A stretch of 50,561 bases of DNA from Acidobacteriota bacterium. Its GTDB lineage: Bacteria; Acidobacteriota; Vicinamibacteria; Vicinamibacterales; UBA2999. Positions 1 through 50,561 of this stretch are shown in pieces. The DNA lies in NCBI GenBank assembly GCA_020851325.1, contig JADZCY010000257.1, positions 1-50,561 of the forward strand, written 5' to 3'. Under the pieces are notes generated by a model that made no database searches, was not told the DNA's origin, and was given only the letters and a program-made list of their open reading frames with translations. Each line of letters starts with the position of its first letter. The first letter of the stretch is position 1. Made by a program: the position numbers and the translations under genes.

Positions 1-45
1 CCAGCCCTCCAGTCCTCCAGTCCTGTTGTTCTATCCTTGATCGCG

Positions 46-1317
46 ATGCGTAACGTGCTCGCCCTGATCCTCGGCGGTGGCCAGGGCACCCGCCTTCATC
101 CCCTCACGGAACTGCGATCGAAACCGGCGGTGCCGATCGGTGGCAAGTATCGACTGATCGACGTGCCGATCAGCAACTGCCTGCACGCCGACCTGCGCCG
201 CATCTTCGTGCTGACGCAGTTCAACTCGGCGTCGCTCAATCGTCACGTCAGCAGCGCCTATCGCATGGATCTGTTCTCGCGCGGCTTCGTCGAGATCCTC
301 GCCGCCGAACAGACGCCGCAATCCACCGCCTGGTTCCAGGGCACGGCCGACGCCGTGCGCAAGGCGCGGCGCCACTTCATCGAGCACGACGCGGACTACT
401 ACCTGATCCTCGCCGGCGATCATCTGTATCGCATGAACTACGCCGACATGCTCGACGCGCACGTCGCGCAGAAGGCCGACGTCACCATCGCGGCGCTGCC
501 GGTCGATGCGGACGAGGCGACGGGCATGGGCATCTTCACCTTCGACGGCGACGGACTCATCGCCGCGTTCGAGGAGAAGCCGAATCACGAGCGGCTCGAG
601 GCCATGCGGCCGTCGCTTGGCACCGGCGCCGGCTTCGTCAATCCCGATCCCGACAAGCCGTTCATTGCCTCGATGGGCATCTACCTGTTCTCGCGACAGG
701 TGCTGCTCGATCTGCTGGACCAGGAACCCGGTCACGACTTCGGCCGTGCCCTGATCCCGGCCGCGCTCACCCGCTACAAGGTGCGCGCCTATCCGCATCG
801 CGGCTACTGGGCGGATGTCGGCACCATCGACAGCTTCTACGACGCCAACATCATGCTGACGCGGCCCAGCGCGCCGTTCAGCTTTTACGACCCGACGTGC
901 CCCATCTACACGCACGCGCGATTCCTGCCGCCGTCGAAGCTGGTGGCCTGTGATCTGAATCAGGCACTGATCGCCGAGGGCTGCTATCTCGAACAGGCGG
1001 CGGTGAGCGATTCGGTCGTCGGCATCCGCACATCCATCGGCCCCGGCTCGCGCGTGACGCGGTCGGTGCTGCTCGGCGCCGACTACTACGAACTGGACTC
1101 CGCACGCGAGAACGGCGGCGCACACGTACCAATCGGCATCGGCCGCGACGTCGTGCTCGATCGCGTCATCGTCGACAAGAACGCGCGCATCGGCGACGGC
1201 GCGCGGCTCACCAACACCGCCGGCGTCGACGAAGCCGACGGCCCCGGCTACTACATCCGCAACGGCATCGTCATCGTGCCGAAAGGCGGTGTGATCGCGC
1301 CGGGCACCGTCGTGTGA
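46..1317 (+). CDS. glgC: Glucose-1-phosphate adenylyltransferase
   Basis: N-terminal LALILGGGQGTRLHPLTELRSKPAVPIGGKYRLIDVPISNC nucleotidyltransferase signature; C-terminal hexapeptide-like region. ATG at 46 preferred over TTG at 37. Confidence 0.96.
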   Translation: MRNVLALILGGGQGTRLHPLTELRSKPAVPIGGKYRLIDVPISNCLHADLRRIFVLTQFNSASLNRHVSSAYRMDLFSRGFVEILAAEQTPQSTAWFQGTADAVRKARRHFIEHDADYYLILAGDHLYRMNYADMLDAHVAQKADVTIAALPVDADEATGMGIFTFDGDGLIAAFEEKPNHERLEAMRPSLGTGAGFVNPDPDKPFIASMGIYLFSRQVLLDLLDQEPGHDFGRALIPAALTRYKVRAYPHRGYWADVGTIDSFYDANIMLTRPSAPFSFYDPTCPIYTHARFLPPSKLVACDLNQALIAEGCYLEQAAVSDSVVGIRTSIGPGSRVTRSVLLGADYYELDSARENGGAHVPIGIGRDVVLDRVIVDKNARIGDGARLTNTAGVDEADGPGYYIRNGIVIVPKGGVIAPGTVV

Positions 1318-1387
1318 CGGCCGTAACTCAAAATTAACTGACCCGTCACGGCGCGGAAATCTGCGGCGGCTACCGTGTACCTCAGGA

Positions 1388-2176
1388 ATGTCTCCTGAGG
1401 ATCCACGGATGCACCCGACATCGTCTGTTCATGCCAGTCACGGCCGCCCCACGGCCACGCCTCGTCCTGCCGGTCTTCGTCAGGGCGTGCGCACGCACGT
1501 GCTCGTCGTCGAAGACGAGGGCGACATCGCCGGCCTCATTCGTCACGCGCTCGAGCGCTCCGGCGACACCGCCGTCGAGGTCGTCTCCAGCGGTGACGAA
1601 GCGCTGCGCGCCGCCACGGAACACCCGCCCGATCTGATCCTGCTGGATCTGAACCTGCCCAACATCGGCGGCCTCGAAGTGTGCCGCCTGCTGCGCGGCC
1701 GTCCGGCCACGGCGACGGTGCCAATCATCATACTGACGGCGCGCACCAGCGAAGGCGACCGCGTCACCGGCCTCGATGCCGGCGCCGACGACTACGTCAT
1801 CAAGCCGTTCAGCCTCCGCGAACTCTCGGCCCGCGTCCGTGCCGTTCTTCGTCGCGGCCGCGCCGCGGAACCCACGCCCGCCCCGCTCGTCTACCGCGGC
1901 CGTCACCTCGTCGCCGACTTCGACGCCGTCTCGGTCGTCGTGGACGATGTGGCGGTGAAGTTGACGCGGCGGGAGTTCGAGTTGCTGCGCTACCTGGTGG
2001 AGAACCGCAACCGCGTCCTGTCGCGCGATCGCCTGCTCGAGCGTGTGTGGGGTTACGACCACCTGATCGAAACGCGGTCCGTGGATGTGCACGTCGGCCG
2101 CCTGCGCGGCAAGCTCGGTGAAGCGGGCAAACAGATCGAAACCGTCGTCGGGCTCGGCTACCGCTTCGTCGAGTAG
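1388..2176 (+). CDS. PhoB-like winged-helix response regulator
   Basis: Receiver domain (VLVVEDEGDIAGL, DLILLDLNLP, ILTARTSEGDRVTGLDAGADDYVIKPF) plus OmpR/PhoB DNA-binding domain (LTRREFELLRYLVENRNRVLSRDRLLERVWGYD). Start could be 1388 or 1409. Confidence 0.93.
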   Translation: MSPEDPRMHPTSSVHASHGRPTATPRPAGLRQGVRTHVLVVEDEGDIAGLIRHALERSGDTAVEVVSSGDEALRAATEHPPDLILLDLNLPNIGGLEVCRLLRGRPATATVPIIILTARTSEGDRVTGLDAGADDYVIKPFSLRELSARVRAVLRRGRAAEPTPAPLVYRGRHLVADFDAVSVVVDDVAVKLTRREFELLRYLVENRNRVLSRDRLLERVWGYDHLIETRSVDVHVGRLRGKLGEAGKQIETVVGLGYRFVE

Positions 2177-2196
2177 CCGGAGCCGCGACTCGCACA

Positions 2197-2409
2197 CTAG
2201 TCGGCGATCTGCCTCCACCCCGCGTGCTGAAGTTCTTCCATCTCGAAGGTCATCAGACGCCGGGCGCGCTCGACGCGGTGCCAGTCGTGATACTCGACGC
2301 GGCGGACGAGCTGACTGTCGTGCTCTTCGCGCATCTCCCAGCCCGAAGGCGTGGCGACAATCTGAAAACGGCGGGTGTGATCGGCGTTGCGAAGGCTCTT
2401 GCTGAACAT
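2197..2409 (-). CDS. Small conserved-looking hypothetical protein (70 aa)
   Basis: ORF MFSKSLRNADHTRRFQIVATPSGWEMREEHDSQLVRRVEYHDWHRVERARRLMTFEMEELQHAGWRQIAD; non-repetitive composition, fits gap between neighbours. Confidence 0.6.
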   Translation of the reverse strand: MFSKSLRNADHTRRFQIVATPSGWEMREEHDSQLVRRVEYHDWHRVERARRLMTFEMEELQHAGWRQIAD

Positions 2410-2511
2410 GGCAGACCCGGTCCGATCCTGCCGCACCGACGCGCACGCTCGGTGTAAATTCGGCGTAACACGCGGCGGTCGCTCGACCGAAACCACTGTC
2501 CGATCAATCAG

Positions 2512-3405
2512 TTACGGCACGCGCACGACGAGGGCGCGCGGCCGCATCCCGACGCGTAGCGAGGTGCGCGACGCCAGCGGCTCGCCGTCGATGTGCACCT
2601 CCATCGGCTGCTCGCTCTTCACTTCCACCTCGGGCGCCTGAAGCATGTGCACGAGCGGGCCGGGCTCGAGGTCGCCGCGAAACACCGACGGCGCCCCGCG
2701 AATGAGCCGCGTCAGCCGATGCTCTTCCACCACCACCACATCGATCAGCCCATCGTCCAGGCGCGCCCGCGGCGCGATGATCGCGTCGTTGCCGTATTGA
2801 CGGGAGTTGGCCAGGGCAATGAACAGCGCACGGTGAGCGGTCGTGTGGCCGTTGGCGCGGACCGTGTACGACAGTCGTTGGTATCGCGGCGCTTCGATCA
2901 ACGCGAGCTGCAGATATCCCCACAGGCCACGCATCGCCCCCGGCCGGGCGATGTGATGCGCCACACGCGCATCGAGGCCAACGCCGGCGACGTTGAAGAA
3001 CCAGTGCGCGTCCAGACGTCCGGCATCGATGTGCCGCTGGCCCGCGCGCGCAACCACGCTCAGCGCTTCACGCGGATCACGTGGGATGCCGAGTTCACGC
3101 GCCAACCCATTTCCGGATCCACCGGGAACAATGCCGAGCGCGACGGGCGATTCGACGAGCGCGCTGGCCACCTCGTTGATGGTGCCATCGCCGCCCCACG
3201 CCACCACTGTGGTCGCCCCCTCGTCGCGAGCCGCGCGCGCCAGGCGATGCGCGTCACCGCGGCCGGTCGTGATGGCCACGTCCACCTGCGTACCCGCTGC
3301 CGCCAGCACAGCACGGCACAGTTGCGCCGCCGCGGCGACATCACGGCCGCGCCGCGGGCCGGACACCGGATTGACGATGACGAGCGTGCGCGCGACGGTC
3401 GTCAT
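2512..3405 (-). CDS. Diacylglycerol/lipid kinase family protein (YegS-like)
   Basis: TLVIVNPVSGPRRGRD, VVAWGGDGTINEVASAL, LGIVPGGSGNGLARELGIP motifs of the DAGK catalytic domain. Confidence 0.92.
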   Translation of the reverse strand: MTTVARTLVIVNPVSGPRRGRDVAAAAQLCRAVLAAAGTQVDVAITTGRGDAHRLARAARDEGATTVVAWGGDGTINEVASALVESPVALGIVPGGSGNGLARELGIPRDPREALSVVARAGQRHIDAGRLDAHWFFNVAGVGLDARVAHHIARPGAMRGLWGYLQLALIEAPRYQRLSYTVRANGHTTAHRALFIALANSRQYGNDAIIAPRARLDDGLIDVVVVEEHRLTRLIRGAPSVFRGDLEPGPLVHMLQAPEVEVKSEQPMEVHIDGEPLASRTSLRVGMRPRALVVRVP

Positions 3406-3442
3406 CGGACGCGTGTGTGAGCGATGTGGGTCACGATGGCGA

Positions 3443-3955
3443 TCATGGCGCCAGCCGCCGCAGCACGCGCGGCGGCAGCAACCAGCGCAGCGTGCCCGGT
3501 CCCGCCGGCGTCGCGCCGTCGACATCGATGGCGCACACCGCGCCCTTGCGGAATTCAATCTCCCCACGCGCGCCAAGCAGCCGCGCCGCCAGTTCGCCAA
3601 GATCCGGCTGGTGGCCGACGAGCGCGATGCGAGCGTGCTTGCGGGCGGCACGGGCAATCGCGTCGGTGATCGCATTCGCTCGTCCGCCCGGGGCCAGCGC
3701 CTCCACCTCCTGCACGGGGATGCGCCCTTTCGTCAGCCCGTCGGCCAGCAGCGTGGCCGTCTGCTCCGCCCGCGTCAACGGACTGGTGAGCACGATGTCG
3801 ACGTGCACGCCGAGCTCGGCCAGACCACGCACGCTCTCCTTGAAGCGACGAATGCCGTCGGCCGTCAGCGGCCGCAGCCTGTCGTCGGGATACTTGGGAC
3901 CACGTTCGGCGGCAATCGCGTGCCGCACCAGGTACAGTTCGAGGACCGCTGCCAT
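3443..3955 (-). CDS. sixA: Phosphohistidine phosphatase SixA-like (histidine phosphatase superfamily)
   Basis: LYLVRHAIAAERG...; VLTSPLTRAEQTA; LVGHQPDLGEL motifs. Confidence 0.87.
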   Translation of the reverse strand: MAAVLELYLVRHAIAAERGPKYPDDRLRPLTADGIRRFKESVRGLAELGVHVDIVLTSPLTRAEQTATLLADGLTKGRIPVQEVEALAPGGRANAITDAIARAARKHARIALVGHQPDLGELAARLLGARGEIEFRKGAVCAIDVDGATPAGPGTLRWLLPPRVLRRLAP

Positions 3956-4086
3956 CAGTGCTCCGTCATCGCCGCTGGCGCCTGTGCGCGCGACACGGCG
4001 AATGACGCGCGACCCGCATGCTAGGATGCGGATGGCCATTATCCCTTCAGTCCCGCCGGACCCGATCGTTTCCGCGACTTGCCCGC

Positions 4087-5682
4087 ATGCGCCTCGCCGC
4101 CATCGACATCGGCACCAACTCGGTGCACATGATCATCGTGCAGGTCCGTCCCGACCTGTCGTTCGAGGTCATCGATCGCGAAAAGGAAATGGTACGGCTG
4201 GGCGCCGGCGGTCTCGACGGCCGCAAGCTGACGCGGGCGGCGCAGCTGGCCGCGCTGCAGGCGCTGTCGAAGTTCGAGCGCCTTGCCCGATCGCACCAAG
4301 TGGACGACATCATTGCCGCCGCCACCAGCGCGACGCGTGAGGCCGAGAATGGCGGCGATTTTCTTGCCGCCATCGCCGAACACACCGGCATCCGCGCGCG
4401 GCTCATCAGCGGCACCGAAGAAGCCCGCCTCATCCATCTCGCGGCTGTGTACGGCGTCGACGCCGTCACCCCCACCGTCGTCATGGACATCGGCGGCGGC
4501 AGCGTGGAGATCACGCTCGGCGAAGCCGAGGCGCGCCTGGCGCGATCGTTCAAGATCGGCGTCATCCGCCTCAGCGAACGCTTCGTCGGCTCCGATCCGA
4601 TCAGCCGCCGCGACGAACGCAAGATGGTGCGGCACATCGGCGAAGAGGTCGATCGCTATGTGGCGCAGATCGTCAAGGAAGGCTTCGGGCGCCTCATCGG
4701 CACCTCGGGCACCATCCTGTCGCTGGGCGCCGTCGCCACCGCCATCGACAACGGCAACGTGCCGGACGAAGTGCGCAACCTGCGCGTCAGCGCCAAGCGC
4801 CTGCGCAAGCTCCGCAAGCACGTCACCAGCCTGCCGCTCGACGAACGCCTGGCCCTGCCGGGCCTCGATCCGCGCCGCGCCGACCTGATCGTCGCCGGCG
4901 CCGTGCTGTTCGACACGCTGCTGTCGAAGATGGATGCCGACGAGGTGACGCTCTGCGATCTCGCACTGCGCGAAGGATTGATCCTCGACTACATCCGCCG
5001 CCATGGACGCGCCATCGCCCGCACGGATCAGTATCCCGACGTGCGCCGCCGCTCCGCCATCGAACTTGCCGAACGGTGCCAGTGGGAAGGCGATCACGCG
5101 CGTCAGGTGGCGCAGATGGCTGCCGCCATCTTCACGCAGACACAGCACCTGCACGGCCTCGGCGATCGTGAACGCGAGTGGCTGGAGTACGCCGCCCTGC
5201 TCCACGACATCGGCACGCACATCAGCTACGAGCGGCATCATCGCCACTCCTACTACCTGATCAAGAACGGCGATCTGCGCGGCTTCGAGCCAGCCGAGAT
5301 CGAGATCATCGCGCTGGTCGCGCGCTACCATCGCCGCGCCACGCCAAAGAAGGATCACGAAGGCTACGGCGACCTCACGCCCGATCGTCGGCGGACCGTG
5401 CGACTGCTCGGCGCCATCCTCCGCGTCGCCGAAACCCTCGACCGCTCACGCCACGGCGTCGTCACCGCCGTCACCCTCCGCGACCGCGGCACCGATCTGC
5501 GCCTGCAGATCGAAGCCACCGGCGACGCCGAACTCGAACTCTGGGCCAGCCGCCGCCAACTCGATGTCCTCGCCGCCGAACTGGGTAAGCCGATCGCCCT
5601 CGCCAGGCTTCCCAAGGAAGCGCCAACCCCCTCGCGCGCCCGCAGCACTCCCGCACGACGGAGACAAAGCATTGGCGATTGA
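4087..5682 (+). CDS. Ppx/GppA exopolyphosphatase family protein with C-terminal HD-type domain
   Basis: RLAAIDIGTNSVHMIIVQV, VVMDIGGGSVEITLG; C-terminal YAALLHDIGTHISYERHHRHSYYLI. Start at ATG 4087. Confidence 0.93.
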   Translation: MRLAAIDIGTNSVHMIIVQVRPDLSFEVIDREKEMVRLGAGGLDGRKLTRAAQLAALQALSKFERLARSHQVDDIIAAATSATREAENGGDFLAAIAEHTGIRARLISGTEEARLIHLAAVYGVDAVTPTVVMDIGGGSVEITLGEAEARLARSFKIGVIRLSERFVGSDPISRRDERKMVRHIGEEVDRYVAQIVKEGFGRLIGTSGTILSLGAVATAIDNGNVPDEVRNLRVSAKRLRKLRKHVTSLPLDERLALPGLDPRRADLIVAGAVLFDTLLSKMDADEVTLCDLALREGLILDYIRRHGRAIARTDQYPDVRRRSAIELAERCQWEGDHARQVAQMAAAIFTQTQHLHGLGDREREWLEYAALLHDIGTHISYERHHRHSYYLIKNGDLRGFEPAEIEIIALVARYHRRATPKKDHEGYGDLTPDRRRTVRLLGAILRVAETLDRSRHGVVTAVTLRDRGTDLRLQIEATGDAELELWASRRQLDVLAAELGKPIALARLPKEAPTPSRARSTPARRRQSIGD

Positions 5683-5765
5683 CGGATCGGGGGATTGGGC
5701 GATTGTTGACGATAGGTGATTGACCGGATTGGGCGATTCGGAATTGCCGATCGAGCGATTCGCCT
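5671..5765. repeat. Degenerate GGCGATTG-type short repeat array
   Basis: ATTGGCGATTGACGG, ATTGGGCGATTGTTGACG, GGTGATTGACCGG, ATTGGGCGATTCGG in close succession; first unit contains the TGA stop of the upstream gene. Confidence 0.7.
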
Positions 5766-6160
5766 GCGCGATCTGCCATCCTGCAGCCTGCCTTCATCTG
5801 TGCCGTCTGTGCCAGCTGTGGCCATTAGGGGTCTGGAGGACTGGAGGGCTGGAGGGCTGGAAGCAACACGGGCGCTCATTGTGCATCTGCGGCTGAAGAT
5901 TCCTGATTCATCTGTGCTTTCTGTGTCATCTGTGGCTGTGCTGTCGTGCCATCTGTGGCCTGCGCATCGGCTGACGTCGTCTGTATCCGCATCTGCGGCC
6001 TGTCCTGTCCGTGTAGGTATCTGCGCATCTGCGGCTGAAATTCCTGGTTCATCTGTGCTGTCTGTGTCATCTGTGGCTGTGCTGTCTGTGCCATCTGTGG
6101 CCTGCGCATCTGCGGCCTGTCCTCCCATCTGCGGCATTTGTTACATCTGCGGCACGTGGA
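5765..6160. repeat. Degenerate CATCTG(T/C)GGC intergenic repeat array with two ~87-bp near-identical sub-copies
   Basis: Many CATCTGTGGC/CATCTGCGGC units; 5883-5968 and 6024-6110 are near-identical segments. Confidence 0.85.
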
Positions 6161-6161
6161 A

Positions 6162-6200
6162 TTAACACAGCAGAAACCACTGCGAAACCGCGTTCACGTA
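6162..6200 (+). promoter_or_regulatory. Candidate Pho-box-like 11-bp-phased direct repeats upstream of pstS
   Basis: TTAACACAGCA / GAAACCACTGC / GAAACCGCG: GAAACC at 6173 and 6184 (11-bp spacing). Confidence 0.3.
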
Positions 6201-6211
6201 GGCTGAGGTTC

Positions 6212-7228
6212 ATGCCTCTTGCTCGCGCCTGCCGCGTGCTGTCTGTGGCCGGTGTCGTCTTCCTCTCGGCGGCCTGTGGCGGCAACCACGGCCAGCAGAC
6301 GCTGGTCACGCTCGACGGCTCGAGCACGGTGTTCCCCATCAGCGAGGCCGTGGCCGAGGAGTTCCAGGCGGCGACGCCGGGCACGCGTGTCACCGTCGGC
6401 ATCTCCGGCACCGGCGGCGGGTTCCAGAAGTTCTGCCGCGCCGAAACCGACATCAACAACGCCTCGCGACCGATCAGCGTCAGCGAGCTCGCGGCCTGCG
6501 CCGCGGCCGGCGTCGAGTTCGTCGAACTCCCCATCGCCTACGACGGCATCGCCATCGTCGTGAACCCGAAGGCGTCGTGGATCGAGCGCATCACGGTGGC
6601 CGAGCTCAAGACGTTGTGGGCGCCGGAAGCGCAGAACACGGTGACGCGGTGGAGCCAGGTGCGGGCCGGATGGCCCGATCGGGAGATCCACCTGTTCGGC
6701 GCCGGCGTCGACTCCGGCACCTACGACTACTTCACCGAGGCGATCACCGGGAAGACCAAAGCCAGCCGCGGCGACTTCACCTCGAGTGAAGACGACAACG
6801 TGCTGGTGCAGGGCATCAGCAGCGACGAACTCGCGCTCGGCTTCCTGCCCTTCGCGTATTTCGAAGAGAACCGCGACCTGCTCAAGCTCGTTCCCGTGGA
6901 CGATGAGCGGGGCGATAACGGTGAGGGTGGGGTGCTGCCGAGTCCGGAATCGATTCGCACCGGCGCCTATCAGCCGCTGTCGCGCCCGGTGTTCGTCTAC
7001 GTGTCGACAAAGGCCGCGGAGCGCCCCGAGGTCCGCCAGTTCGTCGAGTTCTACCTCGCCCAGGCGGACGCGCTGGTGCGTGAAGTGAACTACGTCGGCC
7101 TCGGCCCGGCCGCCTATCAACTCGTCGGCGAACGCTTCGCGCAGCGCCGCACCGGCACGCTGTTCGCCAACGGCCACACCGTGGGCGTCACCATCGAAGC
7201 CCTGCTCGCGCGCGAGCGCGACCAGTAG
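6212..7228 (+). CDS. pstS: Phosphate ABC transporter substrate-binding lipoprotein
   Basis: Lipobox-like [50 protein letters not shown]; followed by pstC. Confidence 0.95.
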
Positions 7229-7233
7229 CCGCA

Positions 7234-8115
7234 ATGCGCGCACGCCGGATCGAATGGCTCATCGAGCGCCTGCTCTTCCTCTGCGCGGCGCTCTCGGTGC
7301 TCACCACGGCCGGCATCATCGCCGTGCTGGCGGTGGAGACCTTCGAGTTCCTTCGCGAAGTGTCGATCATCGAGTTCCTGTTCGGCACCGAATGGACGCC
7401 GCTCTTCGCCAACGCCCGCTTCGGCGTGCTGCCGCTCGTCGCCGGCACGCTGCTGGTGTCGGCCATCGCGATGATCGTCGCGCTGCCGATGGGCCTGCTG
7501 TCGGCCATCTATCTCAGCGAGTACGCCGACCCGAACGTGCGTCGCGTGGTGAAGCCGGTGCTCGAGATCCTCGCCGGCGTGCCGACGGTGGTGTACGGCT
7601 ACTTCGCGCTGCTGTTCGTGACGCCGCTCCTGCAGCGCATCTTTCCGCAGATGGCCGGCTTCAACGCGCTCAGCCCCGGCATCGTCATGGGGATCATGAT
7701 CCTGCCATTGGTATCATCGATGGCCGAGGACGCAATGCGCGCGGTGCCGCGCGGGTTGCGTGAAGGCGCCTACGCGCTCGGCGCCACGCGCATGCAGACG
7801 TCCCTGCAGGTGGTCGTGCCGGCGGCGTTCTCGGGCATCACGGCGGCGTGCATCCTGGCCGTGTCGCGCGCCATCGGCGAGACGATGATCGTCGCCATTG
7901 CGGCGGGCCAGCAGCCGCGGCTCACCGCCAGCCCGTTCGTGCCGCTCGAGACGATGACCGCCTACATCGTCCAGGTGAGCCTGGGTGACACGCCGCAGGA
8001 CACGCTGGAGTACCGCACCATCTTCGCCGTCGGCATGCTCCTCTTCCTGATGACCTTCGGCCTGAACCTGGTGAGCACGTGGCTGCGCGACCGCTACCGC
8101 GAGGAATACACGTGA
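7234..8115 (+). CDS. pstC: Phosphate ABC transporter permease
   Basis: Multi-TM permease with [31 protein letters not shown] and [13 protein letters not shown]; position in pst operon. Confidence 0.95.
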
Positions 8116-8954
8116 AGCACCGCGCCGACTCGCTCTTCCGCATCGTCGCGCTGTCGACGCTGGTCGTCGCGCTGCTGACGCTCGCGGTGCTGCTCATCGA
8201 CATCGTCAGCGACGGCATCGGCCGGCTGAACTGGCAGTTCCTCGTCAACATCGCCTCGCGCCGGCCTCAGAACGCCGGCATCTATCACGCGCTCGCCGGC
8301 AGCATCTGGGTGATCACGCTCACGGCGCTGCTGGCGCTGCCGATCGGTGTCGCCGCTGCCATCTATCTGGAGGAGTACGGCACGCGCAGCCGCGTCGCCC
8401 GGTTCATCGAGATCAACATCTCGAACCTCGCCGCGGTGCCGTCGATCATTTACGGCCTGCTCGGGCTCGGCGTCTTCGTCCGCGTGATGGGCATGGGCCG
8501 CAGCGTGATGGCCGGCGCCTGCACGCTGGCGCTGCTGGCGCTGCCGGTGGTCATCCTGTCGACGCGCGAGGCGCTGCGCACCGTACCCTCGTCCATTCGT
8601 GAAGGGTCGTACGCGCTCGGGGCGACGAAATGGCAGACCATCTGGCACCAGGTGCTGCCGATGGCGTTCCCCGGCATCCTCACCGGGCTCATCCTGTCGC
8701 TGTCGCGCGCCATCGGCGAAACCGCGCCGCTCATCACCATTGGCGCGCTCACCTACATTCCCTTCGCGCCCGACGGCATCTGGTCGCCGTTCACGGTGCT
8801 GCCCATTCAGATCTTCAACTGGGTGTCGCGCCCGCAGGCGGCGTTCAAGGCCAACGCGGCGGCCGGCATTCTCGTGCTGATGGTGCTGCTGCTGGCCATG
8901 AACGCCATCGCGGTATTCTTGCGAGACCGCTTTCAGCGTCAGGGTCGCGCATGA
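8112..8954 (+). CDS. pstA: Phosphate ABC transporter permease
   Basis: [39 protein letters not shown] start overlapping the pstC stop (GTGA). Confidence 0.95.
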
Positions 8955-9787
8955 ACGCCGTTTCCCGTCCACTTCCGCCTCCCCCGGTCGTCGCCAGCCG
9001 GCCCGCGCCTGCCGAGCCGGCACCGGCCAGCCGCGTCAAGATCGACGTCGACGGGATGAACTTCTACTACGGCGCCAAGCGGGCGCTGGACGGCATCTCG
9101 ATCGAGATTCGCGCCAATCTGGTCACCGCCTTCATCGGTCCCTCGGGCTGCGGCAAGAGCACGTTCCTGCGCACGCTCAACCGCATGAACGACATCATCC
9201 CCGGCACGCGCGTCGAGGGACAGGTGCTCGTCGACGGCCAGTCGATCTACGCCCCGCACGTCGATGTCGTCGAGTTGCGGCGTCGCATCGGCATGGTGTT
9301 CCAGAAGTCGAATCCGTTCCCGAAGTCGATCTTCGAGAACGTCGCCTACGGCCTGCGCATCAACGGCATGGCGCGGAGCCGCACGGAACTGGCCGAACGC
9401 GTCGAGGAGAGCCTGCGGCAGGCGGCGATCTTCGACGAAGTGAAGGACCGCCTGCACGAGTCGGCGCTGGCCCTGTCCGGCGGCCAGCAGCAGCGCCTGT
9501 GCATCGCCCGCGCGCTGGCGATTCGTCCCGAGATCCTGCTGATGGACGAACCGGCCTCCGCGCTGGACCCGATTGCCACCCAGCGCATCGAAGAGCTGAT
9601 CTACGACCTCAAGAAGACCTACACCATCGTCATCGTCACGCACAGCATGCAGCAGGCGGCGCGCGTGTCGGATCTCACGGCCTTCTTCTGGCTGGGACGG
9701 CTGGTGGAATACGACCGCACCGATAAGATCTTCACGGCTCCGGCCGAAAAGCTGACGGAAGACTACGTGACCGGACGCTGCGGCTAG
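8951..9787 (+). CDS. pstB: Phosphate ABC transporter ATP-binding protein
   Basis: Walker [20 protein letters not shown], signature [37 protein letters not shown] overlap with pstA. Confidence 0.97.
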
Positions 9788-9798
9788 CGGGACGCGCC

Positions 9799-10491
9799 AT
9801 GGAACGACTGATACGGCACTTTCAGGAAGAACTCGAGGCCCTCCAGCAGCGCCTGCTGGCGATGGGCGGGCTTGCCGAAGAGCGGACGCGGCTGGCCGTG
9901 CGCGGCGTCGCCGAGCGTAATCCCGACGACATCCTGGCGGTGCTGAACGGCGACGAGCCGATCAACGACCTGCACATCGAGGTCGACGATCGCTGCGTCA
10001 AGCTCCTGGCGCTGCATCAGCCGATGGCCGCCGATCTCCGTGCCATCGTCGCCGCCGTGAAGATCAACACCGACCTCGAACGCGTCGGCGATCTGGCGGT
10101 GAACGTGGCCGAGGCGGCCAAGCGGTATCTGCAGCATGCGCCGGTGAAGCCGCTCATCGACATCCCCCGCATGGGGGATATCGCACAGGAGATGCTGCGC
10201 GACGCACTCGACGCCTTCGTCCGCCGCGATGTCGCGCTGGCCGAAGCGGTGCTCATCAAAGACGACGAGCTGGATGCGCTGAAGACACAGATTTTCCGGG
10301 AACTGCTCACCTACATGCTGCAGGACCCGACGACGATCGAACCGGCGCTCGATCTGATTCTGATTTCGCGGCACCTCGAGCGCATCGGCGATCACGCCAC
10401 CAACATCGCCGAGGACGTGATCTTCATGGTGTCGGCGCGCGACGTGCGGCACCAGCCGATCGATCCGGCGTCATCGGGCGCGCGCGGCTGA
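9799..10491 (+). CDS. phoU: Phosphate signalling complex protein
   Basis: Two PhoU repeats (HQPMAADLRAIVAAVKINTDLERVGDLAVNVAE; LILISRHLERIGDHATNIAEDVIFM). Confidence 0.95.
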   Translation: MERLIRHFQEELEALQQRLLAMGGLAEERTRLAVRGVAERNPDDILAVLNGDEPINDLHIEVDDRCVKLLALHQPMAADLRAIVAAVKINTDLERVGDLAVNVAEAAKRYLQHAPVKPLIDIPRMGDIAQEMLRDALDAFVRRDVALAEAVLIKDDELDALKTQIFRELLTYMLQDPTTIEPALDLILISRHLERIGDHATNIAEDVIFMVSARDVRHQPIDPASSGARG

Positions 10492-10597
10492 CGCCGGCGG
10501 TCCATGCGCGGCCAGCCGGGCCGGCCATCGCATCCATTCCTCCCACGCATGCCTCCGGCGCGATGATCAGGTGATTCGGGCGGAGGGCTGGACTACA

Positions 10598-11902
10598 ATG
10601 TCCCTGATCCACGCCATGGCTGATACGCTGACAGTAACCGACAACCGCACCGGCAAGTCTTACGAATTCCCGATCACGGACGGCGCCATCAAGGCGACGG
10701 ACCTCAAGAAGATCAAGACCGACGCGCCCGACGATACGGGGCTGCTGACCTACGATCCGGCGTTCATGAACACCGCCTCGTGCCGCAGCCGCATCACCTA
10801 CATCGACGGCGATCAGGGCATCCTGATGTACCGCGGCTATCCCATCGAGCAGCTCGCGGAACACAGCACTTATCTCGAAACCGCATACCTCATCCTGAAC
10901 GGCGAGCTGCCCTCCGCGGCGCAGCTCAGGGACTGGACGCACCGCATCACCATGCACACCATGGTGCACGAGAACATCAAGAAGTTCATGGAGGGCTTCA
11001 CCTACGACGCCCATCCGATGGGCGTGTTCGTGAGCACCGTGGCGGCGATGTCGACGTTCTATCCGGACGGCAAGCAGATCTTCGATCCGGAGCGCCGCAA
11101 GCTGCAGATCCTGCGGCTCATCGCCAAGACGCCGACGATTGCCGCCTACGCCTTCCGCCACAGCATCGGCCGTCCGTACGTCTATCCCGACAACGACCTC
11201 AGCTTCACCGGCAACTTCCTGAACATGCTGTTCAAGATGACCGAGATGAAGTACACGCCGAACCCGGCGCTCGAGCGCGCGCTCGACGTGCTGTTCATCC
11301 TGCACGCCGATCACGAGCAGAACTGCTCCACCAGCTCGATGCGCGGCATCGGCAGCTCGCACGTCGATCCGTATTCGGCCCTGGCCGGCGCGGCGGCGGC
11401 GCTCTATGGCCCGCTGCACGGCGGCGCCAACGAAGCGGTGCTGCGCATGCTCGCCGAGATCGGCTCGGTGGACCACATCCCCGGCTTCATCAAGCGCGTC
11501 AAGGCCGGCGAAGGCCGCCTGATGGGCTTCGGCCACCGCGTCTACAAGTCGTACGACCCGCGCGCGAAGATCATCAAGCGGACGGCCTACGAGGTGTTCG
11601 AGGTGACGGGCAAGAACCCGCTGCTCGACATCGCGCTGGAGCTGGAACGCATCGCGCTCGAAGACGACTACTTCATCAGCCGCAAGCTGTATCCGAACGT
11701 CGACTTCTACTCGGGCCTCATCTATCAGGCGATGGGCTTCCCGGTGGAGATGTTCGCGGTGCTGTTCGCCATCGCCCGCACCGTCGGCTGGGTGGCGCAG
11801 TGGGAAGAGATGCTGCTCGATCCCGATCAGAAGATCTTCCGGCCGCGCCAGATCTACACCGGCGCCGACACGCGCGACTACGTGCCGATGGGCAAGCGCT
11901 GA
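10598..11902 (+). CDS. gltA: Citrate synthase
   Basis: YRGYPIEQLAEHSTYLETAYLILNGELP; LHADHEQNCSTSSMR; GPLHGGANEAVLRML; MGFGHRVYKSYDPRAKI. Start 10598 or 10616. Confidence 0.96.
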   Translation: MSLIHAMADTLTVTDNRTGKSYEFPITDGAIKATDLKKIKTDAPDDTGLLTYDPAFMNTASCRSRITYIDGDQGILMYRGYPIEQLAEHSTYLETAYLILNGELPSAAQLRDWTHRITMHTMVHENIKKFMEGFTYDAHPMGVFVSTVAAMSTFYPDGKQIFDPERRKLQILRLIAKTPTIAAYAFRHSIGRPYVYPDNDLSFTGNFLNMLFKMTEMKYTPNPALERALDVLFILHADHEQNCSTSSMRGIGSSHVDPYSALAGAAAALYGPLHGGANEAVLRMLAEIGSVDHIPGFIKRVKAGEGRLMGFGHRVYKSYDPRAKIIKRTAYEVFEVTGKNPLLDIALELERIALEDDYFISRKLYPNVDFYSGLIYQAMGFPVEMFAVLFAIARTVGWVAQWEEMLLDPDQKIFRPRQIYTGADTRDYVPMGKR

Positions 11903-11920
11903 ACTCACTCGGGAGGAACG

Positions 11921-12820
11921 ATGAGCCTCGTCCACTCACGCGTCCCGTCGTTCCTCCTGACTTTCCTTCTCCTCGCCGCCCTGCCGGGCGCGCAGGCCCC
12001 CACCGCCTTCGACAGTTCCCGCGCCTACACGCACGTCCGTGATCAGGTCGGCTTCGGCCCCCGCCCCGCCGGTTCCGCCGCCAACACGAAAACCCGCGAC
12101 TACATCGTCAGGACGCTGGCGCAGGCGGGCTACAAGGCCAGCCTGCAGGCCTTCGAGGCGTCGACGCCGGTCGGTCGCGTCAAGATGGCGAATGTCATCG
12201 CGACGCTGCCTGGCGAGCGCACCGACCGCATCGCGCTGACCAGCCACTTCGATACCAAGCCGATCGACGAGTTCCGCTTCGTCGGCGCCAACGACGGCGG
12301 CTCCAGCACCGGCGCGCTGCTGGAACTGGCGCGCGTGCTGAAGTCACGGCCGAAGCCGCGCTTCACCGTCGAGTTCATCTTCTTCGACGGCGAAGAGGCG
12401 TGGGGCGAGTGGCGGGCGCCGAATCACACCTACGGCAGCCGGCACTACGTGGAGGCGGCGAAGAAGGCCGGCACGCTCGGCTCACTGAAGGCGATGATCC
12501 TGCTCGACATGATCGGCGACCGCAGCCTGAACCTGCGGCGCGATACCAACTCCACACCGTGGCTCACCGACATCTTCTGGGCGACGGCGAAACGTCTCGG
12601 TCACGGCCCGCACTTCCTCGATGATCCCTTCCCGGTGGAAGACGATCACATGCCCTTCCTCGAAGCCGGCGTCCCCGCTGTTGACCTGATCGACCTCGAC
12701 TATCCGGACTGGCACACCGCCGGCGACACCCTCGACAAAGTCAGCGCCCGCAGTCTGCAAGTGGTCGGCGACGTCGTGCTGGCGGCGCTACCCGACGTCG
12801 AAGCGCGCCTGCTGAAATAA
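11921..12820 (+). CDS. M28 family metallopeptidase (glutaminyl-peptide cyclotransferase-like), secreted
   Basis: Signal peptide; VGFGPRPAGSAANTKTRDYI; SHFDTKP...FVGANDGGSSTGALLELAR; FFDGEEAWGEW; PAVDLIDLDYPDWHTAGDT. Confidence 0.9.
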   Translation: MSLVHSRVPSFLLTFLLLAALPGAQAPTAFDSSRAYTHVRDQVGFGPRPAGSAANTKTRDYIVRTLAQAGYKASLQAFEASTPVGRVKMANVIATLPGERTDRIALTSHFDTKPIDEFRFVGANDGGSSTGALLELARVLKSRPKPRFTVEFIFFDGEEAWGEWRAPNHTYGSRHYVEAAKKAGTLGSLKAMILLDMIGDRSLNLRRDTNSTPWLTDIFWATAKRLGHGPHFLDDPFPVEDDHMPFLEAGVPAVDLIDLDYPDWHTAGDTLDKVSARSLQVVGDVVLAALPDVEARLLK

Positions 12821-12952
12821 AGAAACCACGAAGACACGAAGGAAGCACATTGACCACGAAGGGCGCGAAGAGCACAAAGGGATCTTGCGACCCTGAGCCA
12901 GTCGAAGGGTCGTGAGCCGTGTTCGCCCTTCGTGCCTTCGTGATTTCCTTTA
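12818..12952. repeat. ACGAAG-type degenerate repeat forming an imperfect inverted repeat between convergent genes
   Basis: TAAAGAAACCACGAAGACACGAAGG (+) and TAAAGGAAATCACGAAGGCACGAAGG (- strand) arms; both arms begin with the stop codon of the adjacent gene; central GACCCTGAGCCAGTCGAAGGGTC. Confidence 0.88.
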
Positions 12953-14554
12953 CCCCGTATACCGCACGACGAGCGCGGTGACGTCGTCGTATTGCTCGGC
13001 GCCGCGGGCGAAGTGCTGCACCGCCTTGACGATGTGGCGCAGGACGTCGGTGGCGGGCTGACCGTGCTGGGCGCGGATGACGTCGACGAGGCGCGCCTCA
13101 CCGAATTCTTCCCCGCTCGCATCCTGCGCTTCGGTGACGCCGTCGCTGTAGAGCACCACCGTATCGCCCGGCGCCAGTTGCGCGCGGCTGGTGGCGTAGG
13201 TGGCGAAGTCGAAGAGACCCACCGGCATGCCGTCGGCCTCGAGACGACGCAGGCCGCCTTCGCCGTAGATGAGCGCGGCGTTGTGGCCGGCACTGCAGTA
13301 CGCCAGGTCGCCTGAGGGCGACAACTGCGCATACAGCGCCGTGGCGTAGCGGGCGTCGATGGCGCGGCGTGTGAGCACGCCGTTCATCTGCGAGATGGTC
13401 GCCGCCGGATCCGCGCCGCTGGCGACGAACGCCGAAAAGATGCCAAGGATTTTCGACGTCAGCAGCGCCGCCGCCGGTCCCTTGCCGGCAACGTCGCCGA
13501 CGAGAAACGCGAACGCCCCGTCGGCCATCTCCACCATGTCGAAGAAGTCGCCGCCGATGGCCCGCGCCGACACCGCGGCGCCGCTGGCCTCGTAGAACGC
13601 GCCGTCGTGTTCGCCTTCCGGCAGCAGCGCCTGCTGGATCTCCGCGGCAATCTTCAGTTCGTGCTCGATGCGCGCCTGCTCCAGCGTCTGCCGATACAGC
13701 CGCGCGTTCTCGATGGCGGCGCCCGCCTCACCCGCCAGCGTATCGAGCGCCGTCCGCGTCGTCGGCGCCAGCAGGTTGCCCTTCTCGCGCGAGTCGAGAT
13801 ACAGCACGCCGATGGAGCGCGTCTCGCTCGGCATGTCGGCGCGATCGAGATAGCGCACCAGCCGCAGCGGCACGCAGGCGACGTGGCGGATGCCGAGCGC
13901 CACCGTGCCCATGTGGACGTTGGCAAGGTCGCCATCGAGCAGGTCGGCGACGACACGGACTTCGCCGGTGGCGAAGACCTCTTCGGGAATCTTGCGGCTG
14001 GTGTCGAAGCGGTTGCCGGGCAGCGTGATGCGTCCGCGCGAGCGCGCCAGCTTCATCTCGAGCCCGGCGTCCTGCGCCAGCATGATGAAGCCGCGTTCGG
14101 CGCCGGTGACCTCGATGGCCGTGTCGAGCACCAGCGCCAGCACCTCGTCGAGCACGCGGCCCGAGCCCAGCGCCCGCAGGCCCTCGAGCAGTTGCGCCAG
14201 TTGCCGCAGGTCGCTGACGCCGTGCGCGGCGCCGCGCTCGCTGAGGCCGCTGGCCTCGGCGTCGATGAAGACGATGCCCGTACCGGCGGCGCGGCCGAAC
14301 TGCAGGCGATCGCCATGCCGCAGCGTGTGTTCGGTGATCGGCTCGTCGTTGACGAAGGTGCCGTAGCGGGAGCCGCGGTCGCGCAGCACGAAGCCGCCGT
14401 TGACGGCGACGATCTCGGCGTGATCGCGCGAGACGTCGCTGCCGCCGAGGCGCACGTCGTTCTCGGTGCGGCGGCCGATCGTGATGGTTGGCTTGTCGAG
14501 GGGGATGAGACGCTGCCCCAGTCCGTCGTTCAGCTCCAGTCGGGCATCTGCCAT
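12950..14554 (-). CDS. FHA-GAF-SpoIIE (PP2C-type) protein serine/threonine phosphatase
   Basis: FHA: ITIGRRTENDVRLGGSDVSRDHAEI; GAF region; PP2C: AIGGDFFDMVEMADGAFAFLVGDVAGKGPAAALL, YSDGVTEAQDASGEEFG. Confidence 0.93.
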   Translation of the reverse strand: MADARLELNDGLGQRLIPLDKPTITIGRRTENDVRLGGSDVSRDHAEIVAVNGGFVLRDRGSRYGTFVNDEPITEHTLRHGDRLQFGRAAGTGIVFIDAEASGLSERGAAHGVSDLRQLAQLLEGLRALGSGRVLDEVLALVLDTAIEVTGAERGFIMLAQDAGLEMKLARSRGRITLPGNRFDTSRKIPEEVFATGEVRVVADLLDGDLANVHMGTVALGIRHVACVPLRLVRYLDRADMPSETRSIGVLYLDSREKGNLLAPTTRTALDTLAGEAGAAIENARLYRQTLEQARIEHELKIAAEIQQALLPEGEHDGAFYEASGAAVSARAIGGDFFDMVEMADGAFAFLVGDVAGKGPAAALLTSKILGIFSAFVASGADPAATISQMNGVLTRRAIDARYATALYAQLSPSGDLAYCSAGHNAALIYGEGGLRRLEADGMPVGLFDFATYATSRAQLAPGDTVVLYSDGVTEAQDASGEEFGEARLVDVIRAQHGQPATDVLRHIVKAVQHFARGAEQYDDVTALVVRYTG

Positions 14555-14592
14555 GGGGACAAGGGCCTCATTCTAGCGCGTCGGTGACGGGG

Positions 14593-14793
14593 CTACATCA
14601 GCCACCAGGTGGCGGCGGCGGCGGCCGCGGCGGCGGCGGCCGCCAGCACCGGTCCCACCCACGCCGGCGTCTGCTTGCGGCTGTAGCGTCCGGTCGGCGG
14701 CGGCGTGATGCGCGGCTCGGCGGTCGCGGTGCCGCAGCGATAGCAGATGAGGGCGTTGTCGGCGATGTCGGTGCTGCACGAACGGCATTTCAT
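14593..14793 (-). CDS. Small zinc-ribbon protein with Ala-rich C-terminal TM segment
   Basis: [26 protein letters not shown] (two CxxC) and [21 protein letters not shown]. Confidence 0.65.
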
Positions 14794-14799
14794 GTCACG

Positions 14800-14805
14800 A
14801 TCTTA
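14800..14805 (-). promoter_or_regulatory. Candidate leaderless -10 box (TAAGAT) 6 nt upstream of the 14793 ATG
   Basis: TAAGAT-CGTGAC-ATG on minus strand. Confidence 0.4.
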
Positions 14806-14816
14806 CCCAATAGCCG

Positions 14817-15479
14817 ATGATCCCCCTCAAGGACGTCATCCCGACGCGCACCTGGCCCGCGGTCACCTACGCGCTGATCGCGCTGAACGTCGCCGTGTTC
14901 CTGCTGCAGTCGACGCTCGGTCCCGAAGCGCTGGAGAACTTCATCCAGCAGTACGGCCTGGTGCCGGCGCGCTTCTCGGTGGCGTCGATGTTCACGTCGA
15001 TGTTCGTGCACGGCGGCCTCGGCCACGTCGGCGGCAACCTGCTGTACCTGTGGATCTTCGGCGACAACATCGAGGATCGCCTCGGCCACGGCCGCTTCCT
15101 CGTCTTCTACCTCGCCACCGGCATCGTCGCGGCGCTGTCGCAGACGTGGATGGATCCGGCGTCGACGATCCCGATGGTCGGCGCCAGCGGCGCCATCGCC
15201 GGCGTGATGGGCGGCTACTTCGTCCTCTACCCGCACTCGCGCGTGCTGACGCTGTTCCCGTTCCCGGTGATGCTCTTCGAGGTGCCGGCGGTGTTCTTCC
15301 TCGGCCTGTGGTTCGTCGTCCAGTTCCTGAACGGCGTCGGCTCACTGGCCGCGGCCGCCGGCGACATCCCGGGCGGCGTCGCCTTCTGGGCGCACGTGAT
15401 GGGCTTCGTTGCCGGCTTCGTCCTCGTCAGGGTGATGCAGCGCCCCGAACGAGCGAAAGTGGAATGGTGGGGTAACTGA
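14817..15479 (+). CDS. Rhomboid family intramembrane serine protease
   Basis: HGGLGHVGGNLLYLWIFGDNIEDRLGHGRFLVFYL, catalytic GASGAIAGVMGGYF, and FWAHVMGFVAGF His. Confidence 0.95.
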   Translation: MIPLKDVIPTRTWPAVTYALIALNVAVFLLQSTLGPEALENFIQQYGLVPARFSVASMFTSMFVHGGLGHVGGNLLYLWIFGDNIEDRLGHGRFLVFYLATGIVAALSQTWMDPASTIPMVGASGAIAGVMGGYFVLYPHSRVLTLFPFPVMLFEVPAVFFLGLWFVVQFLNGVGSLAAAAGDIPGGVAFWAHVMGFVAGFVLVRVMQRPERAKVEWWGN

Positions 15480-15526
15480 ACAGCGAATCTGACGATCTCG
15501 TGAGCTCGTGATCTCACGATCTTTTC
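15480..15526. repeat. GATCTCGTGAG-type repeat between convergent genes; also a potential terminator hairpin
   Basis: ACAGCGAATCTGACGATCTCGTGAGCTCGTGATCT (33/35 identical to 41212-41246), then CTCACGATCTTTT. Confidence 0.75.
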
Positions 15527-16476
15527 CGTATCTCCTGCGAGATTCGGGCGAGTTCGATCATCAGCTTCTCGTAGGCGGCCTGCCATTCGGCGGGAGGCAG
15601 TTTGTCTCGCTGCTGCTTCAGCGTTTCCGCTTCGGTCTCGAGATTGCGCCGCTGCGTCAACAGCGCCGCCAGTTCGGGATTGCTGGCGGCGGAGATCGGT
15701 TCGGCGTCGAGGTTCCACAGGCGGGCGAAGGCGCCGTCCGGCCCCTCGGCGCCTTCTTCCCGGCCCACGCCGTCGCCGTTGTCGTCCAGCACCGCGCGCT
15801 CGGTAGTGAGCTGGCCTCGCTGCTCGTAGTGCTGCTTCACCGCCAGGCTCGTCGCGTCGAACACCTCGTGGATCGAGATGCGGCCGTTCTTGTCGAGGTC
15901 GGTCGACAACTCCCCCATCGCCTTGACGAAGTACTCGGGGAACACCGTCGCGTACTTCTGCGCCGCGGAATTGGTCGCCGTGATGACGACGCGGTTCTTG
16001 CCCTTGAGCGAGTCCACGAACGGAAAGCTCGCCTCGGTGGTGTTGACGAGGATGAGACGCGCCGGGATGCCGGTGAGGAGTTGATTCCATTCGGTGGCGG
16101 TGAGGTCCGGCCCGACGAGGTTGAACTTGGCGACGTCGCCGTCGAAGGTGCCGTGGCCGAACAGCACGATCATCAGCAGATCGTCCTTCGTGGCCGTCTT
16201 GCGAATCTCTCCGAGCACCTGGCGCACGTTGGCGGCGCTGCCGGTGGTGCCGCCCTGGACGGATTCATCCACCAGCAGCTTGATGTTCGCCGCGTCGAAC
16301 CCGTGACGCTCGACGAGCGCCTGCTGCAGCGACGTCCGCCACGCCTGCATCTGTTCGGCGTACTTCTCGCCACCCGAGGCGCCGGAGACAACGACCGCCC
16401 AGCGCGTTTCGGCTGCCGCCAGCCCGGGAGCGAGCAGCAGCATCGCCAGCGCGCACGTCCGCAAGAGCCTGTTCAT
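15514..16476 (-). CDS. Secreted caspase/C13-like peptidase-fold protein with EF-hand-like loops, predicted catalytically degenerate
   Basis: Signal peptide MNRLLRTCALAMLLLAPGLAAA; RWAVVVSGASGGEKYAEQ, MIVLFGHGTFDGD, RLILVNTTEASFPF; EF-hand DLDKNGRISIHE. No Cys in the mature sequence. Confidence 0.7.
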   Translation of the reverse strand: MNRLLRTCALAMLLLAPGLAAAETRWAVVVSGASGGEKYAEQMQAWRTSLQQALVERHGFDAANIKLLVDESVQGGTTGSAANVRQVLGEIRKTATKDDLLMIVLFGHGTFDGDVAKFNLVGPDLTATEWNQLLTGIPARLILVNTTEASFPFVDSLKGKNRVVITATNSAAQKYATVFPEYFVKAMGELSTDLDKNGRISIHEVFDATSLAVKQHYEQRGQLTTERAVLDDNGDGVGREEGAEGPDGAFARLWNLDAEPISAASNPELAALLTQRRNLETEAETLKQQRDKLPPAEWQAAYEKLMIELARISQEIRKRS

Positions 16477-16493
16477 GGTGCGTCCTTCGTCCA

Positions 16494-18713
16494 TCATGCC
16501 AGCCCCCAGCGGCGCCGCAGCAGCCATTCGCCGCCGAGGCAGCTCATGATGGCCAGCAGCGTCCACACGTTGTGCCAGAGATCGCGGGTTTCGGTCACCG
16601 GCGTCGATGGCGCCGCGGCCCTCACGAGGTCCGCCAGTTCCCCCGCCTGCCCCGCCGGCAGATAGCGGCCCCGCGTCGTCGCCGCCAGCCGTTGCAGCAG
16701 CGCGACGTTCTGTCGCGGATCGCTCATCTCGATATCGACACCGCCGGCCAGCACGTGACGTGTGGCCACGCCCAGCGTCGTGCCGGGACGGCGAGCATCC
16801 GCGGCAAGGGTGTAGACGCCGGGGCGATCGAACGTCGCCGGCGCGACGTAGCGGCCCGTGCCGGCATCGGTCAACGCCGGCACAATCGTCCGCACTTCGC
16901 CGTCCGGCGTCGTCACGTTGACGGTGACCTCGGCGTCGGTGACGGGACCAAAGCGTTCGTCGCGCACCATCACCACCACCGGCTCGGTCGTTCCCGGCAC
17001 CGCCACCGACATCGTCGGCATCGACACCTGCCCCGGTGCCGTGGCGGCCAGCCAGCGGACGAGTTGCCGCCAGATGGTGTCGTAGGCGGTGTCGGATGAC
17101 GGCCGCATCATGCGCCAGCGCCACGACGCTTCGCCGGCAAAGACCATCGTGCGTCCCTGTCCGTATCGCTGCACGGCAATCAGCGGATGCGCATCGCCAC
17201 CGGGACTCGCGGTGACGGCCAGCACCTGCGCGCCGGGACGCGGGCCACCGACGAGCGACACGGAGGCGAGCGCCGGCAACTGACTCCACAACGCGCGGCT
17301 GCTTTCGATCGACGCGGCAAGTCGCGTCGCCGGATGCGCGGCGCCATCCGCCGTCACCGCTGGCGCGTTCACCGCCGCGCCTTCGCCGTCGAAGCCTGCT
17401 GCCCCGCGCGTGCGCCGATCGGACAGATCCACCGGCAGCACTTCGGCCAGCGGCGTGTTGCTCAGCCCTTCGCGATCGAACGAGCGCGCGCCGAGCACCA
17501 GCAGGCCGCCGCCGCGTTCGGCGACGAAGCGCGCGGTGAGTTCGAGTTGCTCGCGCGTGAACGCGTCCGCGGCGATGTTACCGAAGACAACGGCGTCGTA
17601 TTGGAACAACGCTTCGCGCGTGGACGGGTAACCGTTCGACAACGCTGCGGCGCGTCGTTCACCCGCCTGCACGAAATACGTATCGCGGCCATCGTCGTTC
17701 TGCCCCTTGCGAACGACGGCGTCGACGTCGAGGCCGGGATCCGAGGCAAGCGCGCGCTTGAGGAAGGTGTGCTCGAAACCGGGCGCGCCCTCGATGATCA
17801 GGATGCGCCGCCGCGCCGCCTGCGGCGGCACCAGCACGCTGCGCGCGTTGTTGGCGGTGACGAGTTCGCCATCGGCCGCTGGCGTGTCGATGGTGTAGAC
17901 GGTGGGCTGTTCCGCCGGAGGTGTGACGGTGAACACCTCGTGCATCGGCGCGCCATCGGCGGGCGGCGTGACGCGGCGGACCTCGACGGGACGGCCATTG
18001 GCGCTCAGGCGCAGGTCGATCGGCTGCACGCCGAAGCCGCGGCTCGTCACCGACACGCTCAGGTCGATGGCGGCTTCCGGAAGAATCGGCTCGCCGGCGG
18101 TGAGGTTCACCACTTCGCGATCGCGCGCCGGCGCGACGCTGCCGACGCCCACGGCAAACACCGGCGCGCCATCGAGTCGTCCGGCGTCGAGCGGCCGGCC
18201 CGACGTATCGCCACCATCCGAGACGACGACGATCCCTGCCAGCGATTCGGCGCGATAGCGCTGCGCGGCGTCCTCGACGGCGGTGGTGAGGTCGCTGCGA
18301 GCGGCGTCCGCCGCCCAGGCGGCGCCATCCGCCGGCTTCTGCAGCGCATCGCCAAAGCTCAGGAGCTCGACGCGCACGCCGGGCGCCAGCGTGGTGGCGA
18401 GCGACGATGCCACGTTACGTGCCGCGGCCAGGCGGGTGGCGCCGTTGTCTTCGTCGGCGACGCTCATACTGCGCGACACGTCCACCAGCACCGGCAGCAC
18501 ACGCGGTGTGGCGACGTTCGACTCGCGCACCAGCACCGGCCGCAGCAACGCGACGACGATGGCGAGCAGAGTGAAGGCGCGGAGCGCGGTGAGGGCGAGG
18601 CGCTGAGCATCCGTGAGCGGCGCGACGCGTCGATACGCCGCCCACGCCATCAGCAGGGCGAACGCGACGATCAGGGTGTAGCCCCACCACGGCAGCGCGA
18701 CGGCAAACTGCAT
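16494..18713 (-). CDS. Large membrane protein with VWA (MIDAS DVSRSMS) and glutamine amidotransferase-like region
   Basis: N-terminal TMs, VLPVLVDVSRSMSVADE, GGLLVLGARSFDREGLSNTPLAEVLPVDLSDR, GQGRTMVFAGEASWRWRM; two-TM C-terminal end. Confidence 0.8.
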   Translation of the reverse strand: MQFAVALPWWGYTLIVAFALLMAWAAYRRVAPLTDAQRLALTALRAFTLLAIVVALLRPVLVRESNVATPRVLPVLVDVSRSMSVADEDNGATRLAAARNVASSLATTLAPGVRVELLSFGDALQKPADGAAWAADAARSDLTTAVEDAAQRYRAESLAGIVVVSDGGDTSGRPLDAGRLDGAPVFAVGVGSVAPARDREVVNLTAGEPILPEAAIDLSVSVTSRGFGVQPIDLRLSANGRPVEVRRVTPPADGAPMHEVFTVTPPAEQPTVYTIDTPAADGELVTANNARSVLVPPQAARRRILIIEGAPGFEHTFLKRALASDPGLDVDAVVRKGQNDDGRDTYFVQAGERRAAALSNGYPSTREALFQYDAVVFGNIAADAFTREQLELTARFVAERGGGLLVLGARSFDREGLSNTPLAEVLPVDLSDRRTRGAAGFDGEGAAVNAPAVTADGAAHPATRLAASIESSRALWSQLPALASVSLVGGPRPGAQVLAVTASPGGDAHPLIAVQRYGQGRTMVFAGEASWRWRMMRPSSDTAYDTIWRQLVRWLAATAPGQVSMPTMSVAVPGTTEPVVVMVRDERFGPVTDAEVTVNVTTPDGEVRTIVPALTDAGTGRYVAPATFDRPGVYTLAADARRPGTTLGVATRHVLAGGVDIEMSDPRQNVALLQRLAATTRGRYLPAGQAGELADLVRAAAPSTPVTETRDLWHNVWTLLAIMSCLGGEWLLRRRWGLA

Positions 18714-18719
18714 GTGGGC

Positions 18720-21700
18720 CTATCGTGTCGGCTTTCTCGGCGCGGCGAGCGACTGGTAGTAGCGATCGACCATGTCGCGATACTCGTCGGCCACGCCCGT
18801 GTGTCCGCCGACATTGAGCCGCTCGCGGGCCTCACGTTCGCGCAGCTGTGACGACAGCCGCGACTCGGTGCGTTCGAGCGCGAGCAGCAGGTTCTTCTTC
18901 AGCGTCTCCCACTTCGAGAAGTCCTGCTTGAACGACTCGGTGCCGGGCGCGGACAGACTCGGATACCAGTTCTTCGGCGTCGTCGGCGCGTCGCGCATAT
19001 CGGAATTCTGCTGCCGGAGTTCACCGGCCAGACGCTGCGCTTCCTGAAGACGCGCGGCCGCATCACGCTGCAGTTGTCCCATGCGATCGCCGCCGCCACC
19101 GCCGCCGCCACCCGAACCCGGCTGCTGCGACGGCGAGCCCTGTTGCCCCGGCGATTGTCCCTGTGCCGGCGATGACGACTGCTGCGGCGTGCTGCCGGGC
19201 TGCGCACCCTGCTGCCCGCGCTGCCCCTGCTGACCTTGCTGGCCCTGCTCTCCAGGCTTCTGGCCGGGCCGTCCTGCCTGGGCGTCCTGGCCCGCCTGAT
19301 CCGAATCGGCCGCACGCTGCAGGTCGTCGATGGCGCGCTGCACCTCGGAGAGTCGATCGCGCAGCTCACCGGCGCGGGCCAGTTGATCCGACAGCCGCTC
19401 GGTTTCGCGATCGGCCGTGCCGGCGGCCTGTCCGAGTTCGCCGGCAACGCGATCCAGCATGCGGGCCAGTTCACGGCCCTCCGCCGACGCGCGGGCGTCG
19501 CTGCCCTGCTGGCGCAGCCCGTCTGCCGCCGCACGCATTCGTTGGCTCACGCGTTCGCGATTCAGTTGCTCGGCCGCCGCGGCCGCGGTACGCCGGGCTT
19601 CGATCTCGTCCTGATCGCCGCTGTTCCCACCCACCTGGCTCAACTCGCGCGCCTGATTGCGCAACCGGTCGGCGCGATCCGCCAGGCGATCCTGCTCCGC
19701 CGCCAGTCGTCGTCGCGCGTCGTCTCCGGTGCCGCTCGCACCGGTGCGATCCGCTTCGTTGGCGAGACGACGTTCGGCTTCGGCCAACTGGCGCGCTTCG
19801 AACTGCAGGTCGCCCATGGCGCGGCGACGTTCATCCGGCCGTGCGCGCTCCATCTGACGCGACAGCTCGCGCAGTTGCTCGAGCGCCCGGCCGCTGCGCG
19901 CGCTCGCTTCGTCCGGCGCCTCGCGCCGCAGGTCGCTGCTGGCGCCGCGCATCTGTTCCGCGATCTCGCGAAGACGACGACTGCTGCCGCTCGACGACGC
20001 CTGTTGCTGCCCGGACGCCCCGCTCGCCTGGCTGTTCTGCTGCTGCTGCTGTTGCTCCTGCTGCTGCGAGCCGCTCTGCGCCGCCGCGTTCTGCTGCTGC
20101 ATCTCGCGCGACAACTGATTGGTCTGTTCGCTCAACTGCTGCTGCTCGCGCGTCAGCCGCTCGAGCTGCCGCTTCACTTCCTCGTCTGACAAGCGATCGC
20201 GGTTCTGCGCCAGTTCGCGCTGCGCGCGCTGCAGCGCTTCCTGACGGCGGGCCAACTCGCGCAGTCGCGCCAGCGGATCGGATTCCGCTGACGTGTCCGG
20301 ACGCGTCTCGGTGTTCGTCGGCGTCTCGTAATTGGTTTCCTGCTGCTTGCGCAGCTGCTGATCGAACAGCGTGGAGAGATCCGGCATGCGCCGGTTCGAA
20401 CCGCCACCGCCACCCTGCTGGCGCGCGATCTGGCGATCCTTCACATCCGAGTCGGCTTTCAGCAGTTGCTCGAGCGCCGCCATCTCGTGCGGCAGCGCCT
20501 CGCTCGTCTTCAACCCGTCGAGTGCCGTCGACGCGCGCCCCATCGACTCCACCGCACGCGCCAGTGGATTCTCGGTCCCCGGCGTCATCGTCTGGCCAGG
20601 CCGCGGGCGACGACGTCCAGGATCGGCGAGCGCCTGCGCCACTTCGCTCGCCTGCTCGGCGGCACGCATGCGGAGTTCGCGCTGCGCTTCGGCCACGGCC
20701 TTGATGTCGGCGGCGGAGCCGGCGCGATCGGCGCGGCGCGCCCGCGCGTCCAGCTTCCATGTCGCCGCGATGATCTCCTTCTGCGCCTCGGCCAATTCCT
20801 GAAGCTCCGGACTGCCGCCCTGCATGCCGGCGGCCTGGCTCTGCGCGGCGCGGAAGGTTTCTTCGAACGGCTTCACTTCGAGGAAGAAGATGTCGCTGCG
20901 GGTCTCGGCACTCTGCCGGCCCTGACCGACGTCGCGAGTCCGCGCGTAGTAGGTGACGAAGTCGCCGGGACGCACGCCGAGATCTTCGAGATGGATCAGG
21001 TGACGTCCGGTGGCCGATGCGGCGCGTTGCGTCGGGAACGGCACCACGGTGTCGCGCTTGCCCGGCGTCTGGAACACGAGTTCGAGCGACGCCAGCGCAA
21101 AGTCGTCTTCTGCCGCGGCTTCGACGAGCACCTCCTCGATCGGCGAGACCTCCTTGTCGCCACCGGGCCGCAGCACGCGGATATCGGGCGGGCGATCGTT
21201 GATCAGACGGATGAAGTATTCCGTTTCGCCGGGATTCTCGAGGCCATCAACGTCGGTGAGCGCGATGCGATACGAGCCGTCGGCCTTCAGCGGCAGCGTC
21301 GCGCGCAGTTCGGTGTCGTCGCCCGTCAACGGAATCGACGTCTCACCGAGCGCGAGCGCACCGGTGTCCACGGCTTTGTCCGTCGTGACCACGAGTGAGA
21401 CTTCAGTGCCCGCGGGACCGTAGATGTCGCCGCCGCGTTCCTCGTGTCGATCGGGCAGGCCCATCGCCTTCGGGTAGCGGTAGGTCAGATCGATCCGTTC
21501 GACACGCGCCGGGCGAATGACGTCGATGGCGTAGTCCGCCGATCGAGCGGGGCCGACGTCCACGCGATACGGAAACGATTGATCGGCCTTCGCCAGCGTC
21601 CACTCGTAGGCGCCGTCAGCCGCCGCCGTCATCGTGACGCGCTCGGCGTCCTCGCCGTTACCGATGACGATCTCGGGGACGATGCCAATCTCCACACCAT

Positions 21701-22316
21701 GGATGCGCGCGGTAATGCGCAGTGGCTCGCCAGCCCGAACCTTCGCGGTGCCGGGCGTCACGTCGATCAGAACACGCGCGGGGAACAGATACGCGATGGC
21801 GGTCGCCGTGCCGCGACGGGCCATCGGCGCAAACGCGACAGCGGCGCCGATCAGCACGATGGAGGCCACGCCCGCGGCAATGAACGCGCGTCGCAGCGTG
21901 TCGCTGGCGACGGATGTTTCCGGGCCGGTGTCGCCAATGGCGCGGGCCGCGGCGGCGGCAATGCGCCGCGCTGCCACCGTGTCCTGCTGGCCGTGCTGCA
22001 CCGCGGTCACCACCACATCGTCCAGGCCGCCGTGCCGTTCCTCGATGAAGCGCGCCAGTTGCAGATCGGAGGGCGGCGTGCGGAACGGCCGCAGAGCGGC
22101 GAGCAGCACGAGCGCGACGAGGCCGAGCACGAGGACGGTGAGCGCGGAGGTGAGCAGGCCTTCGACGCCAAGGAGGGATGCGGTGAGGAGTCCAAGCAGG
22201 AACGTCGCCGCGCCGGCGCTGGCGCCAATCGACCACGCGCGCAGCCGTTCGCGGCGCGTCCACCGGCGCCTGACTTCGGCGAGGATTGCCCCAAGCTCGT
22301 GCGCGTGCTGGGTCAC
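18720..22316 (-). CDS. DUF4175-like membrane-anchored long coiled-coil/disordered protein
   Basis: Two N-terminal TMs, beta-rich middle region (DRPPDIRVLRPGGDKEVSPIEEVLVEAAAEDDFAL), long Q/R/E coiled coil and Q/G-rich tail. Confidence 0.72.
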   Translation of the reverse strand: MTQHAHELGAILAEVRRRWTRRERLRAWSIGASAGAATFLLGLLTASLLGVEGLLTSALTVLVLGLVALVLLAALRPFRTPPSDLQLARFIEERHGGLDDVVVTAVQHGQQDTVAARRIAAAAARAIGDTGPETSVASDTLRRAFIAAGVASIVLIGAAVAFAPMARRGTATAIAYLFPARVLIDVTPGTAKVRAGEPLRITARIHGVEIGIVPEIVIGNGEDAERVTMTAAADGAYEWTLAKADQSFPYRVDVGPARSADYAIDVIRPARVERIDLTYRYPKAMGLPDRHEERGGDIYGPAGTEVSLVVTTDKAVDTGALALGETSIPLTGDDTELRATLPLKADGSYRIALTDVDGLENPGETEYFIRLINDRPPDIRVLRPGGDKEVSPIEEVLVEAAAEDDFALASLELVFQTPGKRDTVVPFPTQRAASATGRHLIHLEDLGVRPGDFVTYYARTRDVGQGRQSAETRSDIFFLEVKPFEETFRAAQSQAAGMQGGSPELQELAEAQKEIIAATWKLDARARRADRAGSAADIKAVAEAQRELRMRAAEQASEVAQALADPGRRRPRPGQTMTPGTENPLARAVESMGRASTALDGLKTSEALPHEMAALEQLLKADSDVKDRQIARQQGGGGGSNRRMPDLSTLFDQQLRKQQETNYETPTNTETRPDTSAESDPLARLRELARRQEALQRAQRELAQNRDRLSDEEVKRQLERLTREQQQLSEQTNQLSREMQQQNAAAQSGSQQQEQQQQQQNSQASGASGQQQASSSGSSRRLREIAEQMRGASSDLRREAPDEASARSGRALEQLRELSRQMERARPDERRRAMGDLQFEARQLAEAERRLANEADRTGASGTGDDARRRLAAEQDRLADRADRLRNQARELSQVGGNSGDQDEIEARRTAAAAAEQLNRERVSQRMRAAADGLRQQGSDARASAEGRELARMLDRVAGELGQAAGTADRETERLSDQLARAGELRDRLSEVQRAIDDLQRAADSDQAGQDAQAGRPGQKPGEQGQQGQQGQRGQQGAQPGSTPQQSSSPAQGQSPGQQGSPSQQPGSGGGGGGGGDRMGQLQRDAAARLQEAQRLAGELRQQNSDMRDAPTTPKNWYPSLSAPGTESFKQDFSKWETLKKNLLLALERTESRLSSQLREREARERLNVGGHTGVADEYRDMVDRYYQSLAAPRKPTR

Positions 22317-22349
22317 CGTTGGTTCATCCTATCAAGTCGCCGGCGCCGT

Positions 22350-24251
22350 TCATCCGGCACGCCGGCCGATCAATCCTTCGCCCGCCAGGGCGACGAACAT
22401 CGCGACAAGGCCGAGTTGCCACAGCCGCTGTTCGCTCTCGGCGCGCCGCGCCTCGTCCACGGGATCCGCCTTGGCCGCCGGCGGCGTCCGCGGCACGGAC
22501 CGCGTGAAGTCGTCGGCGGTCACGCGGCGCAGACTCGATTCCGCCGGGTCGACGTTCACGGCCACGCGTCGTGCTCCCGGCGTGCCCTCGTCCAGGGTGG
22601 CCACGCCGGGCGCAGCGGGCACGCCCGGCGGCACCGACGGCAGCGTCCACGCGCGTGGTTCACGCGTGCCCTCGGTGAGGTAGCGCGCCGTTTCGACCAC
22701 GAATGGCACGAACGCCGGGCTGAGCGGGAAGCGATTCCACTGGTTGTCGAGGTCCGACGCGAAGATCAGCAGGCGGCCGGTAGGTCGCGGCACTTCGACG
22801 AGCGCGGGGGCGCCGCCGGAGAAGCGCGCCAGCACCGTGCGGCCGGTTTCGTCGACGCGGCGATAGCGCCGGAACGACACATCGCCGAGTGCCTCGGCCG
22901 GACGCGCGAATGGCCGGAAGATCGGGTGGCGCACGTCGCCGAGCACGAGCGTCGCTGGCAGCGCGCCGGCGTTCACCGGATCGGGAACGACACCGCTGGC
23001 GCCGTCGATGGTCTCGCCCAGCGTTGCCATGTCGATGTCCGGGCCCAGCGACAGCCACACGGCGCCGCCGGCGTTCATGAACTGCCGGATGAGCGCCCGG
23101 CCCTGACGATCGAGCGTGCGCGTCGCCAGCACCACGAGCACCTGCTCGCGCTGCACCTGTTCGGGCGTCCACGCCGAAAACGCACGGCCGTCGGCGACCG
23201 TCACCGAAAAGCCCTGGCCGCGATCCGCGACGCCGAGCGCGCGATCGACGTAGAGGCCGCCGCCGCGTTCACCGGGCTCGGCGACAATCACCGTCGCCCG
23301 CGCCGCGTCGCCGGCGTCGAGCAGGACGAAGCGCTGATCGTCACCAGGCACGCCGCCCTCGTCCACGGCGCTGACACGCGCCGCGCCGCTCGCGGGAATC
23401 GCGGCGGCAAAACTCACCGGCACGGCGGCGTTGGGCGGCGCGGTCACCACCACGCGGTTCGCTTCACGGCCATCGATCTCGAGAATGACGGTGACGTCAC
23501 GCTGTTCGAGGCCGAAGTTCTGCACGGTCGCTTCGATGCGCGCCGGCTCACCAGGCGAGCCACGACGTTCCGCCTGCACCACGGCCACGTTGCGCGACAC
23601 GGCGCCGGTGGACGCCACGCGCAGTTCGATGTCCTCCGGCAAGCCCGCGCGGGCCTGCTCGGTCCATCCGGCTTCCTGGAGATCGCTGACGACCACGAGC
23701 TGTCCGCCACGACCACCGAATGTTTCCGCGGCTCGAGCGACAACGCTTCCAAAGCGCGTGCCGAGCGCACCAGCCTGCGTCACGGCGACGGCCGCGACCG
23801 CAGCGGATCGATCCGTGGATGGCGGCACCACGACGCGCGCATCGAGATCGAAGGTCGCGACGGCGACGGCGTGCGTCGAGGGCGCCTCGCGAATCGCCTG
23901 CGTCGCCAGCGCCCGCGCTTCGGCGATGGTGTCTGGGTGGCCCATGCTGAACGACGTGTCGAGCGCGACGAGCGTCAGCGGTGTGTCGGCTGCCAGCACG
24001 CGGCCACTCAGGTACGGCCGCGCGAACGATCCGGCCAGCAGCACGAGCGCGGACACACGCAGCGCCAGCAGCAGGATCTCGCGCAGGCGGCGCCGCCGCT
24101 GCTGCTCCACCGGCGACCGTTCCAGCAGGCGCACCGCCGGAAAGTCCACCACCGTTTCGGTGCGGCGGTTGAACAGGTGCAGGGCGATCGGCAGCGCGAT
24201 GGCCAGCGCGCCAAGCAGGTAGAGCGGCGACAGGAACGACAGGCCGAACAT
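22350..24251 (-). CDS. BatA-type (aerotolerance N-terminal) VWA domain protein
   Basis: MFGLSFLSPLYLLGALAIALPIALHLFNRRTETVVDFPAVRLLERSPVEQQRRRRLREILLLALR; VALDTSFSMGHPD. Confidence 0.88.
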   Translation of the reverse strand: MFGLSFLSPLYLLGALAIALPIALHLFNRRTETVVDFPAVRLLERSPVEQQRRRRLREILLLALRVSALVLLAGSFARPYLSGRVLAADTPLTLVALDTSFSMGHPDTIAEARALATQAIREAPSTHAVAVATFDLDARVVVPPSTDRSAAVAAVAVTQAGALGTRFGSVVARAAETFGGRGGQLVVVSDLQEAGWTEQARAGLPEDIELRVASTGAVSRNVAVVQAERRGSPGEPARIEATVQNFGLEQRDVTVILEIDGREANRVVVTAPPNAAVPVSFAAAIPASGAARVSAVDEGGVPGDDQRFVLLDAGDAARATVIVAEPGERGGGLYVDRALGVADRGQGFSVTVADGRAFSAWTPEQVQREQVLVVLATRTLDRQGRALIRQFMNAGGAVWLSLGPDIDMATLGETIDGASGVVPDPVNAGALPATLVLGDVRHPIFRPFARPAEALGDVSFRRYRRVDETGRTVLARFSGGAPALVEVPRPTGRLLIFASDLDNQWNRFPLSPAFVPFVVETARYLTEGTREPRAWTLPSVPPGVPAAPGVATLDEGTPGARRVAVNVDPAESSLRRVTADDFTRSVPRTPPAAKADPVDEARRAESEQRLWQLGLVAMFVALAGEGLIGRRAG

Positions 24252-25144
24252 CAGGAGGCCTTCCGCCGCGTCTGCAGATACGACAGCAGCCCCACATCGA
24301 GCGGTTGCGTCGTTTCGAGCTGCACGTAGTCGATGCCGTGCTGGCCGAGCACGGTGCGGTAGCGATCGATCAGCGCGGTCATGCGTGCCTGATAGGCGGC
24401 ACGCACGGACGAGGGCACGGCAATCACTTCCTGACCGGTTTCGCTGTCGCGGAACCGCGCCGCGCGATCGAACGGGAAGGTCAGCTCCGCCGGATCGACG
24501 ATGTGGAACACGATCACTTCCGTGCCGCGGTAGCGAAAGTGCTTCAGGCCTTCGATCACCGTATCGGGATCGTCCAGCAGATCGGAAATCAGCACCACGA
24601 GGCCACGCCGGCTGATGGCGCGGACCAGGTCGCCGAGCGGCTTGGCCATGTCGGTCCGCTCGCCCGGCTGCAGCCGTTCGAGCGCCACCATGATTGCGCG
24701 CAGATGCCCCGCCCGCGCGCTCGCCGGCATCCGCTCGCGGATGCGATCGTCGAACGTCAACAGGCCGACGGCGTCACGCTGGCGGTTCATCAAATAGGCC
24801 AGCGCCGCCGCCAGGTAAGACGCGTACTCGGACTTCGTCAGCGTGTGCGATCCGTACGCCATCGAGCGGCTGACGTCGAGCAGGATGTGGCATTCGAGGT
24901 TGGTCTCCTCCTCGAACTTCTTCACCACGTGCCGATCGGACCGCGCGTAGATCTTCCAGTCCAGCGTCGCCAAATCGTCGCCGGGGATGTATTGCCGATA
25001 CTCGGCGAACTCGACGCTGAAGCCCTTGAACGGACTCCGGTGCAGGCCGGTGATGAATCCCTCGACGATCGTACGCGCCTTGAGATCGATCGTGCCGAGC
25101 CGGGCAATCAGCGCCGGGTCGAGATAGCGGGGCTGCGGCGGCAT
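24251..25144 (-). CDS. DUF58 domain-containing protein
   Basis: GLHRSPFKGFSVEFAEYRQYIPGDDLATLDWKIYARSDRHVVKKFEEETNLECHILLDVSRSMAYGS. Confidence 0.95.
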   Translation of the reverse strand: MPPQPRYLDPALIARLGTIDLKARTIVEGFITGLHRSPFKGFSVEFAEYRQYIPGDDLATLDWKIYARSDRHVVKKFEEETNLECHILLDVSRSMAYGSHTLTKSEYASYLAAALAYLMNRQRDAVGLLTFDDRIRERMPASARAGHLRAIMVALERLQPGERTDMAKPLGDLVRAISRRGLVVLISDLLDDPDTVIEGLKHFRYRGTEVIVFHIVDPAELTFPFDRAARFRDSETGQEVIAVPSSVRAAYQARMTALIDRYRTVLGQHGIDYVQLETTQPLDVGLLSYLQTRRKAS

Positions 25145-25148
25145 GGCC

Positions 25149-26159
25149 TCACAGGCCGCTCGACGGTCGCGGCACGCCCTCGAGCAACTGCTCGATGATC
25201 CGCTCCGTCGTCACGCCCTCGGCCTCGGCGTAGAAGTTCGGGATGATGCGGTGCCGCAGGATCGGTCCGGCCAGCGCCTGGATGTCCTTCACCGACACGT
25301 GATGGCGGCCGTGCATCAGCGCGCGGGCCTTGGCGCCGAGCACGAGCGCGTGTGAGGCGCGAAGACCGGCGCCCCACTTCACCCACTTCTGCACGAACTC
25401 CAGCTTCTCGCCGCGGCCGGGCCGCGAGTTGTCGGCGAGGCGCACGGCGTAGCGCGCCACTTCCTCGGCAATCAACACCTGGCGCACGGCGTCCTGGATG
25501 CGCAGGATGTCGCTGCCGTCCAGCACCCGCTGCGGCTCGGGACGCGCGCCGCCCGTCGTATCCGTCACCACCGTCACCTCGTCGTCTTCGGAGAGGTAGG
25601 TCATGACGACGTTGAAGAGAAAGCGATCGAGCTGCGCTTCCGGCAGCGGATAGGTGCCTTCGAGTTCGATCGGATTCTGCGTCGCGAGCACGAAGAACGG
25701 CCGCTCGAGCGCGTAGGTGCGGCCGGCGGCGGTGACGTGATACTCCTGCATCGCCTCGAGCAGCGCCGCCTGCGTCTTCGGCGGCGTGCGGTTGATCTCA
25801 TCGGCGAGGATGATCTGCGCGAAGATCGGTCCCGGCACGAAGCGCAGCGTGCGGTGGCCGGCGACTTCATCGAGCACTTCGGTGCCGGTGATGTCGGCCG
25901 GCATCAGATCCGGCGTGAACTGGATGCGCTTGAACCGCAGATCGAGAATCTGCGACAGCGTCTTCACCAGCAGCGTCTTCGCCAGGCCAGGCACGCCGGT
26001 GATGAGGCAATGGCCGCCGCAGAACAGCGCCATCAGCACTTCGTCCACCACTTCGTCCTGACCGACGATTACCTTGCGCAGTTCGCCCAGGATCGTCGCG
26101 CGCCGGGTGGCCACCTGTTCGGCGACATCGGCCACGTCTTTCTCGACAATGCCATCCAT
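25149..26159 (-). CDS. MoxR family AAA+ ATPase
   Basis: VIVGQDEVVDEVLMALFCGGHCLITGVPGLAKTLLVKTLSQIL; ILADEINRTPPKTQAALLEAMQEYHVT; FVLATQNPIELEGTYPLPEAQLDRFLF. Confidence 0.97.
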   Translation of the reverse strand: MDGIVEKDVADVAEQVATRRATILGELRKVIVGQDEVVDEVLMALFCGGHCLITGVPGLAKTLLVKTLSQILDLRFKRIQFTPDLMPADITGTEVLDEVAGHRTLRFVPGPIFAQIILADEINRTPPKTQAALLEAMQEYHVTAAGRTYALERPFFVLATQNPIELEGTYPLPEAQLDRFLFNVVMTYLSEDDEVTVVTDTTGGARPEPQRVLDGSDILRIQDAVRQVLIAEEVARYAVRLADNSRPGRGEKLEFVQKWVKWGAGLRASHALVLGAKARALMHGRHHVSVKDIQALAGPILRHRIIPNFYAEAEGVTTERIIEQLLEGVPRPSSGL

Positions 26160-26173
26160 CAGCTCGCGTCCTC

Positions 26174-26980
26174 TCAATGCGTGAGCGAATACACGATCTC
26201 GTTGATCCACATCTGGTAGGCGACCGCCGTCCAGCGGATGTAGGCCGGGTATTCCTCGGCGTTGGACCACTCGACGCCGTCGCCCATGTCGGTGTTCCAG
26301 TTGATCAGCACCATCGGCCGCCCGGCGTCATCGAGGATGGCGCGGAGGTGCGGCTTGAAGCCGCCCTTCTCCCAGGTGCGGCCGCTGAAGAACGAGCCGA
26401 GACCGGGCACCTGCGGATAGGCGTCGATACGATAGAAGCTCGAGTAGATCGGATGCGGCGGTTCCAGTTCGACAATCTCGCGATCCGGAAACACGCGCTG
26501 CAACTGCCGCACGGTGAGGTCCCACTCGTAGGGGCCGTGGAAGTCGTCGAAGGTGAGCGTGCCGCCACGCAGCAGGAACTCGCGCAGGATCGGCACTTCC
26601 GTCGGCTTCAGATTGAGGTTGCTCGGCTCGACGATGTAGATCCAGGGAAACTGCCAGAGCCGCTCGTCTTCGAGTTCGAGAACGATGGGTTCGCCGACTT
26701 CAATGGCGGTGACGGCCTTGAGACGTCGCGACAGGTTCTGTTCCGCCGCCGGCGCGTCGATGGCCCAGGGATCTTCCCAGTAGCTCATGCGCGGGCCGCC
26801 GCGACCTTCGTCCGACCACGACGTGTAGCGGATGCGTGCGAAGGTCCACTGCAGGCCGGCGAGGCGATCGCCGGGCAGCGCCGGCACCTGCGCGTCGGTC
26901 ACGGTGAGGACGGCGATCACCAGCACCGCCAGCGCGCCAGCGAAACGCCGCCGTGACAGCCATCGGCGTCCGCCGGCCAT
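26174..26980 (-). CDS. DUF4159 domain-containing secreted protein
   Basis: WTFARIRYTSWSDEGRGGPRMSYWEDPWAIDAPAAEQNLSRRLKAVT; LREFLLRGGTLTFDDFHG. Confidence 0.88.
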   Translation of the reverse strand: MAGGRRWLSRRRFAGALAVLVIAVLTVTDAQVPALPGDRLAGLQWTFARIRYTSWSDEGRGGPRMSYWEDPWAIDAPAAEQNLSRRLKAVTAIEVGEPIVLELEDERLWQFPWIYIVEPSNLNLKPTEVPILREFLLRGGTLTFDDFHGPYEWDLTVRQLQRVFPDREIVELEPPHPIYSSFYRIDAYPQVPGLGSFFSGRTWEKGGFKPHLRAILDDAGRPMVLINWNTDMGDGVEWSNAEEYPAYIRWTAVAYQMWINEIVYSLTH

Positions 26981-26981
26981 G

Positions 26982-29489
26982 CTATCGGCCTCCGACGAGC
27001 TTCAGCAGCAGGTCCTGCGCTCGTGGATAGGTGGGCGCCACCTCGAGCGCGGCGAGCGCCTCGCGCCGCGCGCCATCGCGATCGCCGCTGGCAAGCAGCC
27101 CTTCCGCGAGATCCGCGTGCGCACCGGCGCGATCGACGGGCCGTGCCGCCAGTGCGACGCGGAACATCCGCACGGCTTCGGCCGGCTGCTCGTCGGCAAG
27201 CGCGAGGCGGCCGAGTGTGGTGTGCGAGGCCGCGTCGAAGGGATCCACCGCCACCGCGCGCTTGAGCGCCGTCCTGAGCAGCGCCGGTTGCTTCGTCGCA
27301 TCCAGCAGCGACGCCAGCTTGCGTGCGGAGGCGATATCGGAATGATCGAAACCCGTCAACGTATCGAGCGCGGTGATGGCCCGCGGCGTGTCGCCACGCG
27401 CCAGCGCGAGTTCGGCAATGCGCGCCTGCGGGCTGTCGGGACCAGTGGCGTGCGGCACGATCGACGCCGCCTTCTCATACATCTCGATCGCCTGCTCGGG
27501 TGACGTCTTCTCGAGCGAGCGGCCGAGCGCGACGTGCGCGGGGAAGCTGCCCGGATTCGCCGCCACCAGCGCGCGCAGCGCTTCGGACGTTTCGGCCTCC
27601 GCCAGCTTCTCGGGCGCCTTCAATGCCGTGCGCAGCGCGCCATAGCGCTTCTCGATGAACTGATCGAACGTGCCCTGCAGCACGTCGATGTCGACGCCGA
27701 GCACCTGCTTGAACGCGGTCTCGGTGTCGATGCCGGTCGCGTACGACTGCACCAGCGCCCGCAGCTTCGGCTGCCCGTACACCTCGACGATGTGCTCGAC
27801 GACCAGCGACGACTGGAAGTAGGCCATCGAGATCGTCTCGGGGTTGGTGAAGCCGCTGTTGAGATCCTTCAGCTTGAACACCTGCCCGCGATCGAGCGCG
27901 CGCGCGAAGGGCAGGTCCATCTCGCGGCCCCACTCGGGACGCGCCCGCTTCTCTTCGAACACCGAGGTGCCTTCGGTGAGCCACCGCGGCACGCGCTGCT
28001 CCGACAATTGCAGCGTGATGACGTGGGCGATCTCGTGCCACAGCGTCACGCCCCAGTTGAACTCGCCCGGCGGCCGCGCTTTCGGCGAGTCGAGAGTGAC
28101 GACGCGGCCGAAGCAGGCGCCAAGCGCGCCGATCATCCCGGGCAGCCCGAGATTGCGCACGGCGAAATCATCGTGCCGCGGGAACATCTCGATCAGGATC
28201 GGGCCCTGCGGCGTGAACTCCCACGTCTTCGACAACGAGTCGAGCGCTTCGCGCGCCAGCGCCGGCACATACTGCGACATCACACCGGTCTCGTCGGGAT
28301 GGAGGCGAATCACCATCTCGCCTTCGTTCACCGTGTCGAACTTGTCGAGCGTGTCGAGCAGGCCGAGCAGGTTGTAGGTGATGACGTCGTAGGGATCCTG
28401 GCGGAAGGCAGTCTCGAGCATGCGCCGCGCGCCGCGCTCGTCGCCGGTGCGCATCAGGTGCGTGCCAAGGTCGGCATAGGCGCGCCAGTTCTCGCGATCC
28501 ACCTGCAGGCCCTTGCGCACATGCTCAGCCGCCTCGTCGAAGCGGTAATACCCGGCCGTCACCGATCCGACGATGCGGTAGAACTCGCCGTAGGTGGGAT
28601 TGATGGCGAGCGCGGCGGCGGCTGCTGATTCGAAGTCTTCCGTCTTGCCTTCGACGTAGGCCAGCGCGCCCTCGTAGGCCATCACCTCGAGGCTCTTCGC
28701 GTTGACGCCACGCGCCTTGCCCAGACGCTCGCGTGCCTCGTCCTTGCGATCGCGGCTGATGGCGGATTCGGCCATCAGCAGGTTGGCCGGCACCGACGCC
28801 GGATCGATCTTCAACGCGCGATTGACGAACGCGAGCGCCTGACCGGGGTTGTCGTCCACCAGCGACTGCGCCATGCCGATGAGCGCGGGCACGTGCGATT
28901 CATCCGCCTTCAGCGCCGCGCCGTAGGACTTCGCCGCCTCGGCGCGCTCGTGCTTCTCGAGGAACAGATCGCCCCACGCGGCGTTGATGTCGGCATCATC
29001 CGGAGAAAGCGAGTCGGCCTCGCGGAAGTAGGCATTGGCGTCTTCGAAGCGGCCAAGGGCGCGTGCCGCTCGCGCTGCCCGCAACAGCGCCGGCGCCGTG
29101 CGCCCCTCCTGGCCCGACCCATACACCTGTTGCAGCGCGCGGCGAGCCTCTCCCCTCTTTCCCAGATACAACTGCAGCAGCCCGAGTTCGAGCGCCGCCT
29201 CGCCGGAGGGCGCCTTCACCGCCGCCGGCTGCAGCAACGATTCGGCCCGCGCGTAGTCGCCGGTGGCGCGCGCCGACAACGCCCGCAGCACCAGCAGCGA
29301 CTCGTCGGCTGGCTGCGCCTGCGCCAGGCGTTCGACGTCGGCAAACTGGCCGGCGCGAAACGCGGTGAGCGCCGCCGTGCGCGGCGATGCGGAAGACGCC
29401 GGCGTCTGCGCGCGCAGGAGCGCGAGGCCGAGACCCGCCGAAAGGGTCAGACAAACGAGGACGATTCCCCAGACGCGGCGTCGTGTCAT
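26982..29489 (-). CDS. TPR-repeat protein with peptidase-MA-like gluzincin domain
   Basis: LWHEIAHVITLQLSEQRVPRWLTEGTSVFEE (HExxH...E) flanked by TPR-like repeats; signal peptide near MTRRRVWGIVLVCLTLSAGLGLALL. Confidence 0.85.
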   Translation of the reverse strand: MTRRRVWGIVLVCLTLSAGLGLALLRAQTPASSASPRTAALTAFRAGQFADVERLAQAQPADESLLVLRALSARATGDYARAESLLQPAAVKAPSGEAALELGLLQLYLGKRGEARRALQQVYGSGQEGRTAPALLRAARAARALGRFEDANAYFREADSLSPDDADINAAWGDLFLEKHERAEAAKSYGAALKADESHVPALIGMAQSLVDDNPGQALAFVNRALKIDPASVPANLLMAESAISRDRKDEARERLGKARGVNAKSLEVMAYEGALAYVEGKTEDFESAAAAALAINPTYGEFYRIVGSVTAGYYRFDEAAEHVRKGLQVDRENWRAYADLGTHLMRTGDERGARRMLETAFRQDPYDVITYNLLGLLDTLDKFDTVNEGEMVIRLHPDETGVMSQYVPALAREALDSLSKTWEFTPQGPILIEMFPRHDDFAVRNLGLPGMIGALGACFGRVVTLDSPKARPPGEFNWGVTLWHEIAHVITLQLSEQRVPRWLTEGTSVFEEKRARPEWGREMDLPFARALDRGQVFKLKDLNSGFTNPETISMAYFQSSLVVEHIVEVYGQPKLRALVQSYATGIDTETAFKQVLGVDIDVLQGTFDQFIEKRYGALRTALKAPEKLAEAETSEALRALVAANPGSFPAHVALGRSLEKTSPEQAIEMYEKAASIVPHATGPDSPQARIAELALARGDTPRAITALDTLTGFDHSDIASARKLASLLDATKQPALLRTALKRAVAVDPFDAASHTTLGRLALADEQPAEAVRMFRVALAARPVDRAGAHADLAEGLLASGDRDGARREALAALEVAPTYPRAQDLLLKLVGGR

Positions 29490-29500
29490 GTCCTGAGCGG

Positions 29501-29506
29501 AGTATA
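29501..29506 (-). promoter_or_regulatory. Candidate -10 box (TATACT) for the 29489-to-15514 gene cluster
   Basis: Minus strand ...CGCTATACTCCGCTCAGGACATG; 11 nt from ATG. Confidence 0.45.
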
Positions 29507-29629
29507 GCGTGAGGGCGCGGGGCCGATACCGGCGCAAAAACGCGATGGAGCCCGGATGTGACACCGGACTCCATCTGAACTACCAACTTAGACGACGAGA
29601 AGAGGCGCGTGGCCGCGCCGGCACCTGAC

Positions 29630-31366
29630 TCAGCAGGAGACGCAGCGGTTGTTGTTCTTCGCGCCGAGGCCCTCGAGCAGCTTGATCGTTTCCGGATACG
29701 GCTGCGTGCGCTGCACCGGACCATTGGCCATGTCGACCGTGGTGAGGCCGGAGCGATTGACGCGCGTGACGTCGGCGCCCTTCGAGACGAGGTACTGAAT
29801 CATCTCGTTGTCGCCGCGCGAGGCGGCGTGGTGCACGGCCGTGTTGCCGTCATCGTCCACGCCGTTGACGTCGAGGCCCACCTCTTCGATGAGGTACTTC
29901 ACGGCGGCGAGCATGCCGGTGGCGGCAAAGCGGTGCGCGTTGCCGGCAAAGCCTTCGCCGTAGCCGACACCCGCTGCGGCCTGCAGCGGACCAATGCCCG
30001 GCGAGCCGGCCGGCATGGTCTGCAGGCCCGAGGGGTCACCCGCCTGCGTGCCTTCACCACGGCGACCGGCGCCCACCGGCTTCATGGTGGTGACGTTCGG
30101 ATCGGCGCCGCGCGCGATCAACAGCTTCATCGCTTCGATGTCGGCGGCGTAGGCCGCCTTCCAGAACGGCGTCGCGCCAATCTCGTCGGTGCGCAGCAGG
30201 TCGAAGTTGTACTGCGTGTGCCACACCTTCTTGCGCAGGCGCGCGTTCGGGTCGGCGCCCTTGTCGAGCAGCGCCGTCAGCAGTTGCATGTAGGTGGTCT
30301 TCTGCTGCAGCTGCGCCCGCGGCTGCGGGTAGAAGGACTTCGGCGCCCACTCGAGGTTGAGCGTGGCGTAGAGCGGCGCGTTGCCGTTCTCGCCGCTGGC
30401 GTTGGGGTCGGCGCCGTTCTCGAGCAGATACATCGCCATGTCGTAGTGGCCGTTGATGATGGCCAGCACGAGCGCGGGTGTACCGTCGGCGAGGACGCGC
30501 TGGTTCACGTCGGCACGGTTCTCGATCATCGTCTTCACCGAGGCGAGCGAGCCCTGGCGAATGGCGAAGTGCAGCGGCGACAGCCCGCCCTGCTTGCCGA
30601 TCAGTTCGTTGTAGCGATAGCCGCGCGTGACGCCGGCGACATCGTTGGCCGGACGGTCGGCGGCGGGAGGCGCCGTCAGCGTCGGGGCCGCGCTGCGGCC
30701 ACCGGCGTTGGTGGACGCACGCTGCGTCGCCTGACGGATCTCGTCCTGCAGTGCTTCTTCGGGCGACACCAGGTCGGTGAGGTCGGTGAGCTTCGAGGTG
30801 AGCTTCACGTCGGCGCCGACTTCGAGCAGCACCTTCACCACCTCGGGACGATCGTAGGCGGCGGCAAACATCAGCGCCGTCTGTTCGTTGGCCGATTCGC
30901 GCGCGTCCACTTCCGCCTTGTTGGCCAGCAGCAGCTTGACGGCGGCGACGTGGCCCGAGGCCGAGGCCAGCATCAGCGGCGTGGCGCCGGTCTGCGTCGC
31001 CTGGTTCGGATTGGCGCCGCCCTTCAGCAACGCTTCGACAGCGGCGTCGTGGCCGCGCTGGCTGGCGAGGTGCAGCGCGGTGTAGCCGCCAAGACGCGTG
31101 GTGGCGCGGAGGTTGGCGCCGGCGTAGAGCAGCACGCTGATCGCCTCGGCGTCGCCGCGCAGCGCCGCGTGGTGCAGCGCCGTGGTGCCGTCGCCGAGCG
31201 CGGCGTTGACGTCGGCGCCTTCCTTCAACAGGCGCTTGATGGTGGCGAGGTCGCCGCTGCGGGCGGCTTCGGCCACCGGAGCGGCGGGGGCGGCGGCCAG
31301 CACGCCCGACAGCAGGGCGGCCACCGTGGCCCGCGTACCGAACCGGAGGAGGGACCGGAGACTCAT
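29630..31366 (-). CDS. Secreted ankyrin-repeat protein
   Basis: Repeated (D/N)GTTALHHAALRGDAEAI, GGYTALHLASQRGHDAAVEALLKGGANPN, etc.; signal peptide; ends NNNRCVSC. Confidence 0.95.
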   Translation of the reverse strand: MSLRSLLRFGTRATVAALLSGVLAAAPAAPVAEAARSGDLATIKRLLKEGADVNAALGDGTTALHHAALRGDAEAISVLLYAGANLRATTRLGGYTALHLASQRGHDAAVEALLKGGANPNQATQTGATPLMLASASGHVAAVKLLLANKAEVDARESANEQTALMFAAAYDRPEVVKVLLEVGADVKLTSKLTDLTDLVSPEEALQDEIRQATQRASTNAGGRSAAPTLTAPPAADRPANDVAGVTRGYRYNELIGKQGGLSPLHFAIRQGSLASVKTMIENRADVNQRVLADGTPALVLAIINGHYDMAMYLLENGADPNASGENGNAPLYATLNLEWAPKSFYPQPRAQLQQKTTYMQLLTALLDKGADPNARLRKKVWHTQYNFDLLRTDEIGATPFWKAAYAADIEAMKLLIARGADPNVTTMKPVGAGRRGEGTQAGDPSGLQTMPAGSPGIGPLQAAAGVGYGEGFAGNAHRFAATGMLAAVKYLIEEVGLDVNGVDDDGNTAVHHAASRGDNEMIQYLVSKGADVTRVNRSGLTTVDMANGPVQRTQPYPETIKLLEGLGAKNNNRCVSC

Positions 31367-31370
31367 GTCG

Positions 31371-32780
31371 TTATGCTCCCGCCGTGGCCGTGGTGGCCGG
31401 CTGCTCGTTGAGGTCGAAGGCGCCGCTGCTGTCGCCGAAGCTCTTCACGTCGACGCCGAGCGTGTGCAGCACGGTCAGCATCGGGTTGGCCATCGGCGTG
31501 CCGTCGGCCGCGCTCAGGTGGACGTTGCCCTTGATGGCGCCGCCACCGTGGCCGAGCAGGATCAGCGGGCAGCGCTTGTGGTTGTGCACGTTCGAGTTGC
31601 CCATCGGCGAGCCGTAGAGGATCACCGAGTTGTCGAGCAGCGTCTGATCGCCTTCCTTCACCGCCTTCAGCTTGTCGAGCAGGTACGGCAGCAGGCTGAC
31701 GTGGTAGCTGTTGATCTTCTGGTATTCGAGAATGCGGTCTTCGCGGTCGCCGTGGTGCGAGGCGATGTGGAAGCCGGTGGTGACGCCGGTCTCCGGATAG
31801 ACACGGTTCGAGACGTCGCGGCTCAACTTGAACGCGAAGGTGCGCGTCAGGTCGGCGGCAAAGGCCACCGCCTGGAGGTCGAACATCAGCTTCACGTGGT
31901 CGGCGTAGGAGTCCGGCACGCCGGCGGGAGCGCCGGGCAGTTCGCGCGGTTCGCCGGTCGCGTTGGATGCCTCGACCTTCTGGATACGTCGCTCGATTTC
32001 GCGCACGTCATCGAGGTATTCGGCGAGGCGCGCCTGGTCGGCCGCGCCGAGCGACGACTTCAGATCGTTCACCGACGCGGTGACCCAGTCGAGAATGCTC
32101 TTGTCCTTGCGGCGGCGACGGGCGCGCGCTTCGGGCGTGGCGCCGACGCCGAACAACTGATCGAACACCGCGCGCGGATCGCGAATCATCGGCAGCGGAT
32201 CGTTCGGCGTCGCCCAGCTGATCGAGTCGGTGTAGGCGCAGGAGTAACCGTAGAAGCAGCCACCGGCCTGGTCGACGCTTTCGATGCAGAGCTGCAGCGA
32301 CGGGATCGGCGTTTCGTTACCCACCTGCTGCGCGTAGATCTGATCGATCGAGACACCGGCGCGGACGTCCGAGCCCTGCGTCTGGTGCGGATGCGACTGC
32401 GTCAGGAACACCGCCGCCGAGCGGAAGTGATCGCCGCCAATCTCGGGCGGCGTGAACGCCTCGGCGTTGCGCACGTCAGTACGGCTGACGATGGTGAGGT
32501 GCTGCCGGTACGCCTCGAGCGGCGACAAGGCGGTCTTCGACAGGTCGAAGGTGCGCCCGGTCGATGCCGGCGACCACAGGTTGTTCTTTTCGCCAAACGA
32601 CGTGCTGCCGGCCGAGCCGTGCACCATCTCGATGGCGACGAAGCGCTTCTTGCCGGTCAACTGCCGCGCCTCGGCCGCGCGCGCGGGCACCATCGCCTCC
32701 AGGAGGGGCAACGCCACGCTCACGCCCATCCCCTTCAGAACCGTCCGTCGATCCAGATGCCGCTGTGTCAGGAACGCCAT
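31371..32780 (-). CDS. DUF1552 domain-containing protein with Tat-like signal
   Basis: LDRRTVLKGMGVSVALPLLEAMVP; FVAIEMVHGSAGS; overall DUF1552-like sequence (SVNDLKSSLGAADQARLAEYLDDVREIERRIQ). Confidence 0.92.
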   Translation of the reverse strand: MAFLTQRHLDRRTVLKGMGVSVALPLLEAMVPARAAEARQLTGKKRFVAIEMVHGSAGSTSFGEKNNLWSPASTGRTFDLSKTALSPLEAYRQHLTIVSRTDVRNAEAFTPPEIGGDHFRSAAVFLTQSHPHQTQGSDVRAGVSIDQIYAQQVGNETPIPSLQLCIESVDQAGGCFYGYSCAYTDSISWATPNDPLPMIRDPRAVFDQLFGVGATPEARARRRRKDKSILDWVTASVNDLKSSLGAADQARLAEYLDDVREIERRIQKVEASNATGEPRELPGAPAGVPDSYADHVKLMFDLQAVAFAADLTRTFAFKLSRDVSNRVYPETGVTTGFHIASHHGDREDRILEYQKINSYHVSLLPYLLDKLKAVKEGDQTLLDNSVILYGSPMGNSNVHNHKRCPLILLGHGGGAIKGNVHLSAADGTPMANPMLTVLHTLGVDVKSFGDSSGAFDLNEQPATTATAGA

Positions 32781-32809
32781 GTCGCCGTTACTCCTTTAAC
32801 CGTCGTGGC

Positions 32810-35332
32810 TCAGTGCGGCTGCGCCGCCGCTTCCGTCGTCGTTACCGGCACATCACTCGTCATCCGGAACGCCGGGCTCCGGACAATCGCCTGCACGAGT
32901 GCGCTGATCTTCAAGCCGTTGGCCGTCGCCTCGCGGACGATGCGGCGCACCATCGGCATGTCGGCGGCGTCGAGTCGGCGGCCGAGCGCGTAGGTCATCA
33001 TGCTTTCCGTGAAGCTCAGGACAAACACGTCCTGATGCTTCAGGATGGCGTTGCGCAGGCCCGCCGGACCGTCCATCGGCGTGCCGTCATAGAGTTCGCC
33101 GCTCGGGTCCACCGGGCTGCCGTTGTCCTTGATGCGCCACTTGCCGGTGACGTCGAAGTTCTCGAGCGCCAGGCCGAGCGGATCGATGACGCGGTGGCAG
33201 GAGCGGCACGCCGGGTTGGCGCGGTGCGTCTCCATGCGCTCGCGCACGGTCAGCAGGCGCTTGGCGTCGGCGCCCTTGGTTTCCTCGAGCGTCGGCACGT
33301 TCGGCGGCGGCGCCGGCGGCGGCGAGCCGAGCAGCACTTCCATCACCCACTTGCCGCGCATCACCGGCGAGGTGCGATCGGCCACCGAGGTGAGCATCAG
33401 CACGCTGCCCTTGCCGAGCAGGCCGCGACGCTCTTCCGGCACCGTGACGCGCTGGAACTCGCTGCCGGTGATATTCGGGATGCCGTAGTGACGCGCCAGG
33501 CGGCCGTTGACGAACGTGTGGTCGGCCGTCAGCAGATCCAGCACGGTGCGATCCTCGCGCACCAGGCTGTCGAAGAACATCTCGGTCTCACGCACCATCG
33601 CGTGACCGAGCGAGCGATCGAAGTAGGGATAGAGAATCGCGTCCGGCAGGATCTGTTCGACGTCGGCCAGGCGCAGCCACTGCGCGGCAAAGCGCGACGA
33701 CAGCCCTTCCGCCCGCGGATCGGCCAGCATCCGGCGCACCTGGCGATCGAGCGCGGCCGGCGTGTCGAGCGCGCCGGACGAGGCCGCCTTCACCAGCGTC
33801 TCGTCGGGGCTCGTGCCCCAGATGAAGAACGACAGGCGCGAGGCCAGCGCCAGCGGATCGACCCGGTAGGTGGCGGCGTTGGCGTTGAGCGCGCGCACCG
33901 GTTCGAGACGGAAGAGGAACTGCGGGCTGGCGAGGATGGCTTCGAGCACCGTCGCGACGCCGTATTCGAAGTCCGCTTCGTCGCGGCCCGACTTGTAGAA
34001 CGTCATCAACCGCTCGAGGTCCTTCTCGGACACCGGCCGGCGGAACGCCCGCGACGCCAGGTCGCGCACGATCCGCGTCGCGCAAGCCTGTTCGTCGGCC
34101 TGGCTCGTCGGCCGGCACGTGAACACCTTGCGGCGGCTCGGCGTATCCGAGATGCCCGTCACCTTCTGCGGCCCGACGATGGAGAGGTCCTTGAGGTGCG
34201 GCAGCGTGGTGATGCCGTGCGACACGCCGATCTGCGTGTCGGCCAGCGTGTGATCGATCGGCGCGATGAGATCGTTCACCGGCCCTTCGAAACGCTTGAT
34301 GAACGCCGCGGTGACGCGGTGCGGCCCGGCGGACACCTGAATCACCGGCGTCTTGAGCGCCAGGCCGCCGGTCACATCGGCCATGCGCGGCGCGATGTCG
34401 ACAACGGCGACGCGTTCGCCGTCAATCGACACTTCCGCTTGTTCACCGGAGGTCGGCGCGCCGAACAAAAATCCGTCGGCGTTGCCGTGCAGCTGCAGGC
34501 GGAACACGTACTCGCCATCGGCCGGGAAGGTGTGGATCACCGACACGCCGCCGCGCGTGCCGAACGGCGCGTTCTCGACGCGCTCCATCTGCGACGATGT
34601 CTTCGCCACCAGATACAGCGCTTCGGCGGATTCCGCTTCGGTGTCGCCGATGGCCAGCGCCGTCACCTTGCTGGCGGCGCGCAGGTACGACTCCATCAAC
34701 GTCGGCGAGAACATCTGCGAGTCGGAGACGTTGTCGAAACCGGCGCTGAGGGTGTCGGCCGGCAGCAGACCCGACACGTCGATATCGAGGGCCAGGAGGT
34801 CGCGGACGGCGCGCGAGTACTCGGCGCGATTGAGACGCTGGAACACGCGACCGCCGGAGCGATTGGCGTCGGCCGCGCGGTCCACCATGGTCTCGAGCGC
34901 GGTGGTGACCGCCATCAAGGTCGCCGCCTCGGGCCGCTTGGCCCCCGCCGGCGGCATCATCCCGGCGCGCAGCTTGCGGATGATCTTCTCGGTGAGTTCG
35001 GCGTGCTCGGAGGCGTGCGCCGGATCGTACGACGCCAGCGTCAGCCCGCCCGCCTTGGCGCGATCGCTGTGACACCCGACGCAGTACTGCTTGAAGATGT
35101 CGGCGTTGGCCGCGACCGCAGCAGGTGCGGCAGGTGCCGCCGCCGCGGGACGCGACACGGCCGGCGTGGGGCGCGCCGTCGCCGGCGCGGGAGCGGACGG
35201 CGCCGGGGCTTGCTGAGCGGCGCGAGCCACGGCAGGAGCCGCAGGCGCGGGCGCGCGCTGCTGCTCGGCCGCAGCCAGAACCGTCAGACCAAGAACCGAC
35301 GCAAACACCACCGAAGGGACTGGCTGTCTCAT
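32810..35332 (-). CDS. DUF1587/1592/1588/1585 multidomain protein with c-type heme motif
   Basis: IFKQYCVGCHSDRAKAGGLTL; RLNRAEYSRAVRDLLALDIDVSGLLPADTLSAGFDNVSD; ANPACRSCHRVIDPLGLALENFDVTGKWR. Confidence 0.93.
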   Translation of the reverse strand: MRQPVPSVVFASVLGLTVLAAAEQQRAPAPAAPAVARAAQQAPAPSAPAPATARPTPAVSRPAAAAPAAPAAVAANADIFKQYCVGCHSDRAKAGGLTLASYDPAHASEHAELTEKIIRKLRAGMMPPAGAKRPEAATLMAVTTALETMVDRAADANRSGGRVFQRLNRAEYSRAVRDLLALDIDVSGLLPADTLSAGFDNVSDSQMFSPTLMESYLRAASKVTALAIGDTEAESAEALYLVAKTSSQMERVENAPFGTRGGVSVIHTFPADGEYVFRLQLHGNADGFLFGAPTSGEQAEVSIDGERVAVVDIAPRMADVTGGLALKTPVIQVSAGPHRVTAAFIKRFEGPVNDLIAPIDHTLADTQIGVSHGITTLPHLKDLSIVGPQKVTGISDTPSRRKVFTCRPTSQADEQACATRIVRDLASRAFRRPVSEKDLERLMTFYKSGRDEADFEYGVATVLEAILASPQFLFRLEPVRALNANAATYRVDPLALASRLSFFIWGTSPDETLVKAASSGALDTPAALDRQVRRMLADPRAEGLSSRFAAQWLRLADVEQILPDAILYPYFDRSLGHAMVRETEMFFDSLVREDRTVLDLLTADHTFVNGRLARHYGIPNITGSEFQRVTVPEERRGLLGKGSVLMLTSVADRTSPVMRGKWVMEVLLGSPPPAPPPNVPTLEETKGADAKRLLTVRERMETHRANPACRSCHRVIDPLGLALENFDVTGKWRIKDNGSPVDPSGELYDGTPMDGPAGLRNAILKHQDVFVLSFTESMMTYALGRRLDAADMPMVRRIVREATANGLKISALVQAIVRSPAFRMTSDVPVTTTEAAAQPH

Positions 35333-35347
35333 AGGCGAATGCCGGGA

Positions 35348-35353
35348 AGTATA
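35348..35353 (-). promoter_or_regulatory. Candidate -10 box (TATACT) upstream of the DUF1592 gene
   Basis: Minus strand GGCTATACTTCCCGGCATTCGCCTATG. Confidence 0.35.
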
Positions 35354-35422
35354 GCCGTATTCCCCGGCGCCGGCCGTGTCATCTTATGTCACGCGGGCTG
35401 AATACTTTAGGCGGCTAACGGC

Positions 35423-35480
35423 GGAGGGCTTGAAGGCCTTGGAGGGCTTGAAAGGCTTGCAGGGCGTGAAGGGCTTGATC
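35423..35480. repeat. Degenerate GGCTTGAAGG repeat array
   Basis: GGAGGGCTTGAAGGCCTTGGAGGGCTTGAAAGGCTTGCAGGGCGTGAAGGGCTTGATCGG. Confidence 0.75.
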
Positions 35481-35498
35481 GGCGAAGCGAACGGCCCG

Positions 35499-36938
35499 TC
35501 AGTACGGTGGACGCCAGGTGAAGAACAGCGCCGCCATGAGCCCCTGCAGCAGCGCAAAACCCATCAGCCACCCCGTCCGGTGCGCGGCCGGCACCACCGC
35601 CCCCAGCCAGATGAACGCCGGGAAGAGCGTGGAGGTGACGCGGCCCATCGACAGCAGGCCGCCCGCGGCCAGCGGCGGCAACAGGTTGACCAGCAGCAGC
35701 ACCGCGAACGCCCAGCCGAGCCGGCGGCCAACCGGCCACACCGTAACCAGGATGAACAGCACGCTGACGAGATAGATCATGTCGAGCGTCTGGTCCGCCG
35801 CGTACGAATACACGCCGAACTGCCCGAGATATGACAGGCGATCGGCGACGAGCGTATCGAGCGGCCGGTAGACCCGTCCCCAGGCGGCGTTCTGGGTCGT
35901 CCACTGGAAGGGGTGCCCGGTCAGGAACAGGATGAACGTCGAATAGACGAGCATGCCGATGCCCGGCGTGGCGGCCGCGGCCAGCCGATCCAGATGGGCG
36001 GTCCACGCTACCCCGGCCCATCCGCCGCGGGCGCGGCGTTCGGTCCAGAGCGATTCGAGCACCATCACGCCCAGCACCACCGACAGCAACGCCCCGTTGG
36101 GCCGCGTGAGTCCGGCCAGAAGGCCCCACGCGGCCGTCCTGCCAACTTCCCCACGACGGAAGTGATACACCGCCGCCACCGCCGCCAGCAGGAAGAGCGA
36201 TTCCGTATACGGCGCGCTGTAATACACCGCGAACGGATAGCTCGCCAGCAGCGCCACGGCGGCGCGCGCCTGCCCTTCGTCGCCAAGCAGATCTCTCGCC
36301 AGCCGCAGCAGATAGACGAGCGCGCCGAAAAACGCCACGAACGCAATCGCCACGCCCGCCCACAGCGGCTGCCGGCCAAGGACGATGGACGTGTATCGCA
36401 TCGCCATCGGGAAGGCCGGGAAGAACGCGATGTTCTGCTGCTGGCCCTCGCTCTCCGCCGACCACTCGTAGCCCTCGTTGGCCACGCCCAGATACCAGCC
36501 GGCGTCGTAGCGCGCCGGCAGGTTCAGCAGTTCGTTATCGGAAATGCGGAACGGGACCGGCTGCTCCGCCGGATAACCGACGAGCGACACCGCCAGGAAT
36601 CCGATGACGAGCACGCCCAGCCGGGTCGCGATCCACACCGGCCACACCGCGCGCGTGTCTGGCGACTGCCACCAGCGGATCACCGCACGCGTGACGCGCG
36701 CGATGATCGTGGGCGTGCGCCATCGCCAGTGCCGCAGCCCCATCAGCGCCATCGCCGCCATGAGCGGCCGCCACGCATCGGTCACCGACACCCGCACGCC
36801 GAACACGTCGACACGGAAGCCGCCGAAGACCGTCACCGACAGCGTGAGTGCCAGCAGCAGCAGCGCCACACCGTCGGCGGCGCGCACCCACGCGGGTAGG
36901 CGTGAAACCGGCTCGGACTCGGAAACGGGATGCGGCAC
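35499..36938 (-). CDS. GT-C family mannosyltransferase-like (PIG-V-like) polytopic membrane protein
   Basis: Multi-TM; YDAGWYLGVANEGYEW; IAFFPAFPMAMRYTSIVLG; ARDLLGDEGQARAAVALLASYPFAVYYSAPYTESLFLLAAVA. Confidence 0.82.
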   Translation of the reverse strand: MPHPVSESEPVSRLPAWVRAADGVALLLLALTLSVTVFGGFRVDVFGVRVSVTDAWRPLMAAMALMGLRHWRWRTPTIIARVTRAVIRWWQSPDTRAVWPVWIATRLGVLVIGFLAVSLVGYPAEQPVPFRISDNELLNLPARYDAGWYLGVANEGYEWSAESEGQQQNIAFFPAFPMAMRYTSIVLGRQPLWAGVAIAFVAFFGALVYLLRLARDLLGDEGQARAAVALLASYPFAVYYSAPYTESLFLLAAVAAVYHFRRGEVGRTAAWGLLAGLTRPNGALLSVVLGVMVLESLWTERRARGGWAGVAWTAHLDRLAAAATPGIGMLVYSTFILFLTGHPFQWTTQNAAWGRVYRPLDTLVADRLSYLGQFGVYSYAADQTLDMIYLVSVLFILVTVWPVGRRLGWAFAVLLLVNLLPPLAAGGLLSMGRVTSTLFPAFIWLGAVVPAAHRTGWLMGFALLQGLMAALFFTWRPPY

Positions 36939-36944
36939 GGCCTG

Positions 36945-37460
36945 CTATTGTCGCCCGAGTGCGCGGTCTTCCACCTGGATCCGCCGCCACATCAACCACC
37001 CGAACGCGGCCAGCCCCAGCGCCCCGCTCACCGGCGCCCACACAATCAGCGCCACGCCGACGATCTCGCCGACGATAGCGACGTAGTTGGGATGGTGGAG
37101 GTAACGATACGGTCCCGAGGCGACGAGCGGATGGCCGGGCAGCACCAGCACGCGGAACGACCAGCGGCCGCCCAGCGAGGTGATCGCCCACAGCTTCAGC
37201 GCCTTGCCGAGACCGAACACGACGAGTCCTGCCACCGCGACGAGCCCCGGCGACGGACCGGTGAGCGCACCTTCGACGGCCATCAGCACGAACACGCCCG
37301 GATAGACGACGCGCATGATCTGGAACACATCGTCCGGCGGCTCCACCGCGCCCTGCCGCCGCAGCGACGCTTCGTTCACCAGCGACAGCACGAGTTCACC
37401 CGCCATGATCGCCAGCACGCCGGCCACCGCAAACACGGCCACGGCCGCCGCGGTGGTCAT
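36945..37460 (-). CDS. Isoprenylcysteine carboxyl methyltransferase (ICMT) family protein
   Basis: Multi-TM; LPGHPLVASGPYRYLHHPNYVAIVGEIVGVALI. Confidence 0.85.
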   Translation of the reverse strand: MTTAAAVAVFAVAGVLAIMAGELVLSLVNEASLRRQGAVEPPDDVFQIMRVVYPGVFVLMAVEGALTGPSPGLVAVAGLVVFGLGKALKLWAITSLGGRWSFRVLVLPGHPLVASGPYRYLHHPNYVAIVGEIVGVALIVWAPVSGALGLAAFGWLMWRRIQVEDRALGRQ

Positions 37461-38638
37461 CGGCGGCCCCCGATGCCGGCGTCGCCGGCGACGCGAATCA
37501 CCGACGCGAACGCCGAGGGCCAGTGCCGCGCCAGGTGCGCCGCCGCGGCCACGCCCGCGGGCGAACCGACGAGCCCGCGCAGTGCCTTGTTGAACGCGCG
37601 CTTCGGCGCCAGCGCACGGCGAAGCGCACGCGCGTACGGCAGGTGCGCGTCGTCCGGCGTGTGCGTGCCGCGCAGCACACCGGTGCAGATGTCCGCGGCA
37701 ATTTCGGCGGAGGCAAGCGCGAGACGGATGCCGTCGCCGGTCATCGGATCGACGAAGCCGGCGGCGTCGCCCACCAGCAGCAGCCCCGGCGCGCCGGGGG
37801 CGTGGGCCTCGACGGCAAGCGGCCCCAGCACCGCGGGCTGCGTGCACATGCGCGCGCGACGAAAGCGCGGCCCGAGCGTTTCATCGCTCGACAACCGCGC
37901 CTGCAGCACGTCCGCGGGCCGGCGCCAATCCGTGTCGCTCGTATCCGGCGCTTCGACGAGGCACGCGTTGGCGCGGCCATCCCGCGTCGGCGCGACGCCC
38001 AGGTAATACCCGCGCCGCACGTGCATCTCCCCCACCGCCGCCAGATCATCCACATCGTCGAAGTACGCACCGACCGCCCAGCGCCGCGGCGATGGCGGCA
38101 CGCGCGTCAGCGCGCACGCGGCGGCGAGCGTCGAGCGCCGGCCGTCCGCCGCCAGCGTCATCAACGCACGCACGTGCGTGTGCTCGCCATCACGACGACG
38201 AATGCGCACGCCGCGCACCACACCGCCACTGTCGACGATTGGCGCAACGACGCGTGTCTGTTGATGGACGTTCGCGCCCGCGTCGGCTGCTCGAGCGAGG
38301 AGCCAGGCATCGAACACATCGCGCGTGATGCCGATGCCGGCAATGCCGGTGCCGTAGCGGCCGTGCACGCGCACGCCACCCGGGCCGGTGAGCAGCATGC
38401 CCTCGATGACGTGACCGAGCCGCGACAGTGCATCGACGTCGACATGACGCGCCAGCAGCACCGCGGCGCCAGGGTTGAGCGTGTCGCCGCAGAGTTTCGG
38501 TCGCGGAAATTTCGCGCGCTCGATGACGATCACGCGCGCGCCGGCACGCGCCAGCAGCAGCGCGGCGAGTGCGCCCGCCGGTCCACCGCCGGCAATCACC
38601 ACGTCGGCGTCGCGCGGTGCGGCGTCATCTACGCGCAT
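37457..38638 (-). CDS. FAD-dependent oxidoreductase, geranylgeranyl-reductase-like
   Basis: DVVIAGGGPAGALAALLLARAGARVIVIERAKFPRPKLCGDTLNPGA; LLLVGDAAGFVDPMTGDGIRLALASAEIAAD; ATGA overlap with next gene. Confidence 0.92.
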   Translation of the reverse strand: MRVDDAAPRDADVVIAGGGPAGALAALLLARAGARVIVIERAKFPRPKLCGDTLNPGAAVLLARHVDVDALSRLGHVIEGMLLTGPGGVRVHGRYGTGIAGIGITRDVFDAWLLARAADAGANVHQQTRVVAPIVDSGGVVRGVRIRRRDGEHTHVRALMTLAADGRRSTLAAACALTRVPPSPRRWAVGAYFDDVDDLAAVGEMHVRRGYYLGVAPTRDGRANACLVEAPDTSDTDWRRPADVLQARLSSDETLGPRFRRARMCTQPAVLGPLAVEAHAPGAPGLLLVGDAAGFVDPMTGDGIRLALASAEIAADICTGVLRGTHTPDDAHLPYARALRRALAPKRAFNKALRGLVGSPAGVAAAAHLARHWPSAFASVIRVAGDAGIGGRR

Positions 38639-39887
38639 CCGCTGCTCCGAGGACGATCGCCGCGTTCTTCGAACCGAAGCCCAGGCAGTTGCAGAGCGCC
38701 GCCTCGACCTGCGCCTCGCGGCCGGTGTTGGGCAGGAAGTCCATGTCGCACGCGGGATCGGGATTCAGCAGATTGATCGTCGGCGGCAGAAACCCGGCCT
38801 GCATCGCCATCGCGGTGGTCACCACGCCGGCGGCGCCGCTGGCGCCCTGCGGGTGACCGATCATCGACTTGGTGGACGAGCCCGGCACGCGTGAGGCCGA
38901 CGTGCCCAGCACGGTGCGCGTGCAGCGCGCTTCGATGGCGTCGTTCAATTGCGTCGACGTGCCGTGATAATTCACGTAGCCGATCTCTTCCGGCGCGCGT
39001 CCCGCGGTGTCGAGCGCGGTGCCGAGGCAGCGGACGATCTCGGTGCCGTCGGGATCCATCTGCACGCGGTGATAGGCGTCGCACGTCGAGGCATAGCCTT
39101 CGATGCAGGCGTAAATGTGCGCACCGCGGGCGCGGGCGCGATCCTCGCGTTCGAGCGCCAGCATCCACGCGCCTTCGCCGAGGACGAAGCCGTCACGGCC
39201 GCGATCGAACGGCCGCGACGCTTCGGCCGGCCGATCGTTGTAGCGCGTCGAGACGGCGCGCATGCGCGAGAAGCCGAAGATCATGCCCGGCAGCACGCAG
39301 CCGTCGGTGCCGCCCGAGAGCAGCACGTCGTACTCGCCGAGCGCGAGCAGCAGACGCGCGTAGCCCATGGCGTCGGTGGAACTGGTGCAGCCGGTGGACA
39401 CCACATGGCTGATCCCGTGCAGGCCGAGCGCGATGGAGATCTCGCTCGACACCATGCCGCAGATGCCGACGGCAATGGCGTAGGGCGTCACCTGCTTCCC
39501 GCCGTTGGTGAAGAAGTCCTGATACTGGCGTTCGCCGACGTCGATGCCGCCGCCGCCGGATCCGATCAGCACGCCGGCGCGCGGTTCGCCGAACGACAGG
39601 CCGGCGTCGTGCCACGCCTCGCGGGCGGCGCGGACGCCGAAGTGAGCCGCGCGCGAGTAACGGCGTGGGTCGGCGCGCGAGTCGTCGGGTTCGTTGAGGA
39701 GCGGCGGCAGCGGCTCGGTGATCGCCGGCACGTCGGCGGCGACGCGGCACGGATAGCCGGAGGCGTCGAAGGCGGTGATGGCGCGGGTGCCGCTGGTGCC
39801 CTGTCGCACGTGCGACCAGAAGGCATCACGGCCCGCGCCAAAGGTGGAAACGACGCCGATGCCCGTGATCGCGATCCGTGGCCGCAT
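38625..39887 (-). CDS. FabF-like beta-ketoacyl synthase
   Basis: RIAITGIGVVSTFGAGRDAFW; active sites VSTGCTSSTDAMG (Cys), YVNYHGTSTQLND (His), SMIGHPQGASG (His). Confidence 0.94.
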   Translation of the reverse strand: MRPRIAITGIGVVSTFGAGRDAFWSHVRQGTSGTRAITAFDASGYPCRVAADVPAITEPLPPLLNEPDDSRADPRRYSRAAHFGVRAAREAWHDAGLSFGEPRAGVLIGSGGGGIDVGERQYQDFFTNGGKQVTPYAIAVGICGMVSSEISIALGLHGISHVVSTGCTSSTDAMGYARLLLALGEYDVLLSGGTDGCVLPGMIFGFSRMRAVSTRYNDRPAEASRPFDRGRDGFVLGEGAWMLALEREDRARARGAHIYACIEGYASTCDAYHRVQMDPDGTEIVRCLGTALDTAGRAPEEIGYVNYHGTSTQLNDAIEARCTRTVLGTSASRVPGSSTKSMIGHPQGASGAAGVVTTAMAMQAGFLPPTINLLNPDPACDMDFLPNTGREAQVEAALCNCLGFGSKNAAIVLGAADARR

Positions 39888-39893
39888 GGCCTC

Positions 39894-39900
39894 TATACTA
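39894..39900. promoter_or_regulatory. Candidate shared bidirectional -10 element TATACTA/TAGTATA
   Basis: 18-bp gap between divergent ATGs; TATACT-6nt-ATG (+) and TAGTAT-7nt-ATG (-). Confidence 0.5.
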
Positions 39901-39905
39901 CGCGG

Positions 39906-40604
39906 ATGCGTGCGGTTGCCTGGCTCGGCGCCGGGCTCTTCGTCGGTTCACTCTGGTATTTCGGCTACTTCTACTTCGTCCTGCTCGACCGTGTGATCGA
40001 CGGCGCTGGATCGGTCGCGGCCGTGCTGGTCAACGTCCTGCTGTTCTCGGCGTTCGCGCTGCACCATTCGATCTTCGCGCGCTCTGGACTCAAGACCTGG
40101 GTGCGTCGTCACGCGCCGCCGCAGCTCGAGCGATCGTTGTACGTGTGGATCTCGAGCCTGGCGCTGCTGGCGGTGTGTCTGCTGTGGCGGCCGCTGCCGG
40201 GCGTGTGGTGGGAATGGCAGGGTCTGGCCGGCACCATCAGCTACGGCGTCCAGCTCGCCGGCATCGCGCTCACCGTGATCAGCGCCGCACGCATCGACAT
40301 GCGCGAACTCGCCGGCGTGCGGCAGGCGGCGGTGATCGAACCGCACGGCTCCGCCGGCGACACGCCGCTGCAGGTGGGCGGTCCGTATCGCTGGGTGCGC
40401 CACCCGATCTACTTCGCGTGGGTGCTGATGGTGTTCGCCGCCCCGCGCATGACCTCGGGCCGCCTGCTCTTCGCGGTGATCAGCACCACCTACCTCGTGG
40501 TCGCCATCCCCTACGAAGAGCGCGGCCTCCGCGCTGAATTCGGTGAACCCTACGCCGCGTATCAGCGCCAGGTCCGGTGGCGCATCGTGCCGGGCATCTG
40601 GTAA
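39906..40604 (+). CDS. NnrU/ICMT-like polytopic methyltransferase family protein
   Basis: Multi-TM; VLLFSAFALHHSIFARSGLKTWVRR; VGGPYRWVRHPIYFAWVLMVF; EERGLRAEFGEPYAAYQRQVRWRIVPG. Confidence 0.85.
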   Translation: MRAVAWLGAGLFVGSLWYFGYFYFVLLDRVIDGAGSVAAVLVNVLLFSAFALHHSIFARSGLKTWVRRHAPPQLERSLYVWISSLALLAVCLLWRPLPGVWWEWQGLAGTISYGVQLAGIALTVISAARIDMRELAGVRQAAVIEPHGSAGDTPLQVGGPYRWVRHPIYFAWVLMVFAAPRMTSGRLLFAVISTTYLVVAIPYEERGLRAEFGEPYAAYQRQVRWRIVPGIW

Positions 40605-40788
40605 AGAAACCACGAAGACACGAAGGGGCACGAAGGGCGCGAAGTTACGAAGGGGAAAGACACCACGAAGGCACGAAGCGAGCCTTGTTGATCACGAAGG
40701 GCACGACGGTCACAAAGGAAAGCCTTGCATTATCAGTCTTTGTGGCCTTCGCGCTCTTCGTGCCCCTTCGTGCCTTCGTGGTTTCTTT
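40603..40788. repeat. ACGAAG-type repeat forming a long inverted repeat between convergent genes
   Basis: Arms 40603-40644 and 40747-40788 (42 nt, 2 mismatches in inverted alignment): AAAGAAACCACGAAG(A/G)CACGAAGGGGCACGAAG(G/A)GCGCGAAG. Confidence 0.92.
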
Positions 40789-40789
40789 C

Positions 40790-41200
40790 CTACCCCTTCC
40801 ACCCACGCGAGGGGCGGGTGAAGCGGGCCGGCAGTTTGCTCTTGTCGAGCGCCGGGGCGGGGGCGGACTCTTCGGCGGCGGCGATCTCCGCGTCCAGCTC
40901 ATCGTCTTTGGGCAGGCCCTCGAACTGATCGAGGAACACCAGCGAATGATGGGACGGGATCTCGAACTTCTTCCCGCACGTCTTGCACGTCACCTCGTCG
41001 TCCAGGCGCAGCAGGTGATCGCGCAGCTTGGCAAAGCGTTCGCGGTCGGCCTCGCCGGCGCCGTTCGGCAGCCGATCCTTCCTGGTCCGCCGCACCCAGC
41101 GCACGGAATAGTCATTGGTGCGCCGGCAGCGAGGGCAACTGAACCGTCCCGGGCGCGACTCCGGCTTGTCATTGAAAAACGCGCGTTCATCGAGAGCCAC
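40790..41200 (-). CDS. Zinc-ribbon hypothetical protein
   Basis: FSCPRCRRTNDYSVRW and VTCKTCGKKFEIPSHHSLVFLDQFE; GTG start. Confidence 0.75.
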   Translation of the reverse strand: MALDERAFFNDKPESRPGRFSCPRCRRTNDYSVRWVRRTRKDRLPNGAGEADRERFAKLRDHLLRLDDEVTCKTCGKKFEIPSHHSLVFLDQFEGLPKDDELDAEIAAAEESAPAPALDKSKLPARFTRPSRGWKG

Positions 41201-41211
41201 AGAAGGATGGT

Positions 41212-41295
41212 ACAGCGAATCTGTCGATCTCGTGAGCTGGTGATCTTTTGATCAAGCTGGTGATGTGGTGATCTGGAGATCTATCTGTCGATCTT
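41212..41295. repeat. GATCTCGTGAG/GATCT-type degenerate repeat
   Basis: ACAGCGAATCTGTCGATCTCGTGAGCTGGTGATCT followed by further GTGATC/GATCT units; near-identical to 15480-15514. Confidence 0.75.
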
Positions 41296-41330
41296 TTTGC
41301 TTTCCGCCTCCCGCCGTCCGCCTCCCGCTC

Positions 41331-41352
41331 GCCCTGAGCGAAGTCGAAGGGC
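41331..41352. repeat. GCCCTGAGCGAAGTCGAAGGGC hairpin element
   Basis: GCCCT...AGGGC stem; related copy at 12889-12911. Confidence 0.6.
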
Positions 41353-41365
41353 CTCCCGTACAAGA

Positions 41366-41403
41366 GAATCGCCGCGACCACCTGTAGGTGATCGCGGCGA
41401 TTC
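41366..41403 (-). terminator. Intrinsic-terminator-like hairpin downstream of the TonB-dependent receptor
   Basis: GAATCGCCGCGACCACC-TGTA-GGTGATCGCGGCGATTC: 17-bp stem, one mismatch, 4-nt loop; 16 bp after the stop; only a weak T-tract follows. Confidence 0.75.
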
Positions 41404-41419
41404 GCGTTTCGTGCGAGCG

Positions 41420-44230
41420 CTAGAAGTTGAGGCTGAAGCCGACGCGGATGATGCGCGGCGCCAGGATCTCGCTCGGGAACAGGTAGTTGCCACCCACCTG
41501 CGTGTTCAACGCCACCGTCGTGCCGGCGTTGGTGATGTTGAAGAAGTCCACCTGCGGCGTGAAGGAACGCGAGCCGAAGCGGAACTGACGCGACAGACGC
41601 ACGTCGGCCATCACGACCTTTTCGAAACGCTCGTCGCCACGGTCGCTGAGGGTCAGCGTCTGCGTGGCGCGGGTCAGCGTCACGTTCTGCGTGGCCGCAA
41701 CGGCGCGCGACAGGCTGTAGTTGCTCTGGTACGGGTAGCCGTTGTTGGCGATGAGCGAACCGGCCAGGTTGATCGAGCCCGGCAGCAGGTAGCTGCCCGA
41801 CAGACGGAAGGCTACCGTCGAGTCGTTGCCGACGATGCCCTCGGGGTTCATCGTGACGTTCGGGTCGTTGAGATCCGAACCGTTGGTGACGCCGCCGCGG
41901 TTGCGGCCGAGCGTCAGGCCGGCCTGCATCTGCCACGCGCGCGAGAAGCGCTTGGTGCCGGTGAACTCGACGCCGTGGTAGTTGGTATCGAGGTAGTCGG
42001 TGTTGTCGCGCACCGTGTCGTTCAGCCCCTGGAAGGCCGACGCGAGGTTGTAGCCCGTCACGGTGATGGGCACCTGATTGGTGTTCGAACCGCCGGGGCC
42101 GTTCGGCACGGTGATGCTGAACGGCGTGTAGGCCGAGGTCGGCACCGCCATGTTGCGGTTGGCAAACTGCTGGCGGTTGGTGCGGTAGTAGTACATCGTG
42201 CCGAAGCGCACATCGCCCGGCAGCTGCGTTTCGAAGCCGACGGTGGCTTCGTCCGAGTACGGCCACTTGATGCCGTCGGCGTAGCGGAAGCCGACGCCGC
42301 CGGAGAACGCGCCGCACTGCGACGGGGTCACTTCCGATTCCTGGAAGATGCCGTCACCGTTCGGGTCCGTCCACGGGCAGGTGCGGCTGCCGTTGCTCAG
42401 CGGGTTTACCGCGGTGACGCGGTCGATACCCACCTGCAGGCCGTAGCGGCTGTAGCTCGCCTTGACGGCGGTGCGGCCGTTGCCCGTCAGGTCGTACGAC
42501 GCGCCGGCGCGCCACACGGCAATGCTCTGGTTGATCACTTCCGTCTCGGGGTTCGAACGCGCACCGATGAAGCGGGCGGCCGGCGCCGACTGCTCCGGCA
42601 CGGTGCCGACGTAGCGGTCCCAGCGAGCGCCGATGTTCAGCGTCAGCCGGTTCATCGACCACGCGTCCTGCAGGAAGATGCCCAGCACCTGGGCGACGTT
42701 CTGCGAGCGCGTTGGCGTGTTGAACTGGCGCACCTGCGTCGGCACGCCGTTGTTGTACTCGACGTAGTGGTCACCGCGGACCGAATAGTCCGACTCGTAA
42801 TAGAGACGGCCCCACTGCACGCCGCCCTTGAACAGGTGCTCGCCGCCCCAGCCGGTCTTGCCGATCGAGATGACGTTGTCGAACTGATGACGCGAGTTCG
42901 GCTGGTGCTCTTCACGCGTCGCGGCGAGGGTGGCCTCCGAGCGCGCGTTGTCCACACGGCGGATGGCGTCAGCCGGCGTGCCGTCCTGATACAGATAGTT
43001 CGTCTGGCCGTCCATCACCGAGAAGTTCGACTCGAACACGGCGCGGTTGCGAATGCCGGTGTACTTGACCTGCGTGGTCTGCACCGGGTTGGTCTGGATC
43101 AGCGAAGCCATGTCTTCCATGATCTCGGGCGGCGTGTCGCGGCGATGACCGCGAATCTTGTCGTTCCACAGGTACGACGCCTGGATCTTGTTGTTGGCCG
43201 ACAGCTGCGCGACGATCTTGCCCGAGTAGTTCTTCAGGTCGTTGTCGTCGAGCGCCTGCGAGCCATCGGGGTTGCGGGCGTTGACCAGCTTGTTGACCAC
43301 CCACTTGCGGTAGGTGCCGTTCACCCACACGCGGTTCTCCACCAGCTTGCCGCCGCCGGCGACGTTGAGGTCGTAGGTCTTCTGCGTCGGGTTGCCGAGG
43401 AAGCGCGGGTTGATGACCTGCGTGTCGGCCCAGTTCTCGCCCTGCAGATCGTCGTTGGCGAACGAGTAGCGGACGTTGCCGCGCCACTGGTTGCCGCCGG
43501 CCTTGGTGACCATGTTGATCGACACGCCGCCGGCGAGCTGCTCGGCCGGAATCGCCGAGGTCATGTAGTTGACCTCTTCGAACATGCCCTGGTCGTAATA
43601 CATCATCGTCGCGCCGCCGCCGCCGCCGGGCCAGTTCACCGTCGCGCCGTCGATGTTGTAGCTGACGTCGTTGGTGTTCGAGCCGTGCGACGACATGCTG
43701 CTCTGCTGAATCGACTGCGTGCCGCCGACGTCATAGGTCGCCACCTGCACACCGGGGATCAGCTTGGCCAGCGACCACGGGTCGCGGCCCGTCGGCACGC
43801 CTTCCAGGATCTCCTGGCTCATGATCGTCTGCTGCACGTTGGAGCGGACGTCGACGGCCGGCGCGGCGCCGGTGACCGTGATCGTTTCTTCGAGGCTGCC
43901 GACTTCGAGCCGGGCGTTGATCGTCGCCACGAACGCGGCGCTGATCTGGATGTTCGGCTGTTCCACCGCCTTGAAGCCGGTGAGTTCGAACTTCACCGTG
44001 TAGCTGCCGGGCGGCAGGCGATCGAAACGATACCCGCCGTTCGCGTCCGATACCACCGACTGCGGTCCACCGATCAGACGCTCACCGCTGACGGTGACGT
44101 TCACCCCGGGCAGAACGGCGCTGCTCGTGTCGGACACCACGCCGGTGATCGACCCGGTCTGCACCTGGGCCTCCACGGTGGTTCCCAGCAGCAGGCACAA
44201 CGCCGCCGCCATCATTCGCCGAAAGCTCAT
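41420..44230 (-). CDS. TonB-dependent receptor with N-terminal carboxypeptidase-regulatory-like domain (Oar-like)
   Basis: Signal peptide; GSITGVVSDTSSAVLPGVNVTVSGERLIGGPQSVVSDANGGYRFDRLPPGSYTVKFELTGFKAVEQ; plug-like region; C-terminal RVGFSLNF. Confidence 0.92.
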   Translation of the reverse strand: MSFRRMMAAALCLLLGTTVEAQVQTGSITGVVSDTSSAVLPGVNVTVSGERLIGGPQSVVSDANGGYRFDRLPPGSYTVKFELTGFKAVEQPNIQISAAFVATINARLEVGSLEETITVTGAAPAVDVRSNVQQTIMSQEILEGVPTGRDPWSLAKLIPGVQVATYDVGGTQSIQQSSMSSHGSNTNDVSYNIDGATVNWPGGGGGATMMYYDQGMFEEVNYMTSAIPAEQLAGGVSINMVTKAGGNQWRGNVRYSFANDDLQGENWADTQVINPRFLGNPTQKTYDLNVAGGGKLVENRVWVNGTYRKWVVNKLVNARNPDGSQALDDNDLKNYSGKIVAQLSANNKIQASYLWNDKIRGHRRDTPPEIMEDMASLIQTNPVQTTQVKYTGIRNRAVFESNFSVMDGQTNYLYQDGTPADAIRRVDNARSEATLAATREEHQPNSRHQFDNVISIGKTGWGGEHLFKGGVQWGRLYYESDYSVRGDHYVEYNNGVPTQVRQFNTPTRSQNVAQVLGIFLQDAWSMNRLTLNIGARWDRYVGTVPEQSAPAARFIGARSNPETEVINQSIAVWRAGASYDLTGNGRTAVKASYSRYGLQVGIDRVTAVNPLSNGSRTCPWTDPNGDGIFQESEVTPSQCGAFSGGVGFRYADGIKWPYSDEATVGFETQLPGDVRFGTMYYYRTNRQQFANRNMAVPTSAYTPFSITVPNGPGGSNTNQVPITVTGYNLASAFQGLNDTVRDNTDYLDTNYHGVEFTGTKRFSRAWQMQAGLTLGRNRGGVTNGSDLNDPNVTMNPEGIVGNDSTVAFRLSGSYLLPGSINLAGSLIANNGYPYQSNYSLSRAVAATQNVTLTRATQTLTLSDRGDERFEKVVMADVRLSRQFRFGSRSFTPQVDFFNITNAGTTVALNTQVGGNYLFPSEILAPRIIRVGFSLNF

Positions 44231-44498
44231 CGTCTCTCCTCCAAAAGCCGGCATCGGCTGCCGACAAGCCCGCCGCCCCTCGCGCACCCCGAGGCAACCG
44301 GCACACTCTACCGGGAAATCGGCACTGACACCAGCGTGGATTGCGGATGACCGTCACCCGCGGCCGACATGGAAGGGACGAACGTGATCGCCGATCGCCG
44401 CCGGCGAGTGCGCCCGGGCGATAATGGCCGCCGCACGCCGCGCGAGGGGCACGACACCTCGTAACCCCTTACTGAACGACCGTTTGGCAGATCGCCTG

Positions 44499-45626
44499 GT
44501 GTCCACCCTCGTCGCCTACATCTCCGGCCACGGCTTCGGGCATGCCGTGCGCACCCTGGCGCTGTTGAATGCCGTGGCCGATCTGCGTCCGGACCTGCCG
44601 ATCGTCATCCGTGCCGGCATTCCGGCATGGCTGGTCGAAAAAACCGCCCGTCCGTCGATCCGTCTGGAGCCGCTCGACGCCGACACCGGCGCGGTGCAGC
44701 ACGGCAGCCTGCACGTCGATGTCGGTGAGACAGTGCGCCGGGCCGTGCAGTTCATGACCGGCCGGAGAGGCGCAGCGGGCACACCGGACTGGCCCCGACG
44801 TGTCGACGATGAGGTGCGGGCGCTGGAGCGCCTGCGGGCGGGGTGCGTGGTGGCGGACCTGCCGCCGCTCGGGATTGCCGCCGGCCACGCCGCGGGACTG
44901 CCGACGGTCGCCTTCGGCAACTTCACGTGGGACTGGATCTACCGTGCGTATCCGGGTGGTGCGGCGCTCGCCGACACCATCGGACGCATCTATGCCGACG
45001 CCGACCTCGCGCTGCGCCTGCCGATGTGGGGCGGCTTCGAGACGATGACGGATGTGGAGGACGTGCCGCTGGTGGCCCGCGTGTCGGCCCGATCGCGGGA
45101 TGAGGTGCGCCGCGCCTTCGGCTGGCCGCTCGACACGCCGCTGGTGCTGCCCTCGTTCGGCGGCTTCGGTATCCGCACTCCCGATCTCGATCGACTGGCG
45201 CGGCTCGACGGCTACCACGTGCTGGTGCCCGACCTCAGCACGCCTGGCGGAGCATCATTGCTGGCGCCGACCGGCAGCCTGCTGCCGCTCGACGAAACGC
45301 GGATGTATGCCATGGGCTTTCGTTATGAAGACGTCGTGCACGCCGTGGACGTCGTGGTGAGCAAGCCCGGCTACGGCATCATCTCGGAGTGCGCCGCCAA
45401 CGGCACGGCGCTCCTCTACACCTCACGCGGCGATTTCGCCGAGTATCCGGTGCTGGTGCAGGCGATGCCCGATCTGCTCCGCGCGCGGTTCATCGATCAG
45501 GAAACGCTGTTTACCGGCAACTGGCAGGCGTCACTCGACGCCGTGCTGGCAGAGCCCGCGCCGCCGCCGCCGCGCCTCGACGGCGCCACGGTGGCGGCAC
45601 ATCGACTGCTGCGCATCCGCGGCTGA
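44499..45626 (+). CDS. Glycosyltransferase-like protein resembling the L-arabinokinase N-terminal / MurG-like fold
   Basis: LVAYISGHGFGHAVRTLALLNAV; VVVSKPGYGIISECAANGTALLYTSRGDFAEYPVL. GTG start chosen. Confidence 0.72.
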   Translation: MSTLVAYISGHGFGHAVRTLALLNAVADLRPDLPIVIRAGIPAWLVEKTARPSIRLEPLDADTGAVQHGSLHVDVGETVRRAVQFMTGRRGAAGTPDWPRRVDDEVRALERLRAGCVVADLPPLGIAAGHAAGLPTVAFGNFTWDWIYRAYPGGAALADTIGRIYADADLALRLPMWGGFETMTDVEDVPLVARVSARSRDEVRRAFGWPLDTPLVLPSFGGFGIRTPDLDRLARLDGYHVLVPDLSTPGGASLLAPTGSLLPLDETRMYAMGFRYEDVVHAVDVVVSKPGYGIISECAANGTALLYTSRGDFAEYPVLVQAMPDLLRARFIDQETLFTGNWQASLDAVLAEPAPPPPRLDGATVAAHRLLRIRG

Positions 45627-45727
45627 CTCCTTGTCGGTGTTGTCTGTTGCATCTGCGGCCGACTTTTTGTCTGTGCCATCTGTGGCCGACTCGTTGTCTG
45701 TGCTGTCTGTGTTATCTGTGGCATGGG
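45610..45727. repeat. CATCTG(T/C)GGC repeat array (same family as 5765-6160)
   Basis: CATCCGCGGCTGACTCCTTGTC, CATCTGCGGCCGACTTTTTGTC, CATCTGTGGCCGACTCGTTGTC in tandem; first unit contains the TGA stop at 45624-45626. Confidence 0.85.
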
Positions 45728-45733
45728 TATGAT
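45728..45733 (+). promoter_or_regulatory. Candidate leaderless -10 box (TATGAT) 7 nt upstream of the 45741 ATG
   Basis: TATGAT-GTAGCGC-ATG. Confidence 0.45.
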
Positions 45734-45740
45734 GTAGCGC

Positions 45741-47060
45741 ATGCTGAACCGCCGCTCGTTCGTGAAACTCGGCTCGGTCGCCGCCGGCGGCTCGCTGGCC
45801 TCGGCGTGCGCCGCGCCCGCTCCCGCCCCCACACCCGCCGCCGCCACCGCCGGCAACACGCCGGCCGAGGTGCCGTCGATTGCCGCACTGACCTCGATGC
45901 AGGGCAAGGCGACGCCCATCTCCATCGATGAACGCCGCGGCCGCGTCGAGAAGGCGCGCCGGCTGATGGCCGAACACAAGATCGACGCGCTGCTGCTCAC
46001 CGGCGGCACGTCGCTCGTCTACTTCAGCGGCATCCGCTGGGGCCTCAGCGAGCGGATGTTCGGGCTCGTCATCCCGCGCGCCGGCGACCCCTTCGTCGTC
46101 TGTCCCGCCTTCGAGGAAGACCGCGCCCGCGAGCAGTTCGCCACCAGCCCGTTTACCGGCGAACCCGACGTGCGGACGTGGGAGGAACACGAAAGCCCGT
46201 ATCAGCGCCTCGCCGCCGGACTCAAGGATCGCGGCATCACCAGCGGACGCGTCGGCGTCGAGGAAACGGTCCGCCACGTCTTCGTCGATGGACTCGCGCA
46301 GGCGGCACCGGCGCTCGCGCTCGTCAGCGGCACGCCGGTCACGGCCGGCTGCCGCATCATCAAGGACGCGCACGAACTGGAACTGATGCGCATCGCGTCC
46401 GCGGTGACGCTGAAGGCGTATGAAGCGGCGTGGAAGGGCCTGAAGGAAGGCATGACGCAGCGCGACTTCAGCGATCTGATCTCCGCCGCGCACGCCAAGC
46501 TCGGCTACCCCGGCGGCGCCAGCGTCCAGACCGCGGAGTTCTCGGCGCTGCCGCACGGCTCGATTCAGCCGCAGGTGATCCGCGAGGGCACGATCATCCT
46601 CATCGACGGCGGCTGCGCGGTGGAAGGCTATCAGTCGGACATCAGCCGCACGTTCGTGCTCGGCAAGCCGACCGACAAGATGAAAGCGGTGTACGACATC
46701 GAATACGCGGCGCAGACGGCGGCGCTGAAAGCGGCGCGCCCCGGCGTGCCGTGCGAAGCCGTCGACGCCGCCGCGCGCAAGGTGATCGTCGACGCCGGCT
46801 ACGGACCCGACTACAAGTTCTTCACCCACCGCGTCGGTCACGGCATGGGCATGGATGGCCACGAATGGCCATACCTGGTGCGCGGCAACACCCTGCCCCT
46901 CGCGCCCGGCATGACCTTCAGCGACGAACCGGGAATCTACATTCCGGGTGAGTTCGGCGTCCGTCTCGAGGACGACATGGTGATCACGGAAAACGGCGCC
47001 GAGCTGATGACGCCGCAAAGCCCGTCACTGGAAGATCCGTTCGGGCCGGCAAGGTCCTAG
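45741..47060 (+). CDS. M24 family Xaa-Pro peptidase with lipoprotein/Tat-like signal
   Basis: LNRRSFVKLGSVAAGGSLASACAAP; ILIDGGCAVEGYQSDISRTFVLG; THRVGHGMGMDGHEWPYLVRGN; FSDEPGIYIPGEFGVRLEDDMVIT. Confidence 0.94.
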   Translation: MLNRRSFVKLGSVAAGGSLASACAAPAPAPTPAAATAGNTPAEVPSIAALTSMQGKATPISIDERRGRVEKARRLMAEHKIDALLLTGGTSLVYFSGIRWGLSERMFGLVIPRAGDPFVVCPAFEEDRAREQFATSPFTGEPDVRTWEEHESPYQRLAAGLKDRGITSGRVGVEETVRHVFVDGLAQAAPALALVSGTPVTAGCRIIKDAHELELMRIASAVTLKAYEAAWKGLKEGMTQRDFSDLISAAHAKLGYPGGASVQTAEFSALPHGSIQPQVIREGTIILIDGGCAVEGYQSDISRTFVLGKPTDKMKAVYDIEYAAQTAALKAARPGVPCEAVDAAARKVIVDAGYGPDYKFFTHRVGHGMGMDGHEWPYLVRGNTLPLAPGMTFSDEPGIYIPGEFGVRLEDDMVITENGAELMTPQSPSLEDPFGPARS

Positions 47061-47246
47061 GTCCTAGGTCCTAGGTCCTAGGTCTTAGGTCTTAGGTCTT
47101 AGGTCTTAGGTCTTAGGCAAAAGCTTCTGTCCACGAAGTCAGGTCTTAGGTCCTGGGTCCTAGGTCCTAGGTGAGAACCACTGTCTACGAAGTCTCGATC
47201 GTGACAAGGGTCTTTTGCCTAAGACCTAAGACTTAGGACCTAGGAC
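47052..47246. repeat. AGGTCCT/AGGTCTT heptamer tandem repeat with inverted counterpart between convergent genes
   Basis: Four AGGTCCT then five AGGTCTT from 47052 to 47114; inverted counterpart CTTTTGCCTAAGACCTAAGACTTAGGACCTAGGAC at 47212-47246. Confidence 0.95.
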
Positions 47247-47941
47247 TTTCTACACGTAACGAGCGACCACATCTTCGGGACGTTCACCTTTTCGATCGAG
47301 ATCGGCTGGAGGTTGGCCTGGGCGAGGAAGCCGTCCAGGTCGAGGTCGGCCTTGAAGCCGATGTGGACGGTCATCGGCGAAATCGCCCGTTCGATCTTCG
47401 ACAGCAGCGGATTGGTGCTCTTGAAGTGGTTCAGGATGATGACGCGGCCGCCGGGCCGGCAGACGCGGTACATCTCGCGCGCCACTTTCACCGGGTCGGG
47501 CACCACGCTGATCACATACGGCGCATAGACGACGTCGAAGGCGTTGTCGGGGAACGCCATCTGTTCGGCGTTCATCTCGAGGACGGAGCAATGGGCCAGG
47601 TGCTTCTCGTCGATGCGGCGCTGCGCTTTCTCGAGCATCTTCGACGACAGGTCGATGCCGGTGATGCGGCAGGCGCGGGGATAGAGCGAGAGGTTGATGC
47701 CGGTGCCGACGCCGACTTCGAGCACGGCGTCACCCGGACGGATGCGCATCTTCTCGATCGCCTGCAGGCGGCCGGGGTGCAGCGTCGGACCGAAGGTGTA
47801 GTCGTAAACGCCGGCGATCTTCTGATACACGCGCTCGACGAACGCGTTCTCGACCGCGGTCACCGACAGCGCCCGCGTGGCGGTGTCGCCGCCCGAGACG
47901 AAGTCGGTTTCGGTTCCGTGCTTGTGATTGAACAAGGCCAT
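47240..47941 (-). CDS. Class I SAM-dependent methyltransferase (PmtA/UbiE-like)
   Basis: VLEVGVGTGINLSLYPRACRITGIDLSSKMLEKAQRR; FDVVYAPYVISVVPDPVKVAREMYRVCRPGGRVIILNHF. Confidence 0.92.
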   Translation of the reverse strand: MALFNHKHGTETDFVSGGDTATRALSVTAVENAFVERVYQKIAGVYDYTFGPTLHPGRLQAIEKMRIRPGDAVLEVGVGTGINLSLYPRACRITGIDLSSKMLEKAQRRIDEKHLAHCSVLEMNAEQMAFPDNAFDVVYAPYVISVVPDPVKVAREMYRVCRPGGRVIILNHFKSTNPLLSKIERAISPMTVHIGFKADLDLDGFLAQANLQPISIEKVNVPKMWSLVTCRKS

Positions 47942-48011
47942 GCGCCCTCCGCGGCCGTCCCGGACTATATCAGAAGTCGGACCACGGCCCCGTTGGTCCG
48001 TGCCCCGCCCC

Positions 48012-49880
48012 TCATCCCAATACCTCCGCCGACCGGGCCACACGCCCCGTCAGCGTGAACACGTGGACGCCGTCGGCCATCGGCCGGAGCGCCGCCAGCA
48101 GTTCGCGCGCGATGGCCACGCCTTCGGCCGCCGCCGCGTCCGCGGTCTCCGTCCGCCGCATGCGGTCCACCACATCTTCTGGGACGGTAACGTCGGGCAC
48201 TTCGTTCGCCATGAACTCGGCGTGCAGCGCCGAATCGAACGGCCAGATGCCAACGATCAGCGGCAATCCGAACGGCACGACGCGGGCGCGGAAGCGCTCG
48301 AACGCCGCCACGTCGAACACCGGCCGCGTGACGATGAACTCGGCGCCGGCCTCCACCTTGTAGGCCAGGCGCTTCAGTTCCTGATCGAGATCGCGCGACG
48401 GGTTGGCCATCACCCCGGCCAGAAACGCCGTCGGCGCGCCGATCGGCTGCCCGCCGATGTCCAGCCCGTGATTGAGCCGCGAGATGACGTTGGTCAAGCC
48501 GATCGAATCGACATCGAACACCGCCGTCGCGTCAGGGATATCCCCAAGGCTCCGCACATCGCCGGTGATACCGAGCAGATTGCGCAGCCCCAGCGCGTGC
48601 GCGCCGAGCAGGTCGGACTGGATGCCGAGCAGGTTGCGATCGCGGCACGAATACTGGAGCAGCGTCTCGACACCGGCCTGCTGCCGCAGCAGCACCGCCA
48701 GCGCCAGCGCGCTCAGACGCGCGCCACTGCGCGCGCCGTCGGGAATGGTTACGGCATCGACGCCGCGTTCGCGCAGCATCGCCGCCGCCGCCAGCGCGCC
48801 GGCGACGTCGTAGCCGCGTGACGGCGGCAGTTCGACGATCGTCACGAACTGCCGTGCCACCAGTCGCGCCGCCAGCGGACTCTTCTCCACCATCGGCGTC
48901 GCGCTCACCGCGTTCGGCTGATGCGCCACATCGGCATGGGGCGTCGTCGTCGCGCCGCTCTCGCCCGCACCCGCAGCTTTGGCCGTCAGGCTCGGCCCCA
49001 TCGCCTTCACGGCCAGCGCGATCTGGCGGATGTGCTCCGGCGTCGTGCCGCAGCAGCCGCCGACCAGGCGCACGCCCTGCGTGACGAAGCGCCGCGCGTA
49101 GGACGCCATGTAGTCCGGCGACGACAGATACAGGTTGCGGCCTTCGATGTCGCGCGGCCGTCCGGCGTTGGGCTGCGCCGCCAGCGGACACGCGACGACG
49201 TCCGCCAGCCGCTCGATGGTCTCGAGCATCGGCGCCGGTCCGACGCTGCAGTTCAACCCGACGATGGTGGCGCCGGCGGTGACGAGCGCGGGCGCGAACT
49301 GTTCTGGCGGCGTGCCGTCCAGGCTGTTGCCATCCTCTTCCGTGGTCATCTGCGCGACGATCGGCAGTGAGCTGACGGCACGCACGGCGCTGATGGCGGC
49401 GCGAATCTCGTTGAGATCGCGGAACGTTTCCAGGACGAACAGATCGACGCCGCCGGCGGCCAGCGCGGCGGCCTGCTCGCGGAACATCGATTCCGCTTCA
49501 TCGACGCCGGTCTTGCCCCACGGCTCGATGCGCACGCCGAGCGGACCGATGGCGCCGGCCACATACGCACGCGGCGCGCCGTTCACGCCGTCGCGCGCCT
49601 CGCGCGCGAGCGTCGCCGCGGCTTCGTTGAGTTCAGCGACGCGATTGCCCAGGCCGAAGGCCCGGAGCTTCATGCGATTGGCGCCGAAGGTGTTGGTCTC
49701 GATGACGTCGGCGCCGGCCCGCAGGTACTGCAGGTGGACGTCGCGCACGAGATCCGGTTCGGTCAGCGTGAGCGATTCGAAACAGCGGTTGATGAAGACG
49801 CCCTTGCCATAGAGCATCGTCCCCATCGCGCCGTCGCACACGAGGACGCGCTCGGCCAGCGCGTCGAGGAACGGTTTCAA
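48012..49880 (-). CDS. Bifunctional homocysteine S-methyltransferase / methylenetetrahydrofolate reductase
   Basis: VCDGAMGTMLY, ETNTFGANRMKL, GLNCSVGP, VGGCCGTTPEHI (Zn Cys ligands) plus MTHFR half (LLQYSCRDRNLLGIQSDLLGAHALGLRNLLGITGD). TTG start adjacent to the nuoI stop. Confidence 0.93.
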   Translation of the reverse strand: MKPFLDALAERVLVCDGAMGTMLYGKGVFINRCFESLTLTEPDLVRDVHLQYLRAGADVIETNTFGANRMKLRAFGLGNRVAELNEAAATLAREARDGVNGAPRAYVAGAIGPLGVRIEPWGKTGVDEAESMFREQAAALAAGGVDLFVLETFRDLNEIRAAISAVRAVSSLPIVAQMTTEEDGNSLDGTPPEQFAPALVTAGATIVGLNCSVGPAPMLETIERLADVVACPLAAQPNAGRPRDIEGRNLYLSSPDYMASYARRFVTQGVRLVGGCCGTTPEHIRQIALAVKAMGPSLTAKAAGAGESGATTTPHADVAHQPNAVSATPMVEKSPLAARLVARQFVTIVELPPSRGYDVAGALAAAAMLRERGVDAVTIPDGARSGARLSALALAVLLRQQAGVETLLQYSCRDRNLLGIQSDLLGAHALGLRNLLGITGDVRSLGDIPDATAVFDVDSIGLTNVISRLNHGLDIGGQPIGAPTAFLAGVMANPSRDLDQELKRLAYKVEAGAEFIVTRPVFDVAAFERFRARVVPFGLPLIVGIWPFDSALHAEFMANEVPDVTVPEDVVDRMRRTETADAAAAEGVAIARELLAALRPMADGVHVFTLTGRVARSAEVLG

Positions 49881-50327
49881 TCAGCGACCCTGGATGGGCG
49901 CCTTCTCATCGGCTGCGGCCGGCACGAGCAGCTCGGTCTTGTCCCAGATGAAGTCGTCCTTGCTGTAGACGGCGAGCTCGTAGTCCTTGCCCATGAAGAT
50001 GGCCGACACCGGGCACGCCTCTTCGCAGTAGCCGCAGAAGATGCAGCGCGTCTTGTGAATCTGGTAGACCGACGCGTAGCGCGGACCGGCCATCACCGTG
50101 CCGTCGTTCTCCGCCGCTTCCAGATAAATCGCGTCGGCCGGGCAGGCGACCGCGCAGAGGCCGCAGGCGACGCACTTCTCGAGACCGTTCTCGTCGCGCA
50201 TCAGCACCTGCTTGCCGCGATAGCGCGGGAACATCGGGACCTTGACGTCCGGGTAGTTCACCGTGATCGGGCGGCGGAAGAGGTGCCTGAAGGTCAGCGC
50301 AAAGCCTTCGACGAGCGGTCGGAGCAT
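49881..50327 (-). CDS. nuoI: NADH-quinone oxidoreductase subunit I-like 2x[4Fe-4S] ferredoxin
   Basis: CVACGLCAVACPADAIYLEA and CIFCGYCEEACPVSAIFMG; RPITVNYPDVKVPMFPRYRGKQVL. Confidence 0.93.
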   Translation of the reverse strand: MLRPLVEGFALTFRHLFRRPITVNYPDVKVPMFPRYRGKQVLMRDENGLEKCVACGLCAVACPADAIYLEAAENDGTVMAGPRYASVYQIHKTRCIFCGYCEEACPVSAIFMGKDYELAVYSKDDFIWDKTELLVPAAADEKAPIQGR

Positions 50328-50364
50328 AAGGGAAATGATACCATTTCCGGCGGGATCGACTGCC

Positions 50365-50561
50365 GTGCCGCAGGAACCCAAGTTCTTATCCGCCGGGCAG
50401 TTCCTGCTCATCACCCTGATCGTCAAGCTGGCCGTGATGGCGACGCTGGCGACGATGCTGGCGCGCTTCCGCCGGTTCCGCCACATCCTGATCTTCGAGC
50501 AGCGCAACTGGCCCGATCGTCTGGTGTTCGCGGCCAGCCTGATCATCCCCTTTACCGCCGG
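50365..50561 (+). CDS. Partial membrane protein, possibly N-terminus of a LytS-type (5TMR) sensor kinase; truncated by window end
   Basis: GTG start, VPQEPKFLSAGQFLLITLIVKLAVMATLATMLARFRRFRHILIFEQRNWPDRLVFAASLIIPFTA; open to the end of the window. Confidence 0.45.
   Translation, partial: MPQEPKFLSAGQFLLITLIVKLAVMATLATMLARFRRFRHILIFEQRNWPDRLVFAASLIIPFTA

Follow-up and report, generated by a model that had tools for sequence, protein, structure and literature searches.

A family of cysteine-less legumain-fold proteins linked to a MoxR/BatA-type operon in Acidobacteriota: probable secreted pseudo-peptidases

Peptidases of clan CD share the caspase/haemoglobinase fold, in which the catalytic His follows strand beta3 and the catalytic Cys follows strand beta4 (PMC4357240). 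Proteins that retain this fold with a changed His-Cys dyad, the pseudo-orthocaspases, are presumed inactive; in the study of p20 domains of caspase homologues that describes them, changed dyads were found mainly in Alphaproteobacteria and Cyanobacteria, with YS, YA, FS, QC, and HA the commonest, some archaeal orthocaspases have EF-hand motifs, and Acidobacteria are not mentioned (PMC6426788). Caspase domains also occur together with MoxR and vWA domains in the MoxR-vWA ternary and EACC1-caspase conflict systems, in a paper that does not mention DUF58 or BatA (PMC7159879). Pseudo-caspases are therefore already known, but the open-access literature that we searched held no description of the Cys-less family reported here, its fixed operon, its C-terminal hairpin, or bacterial legumain-like pseudo-enzymes, and the family with these features is apparently undescribed there.

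We analysed a 50,561-nucleotide stretch of an Acidobacteriota genome (hereafter, the window), in which a gene at 15514..16476 encodes a protein of 320 amino acids plus stop, with an ATG start at 16476; this gene and all window features located below lie on the minus strand. In fold, Pfam score, His motif, and strand order the protein resembles legumain and peptidase family C13 (PF01650, including GPI8). In contrast to these enzymes it is bacterial, lacks the nucleophile Cys, and has an EF-hand loop, a C-terminal hairpin, and a gene linked to a MoxR/BatA operon. Unlike the pseudo-orthocaspases, its family always keeps the His, and Pfam C14 matches just 3 of 107 members, weakly; the window protein has no C14 match and so falls outside a class recognised by the C14 p20 domain. 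The caspase-fold protein of this locus also differs from those of the conflict systems (PMC7159879) in being Cys-less and probably exported. The gene cluster shares a core of MoxR, DUF58, and BatA-VWA genes with the BAT (Bacteroides aerotolerance) operons (MoxR, DUF58, BatA/B), to which it adds genes for a DUF4159 protein, a DUF4175-like protein, a VWA-GATase protein, a TPR-HExxH protein, and the pseudo-peptidase. A further bacterial comparison is with Cys-bearing C13-like proteins (L128, L129, L131, and L133), which are rare in Acidobacteriota (6 of 297 genomes). They share the fold motifs of the family, have E226 and a loop resembling an EF-hand, and in most cases the D232 loop as well, whereas their nucleophile motif is x-C-x-[SG]-G.

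The gene is present in one copy in its source genome. Sequence and hydropathy place a Sec-type signal peptide at residues 1-22 (MNRLLRTCALAMLLLAPGLAAA/E; 16411..16476), with the cleavage site, MNRLLRTCALAMLLLAPGLAAA/ET, judged by eye, and the predicted protein is thus probably exported. Its sole Cys, C8, lies inside this signal peptide, as the sequence-only reading of this DNA had claimed, so that the mature chain has none; the motifs quoted in that reading (LFGHGTFDGD, RLILVNTTEASFPF, DLDKNGRISIHE, and DDNGDGVG) were all found in the protein. Pfam Peptidase_C13 matches residues 95-189 with 26.7 bits, above the cut-off of 22.8.

An AlphaFold2 model built from an alignment of 107 family members (pLDDT 95.3, pTM 0.91) agreed, together with comparison to the PDB, with the caspase/legumain fold that had been predicted from the letters alone. 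The 50 PDB matches listed for the model comprised asparaginyl endopeptidase/legumain, metacaspases, a GPI transamidase subunit, MALT1, caspases, and one structural-genomics entry, GSU0716. At the sequence level, metacaspases are the closest proteins of solved structure. A member from another clade (L053; pLDDT 93.5) gave a model with the same order of elements and with legumains as its best structural matches. In the window protein the catalytic-His motif G107-H108-G109 (16150..16158) follows a modelled strand at residues 100-106, corresponding to beta3, and a loop at residues 146-150 follows the strand at 140-145, corresponding to beta4. Both models end in a helical hairpin (helices 267-288 and 295-319 in the window protein; 15517..15696) that is conserved in the family; none was seen in L125/L128, the only Cys-bearing relative whose C-terminus was read. 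The window protein therefore has the fold, the His, and the C13 score of a clan CD cysteine peptidase, but a Glu, E148, where the Cys after beta4 is expected. With its fold retained and its dyad broken throughout the clade, it is a caspase-fold pseudo-peptidase in the broad sense.

The former nucleophile site is the loop N145-T-T-E148-A-S150-F151 (16024..16044). Both a profile alignment and a joint MAFFT alignment, the latter read with L132 left out, place the Cys of all four Cys-bearing relatives (motifs PCFSGG, QCFSGG, QCYGGG, and QCNSGG) at residue 148; in the profile alignment, L129/L130 have one extra residue in the loop. Across 113 family representatives this column holds Ser in 79, Glu in 14, Ala in 6, Gly, Thr, and Asn in 4 each, and Pro in 2; the absence of Cys from this column in all 113 answers whether its loss is clade-wide, which had been left to a family alignment. 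Column 148 ranks only 89th of 301 columns in conservation, and its residue class switches repeatedly on the family tree. H108, in contrast, is kept in 113 of 113 representatives, and G107, G122, D124, D193, and E226 are likewise invariant, G122 and D124 belonging to the family signature N119-L-V-G122-P-D124 (16105..16122); H108, D193, E204, E226, and D232 are among the top nine conservation ranks. The pattern at column 148, as read from these alignments, fits a lost nucleophile that has drifted while the fold and the His side were retained. The earlier suggestion that a Thr occupies the nucleophile position is not supported, since the Cys of the four relatives aligns to E148. The two preceding positions, T147 and T146, vary (T/A/S and T/A/M/G/S/C, respectively). 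A Cys at column 149 in nine representatives was also considered as a displaced nucleophile and set aside, since it is confined to a minority and misses the Cys column by one residue. As a control, two ordinary C14 caspases encoded in the same genome have intact motifs (SGHG/DCCHSGG and AGHG/DCCHSG), which indicates that the dyad loss is particular to the window protein. These two proteins (L134 and L135) have long N-terminal regions that look alpha/beta-hydrolase-like by eye.

The proposed canonical EF-hand loop was borne out by the model and by the family alignment and pattern search. The 12-residue loop D193-L-D195-K-N197-G-R-I-S201-I-H-E204 (15865..15900) fits the form D-x-D/N-x-N/D/S-G-x-x-S-x-x-E and is flanked by modelled helices at 179-188/190-192 and 202-219. 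Among 20,000 shuffles of the window protein, only 2 gave the strict EF-hand loop pattern. A relaxed form of the pattern was found at the same place in 112 of 113 members and the strict form in 53. A second acidic loop, E226-R-A-V-L-D-D232-N-G-D-G-V-G238 (15763..15801), has near-invariant E226 and D232, while the DDNGDGVG stretch itself is kept less strictly than these two residues. The Cys-bearing relatives also have EF-hand-like loops (DTSQDCVVSMKE, DTNNDGRISIVE, DSNGDGRTTMEE, and DANHDGTVSFLE) and keep E226, so that neither feature is peculiar to a pseudo-enzyme, and the EF-hand-like loop is probably older than the loss of the Cys. The window protein is predicted to bind Ca2+.

The conservation of Ser and His in the family raises the question of whether some members could still act as enzymes. 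Outside the clade of the window protein, 62 of 72 representatives have Ser148, which aligns exactly with the Cys of the relatives, and His108 is invariant. One could imagine from this a Ser-for-Cys hydrolase, in which the majority-clade loop N-T-x-S148-A-S-G and His108 form a dyad that cuts peptides or esters, while the window protein (E148) would be a paralogue that lost its activity secondarily. We regard this as quite improbable: the other 10 of the 72 have Thr, Asn, or Pro at 148, and 24 of 41 representatives in the window's clade have Glu, Ala, or Gly, while other columns are invariant, and caspase homologues with altered dyads are presumed to be inactive (PMC6426788). There is similarly little chance that, in broader terms, the GHG...NLxGPD pocket with Ser148/Ser150 performs non-cysteine chemistry, such as that of a His-Ser hydrolase, in the family majority, with the window's clade secondarily inactive. 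An alternative nucleophile within the loop (S150, T147, or T146) would give activity to all members, the window protein included, and could draw on the Ser found at position 150 in 111 of 113 representatives. We judge it very unlikely, since three of the four Cys-bearing relatives have the same Ser two residues after their Cys (Gly in L131), as the Ser of C-x-S-G, which makes its conservation probably structural, and the two Thr positions vary.

The Ca2+ loop could instead be the working part of the protein, with the fold as its carrier, in a Ca2+ sensor or Ca2+-switched adaptor. Near-invariant D193 and E204 in a canonical loop between helices would suit such a role; against it stand the presence of a single EF-hand loop and the similar loops of the Cys-bearing relatives, for which a structural Ca2+ site is the simpler account, and we hold the sensor to be unlikely. 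The reading that we prefer, and consider likely, is that the window protein is a secreted clan CD pseudo-peptidase that belongs to an extracytoplasmic BatA-like machine, where it acts without catalysis as a binding or scaffold subunit and is probably stabilised by Ca2+. Against this reading, an invariant His beside a conserved Ser would also fit another chemistry, and the dominance of Ser148 outside the window's clade could hint at a Ser function kept there. The fold, the loss of the Cys, the invariant His with the EF-hand loop, and the operon linkage are computed results.

A protein search of 396 Acidobacteriota genomes found relatives in 113 of them, and one further member lies on a Gemmatirosa plasmid (Gemmatimonadota). 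As this search covered Acidobacteriota, Cys-bearing orthologues may exist in other phyla. In total, 121 ORFs were collected and reduced at 90% identity to 113 representatives, a number whose equality with that of the genomes is a coincidence. Pfam C13 matched 41 of 107 members at E<=0.01. As part of the preferred explanation, the family most likely had already lost its nucleophile Cys when it spread through Acidobacteriota and Gemmatimonadota. The Gemmatirosa copy (L127 11848-12726; plasmid record NZ_CP007129.1) is split over two frames, by a frame break or a sequencing error; a fusion of the VWA-GATase and Cys-less genes was considered there and rejected, as the two ORFs do not share a frame and the frame break is inside the Cys-less gene. 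Public MAGs titled Cyanobacteria and Acidimicrobiia (L035 and L036) carry an Acidobacteriota-type cluster and are probably mislabelled.

The gene had been described as the last of a MoxR/BatA/VWA cluster, and the gene row in the window agrees: a TPR protein with a peptidase MA domain and intact HExxH (26982..29564), a DUF4159 protein (26174..26980), a MoxR AAA+ ATPase (25149..26270; start codon uncertain, the ORF overlapping the DUF4159 gene), a DUF58 protein (24251..25144), a BatA-VWA protein (22350..24251), a DUF4175-like protein (18720..22316; 24.1 bits, under the curated cut-off of 27.3), a VWA protein with a GATase1-like domain (16494..18713), and the Cys-less protein. MoxR, DUF58, and BatA-VWA genes are adjacent, as in a BAT-type MoxR operon, and this was also seen in most long loci. 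Many other Acidobacteriota and Gemmatirosa have a rotated row, running VWA-GATase, Cys-less gene, TPR-peptidase, DUF4159, MoxR, DUF58, and BatA. The VWA-GATase gene, the usual upstream partner, is directly upstream of the Cys-less gene in 112 of the 121 loci, a set with some redundancy; six others have the TPR-peptidase gene upstream, and three have no upstream VWA gene within the stretch read. All 113 genomes with the Cys-less gene have the VWA-GATase, and 113 of 117 genomes with the VWA-GATase have the Cys-less gene, although such co-occurrence overstates the evidence because relatives that inherited the same operon do not count as independent observations. In three of the four exceptions the VWA matches are all distant (E 1e-24 to 1e-26). 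Some Vicinamibacterales have a second copy of the cluster (L137-L141) with no pseudo-peptidase gene, and each of these genomes has one elsewhere. A PADLOC scan of seven operon proteins gave no match, and membership of a defence system was rejected on this basis.

The HExxH of the TPR protein is kept in 54 of 54 aligned sequences, and this protein is likely an active metallopeptidase in the cluster. In the aligned VWA-GATase family, the GATase1-like domain has no conserved Cys; going by this alignment, it may be another case in the operon of an enzyme fold that lacks the expected nucleophile. In the mechanism that we propose, the Cys-less protein would be exported, fold around a structural Ca2+, and, having no Cys, not act as a cysteine peptidase. 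Its partner system would be the extracytoplasmic MoxR/DUF58/BatA/VWA-GATase/DUF4159/TPR-metallopeptidase system, and the former substrate groove or His-side pocket, together with the family-specific hairpin, would dock an operon partner. Candidate partners are the VWA-GATase protein, which comes first by linkage, and the TPR-HExxH peptidase, and the MoxR and VWA proteins may assemble or remodel the complex.

Pseudo-caspases are mostly known as changed-dyad branches among active enzymes, whereas here a whole family, probably exported, is without the nucleophile in every member found while retaining the catalytic His and the EF-hand loop. By genome, its occurrence nearly coincides with that of a single uncharacterised MoxR/BatA-type cluster, which is present in two phyla. 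The family would thus offer a clean test case for what the caspase/legumain fold can do without catalysis, and a way into the function of BatA-like systems.
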